Assembly (NCBI GenBank): GCA_039819165.1
Contig: JBCBSM010000001.1
Span: 62,001-126,000, forward strand
Length of the DNA: 64,000 nt
Direction: 5' to 3'
Source of the DNA: Planctomycetota bacterium
GTDB taxonomy: Bacteria; Planctomycetota; Phycisphaerae; Phycisphaerales; UBA1924
Shown here piece after piece: positions 1 through 64,000 of this stretch (position 1 is the stretch's first letter; each line of letters starts with the position of its first letter). The notes below the pieces were generated by a model. The model made no database searches. It had not been told where the DNA came from and saw nothing but the letters and a program-made list of their open reading frames with translations. The position numbers were made by a program, and so were the translations under genes.

Positions 1-214
1 CGCTCTCGGGGTGCTCGCCGGCGTTCGGATCGAGGCGATCTTGCTGCAGCGGCAGCTCGAGGAAGCCCTTGGCCTCCTTGTAGGCGGACAGCAGCGAGCG
101 AACCTCGCCGACGAGGACCTCGTCTCCATCGCAGCGTTCGCGGATGAAGGAGTCGCGTTCCGTAGGGGGGACGCCGAGGGCTTCCTCAAATACCTCTTGC
201 GTCCGAGGCCTCAT
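1..214 (-). CDS. Ser/Thr protein kinase, N-terminal fragment (runs off window)
   Basis: The minus strand from the ATG at 214 (or an in-frame ATG at 220) reads without a stop to the window edge, about 71 codons. The peptide begins MRPRTQEVFEEALGVPPTER and continues with a Cys-Asp-Gly-Asp-Glu motif and a Leu-rich stretch. It closely matches the pre-kinase N-terminal segment of the kinase at 1084 ([20 protein letters not shown]...), so I infer a planctomycete kinase-TPR protein whose catalytic domain lies outside the window. Its start lies about 30 nt inside the 3' end of the upstream ECF sigma gene, so the two are probably translationally coupled. This sigma-then-kinase order is common in planctomycetes. 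No catalytic residue is visible, so the call rests on homology of the N-terminus only. Confidence 0.7.
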   Translation of the reverse strand, partial: MRPRTQEVFEEALGVPPTERDSFIRERCDGDEVLVGEVRSLLSAYKEAKGFLELPLQQDRLDPNAGEHPES

Positions 215-785
215 CGCCATCGCCGCTCAGTTCTCGGTAGAGCCACGCCCGGGCGAAGGCCCACCTGCGGTCTACCGTGCTAGTGGACATCTCTAGAGCT
301 GCCGCGGTCTGCTCCACCGTCAGACCCGCGAGGAACCGGAGTTGCACGACCGCGGCAGCGTCCGGCGCCACCTCCTGGAAGCGGCGAAGTGCGTCATCGA
401 ACCTCAGGATGTCCGCCGAATCCCTGTCGGCGAGCTCTAGGACATCCCGAAGCGCGAGGGGCGCCCGGCCGCCGCCGCGCTTCTGGCGGCCCCGGCTTCG
501 GGCGTGATCGACCAGCACCCGCCGCATCGCCTCGGCCGCCGCCACGTAGAAGTGCGCCCGGTTCGCCCAGGGCAGGTCGCGGTCGCCCGTGAGCTTCAGA
601 TACGCCTCGTGGATGAGCGCGGTCGCGCCCAGCGTGTGGTTCGCTCGCTCCCCGGCGAGCAACCGCACCGCCGTCGAGTGCAGCTGCCCGTAGAGCGCCT
701 CGACGAGGTACTTGGACCGCTCGTCAGAGCCGACCGACGGGTCTTGGAGCAGACGCGTGATGTCGCCTTCCGGGGGTGGGTTCAT
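186..785 (-). CDS. ECF-family RNA polymerase sigma factor
   Basis: A 199-residue sigma-70 family protein of the ECF type common in planctomycetes. Region 2 spans roughly residues 20-105 (the part with HEAYLKL, FYVAAAEAMRRVLVDHAR). Region 4 occupies about 130-190 and has the helix-turn-helix LTVEQTAAALEMSTSTVDRR. The ATG at 785 has a GGGAGGG ribosome-binding site about 7 nt upstream. It overlaps the start of the truncated kinase at 214 by about 30 nt and diverges from the kinase gene at 1084, with a 298-nt intergenic region that must hold both promoters. No anti-sigma gene is adjacent. The kinase may take that role, which is inference from gene order. The family is certain; the target regulon is unknown. 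Confidence 0.9.
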   Translation of the reverse strand: MNPPPEGDITRLLQDPSVGSDERSKYLVEALYGQLHSTAVRLLAGERANHTLGATALIHEAYLKLTGDRDLPWANRAHFYVAAAEAMRRVLVDHARSRGRQKRGGGRAPLALRDVLELADRDSADILRFDDALRRFQEVAPDAAAVVQLRFLAGLTVEQTAAALEMSTSTVDRRWAFARAWLYRELSGDGDEASDARGI

Positions 786-1083
786 CCGCCGATCCCTCCC
801 GTCGCGCGCACGCAGCCTGGCGTTGCGAGCAGTCGAGGGCTGCCGCCCGAGTCAGCGGCCGCCGTCGTGGGCCATCGTCCTATCGGAACACCAAACGACC
901 AAAGCGTTTGGGATGTCCTGGTGTCGCGCTCTTCCAAGGAAGGGTCGGCGCAGGAATTCGGTCGGTCGAGGCGTAAGGACCTGGGGTGCGGAAACCGCTA
1001 AGAACGCTTTTGCATTTCAAGGGGAGTCCCTACTCGCACCGCGGTCAGCATGACCCCTTGTCGGATGGTGGTAGAACCTCAGC

Positions 1084-4000
1084 ATGACAACCACAGAGTC
1101 GATCTTCTGGACCGCCCGGGACCTCTCCCCGGACGATCGCCGTTCCTTCCTGGCCCAGGCCTGTGGCGACGATGCCGAACTCCGCAAGCAGGTCGATGCG
1201 CTGCTCGCCGCCGATGCCGATGCCGACGCCGACAGCTTCCTGTCCCTCGAATCGGCCAGCCGCTTCGAGGGCGAGCACGCGGCGGGCGACCAGATCGGCC
1301 GCTACACGCTGCTCAAGGAGATCGGCTCGGGGGGCTTCGGCTCGGTGTGGCTCGCCGAGCAGAGCGAGCCGGTCGAGCGCCGGGTGGCGATCAAGATCAT
1401 CAAGCTCGGCATGGACACCCGTCAGGTGATCGCGCGCTTCGAGGCCGAGCGGCAGGCCATCGCGATGATGGACCATCCCAACATTGCGCGGGTGCTCGAC
1501 GCGGGCGCGACCGAAGCCGGCCGACCATTCTTCGTCATGGAACTCGTCGACGGCCGGCCCATCGTCGAGTTCTGCAACGAGCACCGGCTCGATATCCGGG
1601 CGCGGCTCGAGCTGTTCATCGGCGTGTGCCACGCGGTGCAGCACGCACACCAGAAGGGCATCATCCACCGCGACATCAAGCCGTCCAACGTCCTGACCAG
1701 CATGCACGACGGCACGCCGGTGCCCAAGATCATCGACTTCGGCATCGCCAAGGCGACGCGGGTCGAGCTCACGCAGAAGACGCTGATCACCGCGCGGGGC
1801 CAGCTGATCGGCTCACCCGCCTACATGTCGCCCGAGCAGCTCACGATGTCCGAGCTCGAGATCGACACCCGCAGCGATGTCTACGGCTTGGGCGTGCTGC
1901 TCTACGAGATGCTCACGGGCACCCGGCCCTTCCCGGGCGACGAGCTCGATTCCAAGGGATTGGCAGAACTCGTCCGCGTGCTAACGCAGGAGGACCCGCC
2001 CAAGCCCTCGGCGCGTGTGCTCAACATGGACGAGGCCGACCGCGCCGCCGGGCCGCGCCCCGGCGATCCGCACCGTGTTGCGTCGCAGCTTCGCGGCGAT
2101 CTCGATTGGATCGCGATGAAGTGCCTGGAGAAGGATCGCGAGCGGCGGTACGACACCGCCAACGGCCTAGCGGTGGACATCCGCCGGCATCTCAACGACG
2201 AGCCCGTGCTCGCCGGCCCGCCCAACGCGAGCTATCGCATGCAGAAGTTCGTGCGCCGCAACCGCGCGGGCGTCGTGGCGGCCTCGCTCGTAGCGGGTGC
2301 GGTGCTGGCCGGGGGCGGTCTCGCGGGGGGCGGTCTGCTCTGGGCCCTGAGCGAGAAGGCCCGCGTCGAGCGAGCCGAGGAATCGACCCGGCGGCAGCTC
2401 ACCCGGGCGACCGAGGTCAAGCAGCTGATCACGAGCATGCTCGCGAGCGTGCGGCCCGAGGACGCGGGCAGCGCCGACACGCCGATGCTGCGGTCCATCC
2501 TCGACAAGACGGTCGCGCGGCTCGACGCCGGAGAGATCGAGGATCGGATGGTGCAGGCCGAATTGCGCACGGTTACCGGCGATGCATATGGCAGCCTCGG
2601 CGACTTCCTCACCGCGACCAGCCAGTTCGAGGCCGCGTTGGAGCTCTACCGCGACGAGCTGGGTGCGGAGCATGAGAACACGCTCAACATCGCCCGCCGC
2701 CTGGGCGTGCTCTACTTCGAGCTTGCTCGGTACGACGAGGCCGAGTCGCTGATCGCGCCCGTGTACCGGACCTACCTGGAGACGCTCGGCGCTCGGTCGC
2801 AGGACGCTCGCCTCGCGGCGGTCAACCTCGGCGGCGTCTACCAGAAGCAGGCCCGATACGACGAGGCCGAGTCGCTCTTCCGGGGCGTGATCGACATGGA
2901 GGGCGAAGGAGAGGAGTTCGAGAAGAAGACCCACAACGCGATCCGGAACCTCGCGAGCCTCTACGTCCAGACTCGGCGGTTCGACGAAGCGCTGCCGCTC
3001 TTCGAGCAGACGGTCGCGTGGCGATTGGAGAAGTACGGTCCCGAGTACCCCGATACGCTCCGGTCGATCGAGGGCCTCGGCACGCTCTACATCCAGCTCC
3101 AGCGCTTCGACGAGGCCGAGCAGATGCTCGGCGATGTGCTCGAGCCGCACCGCCAGGTGTTCGGCGAGACGCATCCCGACACGCTCACGGTTGTGAACAA
3201 CCTCGGCGCGCTGTACCTTCGCTCGGGCCGTCCGGCGCAGGCCAAACCACTCTTCAAGATCTCATACGACGCCAAGAGGGAACGCCTCGGCGAGCGGCAC
3301 CCCGAGACGCTGCGGTCGCTCAACAACATCTCCGGCGCCCGCTTCCTCCTCGGCGAGTACGAGGCGGCCCTCGAGAGCTTCGAGGAGATGCTGGTCATGC
3401 GGACCGAGGCCCTCGGGCCCGACCACGTCGACTCCATCCGCTCCGCGGGCATGGTCGCCATGTGCCACGACCGGCTCGGCAACATCGACGAGGCCTATAG
3501 CGCCTACTCGGACATGATCGAGGCGAGCATCCGAACGCTCGGCGAGGAGCACTACGTCACCCGCACGGCCATGAACAACATGGCGCTCATGCTGGCGCCC
3601 ACCGGCCGCGTGGCAAGGGCAGTGGAGGTCTCGCGTCGGGTGGCCGAACTCGAGGAAGCGACCGGCCGACCCAACTACGAGTATATCGACACCCATGCGC
3701 AGGCCCTGTTCCACGCCGGCGAGTTCGCCGAGGCCATCGAGGTGCAGCGCCGCGTGCTCGAGATCATGCCGCCGGGGGCGGACGACACCGCCTTCGATCG
3801 CCTCGCCGAGTATGAGATCGCGGACGAGCACGGCGACGAAATCGAGAGCTGGACCGAGGCTGCGCTCGGCGTCGCGCACGCCCGCCGTGGGCTCGAGGTC
3901 CGCACGGAGATGCTCGGACCCGACGCGCCGGCGACGCTCGCGGCCATGGTGGCGCTCGCCGAGGCATTCGTGGCAGCGGAGCAGATCGACGAGGCCACCG

Positions 4001-5118
4001 AGACGATCGCGCGTGCCAAGGACGTTGCCCGCACCGCGCACGGCGAGCCGTCCGAGCCGCTCGAGGCCGTGCTCCGCGGGGCCGGGGCGGTGTGGTACGA
4101 CGCCAAGCAGCACGAACGAGCCGAGCCAGAGTACCGAGAACTGTCCCAGCTGCTGGAGTCCTCGGACCGCGGCGATACGCAGGCGGGGTTGGCCGCGCGG
4201 GCACGGCATACGCACGTGCTGGCCTGGCTCGATCGCCTCGGCGAGGCCCGGACGGTCATCGACCGCCTCCCCGAACTGAGCGCACGCGTGGGCGAGGAGC
4301 GTGCCGCGGTGTTCGTGCCCGCCATGGAGCGCTTGGTCGAGCGGCTGCGTCAGCGGGGCGAACTGGACGCGGCGATCGGCTATTGCCACCAGGCCATCGA
4401 GCTGCTTACCAACGTCCACGGCCCCGACAGCACGCCGGTCGCGAACGTGCAGCACCGCCTCTCGGTCGTCCTTTCGGATGCGAACGAACTCACTGAGGCC
4501 GTCCGGATCTCCCGGGAGGCCCTCGCCACGCACCGCCTCCGCAGCGGCGACCGCAGCCGAGAGGTCGCCACCACGCTCTACAACCTCGGACTGCTGCTCA
4601 TGAAGCAACGACGGTTCGAGGACGTGCATGCCGCCCACGGCGAGTCGCTCTCGATCTTCCGGGAACTGCATGGCGACGACCACCCGCGGACCTGGAAGGC
4701 CATGATCGACCTCGGGCTCGCCAGCATCCGCAGCGGGCGGTCCGCCGAGGGCGAGGCGCTCTATCGAGACGTGATCATCGCGAGCAACCGGGAGGTCGGC
4801 CCGGGTAGTCCCCAGGCGCTGCACGCGATGAACAACCTCGCGTATCACTACGCTGGCACCGACCGCGCCCGCGAGGGGCTCGACATGATCACCGAGGTCG
4901 TTCACCTCCAGGCCGAGGCCGGCGAGGAGTCGTTCGTGTACCTCGACACGATGGCCTATGCGCTGTTCAAGGCCGGCCGCATCCGCGAGGCCCTCGAGAC
5001 CCAGCGCCGCGTGGTCGAGTTGCTGCCCGAGGGTGGCGATCCAACGGTCTTCGATCGCCTCGCGCAGTACGAAGACGCCGCGAGCCGTCTAGAACTCGTC
5101 TCGAACGGCACGAAGTAG
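1084..5118 (+). CDS. Membrane-anchored Ser/Thr protein kinase with long TPR tail
   Basis: A 1344-residue Hanks-type kinase. Residues 1-70 are the short N-terminal segment shared with the kinase fragment at 1-214. The kinase domain covers about 73-350: glycine loop GSGGFGSVW at 81-89, VAIK with Lys104, catalytic HRDIKPSN with Asp197 and Asn202, DFG at 218-220, and SPAYMSPEQ around 244-252. All catalytic residues are present. A hydrophobic Ala/Gly/Val segment at about 396-421 is the single membrane span. The remaining 900 residues are tetratricopeptide repeats of the roughly 42-residue kind with recurring YDEAESL and RFDEALPLF motifs, probably extracytoplasmic and protein-binding. A possible promoter (ATGACC, 16 nt, TAGAAC) ends 6 nt before the ATG and no clear Shine-Dalgarno is seen. 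Substrates are unknown. Confidence 0.95.
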
Positions 5119-5468
5119 AGGCGCTGCGACCTCGCCAGCCGGGCGTGCCGCTAGGCAGGATCGGTCGGCCGATCGGGAAACCGTTGCGGCGATTGTGCAT
5201 GCGGCTGGCGCCGGAGTCTACAGCGACGCATGCTCGAGCGCGTAGCTCGATTGACGAGAGGTGCATCGGTGCAACCGACCGGTGTGTCTTCCGGTTGGAC
5301 CCATGACTGCGAGAGGTCACGGCGTCACTCAGAGCGACCGACGATTCGCTCCCGTCCGCAAGTGTTACGACGCCATCGGCAGTGCTAGCGCCGCCGTATT
5401 GGTGGCAGTGGCTCACGGCAACGGCTGCATCGCTCACCAAACCGAAGCTGCCAGGAGCGTGGCACACG
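5119..5468. other. Intergenic region with no recognisable feature
   Basis: 350 nt between the kinase gene and the broken gene at 5469. Open frames here have unconvincing composition. Two weak inverted repeats (around 5159-5174 and 5272-5297) lack a following T-run, so neither is called a terminator. Confidence 0.6.
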
Positions 5469-6185
5469 CTACCGATCGGGCAGCGCCACGCGATGCATTC
5501 GCAGCGGATCGCCGTGGCGCAGCAGGAACTCGTCCGGGCGTCCGGATGGATATACAAAGCCGTAGGACTCATCCCCACCCGGAATCGGAGGCAACTCGAT
5601 GCGACGGGGCGGGTCATCGCCGCACGTGTCGTACAGGTACATGAGCCGCTGATCGAAGGTCATGACCCAAGGCTCCACGAACGCGATCCGGACATGCAGG
5701 CCCTGTCCGGGCATGGGTAGGGCCGTCGAGGCTCGCCGGTCGGCGAGTTACACGCATACCTCCGGCTTGCCGCCAGAGAAGCCGTGGCCGGCGGCAATCA
5801 GCGCGAGCGAGCCGTCCCGCGCCACCGCCCCGTTCTGGATGGTCCCGAGCCAGTCGCGGTTGGGCCTTCGGTGGATCTCGCTGGCCACGACCGTGTCGCC
5901 GTGCTCGTCGAACTCCAGCAGGCCAGCCGACTCGTATCCCGGTGCCCATGCCCTGTCCGACTCGGGGTGGAACAGCCACTCTTCGCGAATCTCGTCCAGC
6001 ATGGCACTCGCGGGGGGTAGCTCCCGCCCCTCGGGTGTGAAACACACATATTCCCTCTCAAAGCTGTGCACGACGCCGGTGCGTGACACGGCCAACTCAC
6101 GCGCTGCGGGTTCCAAACCGGGTATACTCAGCCGCTTGCAGGGGCACGGCCGCCCGGGACCGCAGCAGTCCGCTGCCGGACGCAC
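5469..6185 (-). pseudogene. Hypothetical beta-propeller-like protein interrupted by in-frame TAA
   Basis: One reading frame on the minus strand gives 145 codons, then a TAA at 5750-5748, then 92 further codons to a normal stop at 5469. Both halves read as one coherent globular protein: GGKPEVCV before the stop, and LADRRASTALPMPGQGLHVR after it. A single change of a Tyr codon (TAC or TAT) to TAA would explain the break. I do not recognise the family. The alternating hydrophobic and charged strands (for example DGSLALIAAGHGF) resemble propeller or SMP-30-like proteins, but that is weak. No convincing start or ribosome-binding site precedes the coherent part, so the 5' end may also be lost; tRNA-Val lies just upstream. 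It could instead be two small genes or an assembly error. Confidence 0.4.
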
Positions 6186-6209
6186 CCCGGTCGTCCACGC
6201 CCCAGGTTC

Positions 6210-6283
6210 GGGCGCATAGCTCAGTTGGCTAGAGCGCTGCCGTCACATGGCAGAGGTCACAGGTTCGAGTCCTGTTGCGCTCA
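6210..6283 (+). tRNA. tRNA-Val (CAC)
   Basis: A 74-nt cloverleaf can be folded by eye. The acceptor stem GGGCGCA pairs with TGCGCTC (one G-T), followed by discriminator A. The D arm is GCTC/GAGC. The anticodon stem CTGCC/GGCAG carries loop GTCACAT, giving T33 and anticodon CAC. The T arm is ACAGG-TTCGAGT-CCTGT. CCA is not encoded. Reading the anticodon as CAT (Met) would put a non-T at position 33, so Val is preferred. Confidence 0.93.
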
Positions 6284-6331
6284 TTCGGGATCTGTGCGGA
6301 TGCACGGCCACGGCGTCGCACCAAGCGGCCG

Positions 6332-9300
6332 CTAGACCGCGGCTCCGGCCAGCACGGGCCGGGCCGGCTCGGGCTCCCGCAGAGACGAGCCCCCGATGGA
6401 CGCGCGCCGCCGAGCGGTCCCGCGCAGCGCCACCAGCCTGAACAGCCCCGGAACCAGCAGCACCGCGAGCAGCGTGGCACCCGCGATGCCGCCCGCCATC
6501 ACGATCGCCAGGGACGGCCAGAAGTCCCCGCCGATGAACAGCAGCAGCGGCAGGAAGCCGCCGATGGTCGTCAGCGTCGTCGAGATGACGTGCCGCATGC
6601 AGCCCAGGATGGCTTCGGCGATGCCCCGTGGGTCGCCGAGCCGCGCGGTCGGGTGCTCCCGCAGCGATGCGAGCACGACGATGCTGTCGTTGAGCGCCAC
6701 GCCGATGAGGCCCAGCGTGCCCAGGATGGAGTTGAAGCTGAAGGGGAACGAGATCGCCCACGTCGCCAGCAGCGCGAGGCCGACCGAGAGCACCGCGACG
6801 GCCCCGAGGATCGCCGCCATGGCGACGCTGCGGAACGCGAGGATCAGCGTGGCGATCATCAGCACGACGAGCACCGGCGCGTAACGCGCGAGGTTGCCCG
6901 TGGCGTCGGAGTTCTGCTCGGCCGCGCCGCCGACGCTGATGGCGTATCCCGCCGGCAGCGGGGGGCCCTGCGACTGGAGGTCCTCGAGCACCTCCGCGCC
7001 GATGGCCAGCGGCAATGCGCCCGCCCGCGTGTACGCCTTCACGCTGTTGGATCGCTGCCCCTTGTAGCGGGTGATCGCGCCGCGGGCGGGCCGCAGGCTG
7101 GCGTCGGCGATGGCCGGCAGCGGCACCGCCGTGCCGTCGGGGCCGATGATCTCGGTCGACGCGATCTCGGCGATGTCGCCCCGCGCGGCCTCGGCGTGCG
7201 ACACGCGGACCGGGATCTCCTCGAGATCCTCGAGCACGGTGCCCCCGGTCACGCCCTCGTACGCGTTGCGCAGCTGCGTCGCGACGTCGACCAGCGTGAG
7301 GCCCGCCAGCTTCGCCTGCTGCTCGTCCACGTCGAACCACAGCTTCGGTTCGGCCCGCTCGATGGTCATCTGCGTGTGCAGCACGTCCGGGTGCGCCTGC
7401 AGCCGCGCGCGGAACGCCTCGCCGATGTCCTGGAGAACGTCGGGATCCGGCCCGGTCACGCGGTACTCGATGTCGGCCACCACGGGCGGTCCCTGGCCGA
7501 ACGAGCGCACCACGACCTGCGCACCCGGCAGTTGATCGTCGAGCTGGGCCTGCAATTCTGTGACCAGGCGCTTGGTGGCCTCGGCGGAGGTCGTATCGAC
7601 GATGCCGTGCGCATATGACGGCATCGCGTCCTTGTCCATCACCAGGTTGTACCACACGCTCGGGTAGCTTCCGCCCACCAGCCAGTGGACCCGCTCGACG
7701 CCGTCGGCATCGCGGATGATGGACTCGGCCCGCTCGGATTCCGCCCGCGTGCGCGAGAGCGAGGCGTCGCTGGGCATCCAGATCTGCACGTGGAACATGT
7801 CGCGATCCACGGGCGGGAAGAACTGGTTGCCGAGCATGGGCGCCACGGCGAATCCGGCCAGCGGGGCGATCAACGCCAGGCTGATGGCCGCCACGGGACG
7901 CTCGTAGAGCGCCCGCAGCACGCGCGCCAGCCCGCGGCCCCGGGTCCTGCTGCCGACGCCATCCTTCCACCAACGGCGGCGGGACTCGGGCGCTCTGGAC
8001 ACGAAGATGCCCGCGAGCGCGGCGATGATCGTCAGCGACACGCCGAAGGAGAACACGACGGCGTAGATCACGCTCTGCCCGATGGAGCCCACGAAGTCGC
8101 CCGCGCCGCCGGGCAGCAGCAGGATGGGCGCGAAGGCCAGCACGGTCGTGAGCGTCGAGGCGCCCAGCGGCCCGGCGAGGTGCCGCACGGCCGAGCCCAT
8201 CGCGTCGACCCTGCTCGCGCCCGCGCGCAGCCGCGCGGTAACCTCGTCGGTCACGACGATCGCGTTGTCCACAAGCAGGCCGAGCGCGATGATCATGCCG
8301 AAGATCGACATCTGGTGCAGGCTGTTGCCGCTGGCCTGGATGGCCGCGAGCGTGAGCGAGACAACCAATGGCAGGGCCGACCCCACGATGACCGCCTGCC
8401 GCATGCCCATGGTCAGCCAGATGACCGCGAGGATCACGCCCGCGCCCGCCAGCAGGTTCAGGCCGAGCTCGGTCAGCCGCGCCGACGTGTAGCTGGTCTG
8501 CTCGAACACTCGCTGGACGTCCAGGCCCGAGCGTTCGGCCTCGAAGCTTCGCAGCACGCCGCTCGCCTGCTGGGCCCAGGCGTCGGCCTGCGCGTTCCCT
8601 GCCATGCGTGCCGCGACGAGCACGCCACGCCGGCCGTCGCTCAGCGCGAGTGCGTCCACCGGCGTGCGGATGTCCCGATCCAGTGTTGCGATGTCCGACA
8701 ACCGCAGCACGCGGCCATCGGCGCCCTCGCGGAGCGGAATGGCGGCGATCCGCTCGAGCGTGTCCAGCTCGCCGGCCACCTCGATCAGCACGTCGTTCGC
8801 CGCGCCGCGCACCACGCCCGCGGAGGACCTCGAGTCCGCATCGCGGATGAGCTGCGCGATCATGCCCGCATCCAGCCCGAGCGCGGACGCCTCGTCGGCG
8901 TCGAGGCGCACGCGGATCTCCTCTCGGGCGTCGCCGTACACGCGGACCAGCTCCGTGCCCGGCACGCCCCGCAGGCGGTCGGCCAGTTCCTCGGCCTGCC
9001 TCGTGAGCACCCCGATGGATGCTGCCGAGGGCTCCCTCGAGCCGACGGACGCCACGAGCGTGTAGGCAACCGGATCCCGCTTGTCGTCCATGTCGGGCCG
9101 GCCCGCGCCCGCCGGAAGCCGCGGCTCGACGTCCCGCAGCTTGTCGCGGATCTCGCTGAAGATCTCCTGGTTTTCGCGCGCGGTGATGCGGTCCAGCAGT
9201 TCGATGGACACCACCGACATGCCCGCTCGCGACGTCGTCTCGACCTTCTTGATCTCATCGATCTCGTCCAGCGCCGTCTCGATGGGCTCTGTCACTAAGC

Positions 9301-9484
9301 TCTCGACGCGCTCGGCCGAGGCGCCCGGGAACGGCGTGAGCACCAGCGGCCCGCGGTTGACGATGCGCGGATCCTCGAGTCGCGGGATGGTCAGGAAGCT
9401 GGAGAGGCCCGCGACCAGCGAGACCACGATCAGCAGCCCCAGCAGGTAGCGATTCCGCATCACGAGGGTCGACCAGCTAGCCAT
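6332..9484 (-). CDS. RND-family efflux permease (AcrB-like)
   Basis: A 1050-residue inner-membrane resistance-nodulation-division transporter, of normal length for the family. It has a first membrane helix at about 11-30, a large periplasmic porter domain with PRLEDPRI and PFPGASAERVE near the N-terminus, helices 2-6 from about 340 to 500, a second periplasmic half, and helices 8-12 from about 860. The helix-4 motif reads GLLVDNAIVVTDEV, so the second Asp of the AcrB pair is Asn. The helix-10 motif reads GVALNDSIVVL, without the AcrB-type Lys, as in several less-studied RND branches. It is third in the tetR-adaptor-permease operon, and its ATG lies 8 nt inside the end of the adaptor gene. No outer-membrane channel gene follows. 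Substrate is unknown. Confidence 0.95.
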   Translation of the reverse strand: MASWSTLVMRNRYLLGLLIVVSLVAGLSSFLTIPRLEDPRIVNRGPLVLTPFPGASAERVESLVTEPIETALDEIDEIKKVETTSRAGMSVVSIELLDRITARENQEIFSEIRDKLRDVEPRLPAGAGRPDMDDKRDPVAYTLVASVGSREPSAASIGVLTRQAEELADRLRGVPGTELVRVYGDAREEIRVRLDADEASALGLDAGMIAQLIRDADSRSSAGVVRGAANDVLIEVAGELDTLERIAAIPLREGADGRVLRLSDIATLDRDIRTPVDALALSDGRRGVLVAARMAGNAQADAWAQQASGVLRSFEAERSGLDVQRVFEQTSYTSARLTELGLNLLAGAGVILAVIWLTMGMRQAVIVGSALPLVVSLTLAAIQASGNSLHQMSIFGMIIALGLLVDNAIVVTDEVTARLRAGASRVDAMGSAVRHLAGPLGASTLTTVLAFAPILLLPGGAGDFVGSIGQSVIYAVVFSFGVSLTIIAALAGIFVSRAPESRRRWWKDGVGSRTRGRGLARVLRALYERPVAAISLALIAPLAGFAVAPMLGNQFFPPVDRDMFHVQIWMPSDASLSRTRAESERAESIIRDADGVERVHWLVGGSYPSVWYNLVMDKDAMPSYAHGIVDTTSAEATKRLVTELQAQLDDQLPGAQVVVRSFGQGPPVVADIEYRVTGPDPDVLQDIGEAFRARLQAHPDVLHTQMTIERAEPKLWFDVDEQQAKLAGLTLVDVATQLRNAYEGVTGGTVLEDLEEIPVRVSHAEAARGDIAEIASTEIIGPDGTAVPLPAIADASLRPARGAITRYKGQRSNSVKAYTRAGALPLAIGAEVLEDLQSQGPPLPAGYAISVGGAAEQNSDATGNLARYAPVLVVLMIATLILAFRSVAMAAILGAVAVLSVGLALLATWAISFPFSFNSILGTLGLIGVALNDSIVVLASLREHPTARLGDPRGIAEAILGCMRHVISTTLTTIGGFLPLLLFIGGDFWPSLAIVMAGGIAGATLLAVLLVPGLFRLVALRGTARRRASIGGSSLREPEPARPVLAGAAV

Positions 9485-10613
9485 CCCGGCGCTCCGCCTC
9501 GGATTCGACGGGCCGCACCCGGATTCCCGGCACGATCCGCTGCGTGCCGTCCTCCACGATCAGCTCGCCGCCGGCGACGGGTCCCCGGACGTATGCCCGG
9601 ACGGCTTCCGGGCGGATGAGCTCTACTTCGCGTCGCTCCAGGATCCAGCCCTCGTCGGCCGGAGTGACGACGTAGAGCGCCCACAGCCCGCGATTGCTCT
9701 GCGTGAGCGCGGACAGCGGCACCCAGAAGCCACGCTCGTCGAGGCGATCCCGCAATCGGATGGATACGTTGCCGCCGTCGCGGAGCACGCCGCCGAGCGG
9801 CTCCTCGAGCGCGAGCCGCACCTCGGCGGTGCGTGTCCGCCGATCGATCGACGGCAGCACGCTCACGACGCGCGCCGGCCATGTCCGTCCCTCGCCGACG
9901 ACGTCGATGCGGTCTCCAAGGGCGGCGAGCGCCCGCGGCGCCACGCCGATGCGCACCTCGGGCGATTCGGTCTCCAGCAGGCTCAGCACGCGGACGCCGG
10001 GCTGCATCACCGCGCCGACGTCGGCGTGCCGGTCGGCGACGAACCCGTCGAAGGGCGCGACGATGGTGCTCTTCGAGAGGTCCACTTCCACGAGCGCCAG
10101 GGCGGATTCGGCCTGGCCGACCCGTGCGGTCAGCGACGCCACCGAACTGATGACCTGGTCCATCTCCTGCTCGCTGACCGCATCGGCCTCGTACGAGCGG
10201 CGGGTGCGCTCGAGCGTGATCTCGGCGATCGAAAGATCGGCCCGGGCTTCCTCCAACGCGGCCCCAAGCCGGTCCCGGTCGGCTCGCAGCCGCGCGGTGT
10301 CCAGGCCGGCGATGGGATCGCCCGCGCGGACGAGATCGCCCTCGTCGGCATAGATCGCCTCGATCTTGCCGGCCAGTTCGAAGGCGGCGTCGATCCGCTG
10401 CCGGGCCTGGATCTCGCCGCGGTACCGCGTCTCGATCTCGATCGAGTCGAGCCAGCGCACCGGCGCGACCGAGACGGCGAGCGGGCGGGCCTCAACCGTG
10501 GAGTCGTCGCCGCCGGAGCGCGCGACCACCGCGGTGCCGCCGACCAGCACGAGCACGCCCAGCACCACGGCGGCGGTCGGCAGCGCCCGCCTGGCGATCT
10601 GCAGGCCATTCAT
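9477..10613 (-). CDS. RND/HlyD periplasmic adaptor subunit
   Basis: A 378-residue membrane-fusion protein that links the RND permease to an outer-membrane channel. It has an N-terminal anchor or signal helix at about 10-30, then a biotinyl-lipoyl half-motif (AFELAGKIEAIYADEGDLV). An alpha-helical hairpin of about 100 residues follows, then the second lipoyl half (STIVAPFDGFVADRHADVG), the beta-barrel and the membrane-proximal domain. The start chosen is the ATG at 10613 because GGAGG sits 7 nt upstream; an in-frame ATG 24 nt earlier has no such site. The 3' end overlaps the permease start by 8 nt. It lies downstream of tetR with an 82-nt gap. Confidence 0.93.
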   Translation of the reverse strand: MNGLQIARRALPTAAVVLGVLVLVGGTAVVARSGGDDSTVEARPLAVSVAPVRWLDSIEIETRYRGEIQARQRIDAAFELAGKIEAIYADEGDLVRAGDPIAGLDTARLRADRDRLGAALEEARADLSIAEITLERTRRSYEADAVSEQEMDQVISSVASLTARVGQAESALALVEVDLSKSTIVAPFDGFVADRHADVGAVMQPGVRVLSLLETESPEVRIGVAPRALAALGDRIDVVGEGRTWPARVVSVLPSIDRRTRTAEVRLALEEPLGGVLRDGGNVSIRLRDRLDERGFWVPLSALTQSNRGLWALYVVTPADEGWILERREVELIRPEAVRAYVRGPVAGGELIVEDGTQRIVPGIRVRPVESEAERRDG

Positions 10614-10695
10614 GACGAACCCTCCATGGAAAAACACCGGTCAAGGAATGACGAAGCGTCAGAAGCACGACAAATAGAGAAGGCAGCCCGCGGCA

Positions 10696-11421
10696 TCACG
10701 CCAGCCCCTCGGGCAGGCGTTCGTCGAACACCGCCTCGCAGATGCGCGCGGCCGACGCGCGGTAGTCCCACTCAGCGGCGAGCGGCCGCCATCCGTAGCC
10801 GTCGAGCATCGCGTTGTAGTTGCGCCACAGCACGGGGTGCAGGTCGATGCCCTCGAAGGGCGGCATCGGCTCGGTCGACGCGATGCGGTAGTGCCCGATC
10901 GACTGCGTCCACAATCCGTAGAGCGGCGCGCACAGCGGCAACTCGGGCGGCAGATCCAGATCGCCGGTCTCGATGGCGTCCCGCACGATGCCGGTCAGCA
11001 CGTCCATCATCGCCGACTTGGTGTGCGTCCACGCGTCGCGGCGCTCCTGGCTGATCTTGTCGGCGATCGAGCGGAGATCCAGGATGCTCTCCACCGCGAA
11101 GTGGTCCGGGAATCGGCGGATGAAGATGGCATCGGCGACGCCGATGGCGAGGATCCGCTCCCGCGTCCGGCCGTCGTAGGCCGCCGCCTGGCGGAACATC
11201 TCCGCCCGCGCCAGCGCCGTGTCGTTGCACAGCGCGGCGATGAGGTCCTCCTTCGAGCTGAAGTGCTGGTACACCGTGCCCTTGGAGTACTCGATGGTCT
11301 CGGCCAGCCGGTCCATGTTCAGGCCCAGGTAGCCGCTCTCGGCGAGCATCCGTCGGGCCGTATCGAGGATGAGCTTCTCGCGGGCGATCTTCTCGCGTTG
11401 ACGGCGAGCAACGGTAGCCAT
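10696..11421 (-). CDS. TetR-family transcriptional regulator of the RND operon
   Basis: A 241-residue regulator. The N-terminal DNA-binding domain at about 15-60 holds the helix-turn-helix LAETIEYSKGTVYQHFSSKE, typical of TetR. The C-terminal ligand domain is helical and divergent. It is first in the operon tetR-adaptor-permease, so autorepression with derepression by an efflux substrate is the usual model (inference). There is no Shine-Dalgarno. Instead the ATG lies 5 nt after a strong -10 box, so the mRNA is probably leaderless. Confidence 0.92.
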   Translation of the reverse strand: MATVARRQREKIAREKLILDTARRMLAESGYLGLNMDRLAETIEYSKGTVYQHFSSKEDLIAALCNDTALARAEMFRQAAAYDGRTRERILAIGVADAIFIRRFPDHFAVESILDLRSIADKISQERRDAWTHTKSAMMDVLTGIVRDAIETGDLDLPPELPLCAPLYGLWTQSIGHYRIASTEPMPPFEGIDLHPVLWRNYNAMLDGYGWRPLAAEWDYRASAARICEAVFDERLPEGLA

Positions 11422-11426
11422 ACCGA

Positions 11427-11455
11427 ATTATGGTCACATTTCGACGAAGAGTCAA
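11427..11455 (-). promoter_or_regulatory. Strong sigma-70-type promoter of the tetR-RND operon, leaderless
   Basis: On the minus strand TTGACT and CATAAT are separated by exactly 17 nt, very close to the housekeeping consensus and striking in such GC-rich DNA. The ATG of tetR begins 5 nt after the -10 box, so transcription should start at or next to the A of the start codon. The spacer contains the small palindrome TTCGTCGAA, a possible part of the TetR operator. Confidence 0.8.
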
Positions 11456-11577
11456 GAATCGACGGAGATCCAGTATTGGCGGCCGGGAATCACCGAACAG
11501 GGCCTCCTGCCGCCCTAGTGAACACCGAAGACACTGAATGTCAGCACATCGCGGGCTGGAACGGATACCGCGCGGGC

Positions 11578-12951
11578 TCAGCTGGGCCCGCGAGGGCCCG
11601 GAATCCGCCGGCCGTGGGGGTCCACACTCGGCCCAGCGGGCGGGGGCATGTCGAGGTGCTCGAGCTGCTCCGCGGGATCGTGGACGTGGTCGGGCGCGTA
11701 GCCGGCCTGGTCGACCAGGTAGCTCTCCCAGAGGCGGTGCCGGCGGACGAGGGCGGACGCCCGCGTGGTGCCCTCGGGCGTGAGTCGGAGGGCATCGCCG
11801 CGCCGCTCGACCATGCCCGCGCGCGTCGCAACGCGCAGCGCGCCGGCGATCCGGCGGGCCGGCAGAGCAGAGGCGAGTTCGCGCTCCGCTATCGCGTCGC
11901 GGCCAGCTTCGGCGTTGCGATAGAGGGCCGCGAGCGCATCGTCCAGGGCGACCCGCAGCGCGACCCGCCGCCGCTGCACCAGCCTAGAGACCACGCCGTG
12001 CCGCGGCGCCGCGACGATCGCGGTCACCAGCAGTCCGCCGGCCGCCACGGTCATCCCGCCGGCGGCGTTGACGGCATCCAGGCCGAACGCCGCGGGGATC
12101 GCGCTCGACCCCACGTAGCCGCCGACGGCCGACGCGATCGCGATCGCGACGCTCCAGGCGATCTGCGTCGCGAGCCGATTGGTCAGCAGCCGCGCGGTGG
12201 CGGCGGGGCACACCAGCATCGCGATGACCAGGATGGAGCCGACGGCCTCGAAGCTGGCGACGGTTGCCGCCGCCACCAGCACCATCAGCGCGTAGTGCAG
12301 CGCCGTGGCGTGGAAGCCCTGCGAGGTTGCGAGGGCGGCATCGAAGGCGGCGATCCGCAGCTCCTTGAACAACACCACGACGAACGCGATCGCTACGGCC
12401 GCCGTGATCGCCAGCACGACCACCTGCCGGGGGATCTCGCCCAGCGTCGACCAGCTGACCAGCGCCGCGAGCGTGTCGGGGGCCGAGTACCAGGCGAGGT
12501 ACTCCAGCTGGCCGTGCAACACGCAGTCGGCATCGAGGTGCAGGTTGCGGGCGGCGGCCCGCTCGATGAGCAGCACGCCCAGCGCGAAGAGCACGCTGAA
12601 GACCACGCCCATGGCCGCCCCGGGCTCGATGCGTCCGAGCTTCTTGACCGCTTCGACCAGCACGACCGTGGCGATGCCCGCGATGGTCGCGCCGGCGAGC
12701 ATCGCCAGCGGGCTGCTCGTGCCGGCCAGCAGGAACGCGACGACGAGCCCGGGCAGGACGCTGTGGCTGATGGCGTCGCCCATCAGGCTCAGCCGCCGCA
12801 ACACCAGGAAGTTGCCGAGCACGCCGCAGCTCACGCAGGCCAGCACGCCGGCGAGCAGCGGGAACAGGTCGAGCGCGAGCAGCGTGCGCAGCGCCTCGCT
12901 GGGCTGGTGCATCCAGCCGCCGACGTTCGTTGTTGTTGCGAGTGGCACCAT
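11578..12951 (-). CDS. Metal ABC transporter permease fused to C-terminal DtxR-like domain (second permease)
   Basis: 457 residues. The first 290 or so form a family-3 ABC permease of the Mn/Zn/Fe uptake type with eight or more hydrophobic helices and the motifs GDAISHSVLPG and FEAVGSILVIAML. Past the usual end of such permeases there is a winged-helix-like segment (about 320-385, ending LRLTPEGTTRASALVRRHRL). A DtxR/MntR-like dimerisation piece follows, RRHRLWESYLVDQAGY then AEQLEH. These match the metal-site segments of the regulator at 16297 (MIRRHRLIEVFLVETLGF, AERLEH), including the His and the E-x-x-E-H ligands. The start ATG overlaps the TGA of the upstream permease (TGATG). It is last in the operon. 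The fused domain probably senses metal or gates transport, which is inference. Confidence 0.9.
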   Translation of the reverse strand: MVPLATTTNVGGWMHQPSEALRTLLALDLFPLLAGVLACVSCGVLGNFLVLRRLSLMGDAISHSVLPGLVVAFLLAGTSSPLAMLAGATIAGIATVVLVEAVKKLGRIEPGAAMGVVFSVLFALGVLLIERAAARNLHLDADCVLHGQLEYLAWYSAPDTLAALVSWSTLGEIPRQVVVLAITAAVAIAFVVVLFKELRIAAFDAALATSQGFHATALHYALMVLVAAATVASFEAVGSILVIAMLVCPAATARLLTNRLATQIAWSVAIAIASAVGGYVGSSAIPAAFGLDAVNAAGGMTVAAGGLLVTAIVAAPRHGVVSRLVQRRRVALRVALDDALAALYRNAEAGRDAIAERELASALPARRIAGALRVATRAGMVERRGDALRLTPEGTTRASALVRRHRLWESYLVDQAGYAPDHVHDPAEQLEHLDMPPPAGPSVDPHGRRIPGPRGPS

Positions 12952-14291
12952 CACGGCGCGGCACCCCCGGCCGAGGGCACGGCGACGCCGCGGGCGGCCA
13001 GTTCGGCCTCCAGCCGCCGCACCAGATCCTCGGAGAGCGCGTGCTCCACCTGATCGACCGACCAATCGACGTGGCTGGGCGCGATGTCGGCGTGGCTGAT
13101 CAGGTACTGCTCCCAGAGCGCGTGGTTGCGGGCCACGCGGGCGCCCCGGGCGAGGCCCGCGGGCGACGGCTTCACGACGCCGCTCGCGGTGTTGGCGTCG
13201 CCGCGGAGCCGCAGCGCCAAAAGCACCAGCAGCCGCAGCGCGGGCGACCAGCGTCGCCGCTCGGCCAGGCGTCCGACCTCGGCGGCGGATAGCTCGCGGG
13301 CGCCGCGCTCGTGCGCGAGCTCGAGCAGGTGGTCGCCGGCGATCCGCACGCGGAGTCGGACGCGGCGGATCAGAGCGGCGACGACGCCCCTGGCCGGCGC
13401 GGCCAGGAAGCTGATCGCGAAGATCCCGCCCGCGGCCAGCACGATGACCGCGCCCGCGGGCTTGCGGGGGAGCAACGCGGAGACCACGGACCCCAGGTAG
13501 CCGCTCGCCGCTCCGAAGGCGCCCGCGAGGACCACCAGCAGCCACAGCCGCTCGGTCCAGAAGCGGGCGGCCACGGGCGGGATGATCAGCATCGCGACGA
13601 CGAGGATGAGTCCGACCGCCCGCAGCCCCGCGACGGTGACGAGCACGACCAGGCCCATCATCAGCAGATCGAGCAGGCCCACGGGCCAGCCGTCGACGCG
13701 GGCGAAGGCGTCGTTGAAGCAGGCGAGCTTGAACTCCTTGAAGAGCAGCAGCGTGGCCAGGATGGCCGCCGCGGCGATGCCCGCCATCGCCAGCACGTCG
13801 CCGGGCTGCATCGTCGCCGCCTGGCCGTAGATCAGCGCGTCGAGCCCCGCGGCGCCGGTGGCCGCGTTGGCCTGGATGTAGCTGAGCAGCACGACGCCCG
13901 CGCCGAAGAAGACGCTCAGCACAATGCCGATCGCCGCGTCCTCGCGCAGCCGTGTGTGCCGCAGGATCAGCTGGATGCACGCGACCCCAAGCACGCCGGT
14001 AGCCGCCGCGCCCACGAGCAGCAGCGGCAGCGTGCGGCCATCGAGCCCGATCGCGCCGGCGAGCAGGAAGGCGGCGGCGATGCCCGGCAGCGTCGCGTGG
14101 CTGATCGCATCGGCAACCAGCGCCCGCTTGCGCAGCAGCGCGAAGACGCCGACGACGCCTGCCGCCAGCCCGAGCAGGGAGGTGCCCGCGACCACCACGC
14201 TCGTGTTGAAGCCCGCCCGGAACGTGAGCGTGTCGACGATCTCGGCCAGGCCGACCGCGTTGCCCGGTTGCGTCAGCCCGGGGGGGCGCAC
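12951..14291 (-). CDS. Metal ABC transporter permease fused to C-terminal DtxR-like domain (first permease)
   Basis: 446 residues with a GTG start 3 nt after the stop of the ATPase gene. Residues 1 to about 295 are a family-3 ABC permease (VADAISHATLPGIAAAF, LRAVGLILVVAMLIIPPVAAR). The tail of about 150 residues has a winged-helix-like part and a DtxR-type segment, ARNHALWEQYLISHADI followed by VDQVEH, which keeps the His and the E-H pair but has Asp for the first Glu of E-x-x-E-H. Two different permeases in the operon suggest a heterodimeric membrane channel. Its stop overlaps the next permease start by one base. Confidence 0.9.
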   Translation of the reverse strand: MRPPGLTQPGNAVGLAEIVDTLTFRAGFNTSVVVAGTSLLGLAAGVVGVFALLRKRALVADAISHATLPGIAAAFLLAGAIGLDGRTLPLLLVGAAATGVLGVACIQLILRHTRLREDAAIGIVLSVFFGAGVVLLSYIQANAATGAAGLDALIYGQAATMQPGDVLAMAGIAAAAILATLLLFKEFKLACFNDAFARVDGWPVGLLDLLMMGLVVLVTVAGLRAVGLILVVAMLIIPPVAARFWTERLWLLVVLAGAFGAASGYLGSVVSALLPRKPAGAVIVLAAGGIFAISFLAAPARGVVAALIRRVRLRVRIAGDHLLELAHERGARELSAAEVGRLAERRRWSPALRLLVLLALRLRGDANTASGVVKPSPAGLARGARVARNHALWEQYLISHADIAPSHVDWSVDQVEHALSEDLVRRLEAELAARGVAVPSAGGAAP

Positions 14292-14294
14292 GGC

Positions 14295-15128
14295 CTAGCG
14301 CCGCCCCGCGGCCGCGCGGGCGACGGCCTCGGCGGCCTCGGACAGCAGCGTCAGCCGGCCGCCGTAGGTCCGCTGTAGGTTCTCCGGGGTGAAGACCTCC
14401 GGCACCGGGCCCGCGGCCACGATCCGCATGTTCAGCAGCATCACGTCGTCGAAGTACTCGGGCACGGTCTGCAGGTCGTGGTGCACGGCGACGACGGTCT
14501 TGCCGGCCCGCTGCAACTCGCGGAGCACGCCGACGATGGCCCGCTCGGTGGCCGCATCGACGCCCGCGAAGGGCTCGTCCATGAAGTAGAGGTCGGCTTC
14601 CTGCGCCAGGGCGCGCGCCAGGAACACCCGCTGCTGCTGCCCGCCCGAGAGCTGGCTGATCTGCCGCCGCGCGTAGTCCCGCATGCCGACGCGTTCCAGG
14701 CACTCCAGTGCCGCGTCCTTGTGGCTCCGGGTCACCGGACGGCACCAGCCGATCCTTCGGTATCGGCCCATGCACACCACGTCGAGGGCCGACACCGGGA
14801 AGTCCCAGTCCACGCTCTCCCGCTGGGGCACGTAGCCCACGCGGGACCGCGCGCGGCGGTACGCCCCCCCCCAGAACTCGACCTGGCCCGACGCGCGTGG
14901 CACGAGGTCGAGGCAGGCCTTGATCAGCGTGCTCTTGCCCGCGCCGTTGGGGCCCACGATGGCGATCAACCGGTTGGGGGCGGCATCGAAGTCGACGTCC
15001 CACAGCACCGGCTTGCGGTCGTAGGCCACCGTCATCGCGTGCACCGAGAGCGGGCTCGCCGACGAGTGCTCGGGCCGCTCGGCCAGATCCGTGGCCGCCC
15101 GCGTCGTGGGGTGCAGGACGCTCGGCAT
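14295..15128 (-). CDS. Metal (Mn/Fe/Zn-type) ABC transporter ATP-binding protein
   Basis: 277 residues. Walker A is GPNGAGKS, the Q-loop lies in [14 protein letters not shown], the signature is LSGGQQQR, Walker B is [11 protein letters not shown], and the H-loop is [10 protein letters not shown]. The [16 protein letters not shown] segment is typical of the manganese/zinc uptake ATPases (MntB/TroB/ZnuC). About 25 extra N-terminal residues precede the domain. It lies 5 nt downstream of the solute-binding protein gene and 3 nt upstream of the first permease, so it is clearly co-transcribed. Confidence 0.94.
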
Positions 15129-15133
15129 GGCCG

Positions 15134-16177
15134 CTACCTGGGCGAAGCCGGCGCCGCGAGCCGGCCCTGCATGCCGCCCTCGGGCGCCTCGCCGCCCAGT
15201 GCGCGGGCGATGGTCGTCACGTTGTGGTCGATCATGCCGACGTAGGTGCCGCGGTAGGTGCCCGCATCGCCCATCGCGTCGCTGAACAGCGTGCCGCCGA
15301 TGGAGACCTCGTGCCCCCGCGCCCGGGCCCCGGCTATGAGCGCCTCAACATTGCGTTGCGAGACCGTCGACTCGACGAACACCGCGGCGATCTTGCGGTC
15401 GACGAGCAGGTCGACCAGACGCTCGATGTCCCGCACGCCCGCTTCGGAATCCGTCGAGATGCCCTGGATGCCCACGACCTCGTAGCCGAAGCGGCGGCCG
15501 AAGTAGTTGAAGGCGTCGTGGGCCGTGACCAGCGCCCGCTGCTCCTCGGGAACGCTCGCCAGCACGCGGACGGCGTAGGCGTCGAGCGCGTCGAGCCGGG
15601 CGGCGTAGGCCTCGGCGTTCTCGCGGTACGCCGACGCGCCCTGCGGATCGAATTCGGTCAGCTTGTCCCGCACGACGCCGACCGCCTTGGACCACGCCAG
15701 CGGGTCCATCCACACGTGCGGGTCGTAGTGGCCCTCGAAGCCCTCGGGCTCGAGCAGGTAGGCCTCATCGAGCAGTTCGGTCACGCGGAAGACCTTCTTG
15801 CCCGCCTCGGCGGCGCGGAACAGCGAGTCGGTCATCTTGCCCTCGAGCAGCAGTCCGTTGATGAAGATCGCGTCGGCGCCCAGCAGCCGCTGCACGTCGC
15901 TCCGCGTGGGCTTGTAGAGGTGGGGGTCGACGCCCGAACCGATGAGGCCCGTCACCGTCGCCCGCTCCCCCGCGACGTTCCGCACGATGTCGGCCACCAT
16001 GCCCGTGGTGGCGACGATCGAGTAGGTCGCCCCGCCGGATGCTGCGCCGCTATCGGCGGGTCCCGACGCGGGTGTGGCGGTCGTCGCGCCCTCGCCGCAG
16101 CCCAGCAGCAGCCCGAGGATCGGGAGCAACCAGAGCAGCGGGGATCGTGCCGGCGCGCGGAGCGTGGTGCCTTGCAT
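15134..16177 (-). CDS. Metal ABC transporter solute-binding lipoprotein (cluster A-I, Mn/Fe-type)
   Basis: 347 residues. The signal peptide ends in the lipobox LLGC, so it is lipid-anchored outside the inner membrane. The metal-ligand motifs are [10 protein letters not shown] (His), YDPHVWMDP (His), VFVESTVS (Glu) and FSDAMG (Asp). A His-His-Glu-Asp set, with no His-rich loop, is the pattern of Mn/Fe binders such as PsaA, MntC and TroA rather than ZnuA. The ATG at 16177 has GGAGG 4 nt upstream; an in-frame ATG 51 nt earlier lacks one. It is first in the four-gene operon and controlled by the promoter/operator at 16219-16249. Confidence 0.93.
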
Positions 16178-16218
16178 GCGTCCTCCGAGTTGGGGGCCAT
16201 CCATCATCGGCCACGGCA

Positions 16219-16249
16219 AGCATAGCATTCAAAGTTTGTCTAGTCAAAC
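16219..16249 (-). promoter_or_regulatory. Promoter of the metal ABC operon with overlapping DtxR/MntR-type operator
   Basis: On the minus strand TTGACT (16247-16242) and TATGCT (16224-16219) are separated by 17 nt, a near-consensus housekeeping promoter. The palindrome GTTTGACTAGACAAAC (16249-16234) covers the -35 box. 14 of its 16 bases are symmetric around CTAG, the architecture of DtxR/IdeR/MntR boxes. A DtxR-family regulator is encoded immediately upstream, so metal-loaded regulator blocking this promoter is the obvious model. Established for the family; inferred here. Confidence 0.82.
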
Positions 16250-16296
16250 AATCTCGACCATGGCTTGGACGGCCGTGCCGTGTCGGTAGCGACCGG

Positions 16297-16962
16297 CTAG
16301 CCGACGGGATCGACGTGGATCTTCTCGGCCGCCTCAAACGACAGGCTGACGGGCGATCGCCGCATCGCCTTGACGCTCATCGACCCGGCCTCTGGTACGA
16401 CCTCGACCACGCCGATCCGGGTGCCGGGCCGCAGGCCGTGCTTCGCCGCGAATCCCAGAAAATCGGGGTCTTGGTCGACGATGCGGGCGACCACGCCCCG
16501 ATCCCCCGCGTGCAACTGCGAGAGGGGTGTGGACCGGTCCTCGACCAGCCGGCCGTCGGCGTCGGGTATTGGGTCGCCGTGCGGGTCGATCGAGGGATGG
16601 TCCAGGAAGGCGTCCAGGCGGTCCAGCACCTTTGCGGAGAGGGCGTGCTCCAGCCGCTCGGCCTCCTCGTGCACCTCGGCCCAATCGAAGCCCAGCGTCT
16701 CGACGAGGAAGACCTCGATGAGCCGGTGCCGGCGGATCATGTCGATCGCCAGCTTGCGGCCCCTGGCCGTCAGCCGGATGCCGCCGTACCGCTCGGCGTC
16801 CGCGAGCTTCGCTTCGCGGAGCTTGCGGACCATGGCCGTCACGCTGCCCTTAGTCACGCCCAGGGTCGCGGCGAGGCGGACGACGGTGGCCTCGCCCGTC
16901 GGCGCATCCCGCTGCAGCAGGTAGATCGCCTTGACGTAGTCTTCGACGGTCGAGGTCGGCAT
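16297..16962 (-). CDS. DtxR/MntR-family metal-dependent repressor
   Basis: 221 residues with three parts. A winged helix covers 1-72 (VEDYVKAIYLLQ, LGVTKGSVTAMVRKL). The dimerisation and metal domain is about 73-140 (RRHRLIEVFLVETLGFDWAEV, EAERLEHALS). A FeoA/SH3-like C-terminal domain spans about 145-221. The His and the E-x-x-E-H metal ligands are present. It is encoded just upstream of, and on the same strand as, the metal ABC operon, whose promoter carries a matching palindrome. A TAGCAT hexamer lies 8 nt before the ATG with no Shine-Dalgarno. Mn and Fe cannot be separated by eye; the binding-protein ligands favour Mn or Fe over Zn. Confidence 0.92.
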   Translation of the reverse strand: MPTSTVEDYVKAIYLLQRDAPTGEATVVRLAATLGVTKGSVTAMVRKLREAKLADAERYGGIRLTARGRKLAIDMIRRHRLIEVFLVETLGFDWAEVHEEAERLEHALSAKVLDRLDAFLDHPSIDPHGDPIPDADGRLVEDRSTPLSQLHAGDRGVVARIVDQDPDFLGFAAKHGLRPGTRIGVVEVVPEAGSMSVKAMRRSPVSLSFEAAEKIHVDPVG

Positions 16963-17005
16963 GCGGGCGGATGCTAGCCGGCGATCCCCGTTGCGCCGCC
17001 CGCGG

Positions 17006-18520
17006 TCATGCAGCGGGGTACTCGGGGAAGTCGACCCCCGCGATCTGCTCGGCGTAGTTCGCGTGCCGCCCGGCCGACGTGGTGTACAGCGGCCGGTTGA
17101 CCTGGTCGTAGCTGAGCGTGCGAACGGTGCGGCGGCTCTTGTAGAACTCGCGGCAGGCGTCGTCCCACTCCAGGCCGATGAACTCGATGAGCCTCGGGAA
17201 CTGCGTGCCGGGATCGCTCACGAGGTCCTCGTATCGCAGGTCTAGGATCGGGATGTCCAGTGTCTGCGCCCAGTGGGCCATCATCCGCTCGGACTGCTCC
17301 CAGGCGTGGGCGACCCAGTCCAGCCGCGTGGTCCAGGGCAGCGCGACGTTGTTGAACGCGCCCATGTAGCACGAGATCGCCACGTCCCGCGGGTCTCGCA
17401 TCGCGTGGATGATCCGCGTCCTAGGGAACAGCCGCGCCAGCAGCCCGACCAGCCGGTTGTTGCCCATCGCCTTGTTGACCACGCGATCCGCGCCCGGCGC
17501 CAGCGTGCCGAGCTCCTTGACGTAGTCGTCGGCCACCCGCGTCCAGCGGAAGCGGTTGATGCTGCCGAAACGCTTGGCGGGCGCGGCGTCGGCGTTGTAC
17601 GCGGCGTCGAGCTGCGCCGCGAACCGCTCGATCGACGACAGCTCGCCCACGCCCGCCGCCCGCGGGTGGGCGTCGATGATCTGGTCGATCAAGCTCGTGC
17701 CCGAGCGGGGCATGCCCGCGACGAAGATCGGCACCTCGCTCTGGCAGGTCGACAGCGGGAAGTCGGCCATGTTCTCCGCGGTCCACGTCTCGATCACCCG
17801 CGTGACCTGCTGCTCGTAGGCCGCCGGGTCCCAGGCCTCGCGGCCCTTGTCGTTGGCGATCGTGGCCGATCCGAACGCCGCGGCGTAGTCGCCCGAGCGA
17901 TCCTGGGCCTTGGCCCGCAGGTAGTACCCAAGGCACGACAGCGTGCGGGGCGTGGCGGCGTCGGCGGCGAACGCATCGACGACCTCGACCGCCCGCTGGT
18001 AGTCCTTCTCGTGGATGAGCAGCTTGGCCAGCTCGTACCGCAGGTGGGGGGGCAGCGGCCGGCCCTCGGCCTCGAGCCGTTCGATCATCGGATCGATGAC
18101 GGCGCGGGCCTCGTCCAGCCGACCGGCTTCCTCCAGCGTGCCCACGCGGTGCATGAGCAGGGGCAGGTCGCCCGGCACCATCTTGAGCGCGTCGTCGATC
18201 AGGTGCAGGGCGCGGTCGGTGTTGCCCGCGCGACGCTCGATGCGCGACAACGCCACGAGCGCACCAGCGTTGGGTCCCTGCTTCATCGCCTGCTCGGCGT
18301 GGTGGCGGGCGCGGTCCTCGGCGCCCATCCGCTCGGCCAGCGCCGCCATCATCAGGTGCAGCTGGGGATCGGACGGGTACCGCCGGAGGGCCGCCTGCCC
18401 GTGCTGCCACCCCTCGGCGACGCGATCGCTCTCGAGCGCCGCCTGCACGGGCTCGATCGCCTTCAGCCTGCGCTGGTCCTGCGGCTTCGCGGGCCGCGCC
18501 GCCTGCGGTGGATTCATCAC
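17006..18520 (-). CDS. TPR-containing sulfotransferase
   Basis: 504 residues. The N-terminal half (about 20-230) is a set of tetratricopeptide repeats. The C-terminal half is a PAPS-dependent sulfotransferase with the 5'-phosphosulfate loop FVAGMPRSGTSLIDQII (around 260) and a 3'-phosphate segment near RIIHAMRDPRDVAISCY. This fusion is typical of planctomycete and proteobacterial tyrosine/carbohydrate sulfotransferases; the acceptor is unknown. The start is placed at the GTG at 18520, directly followed in frame by ATG, because TACCAT lies exactly 5 nt upstream of the GTG and there is no Shine-Dalgarno. It is divergent from the GT87 gene. Confidence 0.92.
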   Translation of the reverse strand: MMNPPQAARPAKPQDQRRLKAIEPVQAALESDRVAEGWQHGQAALRRYPSDPQLHLMMAALAERMGAEDRARHHAEQAMKQGPNAGALVALSRIERRAGNTDRALHLIDDALKMVPGDLPLLMHRVGTLEEAGRLDEARAVIDPMIERLEAEGRPLPPHLRYELAKLLIHEKDYQRAVEVVDAFAADAATPRTLSCLGYYLRAKAQDRSGDYAAAFGSATIANDKGREAWDPAAYEQQVTRVIETWTAENMADFPLSTCQSEVPIFVAGMPRSGTSLIDQIIDAHPRAAGVGELSSIERFAAQLDAAYNADAAPAKRFGSINRFRWTRVADDYVKELGTLAPGADRVVNKAMGNNRLVGLLARLFPRTRIIHAMRDPRDVAISCYMGAFNNVALPWTTRLDWVAHAWEQSERMMAHWAQTLDIPILDLRYEDLVSDPGTQFPRLIEFIGLEWDDACREFYKSRRTVRTLSYDQVNRPLYTTSAGRHANYAEQIAGVDFPEYPAA

Positions 18521-18525
18521 GGGGC

Positions 18526-18531
18526 ATGGTA
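18526..18531 (-). promoter_or_regulatory. Candidate -10 box, leaderless start of the sulfotransferase gene
   Basis: TACCAT on the minus strand, 5 nt before the GTG start. No -35-like sequence is visible upstream. Part of a recurring arrangement in this window. Confidence 0.5.
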
Positions 18532-18616
18532 TCGGCGGCGTCGGACGCCGGCCCCAGCCGGGATCGCGGGTCCGGCGTCGCGATATCCTGTGGGTTCCGC
18601 CACCCGTGGAGACGCG

Positions 18617-19921
18617 ATGCCGCTGCCCAAGCCACTCCGCCACCCGTTCGTGCCGATCGTCCTCTTCGCGGGGCTGATGCTGTGGCTGGCGTTCAAGACG
18701 GCGTCGTCCTTCCTGCGGGGCAAGCAGGGCGACTTCCACGTGTTCTACCAGGCGGCCGAGGCCGTGCGGGAGGGCGCCGACATCTACGCGTCGGGGGTCG
18801 GGGGCTACCTATACCCGCCGATGCTCGCGACGGCCTTCGTGCCGCTCACGTGGCTCTCGCTGGGCCAGGCCGGAGCCGTGTGGGCGATCGTCAACGGCGT
18901 GATGCTCGCCGCCGCGGCGTGGCTCATGGCCGACGAGGCGCTCCGCCGCTTCGGGCTGCCGCGATCCACGTTCACGGTCGCCAGCGCCGCGCTGCTGGGC
19001 AGCGCCGTGGTCTTCGACAAGGCCAAGTCCGCCCTCGCGATGGGCCAGACCGACCTGCTCATCCTGCTCGGGCTGGTGCTGGCGCTGCGGTGGGTCGGCC
19101 GCGCGCCGCTGCTGTGCGGCGTCGCCTTCGGCGTCGTCATGAACGTCAAGTACCTCGCGGTGATGTTCCTGCCCTACCTATTGCTGCGGCGGCGGTGGGG
19201 GGCGAGCGCCGCCTTCGTGGGCGGCACCCTGATGGTGTCGCTCTCCACCGCCCTGGTCTTCGGCTGGCAGCGCAACCTGGCGTATCTCGGCTCGTCCCTG
19301 GGCGCACTGGGCGAGGTCGTGGGCCTGGCCGACGCCGACGCGACCGTGACGAACCCCAACGCCCTCACCTGGGATCGCAGCGTCTCGGTGACCAGCGCCA
19401 CGGCCCGGCTGGTCGAGGGATCGGACCACGCGACGCTCTGGTTGCTGCTCGGCGTGGGCGGCGTAGCGCTTGCAGTGACGGCGGTCTGCTGGTCGTTCTA
19501 CGCCGCGAAGGGCCTGCCCGTGCTGCGGGATCGCGGCGGCCGGGGCGACGAGGCCATCCCCCGCCGCCGGGCGTTGGTGCTGCTGGAGTGGTCGGGCGTC
19601 ATCGTCGCGACGCTGGCGTTCAGCCCCCAGACCGACGGGCGGCACATGGTCATCGCGCTGCCCGCGGTGATGGCGGCCTCGGTGCTGCTGCTGCACGGGA
19701 AGACCCACGCCGCCCGCGCGCTGCCCCTGGCTGGACTGGTGATCTTCGTCGCCGGCCTGTACCTGCCGCCCGGAGGCAAGACCTTCGAGGCCGCGCTCGA
19801 CGGCTGGCGTTCCATCGGCGGCGCGAGCTGGTGCCTGCTGGCGATGTACCTCTGCGTCTTGTGGAGCGGCCTCGCCCGCGCCCGCACTCTCGAGAACGAC
19901 GCCGAGCCGGCGAACGACTGA
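18617..19921 (+). CDS. GT87-family (DUF2029) integral-membrane glycosyltransferase
   Basis: 434 residues with about ten hydrophobic helices. After the first helix comes QGDFHVFYQAAEAVREGADIY with the conserved Asp-Phe-x-x-Phe/Tyr and GADIY motif of polyprenyl-phosphate mannose-type glycosyltransferases (family 87). Another family feature is FDKAKSALAMGQTDLLIL, and a large loop carries TNPNALTWDRSVS. It probably uses a lipid-linked sugar at the outer face of the cytoplasmic membrane (family knowledge). The ATG is preceded by GGAG 5 nt upstream, and a TATCCT box lies 28 nt upstream. It diverges from the sulfotransferase. Confidence 0.88.
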   Translation: MPLPKPLRHPFVPIVLFAGLMLWLAFKTASSFLRGKQGDFHVFYQAAEAVREGADIYASGVGGYLYPPMLATAFVPLTWLSLGQAGAVWAIVNGVMLAAAAWLMADEALRRFGLPRSTFTVASAALLGSAVVFDKAKSALAMGQTDLLILLGLVLALRWVGRAPLLCGVAFGVVMNVKYLAVMFLPYLLLRRRWGASAAFVGGTLMVSLSTALVFGWQRNLAYLGSSLGALGEVVGLADADATVTNPNALTWDRSVSVTSATARLVEGSDHATLWLLLGVGGVALAVTAVCWSFYAAKGLPVLRDRGGRGDEAIPRRRALVLLEWSGVIVATLAFSPQTDGRHMVIALPAVMAASVLLLHGKTHAARALPLAGLVIFVAGLYLPPGGKTFEAALDGWRSIGGASWCLLAMYLCVLWSGLARARTLENDAEPAND

Positions 19922-20103
19922 TCGCGATTCTGCCCGGTCTTCGCTGCGATCCGTGTATCAATCTGCCGATCGTCCGCATATACCAGGGCACGCCGCGGGC
20001 GAACAACGCTTGGGTTATCGGCACGCCGAGTGGCGACCATTGGACCACGGCCGCCACGAGACGCATCCAGAGACGAGCAATCGGGAAGAGTGGGGTGATT
20101 TCG

Positions 20104-23100
20104 ATGAGGGGAAGTCGCAGGATACTCGTGGCGCTAGCCGCGCCGTTGCTGCTCGCGACGGCCGTGCCGACGCCGGCCCAGGACGCCGGACGGGATACGG
20201 GCCCGGATGCGAGCCAGCCCGAGCCGACGCTCCGGGACAGCTGGGTCGAGCAGCTCCGCTGGCGGTCCATCGGCCCGGCGAACATGGGCGGCCGCATTGT
20301 CGACCTGGCGGTCTACGAGGACGACCCCAGCATCTGGTATGCCGCGACCGCGTCGGGCGGCATCCTCAAGACGGTCAACAACGGCACGACATTCGAGCAC
20401 CAGTTCGACGACCAGAACACGGTCTCGATCGGCGACATGGACGTGGCCGCGACCGATCCCGATCTCGTCTGGGTCGGCACCGGCGAGCAGAACCCCCGCA
20501 ACTCGGTCTCGTTCGGCGACGGCGTCTACAAGTCGACCGACGGCGGCGCGACCTGGGAGCACAAGGGCCTGGAGGAGACCTTCCAGGTCGGCAAGGTCAT
20601 CATCCACCCCGAGGACCACGACATCGTGTACGTCGGCGCGATGGGCCGGCTGTGGGGCACCAACGAGCAGCGCGGCCTGTTCCGCACCACCGACGGCGGC
20701 GATAGCTGGGAGAAGATCCTCTACGTCGACGACACCACCGGCGTCATCGACATGGCGATGCACCCCGAGGACCCCGACGTCATCCTGGTGGCGATGTGGG
20801 AGCGGCAGCGCGACGAGTTCGACACCAACGACCCCGCCAAGCGGTGGGGCCCCGGCAGCGGGCTGTACCGCACCGACGACGGCGGCGACACCTTCGAGGA
20901 GATCACCGACGGCCTGCCATCGGTGGACATGGGCCGCATGGGCCTCAGCTGGTCCCGCAGCAACCCCGATGACGTCTACGCGCTCGTGGATAGCGTCAAG
21001 ATCGGCGGCGGCATCGCCAACCCCGGCTTCATGGGCATGAGCGGGAGGGATGCCGAGGCCGGCGCCCGGTTGACCTCCATCACCGACGATGGCCCCGCCG
21101 CCGAGGCGGGCCTCGAGGTCGGCGACATTGTCGTCGGCATCGACGACGAGCGGATCGTCTCGTACGACACGCTACTGTCGGCCATCCGCATCCGCGAGGC
21201 CGGCACCGACGCGGTCGTCGAGGTCGTCCGTGATGGCGAGCTCATGGAGTTCGACATCACCTTCGGCGAGCCGCCCGAGCCCAACGAGACGCCCTTCACG
21301 AGCGATCTGGGCGGCCAGCGGGAGGACGTGCACCACCTGCAGGGCGACGAGGGCGTCGACACCGGCGGCCTCTACAAGTCGACCGATGCGGGCAAGACCT
21401 GGACCAGGCTCAACAGCATCAACCCCAGGCCCATGTACTTCAGCAAGGTCTACGTCGACCCCAGCGACGATGACTACCAGTGGGTGCTGGGCATTCGGCT
21501 GGCCAAGAGCGAGGACGGCGGCGAGAGCTGGTCCCGCAACGGCGCGCCGGGCGTCGTCCACGTCGACCACCACGCCCTGTGGATCAACCCCGACGACGGC
21601 GAGCACATCATCCTCGGCAACGACGGCGGCATCTACGTCACCTACGACCGCGGCCTGAACTGGGACCACCTCGACCACGCCGCCATCGGCCAGTTCTACC
21701 ACGTCACCGTCGACAACCAGCCGCTGTACAACGTCTACGGCGGGCTGCAGGACAACGGCTCCTGGGGCGGCCCCAACCGCACGCGGACGTCCGAGGGCAC
21801 GTACAACACCGACTGGTTCCGCGTGGGCGGCGGCGACGGATTCATCTGCCGCGTCGACGCCGATGATCCGAACCAGATCTACTACTCGAGCCAGAACGGC
21901 GGGCTGGCCCGCGTGCACTTGCTCACCGGCGAGCGGCGGGGCCTGCGGCCACGGGCGCCCCGGGGCACGCGGTACCGCTGGAACTGGCAGACGCCGCACA
22001 TGCTCAGCCATCACAACCCCAAGATCTACTACACCGCGGGCAACGTGGTCTTCCGGTCTTTCCACAAGGGCGACGACCCCAAGGTCATCTCGCCCGAGAT
22101 CACCCGCACGCGTCGCGGCGCCGCGACGGCCTTCGACGAGTCGCCGCGGGACGCCGACCTGCTGATGGTCGGCACCGACGACGGCGCCCTCTGGGTCACC
22201 CGCGACGGCGGCGAGAACTGGCAGAACATCCTGTTCCCCTACGACGAGACTGCCTTCGCCGAGGAGAACGAGGGCGACGAAGAGGGCTCCGAAGAGTCTG
22301 CGGACGAATCGGAGGGCGAAGCCGCGGAGCCCGCCGAGGGCCAGCGTGGCCAGCGTGCGGGCCGGCTCGCGCAGCTGCTCGAGCGCGTCGACGCCAACGA
22401 CGACGGCAGGATCCAGCGGAGCGAGATGCCCGAGCGGATGCAGCGGATGTTCGATCGGCTCGACGCCAACGACGACGACGTGATCGACGCGAAGGAGATC
22501 GAGCAGGCCGCCGGCCGGCTCCGCCAGGAGGGCGGAGCCGATGCCGAGCGACGGGCCGAGCGCCGCCTGGTGCCCGAGGCGGGCTCGGACGACGTCGCCC
22601 AGCCCGAGACGCCCCAGGGACCCATCGACGGCGAGTGGATCGCCGAGCTGCAGGGCGAGGCCGCCGGCGGCGATCCGTTCACTCTCGACTTCAAGGACCT
22701 GGAGGAGGGCGCACTCCGCGTCTCCATCCGGTCGACGAACCTCGACGCGGACACCGAGGGCGGCAGCTTCGATGCGGACACCGGCCGCTTCCGCTTCGAA
22801 GTGAGCGGGCAGATCGGCCGCGTGGTCGTCACCGGCACGCTCGCGGAGGGAGCCATCACCGGCACCGTCGAGGCGACCGACGTCGGCTTCGCCGCGCCCT
22901 TCAAAGCCACGCGGGCCGGCGGCGAAGCGACGGAGCAGCCGGAGGGCCCCACGCTGGCGAGCTTGGTGCCCGGCCCGCGGCGCGTCAGCAGCATCGAGTG
23001 GTCGAGGTTCGAGACCAACCGCGTCTACGTCACCCTCGATGGCCACTACTACGACGACGACGCGCCGCACGTCTTCGCCAGCGAGGACGCCGGCAAGACC

Positions 23101-23862
23101 TGGCGCTCGCTGCGGGCCAACCTGCCCGACGGCACGACCCGCGTGATCCGTGAAGACCTCGAGAATCCCGACCTGCTCTACCTGGGCACCGAGTTCGCGC
23201 TCTGGGTCTCGATCGATCGCGGCCGGAGCTGGACCAAGCTCAACAGCAACCTGCCGACGGTGGCGATCCACGAGGTTGCCCAGCACGTCACCAGCGGCGA
23301 GGTCATCGTCGCCACGCACGGCCGCAGCATCTGGGCTCTGGACGTCACGCCGCTGCGGCAGTTCAGCGCCGAGCGGAGCGACGAGCCGGCCTGGCTGTAC
23401 GAGCCCAACGACGTGATCCGCTGGCGGCTCACGGGCTCGCGGGGCCGCGGCGCCAGCCGCTGGTTCGCCGGCCAGAACCCCGGCTCGAGCGCTCAGATCT
23501 TCTACTCGCTCGGACGGGCGCAGCGGGACCTCGAGCTCACGGTGTACGACGTGGGCGGCAGGCTCGTCCGCGAGCTCTCGGTGCCGAGCACCGAGCCCGG
23601 GCTGCACCGCGTGTCGTGGGACCTCCGCCGCGAGCCGCCGGCGGGCCAGCAGGGCCGCTTCCGGCGCGGCCCGCTCGTGCCGCCAGGCGCCTACCGCGTC
23701 GTGATGTCCCACGGCGACTCGCGGGTCGGCCGCAACCTCGTCGTGCACGGCGACCCGACCGTGCCCGGAGGCGCCTTCGCCACCGAGGAGTTCCTCGCCG
23801 AGCTCTACGCCGACGAGGAGGACGAGGCCGGCGGCGACGAGGACGAGGGCCGGGCCCGGTAA
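20104..23862 (+). CDS. Large secreted BNR/VPS10-type propeller protein with inserted PDZ and EF-hands
   Basis: 1252 residues. A signal peptide at 1-27 is followed by repeated BNR/Asp-box units (YKSTDGGATWEHKG, LFRTTDGGDSWEK, YRTDDGGDTFEEI, WVTRDGGENWQN) characteristic of sortilin/VPS10-like ten-bladed propellers. The opening segment RWRSIGPANMGGRIVDLAV is typical of bacterial members. A PDZ domain is inserted at about 312-395 (GPAAEAGLEVGDIVVGIDDE). An acidic linker lies near 718-742. Two EF-hand-like loops lie near 765-800 (DANDDGRIQRSE and DANDDDVIDAKE). The C-terminus has further BNR blades and a beta domain, and ends in an acidic tail. No catalytic site is recognised, so a role in extracellular binding is likely but unproven. 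An upstream Shine-Dalgarno is weak. Confidence 0.88.
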   Translation: MRGSRRILVALAAPLLLATAVPTPAQDAGRDTGPDASQPEPTLRDSWVEQLRWRSIGPANMGGRIVDLAVYEDDPSIWYAATASGGILKTVNNGTTFEHQFDDQNTVSIGDMDVAATDPDLVWVGTGEQNPRNSVSFGDGVYKSTDGGATWEHKGLEETFQVGKVIIHPEDHDIVYVGAMGRLWGTNEQRGLFRTTDGGDSWEKILYVDDTTGVIDMAMHPEDPDVILVAMWERQRDEFDTNDPAKRWGPGSGLYRTDDGGDTFEEITDGLPSVDMGRMGLSWSRSNPDDVYALVDSVKIGGGIANPGFMGMSGRDAEAGARLTSITDDGPAAEAGLEVGDIVVGIDDERIVSYDTLLSAIRIREAGTDAVVEVVRDGELMEFDITFGEPPEPNETPFTSDLGGQREDVHHLQGDEGVDTGGLYKSTDAGKTWTRLNSINPRPMYFSKVYVDPSDDDYQWVLGIRLAKSEDGGESWSRNGAPGVVHVDHHALWINPDDGEHIILGNDGGIYVTYDRGLNWDHLDHAAIGQFYHVTVDNQPLYNVYGGLQDNGSWGGPNRTRTSEGTYNTDWFRVGGGDGFICRVDADDPNQIYYSSQNGGLARVHLLTGERRGLRPRAPRGTRYRWNWQTPHMLSHHNPKIYYTAGNVVFRSFHKGDDPKVISPEITRTRRGAATAFDESPRDADLLMVGTDDGALWVTRDGGENWQNILFPYDETAFAEENEGDEEGSEESADESEGEAAEPAEGQRGQRAGRLAQLLERVDANDDGRIQRSEMPERMQRMFDRLDANDDDVIDAKEIEQAAGRLRQEGGADAERRAERRLVPEAGSDDVAQPETPQGPIDGEWIAELQGEAAGGDPFTLDFKDLEEGALRVSIRSTNLDADTEGGSFDADTGRFRFEVSGQIGRVVVTGTLAEGAITGTVEATDVGFAAPFKATRAGGEATEQPEGPTLASLVPGPRRVSSIEWSRFETNRVYVTLDGHYYDDDAPHVFASEDAGKTWRSLRANLPDGTTRVIREDLENPDLLYLGTEFALWVSIDRGRSWTKLNSNLPTVAIHEVAQHVTSGEVIVATHGRSIWALDVTPLRQFSAERSDEPAWLYEPNDVIRWRLTGSRGRGASRWFAGQNPGSSAQIFYSLGRAQRDLELTVYDVGGRLVRELSVPSTEPGLHRVSWDLRREPPAGQQGRFRRGPLVPPGAYRVVMSHGDSRVGRNLVVHGDPTVPGGAFATEEFLAELYADEEDEAGGDEDEGRAR

Positions 23863-24033
23863 CCCCAGCGCCTCCGCCCCGGCCGCGAGTCCACCTGCGC
23901 GAGTCGTGCGGGCCGGGAGTGCGAGGCGCCGCGGGCAATCCGGGTCGTCCGGGTCCTCGTCATCTCGCCCGGCCGGACTACCGATGCCCTGTGCAACGGG
24001 GCGGCCGCACCGTCCCGCTCCAGGGGGCCGGCG

Positions 24034-24621
24034 ATGCGCGAAGGGATCGGCCGCGACGTCCGTTGCCGCGGCTTCGTGAAGATTGCCTGCCTCGTGTGCG
24101 TCGTGCTCGGCCTGGGCATCCTCGCGCTGGCGACCAAGACGGTCGTCGGCGCCGTGCAGGCCCACGCCGCGGAGGTGCAGGCGGTCGACGGGCTGTCCGT
24201 CGTCGTCGATCCGCTGATCGCCGAGGATGCCCTCACCGAGGCGATCACGGATGAGCCGGCACTCCTGGGACGCATCGTGCTGGCCGACCGCGAGACCGGC
24301 GTCGTCGAGCACGACCTGTGGTCGCAGTTGCCCGACGAACTGCGGACGGTCAATCCCGACGAGGTCCGCACGGCCGTGCTCTACCGCCGCTGGCAGATGT
24401 CCGTGGGCACCGCCGGCGGGGGTGATGGGATGGATGGCGGCACGGCCTTCCGCATCGCCTACGACGTCGTGATCGTCCGCGTCGATACGCGGACCATCAT
24501 CGCCCGCCACACCATCGTGGGCGACGAGCCCGCGATGCACGCCGGCTTCAACGCCGACGTCTGGGGCCCCGATCCCTGGGCGGACATGATCGCGTGGATC
24601 GACGGCTTGCCTCGTCGGTAG
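24034..24621 (+). CDS. Hypothetical single-pass membrane or secreted protein
   Basis: 195 residues, not recognised. A short basic N-terminus precedes one hydrophobic helix at about 14-40 (FVKIACLVCVVLGLGILALA). The rest is a soluble domain with YRRWQMSVG and a WGPDPWADMIAWIDGL ending. The ATG has AGGGGG about 7 nt upstream. It lies 171 nt downstream of the propeller gene, so it could be co-transcribed with it. Convergent with the PepSY gene. Confidence 0.7.
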   Translation: MREGIGRDVRCRGFVKIACLVCVVLGLGILALATKTVVGAVQAHAAEVQAVDGLSVVVDPLIAEDALTEAITDEPALLGRIVLADRETGVVEHDLWSQLPDELRTVNPDEVRTAVLYRRWQMSVGTAGGGDGMDGGTAFRIAYDVVIVRVDTRTIIARHTIVGDEPAMHAGFNADVWGPDPWADMIAWIDGLPRR

Positions 24622-24640
24622 CCGCGGATCTCGGAGCTGG

Positions 24641-25201
24641 CTACGACGCCGGCGGAACGCCGCGGGCGGCCCGGGTTCGGCGGCCGCGGCGGCGGGCGCC
24701 GATGGGCAGCCACCACAGGTAGATGCCCGTGAGCCAGAGCGCCAGCAGCACTAGCCCGCTCGGCAGGAAGACCGCGAGCTTGGCCCAGTCGCCGAAGAAC
24801 GCCCCGTCGTGCAGGCTCTCGATGAGGTCCGATCGCCGGTAGGCCGACTGCAGCACCTCGCCCGTTGCGGTGTCGATCTGGACCTCCCAGCGCGAGTTGG
24901 CCCGCACCTTCACGATGCCCTTGCCCGGCCGCACGTCCAGGCGATCGACGTCCTCCCAGGTGGCGATGCCGGCCTCCTCTACGGTGCGGGCGGCCGCGAG
25001 GATGGCGTCGAAGGAGATCTCCGGGTTCGGCGAGCTGCCACGCGCCGTCGGCGGCTGCACCCAGTCGGACTGCTTCTTGACCTGCAGCAGCACGCCAGAG
25101 GCGATCACCAGCAGCAACGGGAGCGCGATGGCGATCGAGCCCCAGCGGTGCAGCGTGCGGCTCCACTTGTTCCACAGCTTCGTTGTCGTGCGCCGTGCCA
25201 T
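24641..25201 (-). CDS. PepSY-associated membrane helix protein
   Basis: 186 residues. An N-terminal membrane helix (about 18-40) follows the WNKWSRTLHRWGS motif typical of PepSY-TM proteins. A periplasmic PepSY-like domain follows (about 60-130, with WEVQIDTATGEVL and SLHDGAFFGDW), then a second helix (about 137-165, LVLLALWLTGIYLWWLP) and an Arg-rich tail. Such small PepSY-TM proteins often go with iron or heme reduction, but nothing here proves that. The ATG at 25201 follows TATCAT by 8 nt, and no Shine-Dalgarno is visible. Confidence 0.85.
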   Translation of the reverse strand: MARRTTTKLWNKWSRTLHRWGSIAIALPLLLVIASGVLLQVKKQSDWVQPPTARGSSPNPEISFDAILAAARTVEEAGIATWEDVDRLDVRPGKGIVKVRANSRWEVQIDTATGEVLQSAYRRSDLIESLHDGAFFGDWAKLAVFLPSGLVLLALWLTGIYLWWLPIGARRRGRRTRAARGVPPAS

Positions 25202-25274
25202 GCACCGCGATGATACAGCCTGCCGGCCGGGCCGCCGACGCCGCTCCGGTTCGTGAAGTCCCGATTCCCGCGGG

Positions 25275-25799
25275 TTATGCGGTCCATTCGCCGGCGTAGC
25301 GGCAGTCGTAGCCGGCCGCGTCGCGGAGCACGATCTGGTGCAGCCGCTTGACGATCTGCCGCGCGTGCAGCAGGTCGTGGTCGGTCCACGAGGCCAGCAG
25401 GTCGCCCGCCCGCAGGTCGCCCCTCGGATGGACGTAGGCAACGTCCCAGTCGGGCGCCGCGATTGACCGCAGCCAGGCGATGCTGTCCCGGCGTTCGCGC
25501 TCGAGGCCCGACAAGAGATCCGCGGGGTCGGCCTCGATGTACCGCTCCTCGCGGACCGACGCCTCGGGGTCGATGGGCGGCCATGGCTCGCCGGGCGATT
25601 CGAGCGTCAGCCGCAGGCGATGGCGGAAGTCGACGCGCTCTTCGTGCAGCAGATGGCCGACGACCTCCACGATCGCCCAGGACTTCGGATCGGGCCGCCA
25701 GCGCCAGTCGGCATCGGGGAGCCCCGAGACGAGCGCGTCCAGCCGCATCGGGAAGGCGGAGAGGCGGTCGACCAGAGATTGCGCAACGGCCTGATGCAT
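25275..25799 (-). CDS. DinB-like metal-dependent four-helix-bundle protein
   Basis: 174 residues. The DinB/YfiT-type pattern is clear: KSWAIVEVVGHLLHEERVDF supplies the first His pair near residues 48-51. The second motif, TDHDLLHARQIVKRLH, near 138-154 supplies His ligands. A divalent metal site of three His is the family signature. Members include thiol (bacillithiol or mycothiol) transferases, but the substrate here cannot be told. Sits between the PepSY and DoxX-like genes on the same strand. Confidence 0.85.
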   Translation of the reverse strand: MHQAVAQSLVDRLSAFPMRLDALVSGLPDADWRWRPDPKSWAIVEVVGHLLHEERVDFRHRLRLTLESPGEPWPPIDPEASVREERYIEADPADLLSGLERERRDSIAWLRSIAAPDWDVAYVHPRGDLRAGDLLASWTDHDLLHARQIVKRLHQIVLRDAAGYDCRYAGEWTA

Positions 25800-25858
25800 C
25801 TGTCTTTGGCTATCGCGACCCGCGTATGGCCATCGCGATCAATGCCGCGGCGACCCGA

Positions 25859-26266
25859 TCATGCCGCGCCGCGGCGACCCTTCTTCAGCTCGAGCACGCC
25901 GGTGACCACGCTGGCGATCAATGCGATGCACGCGGCGATGAACACGCCGAAGAAGTCGCCCTCCAGCCCGACCGGACCGACGACGTGGCTGCCGATGGCG
26001 CCGACCATCATCACGGCGGCCAGCCCCGCGCCGGCGATCGCCGTCCGGGGGATCAGCAGCAGCACGATGGCAACGATCTCGGCGGCCGCGATGCCGTACA
26101 CCGCGGCCTGGCCCCCATAGCCCTCGAGAGCCTCGACCAGCGGCTGGCTCTGCTCGCGGAGCACCAGCTTGGGCAGCCAGCCGGTCACGCTGAAGATCGC
26201 GACGACGAGGATCTTCGTGATCCACCGCACGATCTTGGCGGGCATGGGCTCTTGCGTCGTGGCCAT
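25859..26266 (-). CDS. DoxX-like integral membrane protein
   Basis: 135 residues with four hydrophobic segments: about 14-32, 52-72, 75-95 and 103-125. The layout (KIVRWITKILVVAIFSVTGWLPKL, then GIAAAEIVAIVLLLIPRTA) resembles the DoxX/DoxD family of small quinone- or redox-associated membrane proteins. A purine-rich GAAGGGA lies 6 nt before the ATG. Function unknown. Confidence 0.75.
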   Translation of the reverse strand: MATTQEPMPAKIVRWITKILVVAIFSVTGWLPKLVLREQSQPLVEALEGYGGQAAVYGIAAAEIVAIVLLLIPRTAIAGAGLAAVMMVGAIGSHVVGPVGLEGDFFGVFIAACIALIASVVTGVLELKKGRRGAA

Positions 26267-26337
26267 GGCTATTCCCTTCCCGAGCCCGGTCCGGGCCCTC
26301 GATGCGGCGGGGGTCCTAGCGGCAACCCGCCCGTTTG

Positions 26338-26343
26338 TATACT
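26338..26343 (+). promoter_or_regulatory. Candidate -10 box, leaderless start at GTG 26349
   Basis: TATACT ends 5 nt before the GTG start codon of the downstream gene. There is no Shine-Dalgarno. Same geometry as upstream of tetR. Confidence 0.55.
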
Positions 26344-26348
26344 AAGCG

Positions 26349-27320
26349 GTGGAGGAGCCGTCCGCACCGCTCGAAACGACTACTGCCTGCGGCGGCACGC
26401 CCGATGCGCATGCGGTGCGTGTCGCGCGGTTCACCGAGGCCGCCCGCGCCGCACGCTCGGCGGCCGAATGGCGGGACGCCGCCGAGTTCCTGCTGTCCGA
26501 CCAGCCCTGCGTCTTCCACCGCAACCTCGAGATCTCCGCCGCGTACGCATGGATGTACCTCGACCAGCCACGCCTGTTCAAGTGGGCGGGCATGGCCGCC
26601 TTTGCGTCGTACCACGCCCGGTTGCTGCTTATTCCCTTCAAGCTCAAGACGACCGCCGCCGGGGCCGTCCGCGATGAGATCGAGCCCAAGGAGGCCGGCG
26701 GCGACCAAGCGAGCACGAACGCCCGTGCGCGTCGATGGCTCGGCGTGGCGATGGAGGACGTCGAGCTCATCCGCCAGACCAACAACGCCATCTTCCGCGA
26801 CATCTTCTGGGCCCACGCCGCCTACCGGGGCACCGCCGAGGGCTTCGAGCGGGTCCGCAAACTCATCACCTCGGAGGAGGATCGGCCGATGCTCCGAGGC
26901 TTCGAACTGATCGAGCGCGGCCGCCGGCTGCGGGACGACGATGCCCGCCGGGCGCAGCGGTTCATCCACGCGGGCAACATGCGGCTGCTGTGGCACGAAC
27001 AGAGCCGGGTCGTGCAGCCGCGGTTTGGCCGGCTGTCGGATCGCTTCGCGCAGCTCGTGTCGGTGGGTTCGTCGCTGGATTTCGAGGCCGACCGCCTGCG
27101 GCACCGCCTTCTGCAGACGATGAGCTTCTACCTGTTCATGCTCGCGAGGCGGCCCAACGTCCTGATCCGCACGCGGTCTCTGCCGCGGATCAATAGGCTC
27201 GAGCACCGCTGGTGCTGGGCGGCCACTCGGGTCGCGGGCACCTTCGAGCGGCTGGAGGCCGAGGCCGGGGGCGAGATTCTCCGCGACCGGCTGCGTCGCA
27301 TCGTCGAGGCCGCGGGCTAG
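26349..27320 (+). CDS. Hypothetical protein, helical, possibly DUF2515-like
   Basis: 323 residues, not firmly recognised. It is rich in Arg, Ala, Trp and aromatic residues and mostly helical. The most distinctive segments are YLDQPRLFKWAGMAAFASYH, EDVELIRQTNNAIFRDIFW, HAGNMRLLWHEQSRVVQPRF and PRINRLEHRWCWAA. The pattern of a YL-x-x-P motif, then an x-N-x-x-IF-x-D-I motif and then an NEQ/HEQ-like motif recalls Firmicute DUF2515 proteins, but only loosely. No signal peptide. The GTG start is inferred from the TATACT box 5 nt upstream; the next in-frame ATG would remove about 80 residues. Confidence 0.7.
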   Translation: MEEPSAPLETTTACGGTPDAHAVRVARFTEAARAARSAAEWRDAAEFLLSDQPCVFHRNLEISAAYAWMYLDQPRLFKWAGMAAFASYHARLLLIPFKLKTTAAGAVRDEIEPKEAGGDQASTNARARRWLGVAMEDVELIRQTNNAIFRDIFWAHAAYRGTAEGFERVRKLITSEEDRPMLRGFELIERGRRLRDDDARRAQRFIHAGNMRLLWHEQSRVVQPRFGRLSDRFAQLVSVGSSLDFEADRLRHRLLQTMSFYLFMLARRPNVLIRTRSLPRINRLEHRWCWAATRVAGTFERLEAEAGGEILRDRLRRIVEAAG

Positions 27321-27415
27321 ACACTCGAGGCCACCCGGGTGCATGCCGGGGCCGTACGCTGCTCGGCGAGATGCCGCCGGTGGCATCCCAAACCCGCCGC
27401 CCTCTGGAGCTGCGC

Positions 27416-28117
27416 ATGAACGCACAACGACTCGTGCTGCTGGGCCTTCTGATCGTCCCGTTGCTGGCCCTTGCTTCGGGGTGTGCGGGGCCCACGGTGG
27501 CCGGCACGGCGCCGGACTCCTTCCCGCGGGTCGTGGTGCTCGCGCACGGCTACGTCGAGCCGATCGAGGGCCGCAACCCCATCCCCGGAAGCGACGACGG
27601 CGCCCGCCGAGTCGCGAGCACGGTCGTGCTCATCGAGGCCGCGGGCGCGGTGATCGTCGCGGATCCTGGCATGGTGGCCGACCGCGCGATCATCGTCGAT
27701 GCGCTGCGGGCGGAGGGCATCCTGCCGCGCGACGTCACGCATGTCTTTATCAGCCACCACCACCCCGACCACACGCTCAACGCAGCGATGTTCCCCCGGG
27801 CCGCCGTCGTCGATTTCTGGGGCGTCTACCAGGATGATCTCTGGGAGGACCATCCGGACCACTTCGAGATCGCGCCCGGCGTCCGCGTCGTCCGCACGCC
27901 CGGCCACACGCACGAGGACGCCAGCCTGCTCATCGAGGCCTCCGACGGCACCTACGCCATCACCCACCTGTGGTGGAACGAGCAGATGCAGCCCGAGGTC
28001 GATCCGCTCGCCGAGGACGCCGAGGCGATGGAGGTCCATCGCGACATGATCCTGCGCGAGGCCGACTGGATCATCCCGGGCCACGGCCGCATGTTCCGCA
28101 ATCCGTCGCGGGGGTAA
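27416..28117 (+). CDS. Lipoprotein metallo-beta-lactamase-fold hydrolase (MBLAC1-like)
   Basis: 233 residues. The signal sequence ends in the lipobox ALASGC, so it is lipid-anchored outside the cytoplasm. The metal-binding motif HVFISHHHPDH near residue 114 is followed by VVRTPGHTHEDASLL (third His) and IIPGHGRMF (last His), the complete MBL set. The VTHVFISHHHPDH and NAAMFPRA sequences resemble the MBLAC1-like branch rather than true beta-lactamases. The ATG at 27416 has GGAG 6 nt upstream. Substrate unknown. Confidence 0.9.
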   Translation: MNAQRLVLLGLLIVPLLALASGCAGPTVAGTAPDSFPRVVVLAHGYVEPIEGRNPIPGSDDGARRVASTVVLIEAAGAVIVADPGMVADRAIIVDALRAEGILPRDVTHVFISHHHPDHTLNAAMFPRAAVVDFWGVYQDDLWEDHPDHFEIAPGVRVVRTPGHTHEDASLLIEASDGTYAITHLWWNEQMQPEVDPLAEDAEAMEVHRDMILREADWIIPGHGRMFRNPSRG

Positions 28118-28219
28118 CCGGCGGGCCTGCGGCCAGACAATCGGACCTCCGGTCGGGCCTTGGCGTCGGCGGAGCGGTAGGATCCTCTGGCCTTGGCCGG
28201 CCAGTACCGGAGGACGAGC

Positions 28220-28693
28220 ATGCCGCCCACGCGTCCGCTCTTCCATCTCACCTACGTCAGCCACCGGGCGACCGGCGTCACCGACGACGACGTCATCGAT
28301 GGCATCGTGCTCCCCGCGATGGCCAAGAACTACCGCCTGGGGGTGACCGGCTGCCTGTGGTTCGGCAGGGAGCGATTCGTGCAGGTGCTCGAGGGCGAGC
28401 GCGCGACCGTTGAGGACCTCTTCGACGCCATCCGCGTCGACGAGCGGCACTACTCGGTCGATCTGCTGGGGACCGAGCCCATCGCCGAGCGGAACTTCGC
28501 GCGATTCAGCATGCGGACGATCGCCAGCGATGCACCCGAGTCGATCGCCACGCTCATCCGCGAGGCTTCCGAGCGGCCGCCCGGACCTGCCGTAGCGTCC
28601 GAAGCCTTCCGATGCCTCGTACGCCGTGCCATCGCGGATCTAGCGGCGTGGCCGATGCGGGGCCATGTCCCGCCGGCATCGGGCACGATCTAG
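28220..28693 (+). CDS. BLUF-domain blue-light photoreceptor (short)
   Basis: 157 residues. The N-terminal 95 fit the BLUF (sensors of blue light using FAD) fold: HLTYVS with the key Tyr12, MAKNYRLGVTGCLWF with Asn37, FVQVLEGERATVEDLF with Gln55, and VDERHYSVDLL. Tyr, Asn and Gln are the photocycle triad. The C-terminal 60 residues are a short helical extension with no output domain, as in PixD/TePixD-type stand-alone sensors. The ATG has GGAGG 6 nt upstream. A TAGGAT box lies about 36 nt before it. It is not next to an obvious partner gene. Confidence 0.88.
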   Translation: MPPTRPLFHLTYVSHRATGVTDDDVIDGIVLPAMAKNYRLGVTGCLWFGRERFVQVLEGERATVEDLFDAIRVDERHYSVDLLGTEPIAERNFARFSMRTIASDAPESIATLIREASERPPGPAVASEAFRCLVRRAIADLAAWPMRGHVPPASGTI

Positions 28694-28704
28694 GTCGGCA
28701 TGCG

Positions 28705-29745
28705 CTACACGCAGCCGGCATCGAACTCATTCTGGAACGCCAAGAAATCGAACAGCGTCAGCATGCCGTCGTCGTCGAAGTCGGCGGCGAGGTCACCCGC
28801 ATCAAATGCGTTCTGGAACGCCAGGAAATCGAACAGCGTGAGTTCGCCGTCGCCGTCGACATCGGCGCGGCAGGGCGTGCCCGGTGCCGGGACGAGCACC
28901 ATGGCATCGGAACGAACGGCGTCGCCCTCGGCGAACACGCCGATGTAACCCCAGGCCTCGTCGTATCGGAGCAGCGTGCCGTTGAGTGCACTCGATACGA
29001 CGTGCGTGCCATCGTCGAGCGTCACCCAGTCCACGGGGCCGTTCATTGGTGCGCCTCCGTTGCGGAGATCGACGGTGCGAATCATGTCGCCCGTGTCGAT
29101 GGCGTGCTCGGTCAGCGTGTTGCTTCCGAAGTTGACGGTGAGAATCGAATCGCCATCGCCGGAAATCGCGGCGCCCCACGGACGGTTCAGGCCGTCGCCG
29201 GTGACCAGCGTCGACTTCGCCGTCCCGGAGCCGCCGTCGAAGACGCGATATTCGTTACGCAGCCAGTCGCCCACGATGACGTCGCCCGAGGGCGCGAAGA
29301 GCACCGCCTCGGGGACGGCCATTCCGGTGATGAAGTCATCGATGTAATCGCCCGTCTCGGCGTCGAAGCGGAACACGGTGCCGCTCCGACCATCGGAGAC
29401 ATACAGCCGTCCGTCGTGGATCGCCAGCCCGGCGGGTCCGACCATGGTCGGATGGGCCGCAAAGTCGCCGAGTGGCACGCCGGTCCCGAGGTCGTAGCGG
29501 TGCACCTTGCGGCTGAGATCTCCGGAGACCAGGAGATCGCCCGCGGGGCTGATAGCGATGCCCAGCGGATCGTTCACGCCGCCGGCGCCGGCGTCGATCA
29601 CGTCGCCCAGGTAGGTGCCGTCGAGGTCGTATTTTCGGACCGTATCAGCGCCGCCATCGGTGACGAGCAGGAACTGGGCAGCGGCAAGATCCGCCGTACA
29701 GGCCAGAACGACCCACACTAGAACGATACGAAGCGGGTTTGACAT
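28705..29745 (-). CDS. Secreted beta-propeller protein with C-terminal GC-type dockerin
   Basis: 346 residues. A signal peptide at 1-23 ends at AAAQ. Residues 25-290 are NHL/SMP-30-type propeller blades (PLGIAISPAGDLLVSGD, GPAGLAIHDGRLYVSD, PWGAAISGDGDSILTV). The last 60 residues carry two calcium-loop repeats, DVDGDGELTLFDFLAFQNAF and FDDDGMLTLFDFLAFQNEF, bracketed by Cys residues, with the protein ending in DAGCV. This is the GC-type dockerin anchoring or sorting tail found in Phycisphaerae and is the best taxonomic marker in the window. GGAG lies just before the ATG at 29745. An extended -10-like TGTAGCAT lies some 70 nt upstream. Confidence 0.92.
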   Translation of the reverse strand: MSNPLRIVLVWVVLACTADLAAAQFLLVTDGGADTVRKYDLDGTYLGDVIDAGAGGVNDPLGIAISPAGDLLVSGDLSRKVHRYDLGTGVPLGDFAAHPTMVGPAGLAIHDGRLYVSDGRSGTVFRFDAETGDYIDDFITGMAVPEAVLFAPSGDVIVGDWLRNEYRVFDGGSGTAKSTLVTGDGLNRPWGAAISGDGDSILTVNFGSNTLTEHAIDTGDMIRTVDLRNGGAPMNGPVDWVTLDDGTHVVSSALNGTLLRYDEAWGYIGVFAEGDAVRSDAMVLVPAPGTPCRADVDGDGELTLFDFLAFQNAFDAGDLAADFDDDGMLTLFDFLAFQNEFDAGCV

Positions 29746-30034
29746 GGTGCTCCCCGGGTGCTCGGCGACCTGGAGAGCGACATGCTCCGCGCGGCCACGC
29801 TGCTCGGGGCATGCTACAGGCAGCACCGCATCCGGTTGCAGAACTACGGCGGAGCCAGGCAAAACTGCCGTCGACGAATATGCGGTTCGATCCGTTCCAG
29901 CCACACGTACATAGAGACTGCACTCTTGAACGCTCGTTGGTGGCCAGCTTGCTGGTTCTGGATACACGACGCCGTCGACTATGACCACGGCGCATGCGGG
30001 CGCGGCAATGCTGTCCCCTGCATTGTACAAGCCG

Positions 30035-32329
30035 TCACGGATCGTGTGGATTCGCCATGTCAACGACTTGCTTGACGACGTCCGCGGGCAGGACCAGCAA
30101 CCAGCCGGGCCGATGCCACGCGATGGCGATGCCGAGGAGGCGTCCCTCCCGGTCGACGACGGGTCCTCCGCAGAGCGATGCGTTGGAACTCGTCATGATC
30201 CCGAATGCATCGCGAAACCCGGTGTACCGCAAGCTTTGGCCGGCGGGGTGGGGATAGAACGCCGGGGCGAGTTGCTGCAGCACGGTCATCGTTCGACCCT
30301 CGCGGATGATGTCCAGCGCGACGGTGTCCCCGGCGTTCACATCCAGATCGTCGTTGGAGTCCGACAACAGGGCCCAGCAGGACTTCGCGGTCGGCGTGGG
30401 TCGTCCCTCGAGGCCCTGGATTATGTCGCCGGTCTCCAGCATCCCCGATGCCAGATCCTGGACGCCGTCGAATGGCGAAAATTCGACAACCTCGGTGACG
30501 CGTGGGCCGTGCAGACCATCTTCGAGGTGAACCCGAAGGAAGCCCCGTTCCCGGTCGTACGATCGCTGCGGCACCGCGATGCATCCGATGGCCGGCTTCG
30601 GATCGCCGGTGGCGGTCGCGACTAGCGATCCGACGACGGATCCGACTGCGGAGTAGCGAGCATCCTCAAGTTTCAAGAAGGATGGGACCTGGTCGTCGAT
30701 CCGCAGCACGGCAAGGTCGTGGCCGCGGATGCGCACCAGGACGCGTGCGGCGACCTCCCGGCCGTCGGGCAGCCGGCAGCGTGGGGCCGCAGGCAGCGTG
30801 CTCGCCTTGGTGACCAGCAGGCGTGGCCCGACGAGCGTGCCGAGCGCGACGGGCTCATCTTCTGCCAGGATCGAGACGACGGCTCCCAAGGCCTCGGCCG
30901 AGGCCTTGTCCAACGCGGCTTCGATGGCGTGGGCGTGTGGCGTCGATCTTTCCCGGAAGCTCGCCCGCAACCCCTTAGAGAGCCGCTCGATCAGCTCGAT
31001 CCGCGTGTGTTCCGACGCATCGTCCGAATGCCGGATGTGGATGCCGATCAGCCGCCCCCGGGAATCGAACAATCCTCCGCCGCTATCACCGCCCACCATC
31101 GGCGTTGACGAGAACACCGAGAACGATGCGCGCTCGTTCCCATGCGCGATGCGTCCCTCGTGCATGCTCGGGTCGTGCTCCGAGAGCGGCAGTCCCCCGA
31201 AGCCGAGGGCGAAGCAGTGGTCTCCCGGCCGTGACTGCGCCGTGTTGCCCGTTTCGACGTACTCGAAGGGCCCGTCCTCGGGTCGGAGCTGCACCAGGCC
31301 GACGTCGGTAGGAAACTGAAGTCCCAAGACTTCGCCAGCCAGATCGCGGCCGTCGGGGAACGACACCGTGACCGCCGTCCCCGGCATGAAGAAGTGGTGC
31401 GCACAGGTTGCGATGAGCCCGTCGCGGCGGATGACCGTTCCGCTGACCCTCATCTGGTTCTGCCACGATTGCTCGGATGCCTGCGTGCGCCGAATGCGGA
31501 CGGACGCGGCGGTGGCCCGCTTCTTGGCCTCCTCCGAGATCGGTGGGGGTTCTTTGGCGTCGCGCGGCTGGTCGTTCTCGATTGGCCCAAGATCGACCCT
31601 CTTGCCGTCCCGGAGCGTGTTCAGCGTGGACTCGATATCCGTTGTGCTGGCAAATCCCCACCCGAAATCCCGCTGTCCCGAAGAGAACGACGCAAGGCCC
31701 ACGAGCCGGCCGCTCAGATCGAACGCCACGGGCCTCAAGTACGAGCCGAGGAACACGCCGTTCGTGACGAACCAATGGCCCGCGGCTGCGCCGTCCACGA
31801 ACTCGATGCTCGGGAGGGGGCGGTCGAGATGCTCGCCGCTCTTGTTGAGGGGATGGCGCAGGACGAGCAGCGGCTGCCCGGCCACGAGTGGCGCCGAGCC
31901 GCCAACGGAAACGTGGGGCCATGGCCCCGGCTCCGCGAGACGTGCCAGCCCGTAGCCGCGATCCTTGGACCAGTGCAGGCGAGCCGCCCGTACCGGTCGG
32001 CCGTCGGCCAATCGAACCTCTATCTCGCCCGCTGGCACCGGCCCGCTTACCAGCAGTTCACCGGTAGAGGAGACTAGGACGCCGTGGGACAGGACCAGGC
32101 CGTTGCTAGCATCGTTGTAGCGGACGCGCACAACGGCCGACGCGACGCGAGCGTAGATGCTGCGAGCGTTCCGCTCCGAGTCCGCCAGCGATTGGTGCGC
32201 AGCGCCCGCGTCCTGGGCGACGTCCGCACCCTGGGCCGACGCAACGCCGGTGGCCGCGACGTTCCCGGCGGCGAGCAATCCAGACGAAAAAACGACGGCC
32301 ATCAAATCGAAGCGGGCTTGTGCGCGCAT
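30035..32329 (-). CDS. Secreted protein with three trypsin/HtrA-like modules and one PDZ
   Basis: 764 residues from the ATG at 32329, with a signal peptide at about 1-33 (an in-frame upstream ATG would add 17). Three successive trypsin-fold modules are seen. Module 1 (about 50-240) lacks catalytic residues. Module 2 (about 275-440) has ATCAHHF for His (311 or 312), FPTDVGLVQL for Asp342 and VGGDSGGGLFD for Ser416, so the triad is complete. Module 3 (about 480 to the end) has LAVLRI but no clear His, and has SLCGGPVVDREG with Cys where Ser is expected. A PDZ-like insert lies inside module 3 around 610-690. Only the middle module looks active. Probably a periplasmic quality-control protease; the outer modules may bind substrate (inference). 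Confidence 0.87.
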   Translation of the reverse strand: MRAQARFDLMAVVFSSGLLAAGNVAATGVASAQGADVAQDAGAAHQSLADSERNARSIYARVASAVVRVRYNDASNGLVLSHGVLVSSTGELLVSGPVPAGEIEVRLADGRPVRAARLHWSKDRGYGLARLAEPGPWPHVSVGGSAPLVAGQPLLVLRHPLNKSGEHLDRPLPSIEFVDGAAAGHWFVTNGVFLGSYLRPVAFDLSGRLVGLASFSSGQRDFGWGFASTTDIESTLNTLRDGKRVDLGPIENDQPRDAKEPPPISEEAKKRATAASVRIRRTQASEQSWQNQMRVSGTVIRRDGLIATCAHHFFMPGTAVTVSFPDGRDLAGEVLGLQFPTDVGLVQLRPEDGPFEYVETGNTAQSRPGDHCFALGFGGLPLSEHDPSMHEGRIAHGNERASFSVFSSTPMVGGDSGGGLFDSRGRLIGIHIRHSDDASEHTRIELIERLSKGLRASFRERSTPHAHAIEAALDKASAEALGAVVSILAEDEPVALGTLVGPRLLVTKASTLPAAPRCRLPDGREVAARVLVRIRGHDLAVLRIDDQVPSFLKLEDARYSAVGSVVGSLVATATGDPKPAIGCIAVPQRSYDRERGFLRVHLEDGLHGPRVTEVVEFSPFDGVQDLASGMLETGDIIQGLEGRPTPTAKSCWALLSDSNDDLDVNAGDTVALDIIREGRTMTVLQQLAPAFYPHPAGQSLRYTGFRDAFGIMTSSNASLCGGPVVDREGRLLGIAIAWHRPGWLLVLPADVVKQVVDMANPHDP

Positions 32330-32674
32330 GGGGACGTACCTCGCATAATGCCGAACCCTCGTCCTCCGCGAGAACACCAAACACGAACGTGGACTGGCCG
32401 AGGGGTGCGATTACTCCGTTGGGCGTTGATCCGGGTACGGCGCTCTCCGTCGTAGCCCCATGGGCCAACCGTCCGCTCTGGCGAGCGAACAGAGAGCCGG
32501 CGTGGTTGCAATCGAGGGGATCGCTTTGGGGCATCCGCCAACATCCTGACGCGCGAATGCGGGCAGGCCGGCACATCTCTGGCGTTGCCGGGGTCGAGCG
32601 CCGATCCGGTGCGCGATCGAGATGATCGCCCGATGCATGGACGGCTCGCGTCCAAGTGGTGCGGGCCCGCCAAA
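32330..32674. other. Intergenic region between the protease gene and tRNA-Asn
   Basis: 345 nt with no convincing coding frame. On the minus strand a CATTAT box about 15 nt before the protease ATG is the best promoter candidate. Nothing else recognised. Confidence 0.5.
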
Positions 32675-32746
32675 CTCCCCGAACAGGACTCGAACCTGTA
32701 ACCTAGCGGTTAACAGCCGCTCGCTCTACCATTGAGCTATCGGGGA
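32675..32746 (-). tRNA. tRNA-Asn (GTT)
   Basis: A 72-nt cloverleaf on the minus strand. The acceptor stem TCCCCGA pairs with TCGGGGA, followed by discriminator G. The D arm is GCTC/GAGC with a short loop. The anticodon stem AGCGG/CCGCT has loop CTGTTAA, giving anticodon GTT. The T arm is ACAGG-TTCGAGT-CCTGT. CCA is not encoded. Confidence 0.96.
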
Positions 32747-32874
32747 TCGGTTCTCCAGCGCGGTGAAAGCCTAACCCGATGATTCCCAGCGTCAAGGACG
32801 GGGCCGCACCGTCGCCCCCGACCGGCCGGCGGCCGGACGCCGCCCCGCCCCCCAGCACGGAGTACACCAGGCCC

Positions 32875-33663
32875 ATGCCACGCCTCCCTCGATATCGCTC
32901 TACTGCCCGTAGGGGCAACCTGCTCGTTGGCTGCCTCGCCGTCGTCGGCGTCCTCGTGGTGCTGGCGATCATCGGCGCCGTGATCGTCATGATGAACTGG
33001 CGGGGCTGGACCGCCTCGGGCATGAAGGCCGGCATGACCGCGGTGGTGCAGCAGAGCGACCTGCCCGCCGACCAGAAGCGCCGCATCATCGTCCAGGTCG
33101 ACCAGCTCGCCGAGGCCTTCAAGAACAAGCAGATCACGTTCGAAGAGTTCGGCCGGATCGCCGAGGCTCTCGAGGATCACCCGATCCTGCCCATCGGCGT
33201 GCTCGAGTTCGTCGAGACCAACAAGCTCCAGGCCTCTTCGCTGAGCGCCGAGGACAAGGCCGCCGGCATCCTCGCCGTGCAGCGGCTGCAGCGCGGCCTG
33301 GATGAGCGCACGCTGACGATGGACGACATCCAGCCGGTGCTCGATCCCATCAGCCAGCTCGACGACCAGGGCAACACGACGGTCATCGACAACCCGACGA
33401 ACGTGCAGCTGCAGTCGTTCATCGAGGCCGCCCAGCAGAAGGCCGACGAGGCCGGCGTCCCCAACGAGCCCTTCGAGGTGGACATCGCCGCCGAGATCGA
33501 AAGCCTGATCAACGACACGCTGGGCCGCCAGGTCGTCACCACGCCGCCGCCGGCGGTCGAAGCCGAGGCGACCCCCGCCGCGCTGCCAGAAGCTCCCGCG
33601 GACGGCGATCCGGTGGAGTCGCCGGAGGATCCCGCTCCGCCCCCGGCGGAGGGTGGCGGCTAA
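32875..33663 (+). CDS. Hypothetical membrane-anchored protein with Pro-rich tail
   Basis: 262 residues from the ATG at 32875; an in-frame ATG at 32779 would add a Pro-rich leader beginning 33 nt past tRNA-Asn. One membrane helix lies at about 16-39 (NLLVGCLAVVGVLVVLAII) after a basic N-terminus. A helical, charged extracytoplasmic domain of about 180 residues follows (QKRRIIVQVDQLAEAFKNKQ, EEFGRIAEAL). The acidic, Pro/Ala-rich C-terminus ends in PAEGGG. Family not recognised. Confidence 0.7.
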   Translation: MPRLPRYRSTARRGNLLVGCLAVVGVLVVLAIIGAVIVMMNWRGWTASGMKAGMTAVVQQSDLPADQKRRIIVQVDQLAEAFKNKQITFEEFGRIAEALEDHPILPIGVLEFVETNKLQASSLSAEDKAAGILAVQRLQRGLDERTLTMDDIQPVLDPISQLDDQGNTTVIDNPTNVQLQSFIEAAQQKADEAGVPNEPFEVDIAAEIESLINDTLGRQVVTTPPPAVEAEATPAALPEAPADGDPVESPEDPAPPPAEGGG

Positions 33664-33709
33664 GCCCGTCGAGATTCGTATCGAGTCGAAGAGGAGAATG
33701 CGGGCGGCG

Positions 33710-34372
33710 TTAGGCCGCCATTTCTCGTACGTCGTCGGCGACCAGGATCTCGGCGGCGGTCTTCTGCTTGACCTCGTCCACCGTTACGCCCGGCGCCAGT
33801 TCCGTCAGCACGAAGCGGCCCTTGTCGTGGTCCATCTCCAGCACGCACAGGTCGGTGATGACCATGTCGATGCACCGCTGGCCGGTGAGCGGCAGCGTGC
33901 AGGCCTTGACGATCTTGGGCTCGCCCTTCTTGTTGCAGTGGTCCATCGTGACGACGACCTTGCGGACGCCGGCGACGAGGTCCATCGCCCCGCCCATGCC
34001 CTTGACCATCTTGCCGGGGATCATCCAGTTGGCGATGTCGCCCTCTTCGCTGATCTCCATCGCGCCCAGGATGCACATGTCGATGTGCCCGCCGCGGATC
34101 ATGCCGAAGCTCTCGGCGCTGCTGAAGAAGCTGGCGCCGGTGCGGGCGGTCACCGTCTGCTTGCCGGCGTTGATGAGGTCGGCGTCCACCTGGTCATCGG
34201 TGGGGAACGGACCGATGCCGAGCAGGCCGTTCTCCGACTGGAGCCAGACGTCCATGCCGTCGGGGATGTGGTTGGCCACGAGCGTGGGCATGCCGATGCC
34301 CAGGTTCACGACGTAGCCGTCGCGGAGCTCCTTGGCCGCCCGCCTGGTGATCTGGTCGCGGTCGAGTGCCAT
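33710..34372 (-). CDS. scoB: CoA transferase subunit B (3-oxoacid CoA-transferase type)
   Basis: 220 residues, the normal size for a family-I CoA-transferase beta subunit. The motif [17 protein letters not shown] and the catalytic loop [13 protein letters not shown] (with the nucleophilic Glu) are diagnostic, together with [20 protein letters not shown] and [15 protein letters not shown]. It would transfer CoA between succinate and acetoacetate or a similar acid, together with an alpha subunit. That subunit is not encoded next to it in this window, which is unusual because scoA and scoB are normally adjacent. It follows two small membrane-protein genes with a 38-nt gap, but it also has its own TATCCT box 5 nt before the ATG. 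Confidence 0.92.
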
Positions 34373-34377
34373 GCGGC

Positions 34378-34383
34378 AGGATA
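34378..34383 (-). promoter_or_regulatory. Candidate -10 box, leaderless start of scoB
   Basis: TATCCT on the minus strand, exactly 5 nt before the ATG of scoB, with no Shine-Dalgarno and no clear -35. Confidence 0.5.
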
Positions 34384-34410
34384 CCCGTCCGCGGCCAGCG
34401 GCGTGACCGG

Positions 34411-34701
34411 CTAGCCGATCATCTTCCGCCGCCTCGCGTTCTTGCGGGCGATCCGTGCGATGATGAAGCCGACGATCGACAGCGGCAGCCCCGAGCCGCC
34501 GACGATCGCCCATTGGAGCATCCGATCGGCGGCGGCCCTTTCCGGCTCGGCATCCCCGGCCGCACTCTCGGCGAGCGGGTCGGCCAGGGCGCCCTGGATC
34601 ATCTCGGCGTAGGTCAGCAGCGCCATCAGGAGGCCGGCGGCCATGATGAGCACGCCCAGCGCCATCGCGATGCGTCCCATCCAGCGGAGCAGCGGGCTCA
34701 C
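34411..34701 (-). CDS. Hypothetical small membrane protein (two helices)
   Basis: 96 residues from the GTG at 34701, whose last two bases overlap the TGA of the preceding gene (GTGA). Two hydrophobic helices lie at about 8-30 ([21 protein letters not shown]) and 62-83, and the tail is Arg/Lys-rich ([14 protein letters not shown]). Composition and spacing resemble the neighbour upstream, so the two may form a membrane pair. No family recognised. Confidence 0.7.
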
Positions 34702-34979
34702 GGCGCATCTCCCGGATGCCGCGCCGCCAGCAGCCGGACGCCTCCGAGGATCGCGATCGCCATGCCCGTGAGCGAGACCAGCGCGGCCACGGCGAGCGTC
34801 GCGATCGACAGCGAGCGGAGCTCCTCGAGCGGGAGCCGCGCGGCGCGGGCGCTGGTCACCCCGGCGGCCACGAGCCCAAGCAGCCCCAGCAGCAGCCAGG
34901 GCGTGCACGCCACGATGATGCCCAGCTTGATCCGCTGGGCGTGCCTGCGTCTCTCGTTGTGCGGTGCGCTATCCGACAC
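34698..34979 (-). CDS. Hypothetical small membrane protein (two helices)
   Basis: 93 residues. It has a His/Arg-rich N-terminus ([13 protein letters not shown]), then helices at about 18-42 and 58-82. The start overlaps the 3' end of the ABC-F gene by 11 nt and the stop overlaps the next start by 4 nt, so the three genes are one transcription unit. No family recognised. Confidence 0.7.
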
Positions 34980-36972
34980 GGTTCAGCCACTCCGATTCCA
35001 GTGCGTCCAGCTCGGCCTTGGCACCGTCCCGCTCGGCGTTGATGCCGGCCGCCCGCACCGCGTCCTTCCAGATCTCCGGGTCATCCAGCGTGCGATCGAG
35101 CCCCGCCACGGCCCCCTCCAGCTCGGCGATGCGTTCCTCCAGCGCGTCCACCGACATCCACGAGTACTTGCTCTTGCCGGGCTTCGGCCGCGCCGAGCCA
35201 TTAGTCGTCGGCGTGCGTGCATTCGTGGACGCGGATCGCTCGGGCTTCTTCGGCGCGGCCCCATTGCGGGTCGACGACGCTGCGGGTGCGCGGCTCTCGA
35301 GCCACCGGCTCCAGTTGCCCAGGAAGACCTTGACGCCGCCCCTGCCGTCGAACACCAGCAGGTTGTCGCACACCGCGTCCACGAGCGCCCGGTCGTGGCT
35401 CACGATGATCAGGGTGCCCTCGAAGGCCCCGCGTTTCTTGGCCGTCGCGGGCGACAGCATCGCCTCGAGCCGCTCGGCGCTGGGGATGTCCAGGTGGTTG
35501 GTGGGCTCATCAAGCACTAGAACGTTGCGGCCGCACGCCAGCAGCCCCGCGAGGGCGGCCCGCGCCTTCTCGCCGCCCGACATCTCGAAGAGCGGTGCTT
35601 CCTGGCGATCGCCCGAGAAGAGGAACGCGCCGGCGAGGTCCCGCGACTCCTGCTCGCTGAGCGTCCTGGGCCTGTCGGGGCCCTCGTCCTCGTCGGCGAT
35701 GCGGGCGACCGTCCGCTGGATGTACCGGGGCACGGTCAGCTCGGGGTCCATGTCGTCGCGGCTCTGCGAAAAGTACCCAACCTTCAGCCCCGAACCGTGC
35801 TTGACCGCGCCCGCCGTCGGCTCGCGTCGGCCCAGCAGGCACTCGACGAGCGTGCTCTTGCCCGCGCCATTGGGGCCGACGATGCCCCAGCGCTCGCCCC
35901 GCGAGATCTTGATGTCCAGGTCGCGGAAGAGCGTGAGCGTGGAGCCGTCGTCCCGCGGGAACTCCATCGCCAGGCCGCTGGCGGTCAGCACGACGTCGCC
36001 CGTCCGGGGCGCCGGCGGGATGCTGGGCTCGAAGACCGCCAACTCCACGGGGCGTTCGATGGTCGAGTCGGCGCGGGCTCGTTCGAGGCGGCTCTCGCGG
36101 CCCCGCGCCTGCTTGGCCCGCTGGCCCGCCTTGTACTTGTCGATGAAGGCCTGCTCCTGGCGGAACTTGGTCTGCTGCCGCTCCCACGCCTCCATCTGCG
36201 TGCGGAGCCGATCGACCCGCAGCGTGCGGAAGGCGTCGTAGCCGCCGGGGTAGGTGATCACGCGGCCGCGCTCGACCTCGGCGACGCGCTGGGCCACCCG
36301 CTTGAGCACCGAGCGGTCGTGGGCGATCAGCACCACCGCGCCCTTGAACGTGTCGACGAGGAACTCCTCGAGCCAGATGCGGCCGTGCACGTCGAGGTGG
36401 TTGGTGGGCTCGTCCATGAGGAGCACGTCGGGCTCGGTGAGCAGCGCCCGGGCGAGCGCGAGCCGGGCCCGCTGGCCGCCGCTGAGCTTGGCGACCGGCA
36501 GCGTGAACTGCGCATCGACGAAGCCCAGCCCGTGCAGCACCTCGTCGATGCGATGGTCGACCGCGTATCCACCGGCGGCCTGGATGCGGGACTCGAGCCG
36601 CGCTTGCTCGGCCAGCAGCTTCTGCATGGCCTCGCCGGTGGCGTCGCCGAGCTTCTCGAACACGGCCTCGAGCTGGTGGTGCAGCCGGCTGAGCTCCTCG
36701 AAGGCCTCGGCGGCGTGCTCGCGGAGCGTGACGCCCTCGGGCACCTCGGGGGTCTGCGCGAGGTAGGCGATCCGTGCGCCCCGCTGGCGGTTGACCTCGC
36801 CGGCGTCGGGCTGGAGCACGCCGGCCAGGATCTTCAGCAGGCTCGACTTGCCCGTGCCGTTGGCGCCGACGATCGCCACTCGCTCCTGCGGCTCGATCGA
36901 CAGCGCGCACCCCTGCAGGATGACGTCGTCGCCGTAGGACAGCGCCAGGTTGGAGGCCGCGAGTATCGGCAC
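34969..36972 (-). CDS. ABC-F family ATPase (Uup/EttA-like)
   Basis: 667 residues with two ABC domains in one soluble chain and no membrane segments. Domain 1 has GANGTGKSS, KLSGGQRARLALARALL and VLLMDEPTNHLD. The ABC-F linker between the domains is long and charged (ERQQTKFRQEQAFIDKYKAG). Domain 2 has [25 protein letters not shown] and VLVLDEPTNHLD. A Lys/Pro/Ser-rich stretch then leads to a C-terminal coiled coil (about 600-667), as in Uup. Such proteins act on the ribosome or replication forks. The GTG start at 36972 gives MPILAASNLALSYG, the natural N-terminus; TACCAT lies 6 nt upstream. First of an apparent three- or four-gene operon. Confidence 0.93.
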   Translation of the reverse strand: MPILAASNLALSYGDDVILQGCALSIEPQERVAIVGANGTGKSSLLKILAGVLQPDAGEVNRQRGARIAYLAQTPEVPEGVTLREHAAEAFEELSRLHHQLEAVFEKLGDATGEAMQKLLAEQARLESRIQAAGGYAVDHRIDEVLHGLGFVDAQFTLPVAKLSGGQRARLALARALLTEPDVLLMDEPTNHLDVHGRIWLEEFLVDTFKGAVVLIAHDRSVLKRVAQRVAEVERGRVITYPGGYDAFRTLRVDRLRTQMEAWERQQTKFRQEQAFIDKYKAGQRAKQARGRESRLERARADSTIERPVELAVFEPSIPPAPRTGDVVLTASGLAMEFPRDDGSTLTLFRDLDIKISRGERWGIVGPNGAGKSTLVECLLGRREPTAGAVKHGSGLKVGYFSQSRDDMDPELTVPRYIQRTVARIADEDEGPDRPRTLSEQESRDLAGAFLFSGDRQEAPLFEMSGGEKARAALAGLLACGRNVLVLDEPTNHLDIPSAERLEAMLSPATAKKRGAFEGTLIIVSHDRALVDAVCDNLLVFDGRGGVKVFLGNWSRWLESRAPAASSTRNGAAPKKPERSASTNARTPTTNGSARPKPGKSKYSWMSVDALEERIAELEGAVAGLDRTLDDPEIWKDAVRAAGINAERDGAKAELDALESEWLNRVG

Positions 36973-37135
36973 GGGAGCATGGTAGAGGGCACGGCCACCC
37001 GCCCCGATCCGGAAGCCCGGCGGGGTGCGGCATCCACCGGGACGGAGGCGGATGGCCCTGGGGGTCGCTCGGTCCAACCATGCTCGGTGGCCATGCCCCG
37101 AGGCCGAGGAGGTCCGAGGCGTCCAGGAGGTGCCC

Positions 37136-39025
37136 ATGCCCGCCCGCGTGATCGCGATCGTCGTGCTGCTGCTCGCCCTGCCCGCGTGGGCCCAGCCCTA
37201 CGGGCCGGACGACCCCAGGTCGGACGTGCGCTCCTGGATCGGCGACGCCCGCACGCGGTACGACGTGGACCTCAGCCGGTCGCGTTCGCAGCTGGTCACC
37301 ATCACCAAGACGATGCGGAACCTGGAGCGGGACGCCGTCGAGGTCCGGCTGCCCACCTGGCGGCCGGGCCGCTATGAGATTCTGGACCCCGCGGGCACGA
37401 TCCGCACGATCGAGGGCGTCGACGGCGGCGGGAACGCCGTGCCGCACGAGCGGGTGGACAAGGCGACCTGGCGCTTCCCAACCCGCGGCGTCGACGAGCT
37501 GCGCATCACCTACACGATCTACGCCAACTCGATCAACAACCGCACGCGGCACGCCGACGCGACGCACGCCTTCCTGAGTCCGTCGTCCTGCTTCCTGTAC
37601 ACCGACGAACGCCGCGGCGAGCCGCTCTTGGTCGGGTTCCGCAAGCCCCGCGGCTGGAGGGTCTCGACGGGGCTGGATCCCCACCCACTCCTCGACGATA
37701 CCTTTGCGGCCGTCGACTATGACACGCTGGTCGATAGCCCGTTCGAGGTCGGCGAGCACGACTACACGGGGTTTGTGGTCCGCGGCGTGCCGCACGAGAT
37801 CGTCATCTGGGGCCGGCACGAGGCCGACCTCGAGGAGCTCGCGGTCGACTTCGCCAAGATCGTCGAGCACCAGGCGGAGATGTACGAGGGCGACGGCCCG
37901 CTGCCCTACGGCCGCTACGTCTTCCAGATCCACGTCGGGCCGACGCTGGGTGGCGGCACCGAGCACCTCAACTCGACCATCATGCAGGCCCGGCCGGCCA
38001 GCTTCACCGACCAGGGGCGCTACGAGGGCTTCCTCGGGCTGGTCAGCCACGAGATGTACCACGCCTGGAACGTCAAGCGGCTGCGGCCGGCGGGCCTGAC
38101 GCCCTACGACTACCAGCGCGAGAACTACACCGATCTGCTCTGGGTTGCCGAGGGCACCACGAGCTACTACGACGACCTCACGCTCGTGCGGACCGGGCTG
38201 ATCGACGTCCGCGAGTACCTCGACCGCATGGAGGGCACCGTGCGATCGACGCGCGCGGCGCCCGGGCTGCTCGTGCAGTCCCTCGCGGGCTCGAGCTTCG
38301 ACGCCTGGATCAAGTTCAACAACCGGTCGGCCGACTGGTCCAACATCGACGTCAACTTCTACGGCCAGGGCGCGCTCGCGAGCCTCGTGCTCGACCTGTG
38401 GATCCGCGAGAACACCGCCAATCGCAGCAGCCTCGACGATGTGATGGCCGAGCTGTACCGCCGGCACCCGCTGGAGTCGGGCGGCTTCACGCTGCTCGAC
38501 ATGGCCGACGCGCTGTCCCGCGTGGGCAACTTCTCGCGGAGCGAGGCGGTGCGGATGCTGGCGGACGTCGCCAACACGCCGGGCGATCTGCCGCTGGAGC
38601 GGAACCTGGCGTTCGTCGGCCTCGAGCTGACGCCCCGCGAGCCCGACGACGGCGCCGATATCGGCGTGCGGTTGCGGGATCGCGACGGCTTCGCCGAGGT
38701 GCGATCGGTTGTCGATGGCCGCCCCGCCTTCGACGCCGGGCTCATCGCGGGCGACCTGATCGTCGCGGTCGGCACGCTGCGGGCGACCCCGGCCGCCATG
38801 GACGACTTGCTCGATCGCACCGAGCCCGGAGACGTCCTGTCGCTGGCCTTCTTCCGCAACGGCGAGCTGCAGACCCTCGACGTCGAGACGGTCGCGAAGC
38901 CGCCGAGCGGCTGGGACCTGGACCACGCCGACGAGCCGACCAGGCAGCAGCGCGACGCCTACGAGGCGTGGCTCGGCCTCGGGTGGCCCGGTGATGAGTC
39001 GTCCGGCACCGAGTCGGACGGCTAG
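37136..39025 (+). CDS. M61-family metallopeptidase (glycyl aminopeptidase-like) with PDZ
   Basis: 629 residues with a signal peptide at 1-19 (ALPAWAQP). An N-terminal beta domain (PTWRPGRYEI) precedes the catalytic domain, which has LVSHEMYHAWNVKRLRP (HExxH near 305) and WVAEGTTSYYDDLTLV (Glu ligand near 337). A C-terminal PDZ domain lies at about 500-585 (GRPAFDAGLIAGDLIVAVG). This is the complete M61 arrangement. It is probably a periplasmic aminopeptidase. GGAGG lies 5 nt before the ATG. The gene is convergent with the phosphohexomutase and the two stop codons share CTAG. Confidence 0.94.
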   Translation: MPARVIAIVVLLLALPAWAQPYGPDDPRSDVRSWIGDARTRYDVDLSRSRSQLVTITKTMRNLERDAVEVRLPTWRPGRYEILDPAGTIRTIEGVDGGGNAVPHERVDKATWRFPTRGVDELRITYTIYANSINNRTRHADATHAFLSPSSCFLYTDERRGEPLLVGFRKPRGWRVSTGLDPHPLLDDTFAAVDYDTLVDSPFEVGEHDYTGFVVRGVPHEIVIWGRHEADLEELAVDFAKIVEHQAEMYEGDGPLPYGRYVFQIHVGPTLGGGTEHLNSTIMQARPASFTDQGRYEGFLGLVSHEMYHAWNVKRLRPAGLTPYDYQRENYTDLLWVAEGTTSYYDDLTLVRTGLIDVREYLDRMEGTVRSTRAAPGLLVQSLAGSSFDAWIKFNNRSADWSNIDVNFYGQGALASLVLDLWIRENTANRSSLDDVMAELYRRHPLESGGFTLLDMADALSRVGNFSRSEAVRMLADVANTPGDLPLERNLAFVGLELTPREPDDGADIGVRLRDRDGFAEVRSVVDGRPAFDAGLIAGDLIVAVGTLRATPAAMDDLLDRTEPGDVLSLAFFRNGELQTLDVETVAKPPSGWDLDHADEPTRQQRDAYEAWLGLGWPGDESSGTESDG

Positions 39026-40491
39026 TTCGGCACGAGGCCGGCCGCCTCGTCGAGTAGCGCCGCGGCGGTCGCCTCGTCGGGGGCCTCGGCGATCAGCCGC
39101 AGGATGGGCTCGGTGTTGCTCGCGCGGACGCTGAACCAGGCCCGCTGCTCCTCTAGGTCGACGCGGACGCCGTCCTGCCGGTCGACGCGGCCCCGCGCCG
39201 CGAAGGCCTCGGCGACCGCCTCGATCGCCGGTTCGGCGTCGGACTTGCGCGCCAGCGGCTGGGTCCGCTTGATGATCGCGTACCGCGGGATCTCGGCAAC
39301 GATCTCGCTCAGCGGCCGCCCACGCTGGCACAGCAGCAGCACGGTGAGCGCCATGGCCGACAGCGAATCCCGCACGAAGCAGACGCTCGGCCAGATGACG
39401 CCGCCGTTGCCCTCTCCGCCCAGGATGACGTTGTCCCCGGCTTGCATGCGCTCGATCATCCGCTGCACCACGTGGGCCTCGCCCACGGGCGTCCGCTCGA
39501 CCCGGGCCCCGAAGCGCGCCGCCACGTCGTCGATCATGCGGCTCGTGGACAGGTTGGCCACCAGCACCGCGTCGTCGGGTCGATCGTGCTCGAGCAGTGC
39601 GAGGGCCGCGAGCACGAAGGTGTACTCCTCGCCGATGTACGCGCCCGTTTCGTCGACGATGGCCAGCCGATCGGCATCAGGATCCTGCGCGAAGCCCGCG
39701 GCCGCCCCGACGCCGGGCACCACCGAGCACAGGCCCCCCGCGCCCGAGAGGTTCTCCCGCGTCGGCTCCGGCGTGTGCGGGAAGACGCCCGAGTTGCCGC
39801 AGTGCAGCGGGACCACCCCGCCCAGGTAGTCCAGGAAGGGCACGGCGATGGTCGAGCCCGAGCTGTTCACCGCGTCGACGACGAAGCGCAGCCCGATCGA
39901 CCCCGTGTCGTTCCAGCGGTCGAGCAAGGCCTCGGGCAGCACGCCGAGCAGGCCCCCGGCTAGGCTCATCCAGTGCTCGTACGCGGCCTCGGCGTGGTCC
40001 TCCAGCGGTCGATCGGCGGCGGCCGTCTCCCAGCGGGGTTCGCCGTGGAAGCGTTCGATGATCTGGGCGGCGATGTCGGCGGGCGGCGCGCACGCAAACT
40101 CGAAGGGCTCCTCGTCGATGTCCACGCTGCCGGCGAGCAGCAGCTTCAGCCCGTTCCACGCCTGCGGGTTGTGGCTGGCGGTGACGATGATGGCGCCGTC
40201 CAGGTCGGCAGCGACGCGGCCGACCGTGGGCGTGGCCGCCACGCCGAGCCGCGTCACGGCGCAGCCCGCACCTAGCAGACCGGCGATGGCGGCCTCGTAG
40301 ATCGCTTCCCCACCCCGCCGGCCGTCGCGGGCGACCGCAACCATGCCGATGCGGTCTCGCTCGCGGAGCCACCCGCCGAAGGCCGCGGCGTACCGCAGCG
40401 CGACCTCGGGCGTCAGGCTCTTCCCGACGATGCCCCGCATGCCGCTGACGCCCAGCATGAGTGGCGCTCCGGTGTCCGTGTGCGGTGCCAT
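39022..40491 (-). CDS. Phosphoglucomutase/phosphomannomutase-family enzyme
   Basis: 489 residues of the alpha-D-phosphohexomutase superfamily. It has SGMRGIVGKSLTPEVA at the N-terminus and the phosphoserine loop VTASHNPQAWNGLK (Ser106). The metal loop DPDADRLAI, the sugar-specificity loop ILGGEGNGGVI and the phosphate-binding motif VRASNTEPILRLIAE complete the active site. GEGNGG and the overall length fit the archaeal/bacterial PMM/PGM or GlmM-like groups; the exact sugar cannot be fixed by eye. A TAGCCT box lies 8 nt before the ATG. It overlaps the M61 gene tail to tail by 4 nt. Confidence 0.92.
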   Translation of the reverse strand: MAPHTDTGAPLMLGVSGMRGIVGKSLTPEVALRYAAAFGGWLRERDRIGMVAVARDGRRGGEAIYEAAIAGLLGAGCAVTRLGVAATPTVGRVAADLDGAIIVTASHNPQAWNGLKLLLAGSVDIDEEPFEFACAPPADIAAQIIERFHGEPRWETAAADRPLEDHAEAAYEHWMSLAGGLLGVLPEALLDRWNDTGSIGLRFVVDAVNSSGSTIAVPFLDYLGGVVPLHCGNSGVFPHTPEPTRENLSGAGGLCSVVPGVGAAAGFAQDPDADRLAIVDETGAYIGEEYTFVLAALALLEHDRPDDAVLVANLSTSRMIDDVAARFGARVERTPVGEAHVVQRMIERMQAGDNVILGGEGNGGVIWPSVCFVRDSLSAMALTVLLLCQRGRPLSEIVAEIPRYAIIKRTQPLARKSDAEPAIEAVAEAFAARGRVDRQDGVRVDLEEQRAWFSVRASNTEPILRLIAEAPDEATAAALLDEAAGLVPN

Positions 40492-40620
40492 AGACGCCGA
40501 GGCTAGACGCCGCGAGCCGAGATTTTCCGCGCACGGCCGGACGACCGGCCCGCGGGCGGTGTCGAATGGGTAGCGGCGGAGACGCCGATTCGAATGCTCC
40601 AGTCAATCCGGAGGACGAGG

Positions 40621-41706
40621 ATGCCCAAGCGAATTCCGAACACGATGGTCCCTCTGCTCGCGGTGCTGGCCGCGGCCTGCGGCACCGCCCTGCCGGCGGC
40701 TCACGCTCTGGCCCAGGCAGGGCCCCGCGTCGGCCAGCGGGCCGAGCTCAACGCCGCCCTGGACTACTGGCGGATCATGGAGATCCTCGGCAACGACGCC
40801 GAACTGGCCGACGCGGTCCGCGAGGCCGCCGACCGCCTCTCGCGGCAGGATGAGGACGGGGTGTCCGTCGCCGTCGACATCCCGGGCGAACTGCGGCCCG
40901 GCGGCGCCACCGCTCGGCTGCTCGTAGAGCGATCCAGCTCGGTCGCCGGGCTCATCCGCGCATCGAGCGTCCCGTCGTGCGACTTCCAGATCCGATACGA
41001 GGACGGCTTCGACGCGCTGCTGCCGCACCTGCGCTCGATGCGGCAGTCGGCGTGGTTGCTCATCGTGGATGCCCGCCGGGTGGCGGCCGCGGGCGATCTG
41101 TCCGGCGCCGCCGAGCGGCTCGCCGCGACGCTGCGCATGGCGCGGCACGTCGCGTCGGACTTCACGATGATCAGCTCGCTCGTGGCGGTCTCGATGGCGC
41201 ACTCGGCGTGCGTGCAGGCCGCCTGGCTGCTCGAGCAGCCGGGCCTCGCCGATGCGCAGCGCGAGGCGCTGCACGCCGCCGCGCTCGGCTTCGATCCGGA
41301 GGACCCCTTCAACCTCGTGGGAGCGCTCACCATCGAGCAGGACATGGTCGGCCTGCTGGCGACCAAGTACCGCGGGCCCGACGCGGGTCGGCGATTCGCC
41401 GAGGGGTTCATCGGCGACAACTGGGAGGGCCTCGAGGCCGAGGAGCGAGCCGTTGCCGCCATGGATGGGCCGCGGTTCCGCGAGGCGATCGACCGCACCG
41501 TGGATGCCTACGACCTGCTGATCGATGCGTGGCTGGCCGAGGACGCGGAGGAGCGGCTTGCGGCCTGGGGTGCTCGATTGGAAGCCGGCGACTTCGGCCC
41601 CATCGCCATCCTGACCGTGCCGTCCTACGGCCAGGTGCGCACGCAGGCGGCCAAGGGGCATGCGTCGCTCCTGCGCATCCGCGACACCACCGCGCCGGAC
41701 CGCTAG
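40621..41706 (+). CDS. Hypothetical secreted helical protein
   Basis: 361 residues with a signal peptide (about 1-32, AHALAQAG). The mature part is helical, Ala-rich and charged, with TPR-like helical pairs (SMRQSAWLLIVDARRVAAAG, AERLAATLRMARHVASDF). The pattern resembles secreted planctomycete proteins of unknown function that track per-item processing, but no domain is recognised. GGAGG lies 6 nt before the ATG. It ends 4 nt before the ECF sigma gene, so it leads a four-gene unit. Confidence 0.75.
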   Translation: MPKRIPNTMVPLLAVLAAACGTALPAAHALAQAGPRVGQRAELNAALDYWRIMEILGNDAELADAVREAADRLSRQDEDGVSVAVDIPGELRPGGATARLLVERSSSVAGLIRASSVPSCDFQIRYEDGFDALLPHLRSMRQSAWLLIVDARRVAAAGDLSGAAERLAATLRMARHVASDFTMISSLVAVSMAHSACVQAAWLLEQPGLADAQREALHAAALGFDPEDPFNLVGALTIEQDMVGLLATKYRGPDAGRRFAEGFIGDNWEGLEAEERAVAAMDGPRFREAIDRTVDAYDLLIDAWLAEDAEERLAAWGARLEAGDFGPIAILTVPSYGQVRTQAAKGHASLLRIRDTTAPDR

Positions 41707-41710
41707 CCGC

Positions 41711-42301
41711 GTGGCCGACGTTCCGCCAGTCGGCGATTCGCGCACCGATCGCGACCTGCTGCGCGCCATGCGCCGGGGCGAGGACGCCGCGGCCCGCGCG
41801 CTCTGGGGCCGCCACGCCGGCCCGCTCGTGCGATACGCCGAGAGCATGGTGGGGGCGGCCGAGGCCGAGGACGTGGTGCAGTCGGCCTTCGTCGCCGCGC
41901 TGCAGCGGCCGCCGCGCGAGATCCGCCGCGTCCGCGACCCCGCGGCCTGGCTGTGCCGGCTGACCCGCAACGCCGCCCTGAACGCGCGGCGCGCCGCCGA
42001 GCGACGATCCCGATGGCACGATCGCGGCGGCCGTCCCGTCGGCGAGACGCCACCTACTAGGGGCGATCTGCCCGAGGCGCTCGCGCAGCTCGATCCGGAG
42101 CTACGCGACGCCGTGGTGCTCCGCCACGCGTACGGATTCACCGTCGAGCGGTTGGCCGATGCGCTGGGCGTCTCGCGGAGCACCGCGGCCGATCGCTACG
42201 CCCGGGGCCTGCGAGAAGCCCGCAACGCCCTAGACGATCGATCGAAGCCGGACGCGGCTGCGCCAATCGTCGTCCATCCGGAGGGAGTGCACCATGGCTG
42301 A
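41711..42301 (+). CDS. ECF-family RNA polymerase sigma factor
   Basis: 196 residues from the GTG at 41711, 4 nt after the previous stop. Region 2 covers about 10-85 (AARALWGRHAGPLVRYAESM, AEDVVQSAFVAALQ, AAWLCRLTRNAALNARR). Region 4 covers about 115-170 (LDPELRDAVVLRHAYGFTVE, LADALGVSRSTAADRYARGL). It overlaps the next gene by 8 nt, the usual arrangement for a sigma factor and its membrane regulator. Confidence 0.92.
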   Translation: MADVPPVGDSRTDRDLLRAMRRGEDAAARALWGRHAGPLVRYAESMVGAAEAEDVVQSAFVAALQRPPREIRRVRDPAAWLCRLTRNAALNARRAAERRSRWHDRGGRPVGETPPTRGDLPEALAQLDPELRDAVVLRHAYGFTVERLADALGVSRSTAADRYARGLREARNALDDRSKPDAAAPIVVHPEGVHHG

Positions 42302-42671
42302 GCGAGACTTCGACGCCTTCGTGCCGCCTGCGCCGCGGCCCGCGTACCCGCCTCGGGTGGCCTCGGCGGTGGCGAGGGTCCGCCGCCGGCGGTTGGTGCG
42401 GCGGACGAGCCTCGCGGCGCTGGGTACGGTGGCGCTGCTCGCCCTTGCCGCATGGCCGCTGCTGCGGCAGCCGCCGGCGGCGCACGACCATGGGCCTGGC
42501 GTCGCAGCCGCGGCCCCGCCGAGCGAGAGCCTGCTCGGCCTCCGCCGGCAGTGGCAGCGGGGGGGGGAGCTGCCAGCGCCCGCGGCCCGGCCTCCCCGCG
42601 GGAGCGATGGAGATCCCGCGCCCATCCGCGCCGGCGAGCGCGCCCGCCTGCTGGATCTCCGCGCCGGCTGA
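42294..42671 (+). CDS. Putative anti-sigma-like single-pass membrane protein
   Basis: 125 residues. A short N-terminal cytoplasmic part precedes an Arg-rich stretch (VARVRRRRLVRRTS), one helix (about 38-57, LAALGTVALLALAAWPLL) and a Pro-rich extracytoplasmic tail. There is no HxxxCxxC zinc motif. The call rests on its 8-nt overlap with the ECF sigma gene and on its topology; sequence alone does not prove sigma binding. Confidence 0.6.
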   Translation: MAERDFDAFVPPAPRPAYPPRVASAVARVRRRRLVRRTSLAALGTVALLALAAWPLLRQPPAAHDHGPGVAAAAPPSESLLGLRRQWQRGGELPAPAARPPRGSDGDPAPIRAGERARLLDLRAG

Positions 42672-42728
42672 TCCCGCGCCGGCTGATCCCGCGTGGAGCC
42701 CGACCGTCGCCGCCGCCGATACGGGGGC

Positions 42729-45707
42729 ATGACGCCCGCGATCCGGCGATGGCTCCGGCTCGGTGTGCTTGCGGCCTCCATGCTGGGGGTCGCGGCCCAC
42801 GCCCAGATTCCCGAGGATCTCGACGACGAGCCCGCCGACGTGCAGCGGCCCGCGGCAATCAGCCGCATCGTCCGCCACTTCGACTTCGAGGAGCAGGCGA
42901 TCAACCCGATCGATGTGCCGCTCTACTGGGTCCGTGCGCAGCACGATCCCGAGGTCCGCGATCGGCCGCGCTACCCCCTCGCCAACCTCGCCGCATTGGA
43001 TTACGCGGCGGCCGCCGCCAGCGGCTTCGGCTCGGCGCGTTTGCGGACCGCCGGCGGAAGCACCAGCCTCCGGCTGCAGCCCGGCGTCATCCCGGTGTTC
43101 CCCTCGGTCCGCTATGCCATCGGCGCCATGGTCCGCACCGAGGGCCTCACGCATGCGCGGCCCCGGCTCATCGGCCGGCTGCTCGATGCCGACGGCACGC
43201 CCATCCCCGGCGCGGAGGCCTCCTACACCGCACCGCTGAGCGAGAACGGCTTCACGCCGCTGCTCCTGCAGATGCCTCCGGCCCCCGAGGACGCCGTCTC
43301 GCTGCAGATCGACCTGGAGCTGGCACAGCCCCGCGAACTCGGCGGTACCCAGGCCAACGACTACACGATCTGGAACGAGGACTTCGAGGGGGCGGCCTGG
43401 TTCGATGACGTCGTCGTGGTGCAACTGCCCACCGCTTCACTCGAGCCGGCCGAGCCCACGGGGCTGTTCGTCGGCGAGGAGCGCCCGTCGGTGCGGGTCC
43501 GCGTCCGCGACCTGTCGGGCGACCCCATCACCGTCACGCTGCGCGCCGTGGACGACACCGGCCGGATCGTGGACGAGAGGATCGAGCAGATCGGAGCGGG
43601 CGTCTGGACGCTCGACTGGCGGCCGACTCTGCCGGCCCTGGGCTGGTACCACGCCGAGATGACGATCGGTGCCGGGGGCGTTCCCATGGTGCGCTCGGGC
43701 GTGTCCTTCGCCTGGATGCCCGAACTGTCGCCGCTCGCGACGCTCGGTTCGGCCGCGGCCGTGGCCGTGGACGATCCGCGCGCGACGCGGCCGGTCGTGC
43801 GGGCGGAGTTGTACGACCGCAAGCGGCTCGGCCTTGTCGCGCCCGCCACGCCCGCCGCCGCCCTCGCGGTGCTGCCCGAGTTCGTGCGGAAGTCCGGCGC
43901 CCGTGCGATCGCGCTGCGGACGCCGCTGGATGGCGAGGCAACCAGCGAAGGGTCCGGCGACGGCGACGCACCGCTGGCCTGGGCGGAGGAGGCCCAGTGG
44001 TCGCTGCAGCTGCTGCGCCGCCTCGGCGTGCAGCCGACGGCGATCCTGATGCCCAGGCCCGCCATCACCGAGGGCGAGCTGGCCAGCGACGGCGACCTGG
44101 CGCTGCGGGCCCTCGAGGATCCCACGCTGTGGACCGAACGCATCGTGCCCCTGACCGACCTCATCGGCGACGCCGTGCGGCGGTGGCACATCGGGCCGCT
44201 GGGCAGCGAGGCCCACGCCGCCGGCGACCAGAACACCGCCCGGCTCGCCGCCGCCGGCGCGCGATTGCAACGGCTCCGGCCCGGCGTGATCGTCGGCGTC
44301 CCGTGGAGCGGCGAGTTCGTGCTCGACGGCGTGCCGCTGGCCGCCACTGGCGGCGACGCCATGCTCACCGTCAGCGTGCCGGGCCACGCCAGCCCGGAGA
44401 CCATCGCCGAACTCGGCGGGCGCCTGGCCGACATGGGGCCGGCCTCCGACGAGCCCACCGAGGGGCGAGCCATCCCCGCTCCCGTGCCGGCCCGTGTCGA
44501 GACCACGATGGTGCTCCAACCCATGGACGAGGAGTCGTTCGGCCGCCGGGCGGCGGTGCGGCACCTCGTCGGCCAGATGCTCGAGTTCTGGCGTGGCCTG
44601 CCCGAGACGCCGACCGATCGGCTTGAGGCCGACGGTCCCGTGCACCGCCTGGCGCTGGCGGACGGCTGGGCGTGGCGCACCGAGGGCGTGCTCCGCGCCG
44701 AGCCCACGGCCCGCCTCGCCGCCTGGCGGGCCGTGGGGGATCGCCTCGCGGGCACGCGGTTCGTCCGTGCCTTCACCACCGCGGACGGCATCGAGTGCAT
44801 GGTCTTCCGCCGGCTCACCACCGGGCTGCGCGACGAGGGCGGGCTTGTCGTGCTGCGGCGCCACTCCGCGCCCCGTGGCGGCGATCCCGCGCCCTTCGAG
44901 CTCTACCTCGGAGAGGACCCTGTGACGGTGTACGACGCGTATGGCAACCACTGGGAGGTCCCCGAGATCGCCGTCCACGAGCCCTTCGCCGAGACGCCCC
45001 GGCAGGTGCACCGCATCGCCGTGGACGAGGATCCGGTGTTCGTCGAGGGCGTCGACATCGAGCTGCTGCTGTTCCTCGCCTCGCTTCGGCTAGAGCCCGA
45101 CCTGCTGCCGGCCATCGACATCGAGCACGAGGTGGCGCTGGTCGTGCAGAACCAGTGGCCCACGACCACCTCGATCCGCAGCCGGATCGTCTCGCCGGGG
45201 GGCTTCGCCGGCCGATCGGTGGCCCAGCGGGACTGGGAGATCTCGCCCCGGCTCAGCGACCTGGTGCTGTCGGGAGCCGAGGAGCGCCGCGTGCCCATCA
45301 CCGTGCGATTCCGGCGGTCCGAGCAAGCCGGCCGCAAGATGCTGGGGCTCGAGCTGGACGTCCGCGGCGAGCGATCGGCCGAGCGGCTGCGGGTGGACGT
45401 GCCCTTCCGCATCGGGCTGCCCTACCTGGAGGTGGACGCCACGGGGCGGCGCTCCCCTGGCGGCGGCGTCGTGGTCACCGCCGTCATCCGCAACATCGGG
45501 CAGCGCCCGCTCACGCTCGACCTCACCGCTCTTGCGCCCGGGGTTGCCCGAGCCCGCATGACCATCGCCGAGCTGCCGCCCGGGGGCACCGCCCGCCGCG
45601 AGCTCGTGCTCCGCGAGGTGCGGGGCGCGCAGGCCGGCGCGGTGACGCTCTCGGTCGAGGACGTCGCCATCGGCGCGCGATTGAACTACGACGTCGACCT
45701 GCCCTAG
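42729..45707 (+). CDS. Very large secreted protein of unknown function
   Basis: 992 residues from the ATG at 42729, with a signal peptide at about 1-26 (GVAAHAQ); a GTG at 42693 would add 12 residues. Visible parts are an N-terminal carbohydrate-binding-like beta-sandwich (about 30-230, with FDDVVVVQLP) and immunoglobulin-like beta segments (about 240-340). A middle alpha/beta region (about 360-700, SLQLLRRLGVQPTAILMPRP and ADGWAWRTEGVLRAEPTARL) has the feel of a degenerate glycoside-hydrolase barrel. C-terminal beta domains follow (PGGGVVVTAVIRNIGQRPL). No catalytic signature can be named. Downstream of the sigma/anti-sigma-like pair and probably in their operon. Confidence 0.8.
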   Translation: MTPAIRRWLRLGVLAASMLGVAAHAQIPEDLDDEPADVQRPAAISRIVRHFDFEEQAINPIDVPLYWVRAQHDPEVRDRPRYPLANLAALDYAAAAASGFGSARLRTAGGSTSLRLQPGVIPVFPSVRYAIGAMVRTEGLTHARPRLIGRLLDADGTPIPGAEASYTAPLSENGFTPLLLQMPPAPEDAVSLQIDLELAQPRELGGTQANDYTIWNEDFEGAAWFDDVVVVQLPTASLEPAEPTGLFVGEERPSVRVRVRDLSGDPITVTLRAVDDTGRIVDERIEQIGAGVWTLDWRPTLPALGWYHAEMTIGAGGVPMVRSGVSFAWMPELSPLATLGSAAAVAVDDPRATRPVVRAELYDRKRLGLVAPATPAAALAVLPEFVRKSGARAIALRTPLDGEATSEGSGDGDAPLAWAEEAQWSLQLLRRLGVQPTAILMPRPAITEGELASDGDLALRALEDPTLWTERIVPLTDLIGDAVRRWHIGPLGSEAHAAGDQNTARLAAAGARLQRLRPGVIVGVPWSGEFVLDGVPLAATGGDAMLTVSVPGHASPETIAELGGRLADMGPASDEPTEGRAIPAPVPARVETTMVLQPMDEESFGRRAAVRHLVGQMLEFWRGLPETPTDRLEADGPVHRLALADGWAWRTEGVLRAEPTARLAAWRAVGDRLAGTRFVRAFTTADGIECMVFRRLTTGLRDEGGLVVLRRHSAPRGGDPAPFELYLGEDPVTVYDAYGNHWEVPEIAVHEPFAETPRQVHRIAVDEDPVFVEGVDIELLLFLASLRLEPDLLPAIDIEHEVALVVQNQWPTTTSIRSRIVSPGGFAGRSVAQRDWEISPRLSDLVLSGAEERRVPITVRFRRSEQAGRKMLGLELDVRGERSAERLRVDVPFRIGLPYLEVDATGRRSPGGGVVVTAVIRNIGQRPLTLDLTALAPGVARARMTIAELPPGGTARRELVLREVRGAQAGAVTLSVEDVAIGARLNYDVDLP

Positions 45708-46513
45708 TGCGCCAATCCGCCTCGGCGGAGCAGCCAGAGCGCGTAGCCCGGCTCGGTGGGCTCGATGGGGCGGCCCTGCTCGTCGACGCAGCCGGCGGCC
45801 TCGAACGGCGAGCGATCGACGAGTGTTCGCCACTGGCGGAGGTCGTAGGTCCGCAGGTCGTAGTTCGTCGGCAGCACGAAGTCGCCGGCCGGCCGCTCGA
45901 TGTGCAGCACGCTGGTGACCCGCTCCCGCCGTGGCGACGCGCGCCCGGGTGGCTCGTACTGCACCACCTGCGTCACGCGCAGCGGCCCGCGGGCGCCCCG
46001 CCACACGTCCTCGGAGGGCTGCTCCACGCCGTAGGCCGACAGGCTGATGCCGACGACGTACACGCCGCCGGACCGGAGCGAGGCGTGCACCAGTTCCAGG
46101 TGCCGCAGCACCGCGGCGTCGCTCGAGAGGTGGCGGATCGTGTTGATCGTGTTGAACGCCAGGCCGAAGCGCCACGCCGGCGCGAGCCGCCTCGGGTCGG
46201 CGGATTGCATGTCGCCCAGCGCGAGCCTGCAGCGGCGCGGGTCCCGCACCCGCCGCTGCGCGTAGGCGATCATCTCCGGCGAGCGATCGACGCCGAGCAC
46301 GCGTATGCCCCGTCGCTCGGCGGCCCGCAGGTACCGCCCGCTGCCACAGCCCGGCTCGAACCATGCGAGACGCTCGTCGATGCCCAGCTCGCGCGCGATG
46401 CGCCGCAGACCGTCGATCTCCGCCTGCGTGCCCGCCGCGTGCAGCACGTCGTACAGCACCGGTTCGTCGTAGAATCCGTGCGCAAGCCCGTTGGCCGCAG
46501 GAGATCCGCCCAT
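45704..46513 (-). CDS. SAM-dependent class I methyltransferase
   Basis: 269 residues. Motif I is WFEPGCGSGRYLRAAERRG, followed by VLGVDRSPEMIAYAQRR (acidic motif II) and LALGDMQ. The middle reads GLAFNTINTIRHL and SGGVYVVGISLSAYG. This is the layout of Methyltransf_11/25-type small-molecule methyltransferases. The acceptor is unknown. The ATG at 46513 shares CATG with the divergent gene. It has no Shine-Dalgarno but has TACGCT 5 nt upstream. The 3' end overlaps the large secreted gene by 4 nt (convergent). Confidence 0.9.
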   Translation of the reverse strand: MGGSPAANGLAHGFYDEPVLYDVLHAAGTQAEIDGLRRIARELGIDERLAWFEPGCGSGRYLRAAERRGIRVLGVDRSPEMIAYAQRRVRDPRRCRLALGDMQSADPRRLAPAWRFGLAFNTINTIRHLSSDAAVLRHLELVHASLRSGGVYVVGISLSAYGVEQPSEDVWRGARGPLRVTQVVQYEPPGRASPRRERVTSVLHIERPAGDFVLPTNYDLRTYDLRQWRTLVDRSPFEAAGCVDEQGRPIEPTEPGYALWLLRRGGLAH

Positions 46514-47474
46514 GCCACAGCGTACCGGACGAGCCCCGATCGGGCGCGTCGCCGCCGCCGCGCTCGCGTGCCTCGCCGTGACCCTCGGCGCGACGACCTC
46601 AGAGCCCGACCAGCCCGTCCGCCGGGTGCAGGCCGCCGGCGCCGAGGCGCTCGTTCTCCGCGATGGGGTACGGCACGGCGGTGTTGCGATCGAGGCGCCC
46701 TTAAGGCCCGTCGACGCGGCCGAATTCGGCGGCCTGCTGCTGGTCGCGGGCCGGGACGGGGTCGTCGACGTCTTCCGTCCGACCGACGCCGGCGCCCGGC
46801 GGGTGCACCGCGTGGAGAACCTGGGCCGGGGACTCGTCCGACTCGCGGTCGCGGACGACGTCGAGCGCGTGCTGGCGCTGGCGGCCGATTCGCTGGAGAT
46901 CTTCGGCTTCATCGCCCCCGATCCCGAGCTCACCGACGAGCCCGAGGAACTCGATCCCATCATCGTCGACCACGCCCGGTTCTGCGACTTCCTCCGCGGA
47001 GACGACGGCGTCGCCGCCAGGCCGCGCACGTTTGCGCTGGGGCAGGACTACTTGGTACTCGCCACGGACGACGAGCTCCTGCAGCTCATCTACCAGGACC
47101 GCAGCTACCGCGTGCATGCGCGGCATCCGCTGCCCGACGCCATCGCGCGTGTCGAGGATCTCGCGTTCACCGGATCGCGCTGGGTGCTGGCCGGCCTCGA
47201 TCGCACGGCCCGCCCGGTGCTATGGACAGCGCCCGCCGTCACCGAGGCGTGGACCGATCTCGGCGTCGATGCGCTCGATGCGGCGCTGTCGGCCGGCGGC
47301 GAGCCCATCGCCTGGCTGCCCGGCGGGCTGTCGGTGGGCGATGGCTCGATCTCGCTGGCGATCCGCGGCGAGCGGCCCGGGATCGTCGGCTGGCCCGCCG
47401 ATGCCGCGTCGGTCGAGCCCGCCGAGCTCCGCGTGCGATGGCTCGACGCGACCGAGAGCGACGACGGCGGATGA
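46512..47474 (+). CDS. Hypothetical secreted protein, propeller-like
   Basis: 320 residues from the ATG at 46512, which has AGGAG 8 nt upstream. A signal peptide spans about 1-30 (AAAALACLAVTLGATTSE). The mature part has repeating strand motifs such as FGGLLLVAGRDGVVDVFRP and LVRLAVADDVERVLALAAD, suggesting a small beta-propeller. No family named. It ends ATGA into the C45 hydrolase gene, so the two are co-translated. Confidence 0.72.
   Translation: MPQRTGRAPIGRVAAAALACLAVTLGATTSEPDQPVRRVQAAGAEALVLRDGVRHGGVAIEAPLRPVDAAEFGGLLLVAGRDGVVDVFRPTDAGARRVHRVENLGRGLVRLAVADDVERVLALAADSLEIFGFIAPDPELTDEPEELDPIIVDHARFCDFLRGDDGVAARPRTFALGQDYLVLATDDELLQLIYQDRSYRVHARHPLPDAIARVEDLAFTGSRWVLAGLDRTARPVLWTAPAVTEAWTDLGVDALDAALSAGGEPIAWLPGGLSVGDGSISLAIRGERPGIVGWPADAASVEPAELRVRWLDATESDDGG
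46519..46524 (-). promoter_or_regulatory. Candidate -10 box, leaderless start of the methyltransferase gene
   Basis: TACGCT on the minus strand lies exactly 5 nt before the ATG at 46513. It falls inside the N-terminal codons of the divergent gene. No Shine-Dalgarno is present on this side. Confidence 0.5.
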
Positions 47475-48643
47475 CGGCAGCCAGCGCCGCGCCGCACATC
47501 AACGAGGCCGCACCCGTGCCCCGGTACTGGCTGCCCGGCCGGCCGCAGGACGCCGGCTACGCGCACGGCCGGGCGATCACCGAACTGCTCGCGCCCGCCT
47601 TCGCCGATCGCTACATCGCCCGCGTTGCGCGCGCCAACCGCGTCGATCGAGCCGCGCTCGATGCGCAGGCCGCCCGCTGGATGGAGCACCTGCCCGAGCC
47701 CTACCGCCTCGAGATCGATGCCATGGCGGCGGGCGCGCGCGTGCCGGCCGACGGCGTCGCGCAGTTCCTGTACGCCGACATCGCGGGCCCCAGCTCGCCC
47801 TACGCCGCGAGGCCCGACGCCGGTGATCCGCCCGGGCCCATGTGCAGCGCCATCGCGCACCGCATCCGCGATGGGTTGCTGGTCGCCCGCAACTGCGATT
47901 GGCTGCCGGCGACGCTCTCGCGCGCCACCGCGGCGGTGGGCCACGCCCGGCCCGGCCACCTGCCCGTGCTGGCCGTCGGCATCCGCGGCGACATCGACAT
48001 CGATACCGGCCTCAACGCCGCCGGCCTCTGGCTGCACCTGCACACCATGCACGCGACCGACGCCCCGGCCCTCGCCCGGCCCGGCGGCGGGCCCCGGCCG
48101 CTCATCTCGTGGCTCTTCTGGGGTCGCTACGCCCTGGAGACCTGCGAGACGCTCGACGATGTCGATCGCCTTCTGGCCAAGACCCGCCGCGACCGGGGCG
48201 TGATGGTGGTGGCCGCCCACGGCCCCAGCCGGACGGCCGCGGTCTTCGAGTGCCACCACGCGTCTCACGAGCGGCGGGACCTCGAGCCGGGCGACGCACC
48301 GTGCCTGCTGGCGACCAACCATCCCTGGCACAAGCACCCCGACCGCGCACGAGCCATGCGATCCAAGACCGGGGCCACCATCGCACGGGCCGAGCGGCTG
48401 AAGGAAGCCAGCGGCGGCCTCAACGACGCAACGACGCCCGAGCACCTTCAGCACATCCTGGCCGATGCTCGCGTCGAGATGCGGGCCGACCCGGCCACGC
48501 CCGACCGCCCGCTCAGGACCATCTACAGCAGCGTGTGCGACATCGCGTCGGGCGAGCTGCGGTTCGCATCGGGCCGCGAGGACCCCGAACGCCCCGCGGC
48601 CAGCGGGGGAGTGTTCGAGCGAGTGGAGTTGCCGTGGGGGTGA
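47471..48643 (+). CDS. C45-type Ntn-hydrolase (acyltransferase/amidase family)
   Basis: 390 residues. The family pattern of the acyl-CoA:6-aminopenicillanate acyltransferase (peptidase C45) group is visible. The N-terminal AGYAHGRAITELLAPAF is followed by PMCSAIAHRIRDGLLVARNCDW, in which Cys125 would become the N-terminal nucleophile after autocleavage and the Asn-x-Asp-Trp motif is typical. Later come TGLNAAGLWLHLH and LLATNHPWHK. Members act on peptides, bile salts or beta-lactams; the substrate here is unknown. No signal peptide is visible. It overlaps the previous gene by 4 nt. Confidence 0.85.
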   Translation: MTAASAAPHINEAAPVPRYWLPGRPQDAGYAHGRAITELLAPAFADRYIARVARANRVDRAALDAQAARWMEHLPEPYRLEIDAMAAGARVPADGVAQFLYADIAGPSSPYAARPDAGDPPGPMCSAIAHRIRDGLLVARNCDWLPATLSRATAAVGHARPGHLPVLAVGIRGDIDIDTGLNAAGLWLHLHTMHATDAPALARPGGGPRPLISWLFWGRYALETCETLDDVDRLLAKTRRDRGVMVVAAHGPSRTAAVFECHHASHERRDLEPGDAPCLLATNHPWHKHPDRARAMRSKTGATIARAERLKEASGGLNDATTPEHLQHILADARVEMRADPATPDRPLRTIYSSVCDIASGELRFASGREDPERPAASGGVFERVELPWG

Positions 48644-48659
48644 TGTGGGCGATGATCGC

Positions 48660-49613
48660 CTACGACCAGGTCGCGCGCCACCGGAGCGTGCGGTAGACCC
48701 ACACGCCGACGGCCGCCAGGCCCAGCCACGCGAGCAGGCCGCCCACGAAGACCTCGACGATCCAGGCAGCAGAGTCCGCAAGGGTGCCACCACCGCGTGC
48801 CAGCGCCTCCCGCATGGAGACGAGAAAGCTGGTCTTCCCCGCGCCGCCGGAGGAAGCGTCTGGCTCCGCCTGGACCCGCTGGATCTCGCCCCGCAGCGTC
48901 GCCAGCGCCACACGGGCGGTGGTCGCGGCGCACTGCGCCTCGAGCCGCTCGATGTCAAGCCGCACCTCGCCGAGCGCCTCGCGGACGCGCAGCACGTCGG
49001 CCAGCGGCGCTTCCGCTCGGTTCGCGAGCAATTCGAGCAGTTCGGCCTCGATGCGTTCCTCGTTGCGCAGACGCGCTTCCAGATCGGTCAGCACGTCGGT
49101 GGCGTCGCTCGCGGATCGATCCTCGCGCTCGACGGCCGCCACGCCGGGCAGGCGGCGGAGGCCTGCGAGCACGTCGTCCAGCCGAGTAGCCGTGATCCGC
49201 AGCGTGGCGCTCGCCACCATGTCGCCGCGCTGGCCGGACACCCGACTGTTTTCGACGAACTCGCCGGGTTCCAGCATCGCAATCGCGGCCTCGTAGGCGC
49301 CACGAACGTCCGCCACGCGCAGCTCGATCGTTGCGCGACGCACGATGGCGCGGCCACTGGGCGAGAGCGACCGCGGTTCGTTCGAGACGGTCCAGCCCTG
49401 TTCCACGAACGCGGACGGCACGCTGGCGAGGCGATCGAGCGTGGCGCGTTTTTCGGCCTCGCTCATGGGGACGTACGTGATGGGGCCGCTCGGCGCCAAC
49501 TGGCGCGCAACGTTGCCGACGGCCCGCGTTCCGGATGGCGGCGATGCCAGCCATGACACCGCCGCCACCATGCCGCCGATTCCGCGTCGCGTTCGTCGAG
49601 TGCGGCCCGCCAC
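48660..49613 (-). CDS. DUF4349-domain membrane protein, N-terminus apparently frameshifted
   Basis: 317 residues from a GTG at 49613. The body is DUF4349-like: a beta/alpha segment (IVRRATIELRVADVRGAYEA), a long coiled coil (about 165-240) and a C-terminal membrane helix (about 283-308). Upstream, in a different frame, an ATG at 49684 overlaps the stop of the sigma pseudogene (ATGA). It encodes MTDRDPLANELQRRTEWTGE and a further 20 or so sensible residues ending ESAAWWRR before that frame degenerates. A -1 shift near 49560-49600 would join the two into one protein of about 340 residues with a normal anti-sigma-like head. So the gene is probably either broken or mis-sequenced. Confidence 0.7.
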   Translation of the reverse strand: MAGRTRRTRRGIGGMVAAVSWLASPPSGTRAVGNVARQLAPSGPITYVPMSEAEKRATLDRLASVPSAFVEQGWTVSNEPRSLSPSGRAIVRRATIELRVADVRGAYEAAIAMLEPGEFVENSRVSGQRGDMVASATLRITATRLDDVLAGLRRLPGVAAVEREDRSASDATDVLTDLEARLRNEERIEAELLELLANRAEAPLADVLRVREALGEVRLDIERLEAQCAATTARVALATLRGEIQRVQAEPDASSGGAGKTSFLVSMREALARGGGTLADSAAWIVEVFVGGLLAWLGLAAVGVWVYRTLRWRATWS

Positions 49614-49680
49614 AGCCGCGTGGGCTCACCCGTCCACTCGGTGCGGCGTTGCAGTTCGTTCGCCAGTGGGTCGCGATCGG

Positions 49681-50303
49681 TCATGGCGTGGGCTCCTCCG
49701 TCTCGAGGCTCCCGCGGAGCTGCCGCATTGCGCGGTGGACCCGTGTCTTGAGCGTGCCGAGCGGGATGCCGAGGACGGATGCCGCCTGCTCGTGGGTCAT
49801 GCCCCGCATGTGGCACAGCAGCAGCGCCTCACGGTCGGGTTGCCACAAGAGACCCAGCACGTCGCCCAGCCGATCGGGCTGGGAGTCTTCGGAGGCGGCG
49901 TCAACGACCAGCGAACGCGACACGCGGCGGGCGTGCGATCCCGATTGGCTTCGGAGTACCGCGTGCCGCCCCTCGCGTCGCACTGCGTCGCGGCAGCGGT
50001 GGATCGCGATGCGGTATACCCACGTCGCGAAGCTGCTCCGCCCCCGGACTTCGCGGCGTGGCGGATCACCCGCATCCACGTCTCTTGCACGACCTCGCGG
50101 GCGAGGTCCTCGCGGCCGTTGCACAGCCCAAGCGTGAGCCCGAGCAGCCGATGCTCGTGCCGCCGGGCCAGCTCGCCGAGCGCGAGTTCGGCCGCTGCAT
50201 TCGGCCGGCGTGATGCCCCGCCCGCCCCCACGAAGCGTGCGAGCAACTGCTCATCGTCCAGTTCATCGAGCTGTACGGTCTGTTCCATGGCGGCTTCGGC
50301 CAT
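49681..50303 (-). pseudogene. ECF sigma factor with single-base frameshift in region 2
   Basis: From the ATG at 50303 the frame gives a good ECF N-terminus (DELDDEQLLARFVG, then LAREVVQETWMRVIRHAAK). It then loses sense at about 50045. The neighbouring frame resumes exactly there with RGRSSFATWVYRIAIHRC and carries region 4 (MRGMTHEQAASVLGIPLGTL) to a stop at 49681. Restoring one base near the run of five Gs at 50041-50045 would give an intact sigma factor of about 206 residues (for example ...AAKFRGRSSFATW...). It could be a real inactivating deletion, a programmed -1 shift, or an assembly error. It is followed by the DUF4349 gene, which has a similar problem. A run of A-rich sequence lies upstream (minus strand, 50352-50328). 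Confidence 0.75.
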
Positions 50304-50373
50304 TAGACCCCGCGAAGCCGGGCACGGTTTTTCTTTTTCTGGGTTTTCTGCTGCGAGGAGGGTGCCGGCGCAG

Positions 50374-51402
50374 TCAGTCCGCCGCCCCGACCCCGACCCG
50401 CAGCAGCCGTGTCCGTCCGGGGGGCGTGCCCGCGTCGTTGGCGAAGCTCGCCTCGTCGGCGCAGACGGCGGGGACGACCACCGTGTGCCCGGCGTGGATC
50501 ACCAGCGGCTCGCCATCGCCGAACACGACCTCGCCCATGCCCGAGACGAGCATCAGCACCTGGCAGCGGCCATCGAAGGCCAGCGGGATCTCGTCGCTCG
50601 GCGCGGGGCGGGCCTCGTCGATCGTGAAGGCGTCGAGCGCGCACAGCCGGCCGGCCTCATCGTGCCGAGGCAGCCGCGTGCTCGCGGGCGGCGGGCCCTC
50701 CAGGATGCACTCCGCGGCCTCGTCCAGGTGCAGCTCGCGGTCCGTCCGACCGAACTCGCGGGCCCAGTCGTACACGCGGAACGTCGTGTCGCTGGGCGTC
50801 TGCACCTCAGCCACGAGCGTGCCGGCCCCGAGCGCGTGGATCGTCCCCGTCGGTAGCGTGTGCAGGTCGCCCACGCGGGACGGCGCCGCGTGCAAGAGCA
50901 CCGGCACGTCGCCGCCGCTCTGCGCGGCCTCGATCACATCGCTCGCCACCACGCCGGGCGCGAGTCCCTTGAGGATCCGGGCGTGCGGGTCGGCCTCCAC
51001 GACGTACCAGCACTCGGTCTTCACGTGCGCACCCGGATGCCGCGTGGCGTAGCCGGCGGTGGGATGGACCTGGATCGACAGATCCTCGCGCGCGTCGAGG
51101 TACTTGATGAGCAGCGGGAAGCGGCCCTCCGGCGCGTCGACAGCGCCCAGCAGGTCCTCGCCCCAGGCTGCGACGACGTCGCGGATTGTCCGACCGCGCA
51201 TGCCGCCAGTCTCGATCACGCTCGAGACCGAGCCGCCACCCGCGCCGCTGGCGCTCGTGGCGTCGAGGTCGGCCAGCTCCCAGCTCTCGCCGATGTTCGC
51301 ACTGGCCGGCAGGGGCTTGCCGAACAGTTCGAGGCGTCGGCCGCCCCAGACCTTCTCGAAGAGCGTGGGTTGCAGCAGCAGTGGATGGGGGGCGGCGGAC
51401 AC
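50374..51402 (-). CDS. manA: Class I mannose-6-phosphate isomerase
   Basis: 342 residues from a GTG at 51402. Zinc-site motifs are LSIQVHPTAGYA (Gln and His) and KTECWYVVEA (Glu), with the later His in GTIHALGAGTLVAEVQTPSD and an RVYDWAR motif. These are characteristic of the bacterial ManA/type I enzyme, which converts mannose-6-phosphate to fructose-6-phosphate. It is 8 nt downstream of fabZ, so it is co-transcribed with fabZ and the histone-like gene. Confidence 0.93.
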   Translation of the reverse strand: MSAAPHPLLLQPTLFEKVWGGRRLELFGKPLPASANIGESWELADLDATSASGAGGGSVSSVIETGGMRGRTIRDVVAAWGEDLLGAVDAPEGRFPLLIKYLDAREDLSIQVHPTAGYATRHPGAHVKTECWYVVEADPHARILKGLAPGVVASDVIEAAQSGGDVPVLLHAAPSRVGDLHTLPTGTIHALGAGTLVAEVQTPSDTTFRVYDWAREFGRTDRELHLDEAAECILEGPPPASTRLPRHDEAGRLCALDAFTIDEARPAPSDEIPLAFDGRCQVLMLVSGMGEVVFGDGEPLVIHAGHTVVVPAVCADEASFANDAGTPPGRTRLLRVGVGAAD

Positions 51403-51410
51403 CTGGGCCT

Positions 51411-52016
51411 CTAGCCGCGATCGGTGCCGTGCCCGCTGATTGCGGCGTCGGTGCCCTCGTTGGGCACCATGGCCATGCCGGAGATGGCGGCCTCGAAGGC
51501 GATCTTGTCGTTGACGACGCCCTGGATGTCCGCGCTGAAGCGGCGGCGGCCGAACTTGATCTCGCGGCCCAGGATCACCAGCTCGTCGCCCGGGGCGACC
51601 ATCGAGCGGAAGGCGGCATTCTCGATGCGCAGGAAGGCCGCGATGTACGGGCGGTCCTGGCGGATCAGGAACATGAAGCAGGCCAGCTGGGCGCCGGCCT
51701 CGATCTGGAGCACGCCGGGGAAGAGGGGCTGGCCCGGGAAGTGACCCGCGACCCAGAAGTCGTCGTCCGTCAGCCGCTTGGCCGCGACGGCCTGCGTGTA
51801 GCCGTCGTTGTGCCACACGATGCGGTCGAGCAGCCGCATGTGGCCGCGATGGGGCAGCACCCGCTCCACGCCCTCGGTGTCGAAGGCCTGGGTCGCGAAG
51901 TCGATGTGGTTGATCGGGAAGAGCAGCCCCTTGGCCTCCGTGCCCGGGCCGGGCGTCGCGGGGGGTGGTCCCGCGGGCCCCGGCTCGCTCGAGATGGTCG
52001 TCATGTCCGGGCTCAT
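51411..52016 (-). CDS. fabZ: 3-hydroxyacyl-ACP dehydratase, FabZ-like
   Basis: 201 residues. Hot-dog fold with VLPHRGHMRLLDRI and the active-site pair GHFPGQPLFPGVLQIEAGAQ (His92 and Glu106, 14 apart as in FabZ). A Pro/Gly-rich N-terminal extension of about 30 residues and FAT-QAFDTEG precede the domain, so the protein is longer than E. coli FabZ (about 150). It dehydrates beta-hydroxyacyl-ACP in fatty-acid synthesis. The ATG overlaps the upstream histone-like stop (ATGA). Confidence 0.92.
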   Translation of the reverse strand: MSPDMTTISSEPGPAGPPPATPGPGTEAKGLLFPINHIDFATQAFDTEGVERVLPHRGHMRLLDRIVWHNDGYTQAVAAKRLTDDDFWVAGHFPGQPLFPGVLQIEAGAQLACFMFLIRQDRPYIAAFLRIENAAFRSMVAPGDELVILGREIKFGRRRFSADIQGVVNDKIAFEAAISGMAMVPNEGTDAAISGHGTDRG

Positions 52017-52186
52017 TCCTGCTTGCGCATGTCCAGGACCTCCTTGCGGACCTCCTGGGCGAGGTTCTTGATGTCCTGCATCGCCGATCGGACACGCGTG
52101 CCGGCGGCCTTGTTGCCGCCCTTGGCCTTGTCGAGGTCTTCCGCGATGGACTCGAGGATCTGTTTCATCTGATCATACTTCTCCAC
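52013..52186 (-). CDS. Histone H1-like DNA-binding protein (Hc1 type)
   Basis: 57 residues from the GTG at 52186, beginning MEKYDQMKQILESIAEDLDK and continuing GNKAAGTRVRSAMQDIKNLA to RKEVLDMRKQE. This matches the N-terminal globular domain of chlamydial/planctomycete Hc1-like histones, without the long Lys/Ala-rich tail. The start is chosen because GGGAGA lies 7 nt upstream; GTGs at 52201 and 52240 are alternatives. A TATCAC box at 52250-52245 is a plausible promoter -10. The stop overlaps the fabZ ATG. It probably compacts DNA or binds RNA in the cytoplasm. Confidence 0.82.
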   Translation of the reverse strand: MEKYDQMKQILESIAEDLDKAKGGNKAAGTRVRSAMQDIKNLAQEVRKEVLDMRKQE

Positions 52187-52374
52187 GAGCGTGTCTCCCA
52201 CGGCGAGCCGGGTTGGCGCCCCTCGCACGGGGCGGCTCACCGGCGTGATACTTCACGCCCGCCACGGGCGGGGCAAGTGCGGGGCAAGTTCGGGGCCTGA
52301 GTCGATTCCGGGCCGGCAGGCCGGGTCAGGCGGCAAATCCGAGGGCCCGGGCCGGGTGCGAAGGCTGGAAATCC

Positions 52375-53388
52375 CTAGCCCCCGAGGGTCCGGACGGTCC
52401 GCTCCAGGACGTCCAGAGCGCCGGCCAGGTAGGTCGCGTCGCCCTCGTGATCGAGGTTTGCGGGCGCCGCCGCCGCTGCCAGCAACCGCTTGGCGTTGGC
52501 CAGCTTGCCGTACTCGTCCTCGATGGGAAGGCCGGCCTCCCGCCGGGCCCGGGCCATGTAGGACAGCGGCCGGACGCCGTGGAGACGGTCGCGGCGACCC
52601 CAGAACTGCCGCTCGAGGTAGAGCGCGTCCTCGCTCCAGTGGCCGGGGCGGACGAGCGCCAGATCGATCAGCGCCACGTGCCGTACGCCGTCGTCGTTGG
52701 CCCGCCACATCGCATTGGCGGGGTGCAGGTCGCCGTGCAGCCAGGCGCTGGTGGGCCGCCGGAGCCACAGGTCCAGGCAGCGGGGCACGAGCCGGTGGGC
52801 GTGCTTGAGGGCGACGTGCCACTGCCGCGCGTGGTCGAAGGTGTCCTCGCGGGCCATGGCCCGGGCGTGCCCGATGAGCTTCTCCCAGTCGGGGTCCCAG
52901 GGCCGGCCGGCGGGCGGGCGGATGCGGGCGGCCCGAGCCTGGAAGCTCGCCGCCGCGTCGAGCAGCTCGGCCAGCGGCCGTTCGCCCAGTTCGGCCGACA
53001 CCGGCTTGCCCTCGAACCGCTCGGTGACCAGCCAGCACATGTCGTAAGGTCCGAGAACCTCGGCAGACGCCAGCAGACGCGGCGTGGGCTTGGCCAGGCT
53101 CGCGGAGCTCGACCAGCCGTCGGCACCGCAGTCGCCCAGGGCCGAGACCCATCGCCGCTCGTCGGGACCAACGGGGACCTTGACCACGCACGGCGAATGC
53201 GAGCCGTCGGCGTGGGTCCAGGTCGCGTTGCCGGTGGCCGAACCGCCGCGCTGCCAGCTGGTGCGGAACCACTCGATCTCGCCCAGGCCGGGTCCGGCCG
53301 CCTCCCGGACGACCGGGGCGAGCATGGCCCCGAGCGCCAGCGGATCGCCGGCGTCCAGGGCCGCCGCGTTGGAGGGGGCTTCAGACAT
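52375..53388 (-). CDS. Aminoglycoside phosphotransferase-fold small-molecule kinase
   Basis: 337 residues from the ATG at 53388. An N-lobe segment has CVVKVPVGPDERRW (Lys). The catalytic loop is AWLHGDLHPANAMW with Asp and Asn, and the metal-binding segment is VALIDLALVRPGHWSEDALY (Asp). This is the APH/choline-kinase/ecdysteroid-kinase fold. Substrate unknown, and there is no reason to call it a resistance gene. The start overlaps the end of the upstream amidotransferase gene by 8 nt, so the pair is one operon. Confidence 0.88.
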   Translation of the reverse strand: MSEAPSNAAALDAGDPLALGAMLAPVVREAAGPGLGEIEWFRTSWQRGGSATGNATWTHADGSHSPCVVKVPVGPDERRWVSALGDCGADGWSSSASLAKPTPRLLASAEVLGPYDMCWLVTERFEGKPVSAELGERPLAELLDAAASFQARAARIRPPAGRPWDPDWEKLIGHARAMAREDTFDHARQWHVALKHAHRLVPRCLDLWLRRPTSAWLHGDLHPANAMWRANDDGVRHVALIDLALVRPGHWSEDALYLERQFWGRRDRLHGVRPLSYMARARREAGLPIEDEYGKLANAKRLLAAAAAPANLDHEGDATYLAGALDVLERTVRTLGG

Positions 53389-54145
53389 CCCGGCGACGGG
53401 CACCTCCGAGGGCCGCGTGCATCCTACCCGAAACACACTCGGAAACGAAGGCCCGGTAGACACCCAGGCCGAGCATCCGCTCGCCGCTGCGCTCGGGATG
53501 CCACTGCACGCCGACGAAGAACGTCCGAGAGGCGTCCCGGACTGCCTCGATCACGCCGTCGGGGGCTACGCCGATAACGTCGAGCGCCCCCGCGTCGGTC
53601 ATCGCCTGGCGGTGCCTGCTGCAGGGCCGCTCGCCGGCCGCCTCGCGGAGCCAGGCGGGCGCGTTGCCGACGGGCTCGATCGCGTGCTCGCCCCCCCAAT
53701 GGACATCGGCGGCGGCACCGAGGGTGTCGGGCAGGTGCTGGTCGAGCCGGCCGCCCGCGATCAGCGCCATCATCTGCATCCCGTAGCAGACCCCGAGCAC
53801 CGGCAGCTCGGGCCGGGAGCCCAGCTCTCCAAGCAGCGCCACGTCGAAGGCCTGCCGCAGCGGGTCGACGGGCGTGACTCGAGGATCGGTGGGGACGCCG
53901 AAGGGCTCGGTCCTGGGGTCGTCGCCGCCGATGAGCAGCACGCCATCCGCGAGGCCGAGCACGTCGCCGAGGAGCTCCGCCCGCGGCGGCACGACCAGCG
54001 GCAGCCCACCGGCGGCGGCGACCGCGTCGACGTAGCCCAGCCGGCACGCGGCCCGGGGCATGGGCGGCGTGCCCGGGGCCCGATCCACGTCGCCCGCGAT
54101 GGCGATGACGGGCCGCGCGGGCCGATCTTCGGGGTGCTTATCCAA
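53381..54145 (-). CDS. Class I glutamine-amidotransferase-like hydrolase (PuuD-type)
   Basis: 254 residues. The oxyanion and nucleophile segment LPVLGVCYGMQMMALIAGG has the catalytic Cys, and FVGVQWHPERSGER supplies the His and Glu. ADGVLLIGGDDPRTEPFG is typical of gamma-glutamyl-gamma-aminobutyrate hydrolases. It probably cleaves gamma-glutamyl amides, the last step of the glutamylated putrescine route, but other pathway genes are absent here. The start is a TTG at 54145 with GGAGG 6 nt upstream, a clear start-deciding ribosome-binding site. Confidence 0.88.
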   Translation of the reverse strand: MDKHPEDRPARPVIAIAGDVDRAPGTPPMPRAACRLGYVDAVAAAGGLPLVVPPRAELLGDVLGLADGVLLIGGDDPRTEPFGVPTDPRVTPVDPLRQAFDVALLGELGSRPELPVLGVCYGMQMMALIAGGRLDQHLPDTLGAAADVHWGGEHAIEPVGNAPAWLREAAGERPCSRHRQAMTDAGALDVIGVAPDGVIEAVRDASRTFFVGVQWHPERSGERMLGLGVYRAFVSECVSGRMHAALGGARRRDV

Positions 54146-54230
54146 CCGCGGCCTCCGTGCCGATGGCGGGGGTGGCCCCGCAGCCCAGCATACTCCATCG
54201 GAAGCCGACGCCCGGAAGAATCACACGACC

Positions 54231-55613
54231 GTGCCCGCCCGCCCCGCCATCCTGGCCCTGCTCGTGGCGATCGCCCTCGCGGTCGGGTCCATCTGGCTGC
54301 TCGCGCCGCCGCCGCCCGAGGCCGATCGGGTGCCGCGGAGTTTGCTGGAGGTCGATGCGGCGGCCATCACGGCACTGGAGCTGTCCCGCCCGGGTGGCGC
54401 CGCGGCGCGGATCGAGCGGGGCCCGCTCGGCTGGTCGATGGCGGGCGGCACCTACCCCTGGGCGATCGACGAGACCCGCGCCCGGGCCGCGACGCGCATC
54501 CTCGCGGACCTGCGGGGTCGTCCGCTGGCCGACGCCGAGGAGGAACCGCCGCCCGTCGCCGCGACGATCACGCTCGGCGATGCCGCCGGCCGCAGCTTCG
54601 CCATCGGCGTGCGCGAGCCGGTGGTGGGCGGCCGCCGGGTGGTGGACCTCTCCATGGACGGAGCGCCCGCGGAGCGATTCGTCGTCGACGAGCCGCTCTA
54701 CGAGCTGTTCGCGGTCAGCGGTCTGGACGCCTGGCGCGTGCCGCTGGCCCTGGCGGGGCTGCCGGGCCGGCCGTCGCGCGTGGCGCTGGAGTCGGCGTCG
54801 GGTCGGCTGGAGTTCGCTCGCGTCGACGGTCGCTGGGCGCTGCGGACGCCCGTGGCGGTCCGGGCCGACGAGGCCGCGGTGGACGCCCTGCTCGCGTCGC
54901 TGGCCGAGCTCCGCATCGAACGCTTCGAGCTGCCGCCGCCCGAGGGCGAGGCGAGCGCCCGCATCACGCTCGAGACTGATGCCGTCGATCGGTCCGGCGG
55001 CGAGCCGACTCGGCTCGTCGAGCGGCTCGCGATCGCGCTGCACGGCGCGGCCGACACCACGGGCACGCGGCTCGTCGCCGGGCTGGGCCGCACGCGTGAG
55101 GTCCGCGCCGCGGGCGCCGAGCCGGTAGACCTTGGCGCCGCGACGGTGGCGGTCGACGCCGCGCCGCTCGCGACGATCTCCCTAGCGCCCCGCGCCTTCG
55201 TTGCTCGCACGGCTCTGGATGGCGACGCCAGCCTCGTCGCGGCGCTCACGGTCGGCGGCGTCCGCTACGAGCGCACGAGTGCGGGCTGGGCCCCGAGCGG
55301 CGAGGCGGACGACGACGCCGCCGCCCCGCCGGGCGCGCTCGAGACGGTCGCGCGACTACTCGCCGAAGCTCCGGCAACGCGAGTGCTGATGCCAGACCAG
55401 TCGCCGCCCGAGGGCCGCCTCATCGGCTCGGTCGTCGTTTCGGCGGAAGACGCCGGCGGCACGACCATCTCGCCCGTCGGCGGCATCAGGGCGATCGTGC
55501 TCGAGCCGTCCGGCGGCGACGCCCTCGTGCTGCTGCAGAGCGAAGGCGTCACACGACAGCACTCGGGCAACGCGGCCGCCGCCATCCGCTGGGCGATCGA
55601 CGAGGATGGCTAG
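54231..55613 (+). CDS. DUF4340-domain membrane-anchored protein
   Basis: 460 residues from the GTG at 54231. One N-terminal helix (about 6-22, AILALLVAIALAVGSIWLL) precedes a beta-rich extracytoplasmic chain with repeats of the type ITALELSRPGG, RVALESASGRLEFARVDGRW. This is the DUF4340 pattern. In many bacteria such proteins follow a gliding-type ABC-2 exporter (gldF/gldG-like). No such genes are adjacent here, so it is an orphan in this window. No clear Shine-Dalgarno. Confidence 0.82.
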   Translation: MPARPAILALLVAIALAVGSIWLLAPPPPEADRVPRSLLEVDAAAITALELSRPGGAAARIERGPLGWSMAGGTYPWAIDETRARAATRILADLRGRPLADAEEEPPPVAATITLGDAAGRSFAIGVREPVVGGRRVVDLSMDGAPAERFVVDEPLYELFAVSGLDAWRVPLALAGLPGRPSRVALESASGRLEFARVDGRWALRTPVAVRADEAAVDALLASLAELRIERFELPPPEGEASARITLETDAVDRSGGEPTRLVERLAIALHGAADTTGTRLVAGLGRTREVRAAGAEPVDLGAATVAVDAAPLATISLAPRAFVARTALDGDASLVAALTVGGVRYERTSAGWAPSGEADDDAAAPPGALETVARLLAEAPATRVLMPDQSPPEGRLIGSVVVSAEDAGGTTISPVGGIRAIVLEPSGGDALVLLQSEGVTRQHSGNAAAAIRWAIDEDG

Positions 55614-55658
55614 CCAGTTCATGGCCGTCTGCGCTAAACGAGGTGGGACAAACCGAAA

Positions 55659-58600
55659 TCAGAGTTCCGGCGCAAATCCCCGCCGCATTGTGTTCTCGCA
55701 GCTGGCACGGGGCTCGACGAACTGCAGCAGGTAGTCGCCGCCGCCGGCCTTGCTGCCCACGCCCGACATGCCGAAGCCGCCGAAGGGCTGCCGCCCGACG
55801 AGCGCGCCGGTGATGCTGCGGTTGATGTACAGGTTGCCCACACGGAGGTCCCGCTTGGCCCGCTCGATGTGCGTGGGCTTGCGGGTGAACACGCCGCCGG
55901 TCAGCTTATAGGCGTGCTGGTTGGCGATCCGCAGCGCCTCGTCGTAGTTGGCCGCGTGCATGATGGCCAGCACCGGGCCGAAGACCTCCTGCTGCGCCAG
56001 CGTGTGCCCGGCTTCGACGCCCGCGAAGACGTGCGGGCCGACGTAGGGCTTGCCGACGCGGCCGGCCAGGCCCTCGGGCGGCTGCATGCCCAGCTCGAGC
56101 GCGAGCCCCTCCCGCTGGGCGGCATCGATGTGGCGGCGGATGTTGCCGGCGGCCTCGTCGTCGATGACCGGGCCCACGTCGGTGCCGGGGTCCATGGGGT
56201 CGCCGATGACTAGCGATCGCGTCGACGCCACAAGCCGCCGCGTGAACGCGGCGATGTGCGGCCCGGTGGGTCCCTGCGGATCGACCACGATGCACCGCGA
56301 GCAAGCGCTGCACTTCTGGCCCTGGAAGCCGAAGGCGCTGCCGCGGACGCCGAGCACGGCCTCGTCGAGGTCGGCCGAGCTATCGACGATGATGGCGTTC
56401 TTGCCGCCCATCTCGCACACGACCTTCTTGACGTGCAGCTGCGCCTCGGGCGTCACGCCGGCGGCCTGGATGATGTCCAGGCCCACCGCCTTGCTCCCGG
56501 TGAAGGCCAGGATGGACACGCGGGGGTCCCGCACGAGGGCGGCGCCCGTGGTCTCGCCCGGCGCGGGGCAGAAGTGCATCGCGTCGGCGTGCGACGTGCC
56601 GAACTCGGTCCGCATCGCCCCGGCCAGGATGTCGAACAGGACCCGCGCGATGCCCGGCGTCTGCTCCGCGGGCTTGAGGATGATCGTATTGCCCGTGACC
56701 AGCGCCGCCGTCGTCATGCCGCAGGCGATCGCCAGCGGGAAGTTCCACGGAGAGATGACGACCGCGACGCCTCGCGGCTGGTACCACTGCTCGTCCAGCT
56801 CGCCGATGTACCTGCCTAGCCGCTGGCGATCGAACAGGTGGATGGCCTCGCGCGCGTAGTACTCGCAGAAGTCGATGGCCTCGGCCACGTCGGCGTCGGC
56901 GTTGCGCCAGTCCTTGCCATTCTCCTTGATGATGATGCCGCTCAGCTCGTCGCGGCGCTCTCGCATCGCCGCGGCGGCGCGCACCAGCACGGCGGCCCGC
57001 TTCCGCGGGGCCGCGTCGCGCCAGGCCGGGAAGGCCTCGTGCGCCCGCTGCACCATCTCGGCGGCCTGCTCGGGAGTGCGATCGTTGGCGACCGCGGGCA
57101 CCTCGCTGGCGGCGATGGCCCGCGCGAAGGCCTCGCGGCTGCCCTTCTTCGAGAAATCCCGCAGCGGTTCGGTCGCGAACGGCCGGCCGTTGCCGACGCC
57201 AGCGTCGCTGCGGCTGAGCTGGTGACGCTCGGGTGCAATGGTGCACAAGTCGGCGGGGTCGGCCTGCCCGTTGACGCCCGCCGCCGGCGCGGGAGGCGCC
57301 AGCAGCTGCGCGGGATCGGCCTCGTCCAGGAAGCCGGCCTTCAGCCAGCTCTCGTTGCTGGTGTTCTCCAGCAATCGGCGCACGAGGTAGGCCATCCCCG
57401 GGATCATCTCGCCCACGGGCACGTACTCGCGAATACGCAGGCCCATCTCGGTCGCGGCGTGCTTGAGCTGGTCGGCCATGCCGTGCAGCATCTGCAGTTC
57501 GATGGCCTCGCGCGGCAGCTGCTTCTCGTCCATGTATGCAAGAGCGGCGGCGATGGAGCGCACGTTGTGCGAGCCGAGCGCGAGCTTCACGCCGCCCCGG
57601 CCGGGTTCCAGGCTTGTCGGGCCGAGTCCTTCGGTCGGCTCGCCGGTGGGCGTGGAGTCGAGGAACACGCGGCACATGTCCTCGAAGCACTTGTCGGTCT
57701 GCCACTTGGCGTTCCACACCGGGCAGGGCCAGCCCTCTTGCTCGGCGTGGATGGTCTCGTAGTCCCAGTATGCGCCCTTGACCAGGCGGACGGTCACAAT
57801 GCGGCCCGTGCGCCCCGCCCACTCGCACACGCGGCGGGCGTCGTCGACGCCGCTCTTGAGGTAGGCCTGCATCGCCAGGCCGGCCTGGAAGTCGACGGCC
57901 TCGCAGCAGCGGAAGAACAACTCGAGCGTGAGGTCCTTGTGCTCGAACTGCTCCATGTCGAAGTTCACGAAGACGCCGCGGTCGCGGGCGCTCTCGAGGA
58001 TGGGCACGATGCGGAACATCAGGTCCCCGATGGCGCCCTCGGTGTCGATCGGGTCGTCCTTGGCGCTCAGCGAGCTGATCTTGATCGACACGTTCGTCCG
58101 CGGGATGCTGCCTAGGTGGTCCCGCTCCAGCCTCGCGTTGGCCTTCCAGTCCGAGACCGAGGCGGGCAGGTTCTCGATGAGGTCGAGGTACTTGGCCTTG
58201 TAGCCGTCGGCCTCGTCGTCGCTAACGCAGGCCTCGCCCAGCAGATCCACGCTGAACGCGATGCCGTCGGCCCAGAGCTTCTTGAGCCCGGGCAGCGCAC
58301 TGGCGGCGTCGGTGCCCGCGATGAACTTCCGCGCCATGCCCTCGATCTGGCCCGAGATGGTCTTGGTCATCAGGCCCTTGGCCATGCCGCCGGCCTTGAG
58401 CCCCAGGTCCATGCCGGGGGGCAGCTTGACGTGCGGCTGGTCGAGATAGTCGCTCAGGTGCTCGTGCACCATGTCGCTGGTGGTCAGCACCGGGAAGGTG
58501 TCCACGAAGCGGAACATCTCGACCTTGAAGCCGTGGTCCCGCATCGACCAGTCCATCAGCTTGTCGCTATAGAACGACTTGCTGAGCAGGCCGGCCTTGT

Positions 58601-58748
58601 GGTCGTGGGCGCGATCCAGCATGTCTCGGCCGATGGACTCGATGCGGGCCTCGAGGGAGGCGGCCACGCCCTCGGCCAGCCCACGCGTGGCGCGGGCGGG
58701 CCCCACGGCGGAGGCGGTCGGCTTGGGCTTGCGGGTAAAAAAGGCCAT
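55659..58748 (-). CDS. putA: Bifunctional proline dehydrogenase / L-glutamate-gamma-semialdehyde dehydrogenase
   Basis: 1029 residues from the ATG at 58748, which has GGGAG 8 nt upstream. The proline-dehydrogenase barrel (about 50-480) includes VSIKISSLSAKDDP, VFVNFDMEQFEHKDLTLELF, VRLVKGAYWDYE and ELQMLHGMADQ. The aldehyde-dehydrogenase half (about 530-1000) has VISPWNFPLAIACGMTTAAL, VCEMGGKNAIIVDSSADLDE (Glu) and FGFQGQKCSACSRCIVVD (catalytic Cys). There is no N-terminal ribbon-helix-helix, so it is an enzyme-only PutA that oxidises proline to glutamate. Monocistronic; divergent from ribF with about 120 nt between them. Confidence 0.95.
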   Translation of the reverse strand: MAFFTRKPKPTASAVGPARATRGLAEGVAASLEARIESIGRDMLDRAHDHKAGLLSKSFYSDKLMDWSMRDHGFKVEMFRFVDTFPVLTTSDMVHEHLSDYLDQPHVKLPPGMDLGLKAGGMAKGLMTKTISGQIEGMARKFIAGTDAASALPGLKKLWADGIAFSVDLLGEACVSDDEADGYKAKYLDLIENLPASVSDWKANARLERDHLGSIPRTNVSIKISSLSAKDDPIDTEGAIGDLMFRIVPILESARDRGVFVNFDMEQFEHKDLTLELFFRCCEAVDFQAGLAMQAYLKSGVDDARRVCEWAGRTGRIVTVRLVKGAYWDYETIHAEQEGWPCPVWNAKWQTDKCFEDMCRVFLDSTPTGEPTEGLGPTSLEPGRGGVKLALGSHNVRSIAAALAYMDEKQLPREAIELQMLHGMADQLKHAATEMGLRIREYVPVGEMIPGMAYLVRRLLENTSNESWLKAGFLDEADPAQLLAPPAPAAGVNGQADPADLCTIAPERHQLSRSDAGVGNGRPFATEPLRDFSKKGSREAFARAIAASEVPAVANDRTPEQAAEMVQRAHEAFPAWRDAAPRKRAAVLVRAAAAMRERRDELSGIIIKENGKDWRNADADVAEAIDFCEYYAREAIHLFDRQRLGRYIGELDEQWYQPRGVAVVISPWNFPLAIACGMTTAALVTGNTIILKPAEQTPGIARVLFDILAGAMRTEFGTSHADAMHFCPAPGETTGAALVRDPRVSILAFTGSKAVGLDIIQAAGVTPEAQLHVKKVVCEMGGKNAIIVDSSADLDEAVLGVRGSAFGFQGQKCSACSRCIVVDPQGPTGPHIAAFTRRLVASTRSLVIGDPMDPGTDVGPVIDDEAAGNIRRHIDAAQREGLALELGMQPPEGLAGRVGKPYVGPHVFAGVEAGHTLAQQEVFGPVLAIMHAANYDEALRIANQHAYKLTGGVFTRKPTHIERAKRDLRVGNLYINRSITGALVGRQPFGGFGMSGVGSKAGGGDYLLQFVEPRASCENTMRRGFAPEL

Positions 58749-58859
58749 GCGGCTCGCTCCCTCGACCATGGTCCGTTGGCGGTCCGGAAGCCGCCGGATC
58801 GCAGTATATTCGCGGGGCGGACCCGGCCCGCGCACGCGGGACGCCGCCGCGGCGCTCGC

Positions 58860-58865
58860 TAGCAT
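58860..58865 (+). promoter_or_regulatory. Candidate -10 box, leaderless TTG start of ribF
   Basis: TAGCAT ends 5 nt before the TTG that begins ribF. No Shine-Dalgarno and no clear -35. Confidence 0.5.
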
Positions 58866-58870
58866 TTCTC

Positions 58871-59830
58871 TTGGACACGACCCGCTCGGCCATCACCATC
58901 GGCGTCTTCGACGGCGTGCACCTGGGCCACCGGGCGCTGCTGGAGCGGGCCCGCGCTCGCGCCGGCGATGGCCCGGTGCTCGCCATGGCCTTCGATCCGC
59001 ATCCGCGGGCGGTGCTGCGGCCGGACGCCCCCGCGCCGCCGCCGCTCACAACCTTCGATCGGCGGGCCGACCTGCTGCTCGACGCCGGCGCCGACGAGGT
59101 GCTGCGGCTCGAGCCCACGCCGGAACTGCTGGCGCTCGCGCCCGAGGCCTTTGTCGACCAGATGCTCATGCCCCACGCGCCGGCGGCGGTGGTGGAGGGG
59201 CCCGACTTCCGCTTCGGCGCACGGCGAGCCGGCGGCGTCGACACGCTCGCGGAGCTCGGCCGCGCCCGGGGCTTCGCCGTCGAAGTTGCCGAGCCGGTGG
59301 AGGTCGACCTGCACGACCAGAGCCTCGTCCGGGCGTCCAGCAGCATCGCCCGGTGGCTGGTGTCGTACGGCCGTGTTGCCGACGCCGCCCGCGTGCTGGG
59401 CAGGCCCTACGAGTTGGCCGGCGCCGTAGTCCGGGGCGACCGCCGGGGCCGGACGATCGGTTTCCCGACCGCGAACATCGAGGCGAGCACGCTGCGGCCA
59501 GCCGAGGGCGTGTACGCCTGCCTCGCCGTGCTGCCGGACGGTCGGTCGTGCGCCGCCGCCGCCAACATCGGGTCGCGGCCCACGTTCGATGGTACCGAAC
59601 CCCGCGTCGAGGCGCACCTGATCGACGCGCCGAGCGATGGGGACGCCATCGCGGGGTTGCCCGAGTACGGCTGGCAGGTGCGGCTGCAGTTCCAGGCCTA
59701 TCTTCGGGATCAGGTGCGATTCGGCGGCGTCGACGCGCTCGCCGGCCAGCTCGCCCGGGACCGCGACCGGGCCCTGCGGGTCATCGAGTCGCTGGCCGCA
59801 TATCGGGAGGACGGCGATGTCCCCGCCTGA
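58871..59830 (+). CDS. ribF: Bifunctional riboflavin kinase / FAD synthetase
   Basis: 319 residues. The N-terminal nucleotidyltransferase domain has IGVFDGVHLGHRALLERAR and MAFDPHPRAVLRP. The C-terminal riboflavin-kinase domain has GAVVRGDRRGRTIGFPTANI and a PAEGVYACLAVLPDG motif. It converts riboflavin to FMN and then FAD. The start must be the TTG at 58871 because no ATG or GTG precedes the conserved ITIGVFDG segment in frame. The 3' end overlaps nrnA by 14 nt. Confidence 0.95.
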   Translation: MDTTRSAITIGVFDGVHLGHRALLERARARAGDGPVLAMAFDPHPRAVLRPDAPAPPPLTTFDRRADLLLDAGADEVLRLEPTPELLALAPEAFVDQMLMPHAPAAVVEGPDFRFGARRAGGVDTLAELGRARGFAVEVAEPVEVDLHDQSLVRASSSIARWLVSYGRVADAARVLGRPYELAGAVVRGDRRGRTIGFPTANIEASTLRPAEGVYACLAVLPDGRSCAAAANIGSRPTFDGTEPRVEAHLIDAPSDGDAIAGLPEYGWQVRLQFQAYLRDQVRFGGVDALAGQLARDRDRALRVIESLAAYREDGDVPA

Positions 59831-60887
59831 CGCCATCGAGCAGGCCCGCTACGAGACGAACACGTCGCCGGCGGGCCTCGTCGCGTGGATCCGCGACGCC
59901 GATCGGCTGCTGATCGTGACGCACTCGCGGCCCGACGGCGACGCGGTGGGCAGCAGCCTCGCGATCGCGCGGGCGGTGCAGCAAGCGGGAGGTTCGGCCG
60001 CGCTGGCCTACGCGGGCGAGCTGCCGGGTTGGATGGACTCGATCCTGGCGGGCACGCCCTGGCAGCACCTGGATCGGGGTGAGCCGCCGCCGCCCTTCGA
60101 TCGTGCGCTGGTTTGCGATACCGGGGCGTGGAATCAGCTGGAGCCCTACAAGCCGTGGCTCGCGGGCAAGGCCGATCGCATCGCCGTGCTCGACCACCAC
60201 CGCAGCGGGTCGGCCGACGCCGCGGATTTGCGGCTCGTGGATGCCGAGGCCGCCGCGACGTGCGAGCTCGCCGCGGGTGCTTGCGTGGATCTGCTCGGGC
60301 TCGCGTCCGCCTCGCAGTTGCCCACGGAGATCGCCGAGCCGCTGCTCCTCGGGCTCGGCACGGACACGGGTTGGTTCCGCCACCCGAGCGTAACGCCGGG
60401 CGTGCTCCGGCTCGCGGCCGACCTGATCGAGGCCGGCGGCGACCACGCGACCCTGGTCAAGAAGACCATGCTCAGTGATCCGCCCAACCGGGCGCGGCTC
60501 ATGGCCCGGGCGCTCGCAACGCTCACGCTGCACGAGGCCGAGGGCCTGGCGACCATCAAGGTCACCGCCGCCGACCTGCGCGAGACGGGATCGAGCGTCG
60601 GCATGACCAGCGGCTTTGCCGATCCGGCGCTGGGCGTGCAGGGCATCTCGGCCGCCGCCGTGCTCACCGAGCTACCAAAGGGCCAGGGCGGCCCGGGTGT
60701 GGTCAAGATCAGCCTTCGGTCGAAGGTCGACGGCCCCGACGTGGCGAAGATGGCCGGGGCGTTCGGCGGCGGCGGGCACATCCACGCCGCCGGCGCTCGA
60801 TCGGACAAGTCGCTGGCGGAGGTCGAGGCGGCGTTGCTCGAACTCGTCCGCGCCGTGCGGGACGACGCCGCGACCGGACGAGGCTAG
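59817..60887 (+). CDS. nrnA: DHH-family bifunctional oligoribonuclease / PAP phosphatase (NrnA-like)
   Basis: 356 residues. DHH motifs are LLIVTHSRPDGDAVGSSLAI (Asp-x-Asp), RALVCDTGAWNQLEPY, RIAVLDHHRSGSADA (DHH) and GLGTDTGWFRHPSV. The C-terminal DHHA1 motif is GGGGHIHAAGA. Such enzymes degrade nano-RNA to mononucleotides and dephosphorylate 3'-phosphoadenosine 5'-phosphate. The PAP role would fit the sulfotransferase elsewhere in the window. GGGAGG lies before the ATG, inside ribF. The stop overlaps the next GTG (TAGTG). Confidence 0.92.
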   Translation: MSPPDAIEQARYETNTSPAGLVAWIRDADRLLIVTHSRPDGDAVGSSLAIARAVQQAGGSAALAYAGELPGWMDSILAGTPWQHLDRGEPPPPFDRALVCDTGAWNQLEPYKPWLAGKADRIAVLDHHRSGSADAADLRLVDAEAAATCELAAGACVDLLGLASASQLPTEIAEPLLLGLGTDTGWFRHPSVTPGVLRLAADLIEAGGDHATLVKKTMLSDPPNRARLMARALATLTLHEAEGLATIKVTAADLRETGSSVGMTSGFADPALGVQGISAAAVLTELPKGQGGPGVVKISLRSKVDGPDVAKMAGAFGGGGHIHAAGARSDKSLAEVEAALLELVRAVRDDAATGRG

Positions 60888-61690
60888 TGGCCGGCGAGCG
60901 GCCCAGGCCCGGCCCGCCCCGCTGGCAGGACGTCGCCGGCGACCCGAAGGTCCGTCCCGGGAGGCGGCCGCCCATGCGGCTGATGACCACCACGCTGTGG
61001 GCCTACCCCAGCCAGCACTACGACGGCCGCTCCACCGAGCAGGGCGACAAGACGTACGCCGGCGGCACGCCGAGCTGGGTCATCTGGCAGCTGCTCACCC
61101 GCTACACCCGCGAGGGCGACGCCGTCCTCGACCCGATGTGCGGCGGCGGCACCACCATCGACGTGTGCGCCGACCTCGGTCGCACGCCGCTGGGCTTCGA
61201 CCTGGCGCCGAGCCGGCCGGACATCCGCCAATCGGATGCGCGGTCGCTGCCGCTGGACGCGGGTTCGGCGGACTTCGTGTTCCTCGATCCGCCGTACTCG
61301 ACGCACATCGAGTACAGCGACGATCCGAACTGCATCGGCAAGCTGGATGCGGCCGGTGACGATGGCGGGGAGGCGTACTACGCCGCGATGGACGCCGTCT
61401 TCGGCGAGGTGGATCGCGTGCTCAAGGACCGCCGCTACCTCGCGGTCTACATCTCGGACAGCTGGCGGAAGCAGCGGGGCGGACCGAAGGGCTCGGGCGG
61501 CGGCGTCTTCATGCCCATCGGCTTCGAGCTGTTCGCGCTGCTCCGCAAGCGATTCCGGCCCATCGACGTCGTGTGCGTGGTCCGCCGCAACGCCAAGCTC
61601 AAGCAGGGCCAGCGGCACCAGGCCGCGGCGAAGGACAACTTCTTCATCCGGGGGTTCAACTACTTGCTGATATTCAAGAAGGAGCGCTAG
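60887..61690 (+). CDS. DNA/RNA amino-methyltransferase-like protein
   Basis: 267 residues from the GTG at 60887, which overlaps the nrnA stop (TAGTG). The SAM-binding motif I is AVLDPMCGGGTTIDVCADLG. The catalytic motif is FVFLDPPYSTHIEYSDD (DPPY), as in N4-cytosine/N6-adenine DNA and some RNA methylases. GTPSWVIWQLLTRYTREGD precedes motif I. No target-recognition domain or restriction partner is present, so it is an orphan. Downstream, its own stop overlaps a GTG (TAGTG) that opens the Imm53-like remnant. Host target unknown. Confidence 0.85.
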   Translation: MAGERPRPGPPRWQDVAGDPKVRPGRRPPMRLMTTTLWAYPSQHYDGRSTEQGDKTYAGGTPSWVIWQLLTRYTREGDAVLDPMCGGGTTIDVCADLGRTPLGFDLAPSRPDIRQSDARSLPLDAGSADFVFLDPPYSTHIEYSDDPNCIGKLDAAGDDGGEAYYAAMDAVFGEVDRVLKDRRYLAVYISDSWRKQRGGPKGSGGGVFMPIGFELFALLRKRFRPIDVVCVVRRNAKLKQGQRHQAAAKDNFFIRGFNYLLIFKKER

Positions 61691-62040
61691 TGGTTCCGGA
61701 CGCGCACGAGAACGCGCACGTCCTGGCCCGCCTGATGCGGTGGTACCACTCGATGTGCGACGAGGAGTGAGAGCACTCCTGCGGCATCAAGATCGACACC
61801 CTGGACAATCCAGGCTGGCGGGTGGCGATCAGTCTCGAGGGTACCGGCGTTGATCCCGCGTCCATTGCCAGAAAGAGCGTGGAACGCAGCGAAGACGACG
61901 GGTTCGAGTGCCGGACGGAGTACGACGCCGAGGCGGGAGGGCTCGGCCGTGACAACATGGGGCACTCGTTCCATGGCGCCGGCGGACCGCACAATCTGGC
62001 CGATATCCTCGCGTACTTCCTGGAGCACGCGGAGACCTAA
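61690..62040 (+). pseudogene. Imm53-family immunity protein interrupted by in-frame TGA
   Basis: Starting at the GTG at 61690 (overlapping the methyltransferase stop), the frame gives LMRWYHSMCDEE, then TGA at 61768-61770. It then continues EHSCGIKIDTLDNPGWRVAI, an acidic middle, and HGAGGPHNLADILAYFLEH to a TAA at 62040. This order (WY...C...[W]EHSxGIKIxTLDNPGW...GAGGPxNLxxIL) is the Imm53 immunity-protein signature, and the position of the TGA is where the family has the Trp of DWEH. One base change, TGG to TGA, would restore a 116-residue protein. A downstream ATG at 61822 would give only the C-terminal 72 residues. No toxin gene is adjacent. It could be decay, or sequence error. Confidence 0.78.
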
Positions 62041-62513
62041 TGGAAGTGCCCCGGCTGCCGCTCCTCGCGGACCATCGCGCCGATAACCATGGCGGCGAAG
62101 AACAGCGTCGCGTCCTTGAGCAGGTACTGGCCCTGGATCGTCGGCGTCAGCACGTTGCCGGCAAAGCACACGTCGAACTTGAGCACGAGGGCCAGCAGCG
62201 TGCCCGGCAGCCGCACTAGCAGCAGCAGGATGGCCAGGCGGTTGAGCCGGCGGATGAGCAGGCACAGGCCGATGGCTACCTCCCACCAGCCCAGCAGCGG
62301 CACCATGACGGCGGGATCGCCGAAATAGATCGTGTCGGCCAGCAGGCTCGAGCCGGTCTTGAAGCCGAACTGCTTGAGCAGGCCCAGCCAGACGAAGATC
62401 ACGCCAAAGGAGACGCGATGCAGCCCGTGGCCGTAGCGCCCCATGAATCGCGCGAGGCGATCATCGAAGGCGTCGACCTTCGGATGGCGGTGCAAGTGCT
62501 TCAGCCGGCGCAC
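62037..62513 (-). CDS. DoxX-like integral membrane protein
   Basis: 158 residues from the GTG at 62513; a TTG at 62519 is also possible. Four hydrophobic segments are seen, from GLHRVSFGVIFVWLGLLKQF through VPLLGWWEVAIGLCLLI and LAILLLLVRLPGTLLALVLK to a last helix (ATLFFAAMVIGAMV), with a His-containing tail. GLLKQFGFKTGSSLL and the GWWEVAIG motif are typical of DoxX-like proteins. An AATCAT hexamer lies 5 nt before the GTG. Convergent with the Imm53 remnant (4-nt overlap) and divergent from the phosphatase gene. Confidence 0.82.
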   Translation of the reverse strand: MRRLKHLHRHPKVDAFDDRLARFMGRYGHGLHRVSFGVIFVWLGLLKQFGFKTGSSLLADTIYFGDPAVMVPLLGWWEVAIGLCLLIRRLNRLAILLLLVRLPGTLLALVLKFDVCFAGNVLTPTIQGQYLLKDATLFFAAMVIGAMVREERQPGHFH

Positions 62514-62558
62514 CGCCAATGATTGCGGGGCGTGGGCGGCCACGCGGGAGGCCGGCCG

Positions 62559-64000
62559 GTGGCACGAACGACGCGAGCCCCACGCACGCAGCCCATCCGC
62601 GTCAGCATGACGCTGCACGTGGTGGGCGTGATCGTCGTGCTGTCGGTGGTCGTCTTCGCGATGGCGGTGTTCGGCGCTCGCCGGGCGGTGCAGCGGCTGT
62701 CGGGCGAGGTGACCCACCAAGCCACCGAGCGGACCCGGGAGGGGCTCAACCGCTTCTTCGAGCCCGTGGGCGAGTCGCTGGGCATCGCCGCCCGCTGGAG
62801 CCAGGCCGGCCGCATCGCGCCCGAAGCGCCCCTCGAGACCCTCGCGGTGCTCGGTCCCTTGGTCCGCCAGTCGCCGTCGATCTCGTCGGCCATCATCGCC
62901 GACGAGGCCGGCCACGAGGTGCTCATCCTTGAGCTCGATGACGGCTGGCGGGTGCGGATCACCGAGCCGCCGCCGCCGGACGGCGCGGCCGAGTCGACCA
63001 ACACCATCGTGCTCCTCGATCGGCAGGGACGCGAGACGCGGCGATGGCGCGAACACGGCTACACGCCGCTGGATCGGGCGTGGTTCCGCCTGGCCATGGA
63101 GCGGGCCGACGAAGACGGCTTCGACGCCCAGGGCCGCGGCTCGCTCGCGTGGACGGACGTCTATACGTTCTTCACGACCGGGGACTATGGCATTACGGCC
63201 GCCATGCCGCATCTCACGGCGGATGGCTCGCGGCGGGTGATCGCCTTCGACGTGCTGCTGCGGGACATCTCCGAGTTCACCCGCGGCATCCACGTGGTCA
63301 ATGACGGCGTGGTCGTCGTGACGACGCCGCAGCGGCGGCTGATCGGGGCCCCGGGGCTATCCGAATTCGACGACGCCGAGCGGCTCCGCGGTGCGCTCGA
63401 GCGCCCGCTGGGGGACCTGGAAATCCCGCTGCTGGCCCGGGCCGACGAGACGCTGGGCGCGCTGTACTCCAGCGACGAGTTCCGGGTGCTCCGCTTCGGC
63501 GTGGGCGGCGAGCCGTGGTGGGGCGCTGCTGATCTCTACAGGCTCGGCGGCGAGCGTTCCTACTGGATCTGGGTGCTCGTGCCCGAGCGGGACATCCTGG
63601 GCGACCTGCACTGGCAGCGGGTGCTCATCCCGATCGCGGCGGGCATCGCGCTGTGCCTGGGCGTCCTGCGGGCGCTCCAACTCGCCGCGCGGTACAGCGG
63701 GCCCTTGCGACGGCTCGTCGATCAGAGCGATCGCATCAGCCGCATGGAGCTCGACGAGGGCGAGCCCATCACGTCCACGGTGGAGGAAGTCCAGCAGCTC
63801 GCCCGCGCCCAGGACCACATGCGGGCCTCGCTCCGCACGCTGGTCAAGCTCGAGCAGGACATGGCGCTCGCGCGGCGGATCCAGCAGGACACCTGGCCCG
63901 CGGCGATGCCCACCGATGACCGATTCGAGATCGACGCCTGGAGCGAGCCCGCCGACGAGACCGGCGGCGACGGCTACGACGTGGTGCCCGTCCGCATCAT
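62559..64000 (+). CDS. RsbU/SpoIIE-type PP2C phosphatase with extracytoplasmic sensor (3' truncated by window end)
   Basis: At least 480 residues, running off the window. A GTG start at 62559 has GGGAGG 7 nt upstream. The first membrane helix (about 18-40, VVGVIVVLSVVVFAMAVFGA) is followed by an extracytoplasmic dCache-like sensor of about 290 residues, a second helix (about 350-368), a HAMP-like linker and a coiled coil. The start of the PP2C domain is KLEQDMALARRIQQDTWPAA followed by ETGGDGYDVVPVR, the SpoIIE/RsbU signature with the first metal Asp. The product would dephosphorylate an anti-sigma-antagonist or similar partner. The partner genes are outside the window. Confidence 0.9.
   Translation, partial: MARTTRAPRTQPIRVSMTLHVVGVIVVLSVVVFAMAVFGARRAVQRLSGEVTHQATERTREGLNRFFEPVGESLGIAARWSQAGRIAPEAPLETLAVLGPLVRQSPSISSAIIADEAGHEVLILELDDGWRVRITEPPPPDGAAESTNTIVLLDRQGRETRRWREHGYTPLDRAWFRLAMERADEDGFDAQGRGSLAWTDVYTFFTTGDYGITAAMPHLTADGSRRVIAFDVLLRDISEFTRGIHVVNDGVVVVTTPQRRLIGAPGLSEFDDAERLRGALERPLGDLEIPLLARADETLGALYSSDEFRVLRFGVGGEPWWGAADLYRLGGERSYWIWVLVPERDILGDLHWQRVLIPIAAGIALCLGVLRALQLAARYSGPLRRLVDQSDRISRMELDEGEPITSTVEEVQQLARAQDHMRASLRTLVKLEQDMALARRIQQDTWPAAMPTDDRFEIDAWSEPADETGGDGYDVVPVRI

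Follow-up and report, generated by a model that had tools for sequence, protein, structure and literature searches.

The locus described here raises the question of why both permeases of a metal ABC importer end in a domain that resembles the metal-dependent repressors DtxR and MntR, when a free regulator of that type is encoded beside them. It lies in a window of 64,000 nucleotides (the whole stretch of DNA that was analyzed) from contig JBCBSM010000001.1 of a Planctomycetota bacterium, and its features are as follows.

16297 to 16962, minus strand: free DtxR/MntR-type regulator with HTH, metal/dimerization and FeoA domains (Pfam PF01325, PF02742, PF04023)
16234 to 16249, minus strand: near-palindrome GTTTGACTAGACAAAC between the regulator and the binding-protein gene, read by eye in the sequence; probable operator
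15134 to 16228, minus strand: metal-binding lipoprotein, ZnuA family (PF01297, E = 1.3e-77)
14295 to 15128, minus strand: ABC ATPase (PF00005; best NCBIfam match MntA-like, under its cutoff)
12951 to 14291, minus strand: permease 1, 446 aa, GTG start (PF00950 and PF02742; AlphaFold pLDDT 90.0)
12954 to 13385, minus strand: tail 1 (residues 303 to 446), predicted degenerate winged helix plus metal/dimerization segment (Pfam, AlphaFold, PDB profile and structural matches)
12999 to 13163, minus strand: Fe_dep_repr_C of tail 1 (residues 377 to 431)
11578 to 12951, minus strand: permease 2, 457 aa (PF00950 and PF02742; AlphaFold pLDDT 91.9)
11581 to 11994, minus strand: tail 2 (residues 320 to 457), predicted degenerate winged helix plus full metal-site set (Pfam, AlphaFold, PDB profile and structural matches)
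11656 to 11781, minus strand: Fe_dep_repr_C of tail 2 (residues 391 to 432)
11599 to 11622, minus strand: DPHGxxIP end motif of tail 2 (residues 444 to 451)

The components are those of an ABC-3 metal importer, namely, PF00950 permeases, a ZnuA-type binding protein, an ATPase, and the D/H pair of a metal gate. The gate residues given for PsaC, D46/H50 (PMC11779740), align with D59/H63 of permease 2, and both these and D61/H65 of permease 1 are invariant in 50-row alignments. Pfam places the ABC-3 domain at residues 33 to 296 of permease 1 and finds it in permease 2 as well; across the whole genome, PF00950 matches only these two proteins, which are thus its sole ABC-3 permeases, and PF02742 has three matches, which are tail 1, tail 2, and the free regulator (16962 to 16297). 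The ATG of permease 2 shares one base with the stop codon of permease 1. The 277-aa ATPase has its ABC_tran domain at residues 44 to 188, and no added C-terminal family appears among the matches listed for it (25 of 31).

Sequence profiles and structural models agree that both tails are of the predicted two-domain DtxR/MntR fold, a winged helix followed by a metal domain. Fe_dep_repr_C scores above its cutoff of 27 bits in tail 1 (39.4 bits, E = 6e-10, profile positions 2 to 56 of 70) and reaches 56.4 bits in tail 2 (E = 3e-15, positions 1 to 42 of 70). The AlphaFold models superpose on DtxR, with residues 331 to 456 of tail 2 matching DtxR residues 3 to 139 (Z = 16.1, rmsd 2.1, 125 aligned) and residues 314 to 442 of tail 1 matching residues 3 to 134 (Z = 12.8, rmsd 2.6, 124 aligned). 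Block pLDDT is 91 to 98 over residues 321 to 450 of tail 2 and 77 at its extreme end; for tail 1, it is 93 to 97 over residues 301 to 380, then 91 and 82 over residues 381 to 400, and 67 to 85 over the metal segment at 401 to 440, which is thus modeled with moderate confidence only. Profiles built from 27 rows of each tail matched 32 distinct PDB sequences apiece at E values up to 0.001 (best E values, 1.1e-28 for tail 2 and 4.9e-17 for tail 1), and these are named as DtxR/IdeR/MntR/SloR-type regulators, with the exception of the hypothetical protein SSO2273, matched by the tail 2 profile. The NCBIfam MntR model matches tail 2 at E = 1.1e-7, far under its cutoff, and has no match in permease 1. 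The sequence-only reading, which had placed DtxR/MntR-like domains on both permeases, is therefore borne out, and its coordinates and motifs were correct as written. Its winged-helix segment is recovered by structure but not by family: Pfam finds the metal/dimerization domain PF02742 in both tails, whereas the N-terminal DNA-binding model PF01325, present in the free regulator, is found in neither. The helix that follows E431-H432 is absent from tail 2, as it is from relatives with a similarly short Fe_dep_repr_C match (positions 1 to 42 to 1 to 47), and its loss may weaken dimerization.

Among 151 related loci, picked largely by similarity, both permeases are extended in 100, a class that was set by extension length and takes in loci with an eroded tail 1. 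Only tail 1 is present in 17 loci (15 with certainty, since permease 2 of L157 and L172 leaves the contig), and only tail 2 in 6; another 6 have a shortened tail 2, one of them (L162) cut by the contig end. The tailed share is not a natural frequency, because sets A (L033 to L092) and C (L173 to L192) were retrieved via tail matches and set B (L093 to L172), found by permease patterns, was ordered by how closely its members resemble a tailed protein. A less biased figure, which counts matching frames rather than permeases checked one by one, is that 63 of 294 genomes across the phylum have an open frame of 420 aa or more that the tail 2 profile matches with a score of 100 bits or higher (hand count). 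Tailless ABC-3 permeases are also common, many of them in frames of 270 to 350 aa (119 phylum genomes searched, 103 with a match). Rows were dropped for L036 (10 bases only), for L073, L074, L082, and L087 (no permease), and for the duplicates L096, L097, L104, L115, and L176. Permease 2 of L144 is divided between two frames. In three genomes, a single open frame spans permease 1, tail 1, and permease 2, an arrangement that supports a 1:1 permease pair.

The metal residues of the two tails differ. Tail 2 in the window has the full set (D338, H405, E409, H424, E428, E431, and H432), and in tail 1 the M10 position is occupied by H and positions 98 and 102 are both D (DtxR numbering). Thus, the earlier statement that the ligands are mostly conserved holds fully for tail 2, while tail 1 departs from it. 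Both patterns are family-wide in automatic alignments: tail 2 rows (n = 117) keep a DtxR/MntR-like set, with H79 in 114, E83 in 109, H98, E105, and H106 in 110 each, and E, M, H, or D at position 102 in 104, and tail 1 rows (n = 125) keep a distinct H/N-H-E-D-D-E-H set, with H79 in 111, E83 in 112, D98 in 102, D102 in 106, E105 in 116, and H106 in 113. With an intact site defined as H79, E83, H/D98, E/D/M/H/C102, E105, and H106, at least one tail is intact in 121 of 131 two-permease loci (the one-chain loci L060, L063, and L070 were left out; L184, whose permease 2 is apparently frameshifted, and the truncated L162 were kept and counted as broken). Tail 1 lacks at least one site residue while tail 2 is intact in 13 loci. 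All 10 single-permease systems, presumably homodimers, carry an intact-site tail. We rejected a pattern of compensation, in which a broken tail would always have an intact partner and vice versa, as both are intact in 79 of the 131 loci and neither is in 10. Separately, the tryptophan of the HRLWE motif occurs in 124/125 tail 1 rows, 108/117 tail 2 rows, and all 10 single tails, and in 0/28 and 0/15 of the free regulators aligned. Some free regulators of other phyla carry HRLWE, and for this reason the residue was dropped as an exclusive marker of the tails.

The tails could instead receive metal from the permease exit or serve as structural domains for folding or ATPase assembly. In eight alphaproteobacterial loci, the only tail present has lost metal residues (two further loci also have no intact tail). 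Alphaproteobacterial loci retain a shortened tail that lacks these residues, and in five loci (L173, L178, L180, L181, and L191) permease 2 is reduced to the winged-helix-like segment; such persistence implies that part of the role of the tail is independent of metal. However, a whole conserved metal-site set, with E, M, H, or D at position 102, exceeds what a scaffold needs, and we consider this explanation rather unlikely as a full account.

The DNA-reading part of the tails is far less conserved. In neither tail family does any HTH column reach 90% conservation (0/32 and 0/29), compared with 12/30 and 4/30 in the short and long free regulators, and at matched metal-domain identity the HTH identity is 0.20 in tails versus 0.58 and 0.38 in free regulators, although the figure of 0.38, for the long regulators, comes from 20 pairs only and the tail HTH columns are harder to align, which may depress the tail value somewhat. 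By these alignments, the recognition helix has drifted while the metal core was kept within the same tails. The proposal that the importer tethers DNA is disfavored by this drift. The same observation bears on a model in which the tails act as metal-dependent repressors, either anchored to the membrane or set free by proteolysis, on the pattern of chlamydial YtgCR, where YtgR is described as cleaved from YtgC, binding DNA, and repressing its own operon (PMC5599777, PMC7755916). The domain order is identical, both tails are predicted to have a winged-helix fold, and a single tail could still bind a DNA site of its own. Nevertheless, the unconserved HTH and the presence of two divergent tails per transporter argue against it, as does the company they keep: in Chlamydia, no iron-dependent regulator other than YtgR is said to have been identified (PMC6504234), whereas a free regulator and an operator-like site are found here. 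We therefore regard such a repressor as quite improbable.

Non-fused regulators are indeed widespread beside the tails. PF02742 matches outnumber tails in 53 of 56 genomes (hand count), which means that a non-fused regulator-type protein is present in each of these, and 41 of the 56 set A stretches include a free regulator. In the window, the near-palindrome at 16234 to 16249 overlaps a promoter-like TTGACT-17-TATGCT (read by eye). It was first noticed by eye, and an inverted-repeat tool run on the gap between the regulator and binding-protein genes reported none at the settings used. The binding-protein gene probably starts downstream of 16228, because the promoter-like −10 element is at 16224 to 16219. 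Core-like sites with up to two mismatches occur upstream of binding-protein-like frames in 26 of 130 stretches versus 8 of 411 random stretches, with the core taken from the window and the window counted among the 26. The near-palindrome is thus a probable operator, and the separate regulator, which would bind it, could supply classical repression.

In E. coli Mlc-type recruitment, the state of a transporter controls transcription. The tails might likewise bind the free regulator or draw it to the membrane (Mlc is named in PMC10710835); they share a fold that dimerizes in DtxR, and a free regulator is often close by. However, the same tail families occur beside both short and long free regulators, two types that differ greatly, which would make a specific tail-regulator interface hard to maintain, and this possibility seems very doubtful.

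The retention of metal residues together with drift of the DNA-reading helix, in about 100 tails of each kind, suggests that the tails feed back directly on the pump. We propose, with a probability of about 0.5, that the tails are metal-sensing feedback domains of the importer that act beside transcriptional repression by the free regulator. Starting from the fold, metal-site residues, drifted helix, separate regulator, and palindrome provided by sequence and models, the locus would encode an ABC importer of divalent metal, with manganese the most likely substrate, in which the two different permeases pair as a heterodimer, each holding its DtxR-fold domain on the cytosolic side beside the ATPases. 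Rising cytosolic metal would bind the DtxR/MntR-like site of tail 2 and the acidic variant in tail 1, and the metal-bound tails would change conformation or pair together, so that the transporter is slowed or locked (trans-inhibition). Slower repression, at the level of transcription, would come from the free MntR-type regulator acting at the operator before the binding-protein gene. Metal sensing beside repression, as suggested earlier for this importer, fits the conserved sites, the non-fused regulators, and the palindrome. The feedback reading is favored by the intact site in every single-permease system and by MetNI and ModBC, in which, as reported, substrate bound at C-terminal domains shuts down transport (PMC10710835). 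Against it, paired tails are not obligatory, the sole tail of eight alphaproteobacterial loci lacks metal residues, and the trans-inhibited importers described in that source bear the regulatory domain on the ATPase and not on the permease.

A wider and more tentative reading, which we put just short of an even chance, is that a DtxR-fold repressor was captured by an importer and gave rise to paired asymmetric tails that no longer read DNA but gate transport directly, in a system found widely among Planctomycetota and their relatives and operating alongside transcriptional control. In a tree of 83 tails and regulators with few columns, a weak branch (SH-aLRT 79) separates tails 1 and 2, together with five single-permease tails, from the free regulators and the other five single-permease tails; three tail 2 rows (L146, L182, and L183) cluster with tail 1. 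The tree permits a single fusion before permease duplication but does not show it. A search of plasmids for outgroup permeases gave 14 records; all covered less than 80% of the query, and the matches lie in the permease part.

The fusion type itself, which the sequence-only reading did not bring up, is known from chlamydial YtgCR, with orthologous fusions in 11 bacterial phyla according to a review (PMC5599777), and has been explained in Chlamydia as a repressor cut from a permease (PMC5599777, PMC7755916). What appears to be new here, judged from sequence, is that the tails are paired and asymmetric, apparently do not bind DNA, and coexist with a free regulator; a search of the listings of one literature library found no paper on paired or non-DNA-binding permease tails. 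If the feedback reading is correct, these loci encode an ABC importer that is gated by metal and was built by recruiting a transcription factor, which raises the question of whether YtgCR also controls transport before cleavage.

Several known systems share parts of this arrangement. The tails have the two-domain fold and metal residues of DtxR/IdeR/MntR regulators (DtxR, SloR, and D. radiodurans DR2539, 5zr4) but differ in being joined to a permease, in their unconserved recognition helix, and, for tail 1, in having D at 98 and 102; in the window, they also lack the FeoA domain that the free regulator has. As in C. trachomatis YtgCR (CT069), an ABC metal permease bears at its C terminus a DtxR-like domain that has kept its metal residues. 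However, in the accounts of YtgCR only YtgC is described as fused, whereas both permeases are tailed here, and the released YtgR is given as 28 to 30 kDa (PMC5599777, PMC6504234, PMC7755916), compared with tails of about 140 aa. The permease fold is common to S. pneumoniae PsaBC and B. anthracis MntBC (PsaC chains, Z = 31.6 and 34.1), although the PsaC chains (258 to 290 residues) have no tail and align only up to residues 324 and 319, and these transporters are reported as homodimers (PMC11779740), while a heterodimer is proposed here. The proposed mechanism is closest to that of MetNI and ModBC, as they are described (PMC10710835), in which cytosolic substrate on an added C-terminal domain stops transport; in those importers the ATPase carries the domain, which has another fold, whereas in this locus the permease carries it and the fold is that of DtxR.

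The importer is encoded in an operon-like row of genes headed by a DtxR/MntR-type regulator.

Genes of the importer locus and downstream neighbors (window coordinates)
16962-16297, minus strand: DtxR/MntR-type regulator, first gene of the row
16228-15134, minus strand: metal-binding lipoprotein, ZnuA family
15128-14295, minus strand: ABC ATPase
14291-12951, minus strand: permease 1
12951-11578, minus strand: permease 2
10696-11421, operon's strand, downstream: TetR-like regulator (named from translation alone)
9477-10637, operon's strand, downstream: membrane-fusion protein (named from translation alone)
6332-9484, same strand, downstream: RND-type efflux pump (named from translation alone)

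The permease 1 stop codon and the permease 2 ATG share one base, and these two are the only ABC-3 permeases found by a whole-assembly search. Each continues for ~140 to 150 residues beyond its membrane part, and the proposal of the sequence-only reading that both extensions (tails 1 and 2) carry a DtxR-like domain is borne out by Pfam, AlphaFold fold matches, and PDB profile matches. Fe_dep_repr_C (PF02742) scores 39.4 bits in tail 1 and 56.4 bits in tail 2 (Pfam cutoff, 27 bits); its only matches genome-wide are the two tails and the free (unfused) regulator. The AlphaFold model of permease 2 has a mean pLDDT of 91.9 (91 to 98 at residues 321 to 450), and that of permease 1 has a mean of 90.0 (93 to 97 at residues 301 to 380 and just 67 to 85 in the metal segment, 401 to 440). 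Foldseek ranks PsaBC permeases first for permease 2, followed by DtxR-family chains. Structural alignments to DtxR span both its winged helix and its metal domain for tail 2 (Z of 16.1, 125 residues, 2.1 Å) and tail 1 (Z of 12.8, 124 residues, 2.6 Å). Profiles of the two tail families, built from 27 rows each, each match 32 distinct PDB sequences (E up to 0.001), which are named DtxR/MntR/IdeR-type regulators, bar one hypothetical protein. Since profile and fold matches exist for both tails, the idea that either lacks a DtxR relationship fails.

Relatives were drawn from 60 stretches fetched via PF02742, 80 named loci, and 20 phylum-level loci; with the window added and 1 dud, 4 stretches without a permease, and 5 duplicates removed, 151 loci were kept. 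Among named relatives, Phycisphaerales MAGs come closest, so a phycisphaeral planctomycete is the probable host. The proportions below do not represent natural frequencies, because loci were mostly picked by similarity to tailed proteins.

Tail classes, assigned by extension length
Both permeases tailed: 100/151
Tail 1 only: 17/151 (in L157 and L172, permease 2 runs off the contig)
Tail 2 only: 6/151
Tail 1 plus shortened tail 2: 6/151 (L162 is cut by the contig end)
Permease 1-tail 1-permease 2 as a single chain: 3/151
Single permease, tailed: 10/151
Permease 1 short-tailed, permease 2 bare: 2/151
Permease 2 alone seen: 7/151

Two-tailed named relatives include Planctomycetota and records labeled Spirochaetaceae, Omnitrophota, Verrucomicrobia, and Kiritimatiellae, while tail 1 alone occurs in several Opitutales/Puniceicoccaceae/Akkermansiaceae and other verrucomicrobial records. 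A strong tail-2-like domain lies in a long frame in 63 of 294 genomes drawn across the phylum (hand count), where ABC-3 permeases without a tail are likewise common. In the single-chain proteins (L060:4871-7312, L063:3542-6163, and L070:58-2643), tail 1 is followed by a hydrophobic segment resembling a signal peptide. Tails of 217 to 253 residues occur in L185 to L188, L190, and L146.

Ligand positions were compared through residue alignment, using an automatic alignment of 299 rows and site names that follow DtxR numbering. Among 117 tail-2 rows, D at M10 (103), H79 (114), E83 (109), H98 (110), E105 (110), and H106 (110) predominate, and position 102 varies (E 65, M 19, H 10, D 10, S/G/T/P 7, gap 6). 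At M10, the 125 tail-1 rows mostly carry H (84) or N (27); they have H79 in 111, E83 in 112, D98 in 102, D102 in 106, E105 in 116, and H106 in 113. With an intact site defined as H79, E83, H/D98, E/D/M/H/C102, E105, and H106, at least one tail is intact in 121 of 131 two-permease loci and both are intact in 79, 73 of which combine D98/D102 in tail 1 with H98 and E, M, H, or D102 in tail 2. Counting against metal sensing are the 10 of the 131 loci in which no tail is intact (8 are alphaproteobacterial) and 13 in which tail 1 is broken and tail 2 intact. A structural or metal-receiving role for the tails is rather unlikely. In Azospirillum and other alphaproteobacterial records, tail 1 is shortened and eroded; L159, L168, and L171 keep its RLWE/RLWD-like part and have lost the metal residues, as have other alphaproteobacterial loci, leaving a remnant domain. 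In L173, L178, L180, L181, and L191, permease 2 has a ~100-residue, winged-helix-like tail without a metal domain, and tail 1 has a full H98/E102 site.

The DNA-reading (HTH) segment was compared in an order-level set of 45 tail-1, 48 tail-2, and 28 short- and 15 long-type free regulator sequences. Its mean column entropy is 2.64 in tail 1 and 2.71 in tail 2 versus 1.09 in short and 1.30 in long regulators, whereas metal-core entropy in the tails (0.94 and 1.17) is close to that of short regulators (1.06), long regulators being more conserved (0.63). No HTH column is 90% conserved in either tail set, compared with 12 of 30 in short and 4 of 30 in long regulators. Among pairs with metal-core identity of 0.50 to 0.70, HTH identity comes to 0.20 for either tail family (3,551 and 3,566 pairs), while short regulators reach 0.58 (283 pairs) and long ones 0.38 (20 pairs); single-permease fusions (5 long-tailed and 5 short-tailed) give ~0.2 (7 and 10 pairs). 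Because the HTH is unconserved at matched metal-core identity, sequence-specific DNA binding is unlikely to be conserved across the tails, and the earlier suggestion that they tether DNA is not favored, although an individual tail could bind its own site. That the tails act as a YtgCR-like repressor is accordingly improbable.

PF02742 matches outnumber the tails of the fetched locus in 53 of 56 set-A genomes (hand count); G007, G032, and G095, drafts with 91 to 95% completeness, are the three that depart from this. Between the regulator and binding-protein genes, a near-palindrome, GTTTGACTAGACAAAC (16249-16234), overlaps a promoter-like TTGACT-17-TATGCT spotted by eye. With 2 of its 14 core positions left free and ≤2 mismatches allowed, the palindrome's core has similar sites in 26 of the 130 regions that precede SBP-like (metal-binding protein-like) frames, the window included, versus 8 of 411 random stretches from the same loci; the other 104 have none at ≤2 mismatches, and short-type regulators may use another operator. 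Classical repression would thus be supplied by the separate regulator, through a predicted operator, and not by the tails. A role for the tails in binding that regulator is improbable.

Conserved metal residues, a drifted HTH, a free regulator, and the presumed location of the tails where the ATPases dock together favor feedback: cytosolic metal would bind the tails, and the metal-bound tails would slow transport. We give this reading a probability of about 0.5. The suggestion that the importer itself senses metal fits these observations, with the 10 loci lacking an intact site against it. Both permeases have residues aligning with the metal gate of PsaC, D46/H50 (PMC11779740). Tail-tail pairing is plausible, because most transporters in the chosen set bear two tails, but one-tailed loci show that it is not needed everywhere.

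A metal sensor anchored in the membrane and serving a second importer is possible from sequence in L074:4607-5692 (+) and L087:4104-5174 (+), where an apparent N-terminal membrane helix (by eye) precedes a DtxR-type metal segment with HRLWE or HRLLE; both proteins are encoded upstream of an open reading frame with FeoB_C and Gate domains, and that of L074 has a FeoA domain (Pfam) after the metal segment.

The proposed slowing of transport resembles that of MetNI and ModBC, in which substrate at C-terminal domains is reported to slow transport (PMC10710835). Permease-DtxR fusion as such is already known: the repressor part of chlamydial YtgCR is described as being cleaved off and binding DNA (PMC5599777; also PMC6504234 and PMC7755916), and a review counts orthologous fusions in 11 phyla (PMC5599777). 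The L146 tail of permease 2 may be nearest to YtgCR in layout, because its extra part is a FeoA domain, barely over the cutoff. Our literature search found no earlier description of paired or non-DNA-binding tails; as far as it shows, the new features are a tail on each permease, differing from the other in its metal-site set, loss of HTH conservation, and coexistence with a free regulator and operator-like site. Whereas YtgCR releases a DNA-binding repressor, the tails described here have an unconserved HTH and a free regulator alongside.
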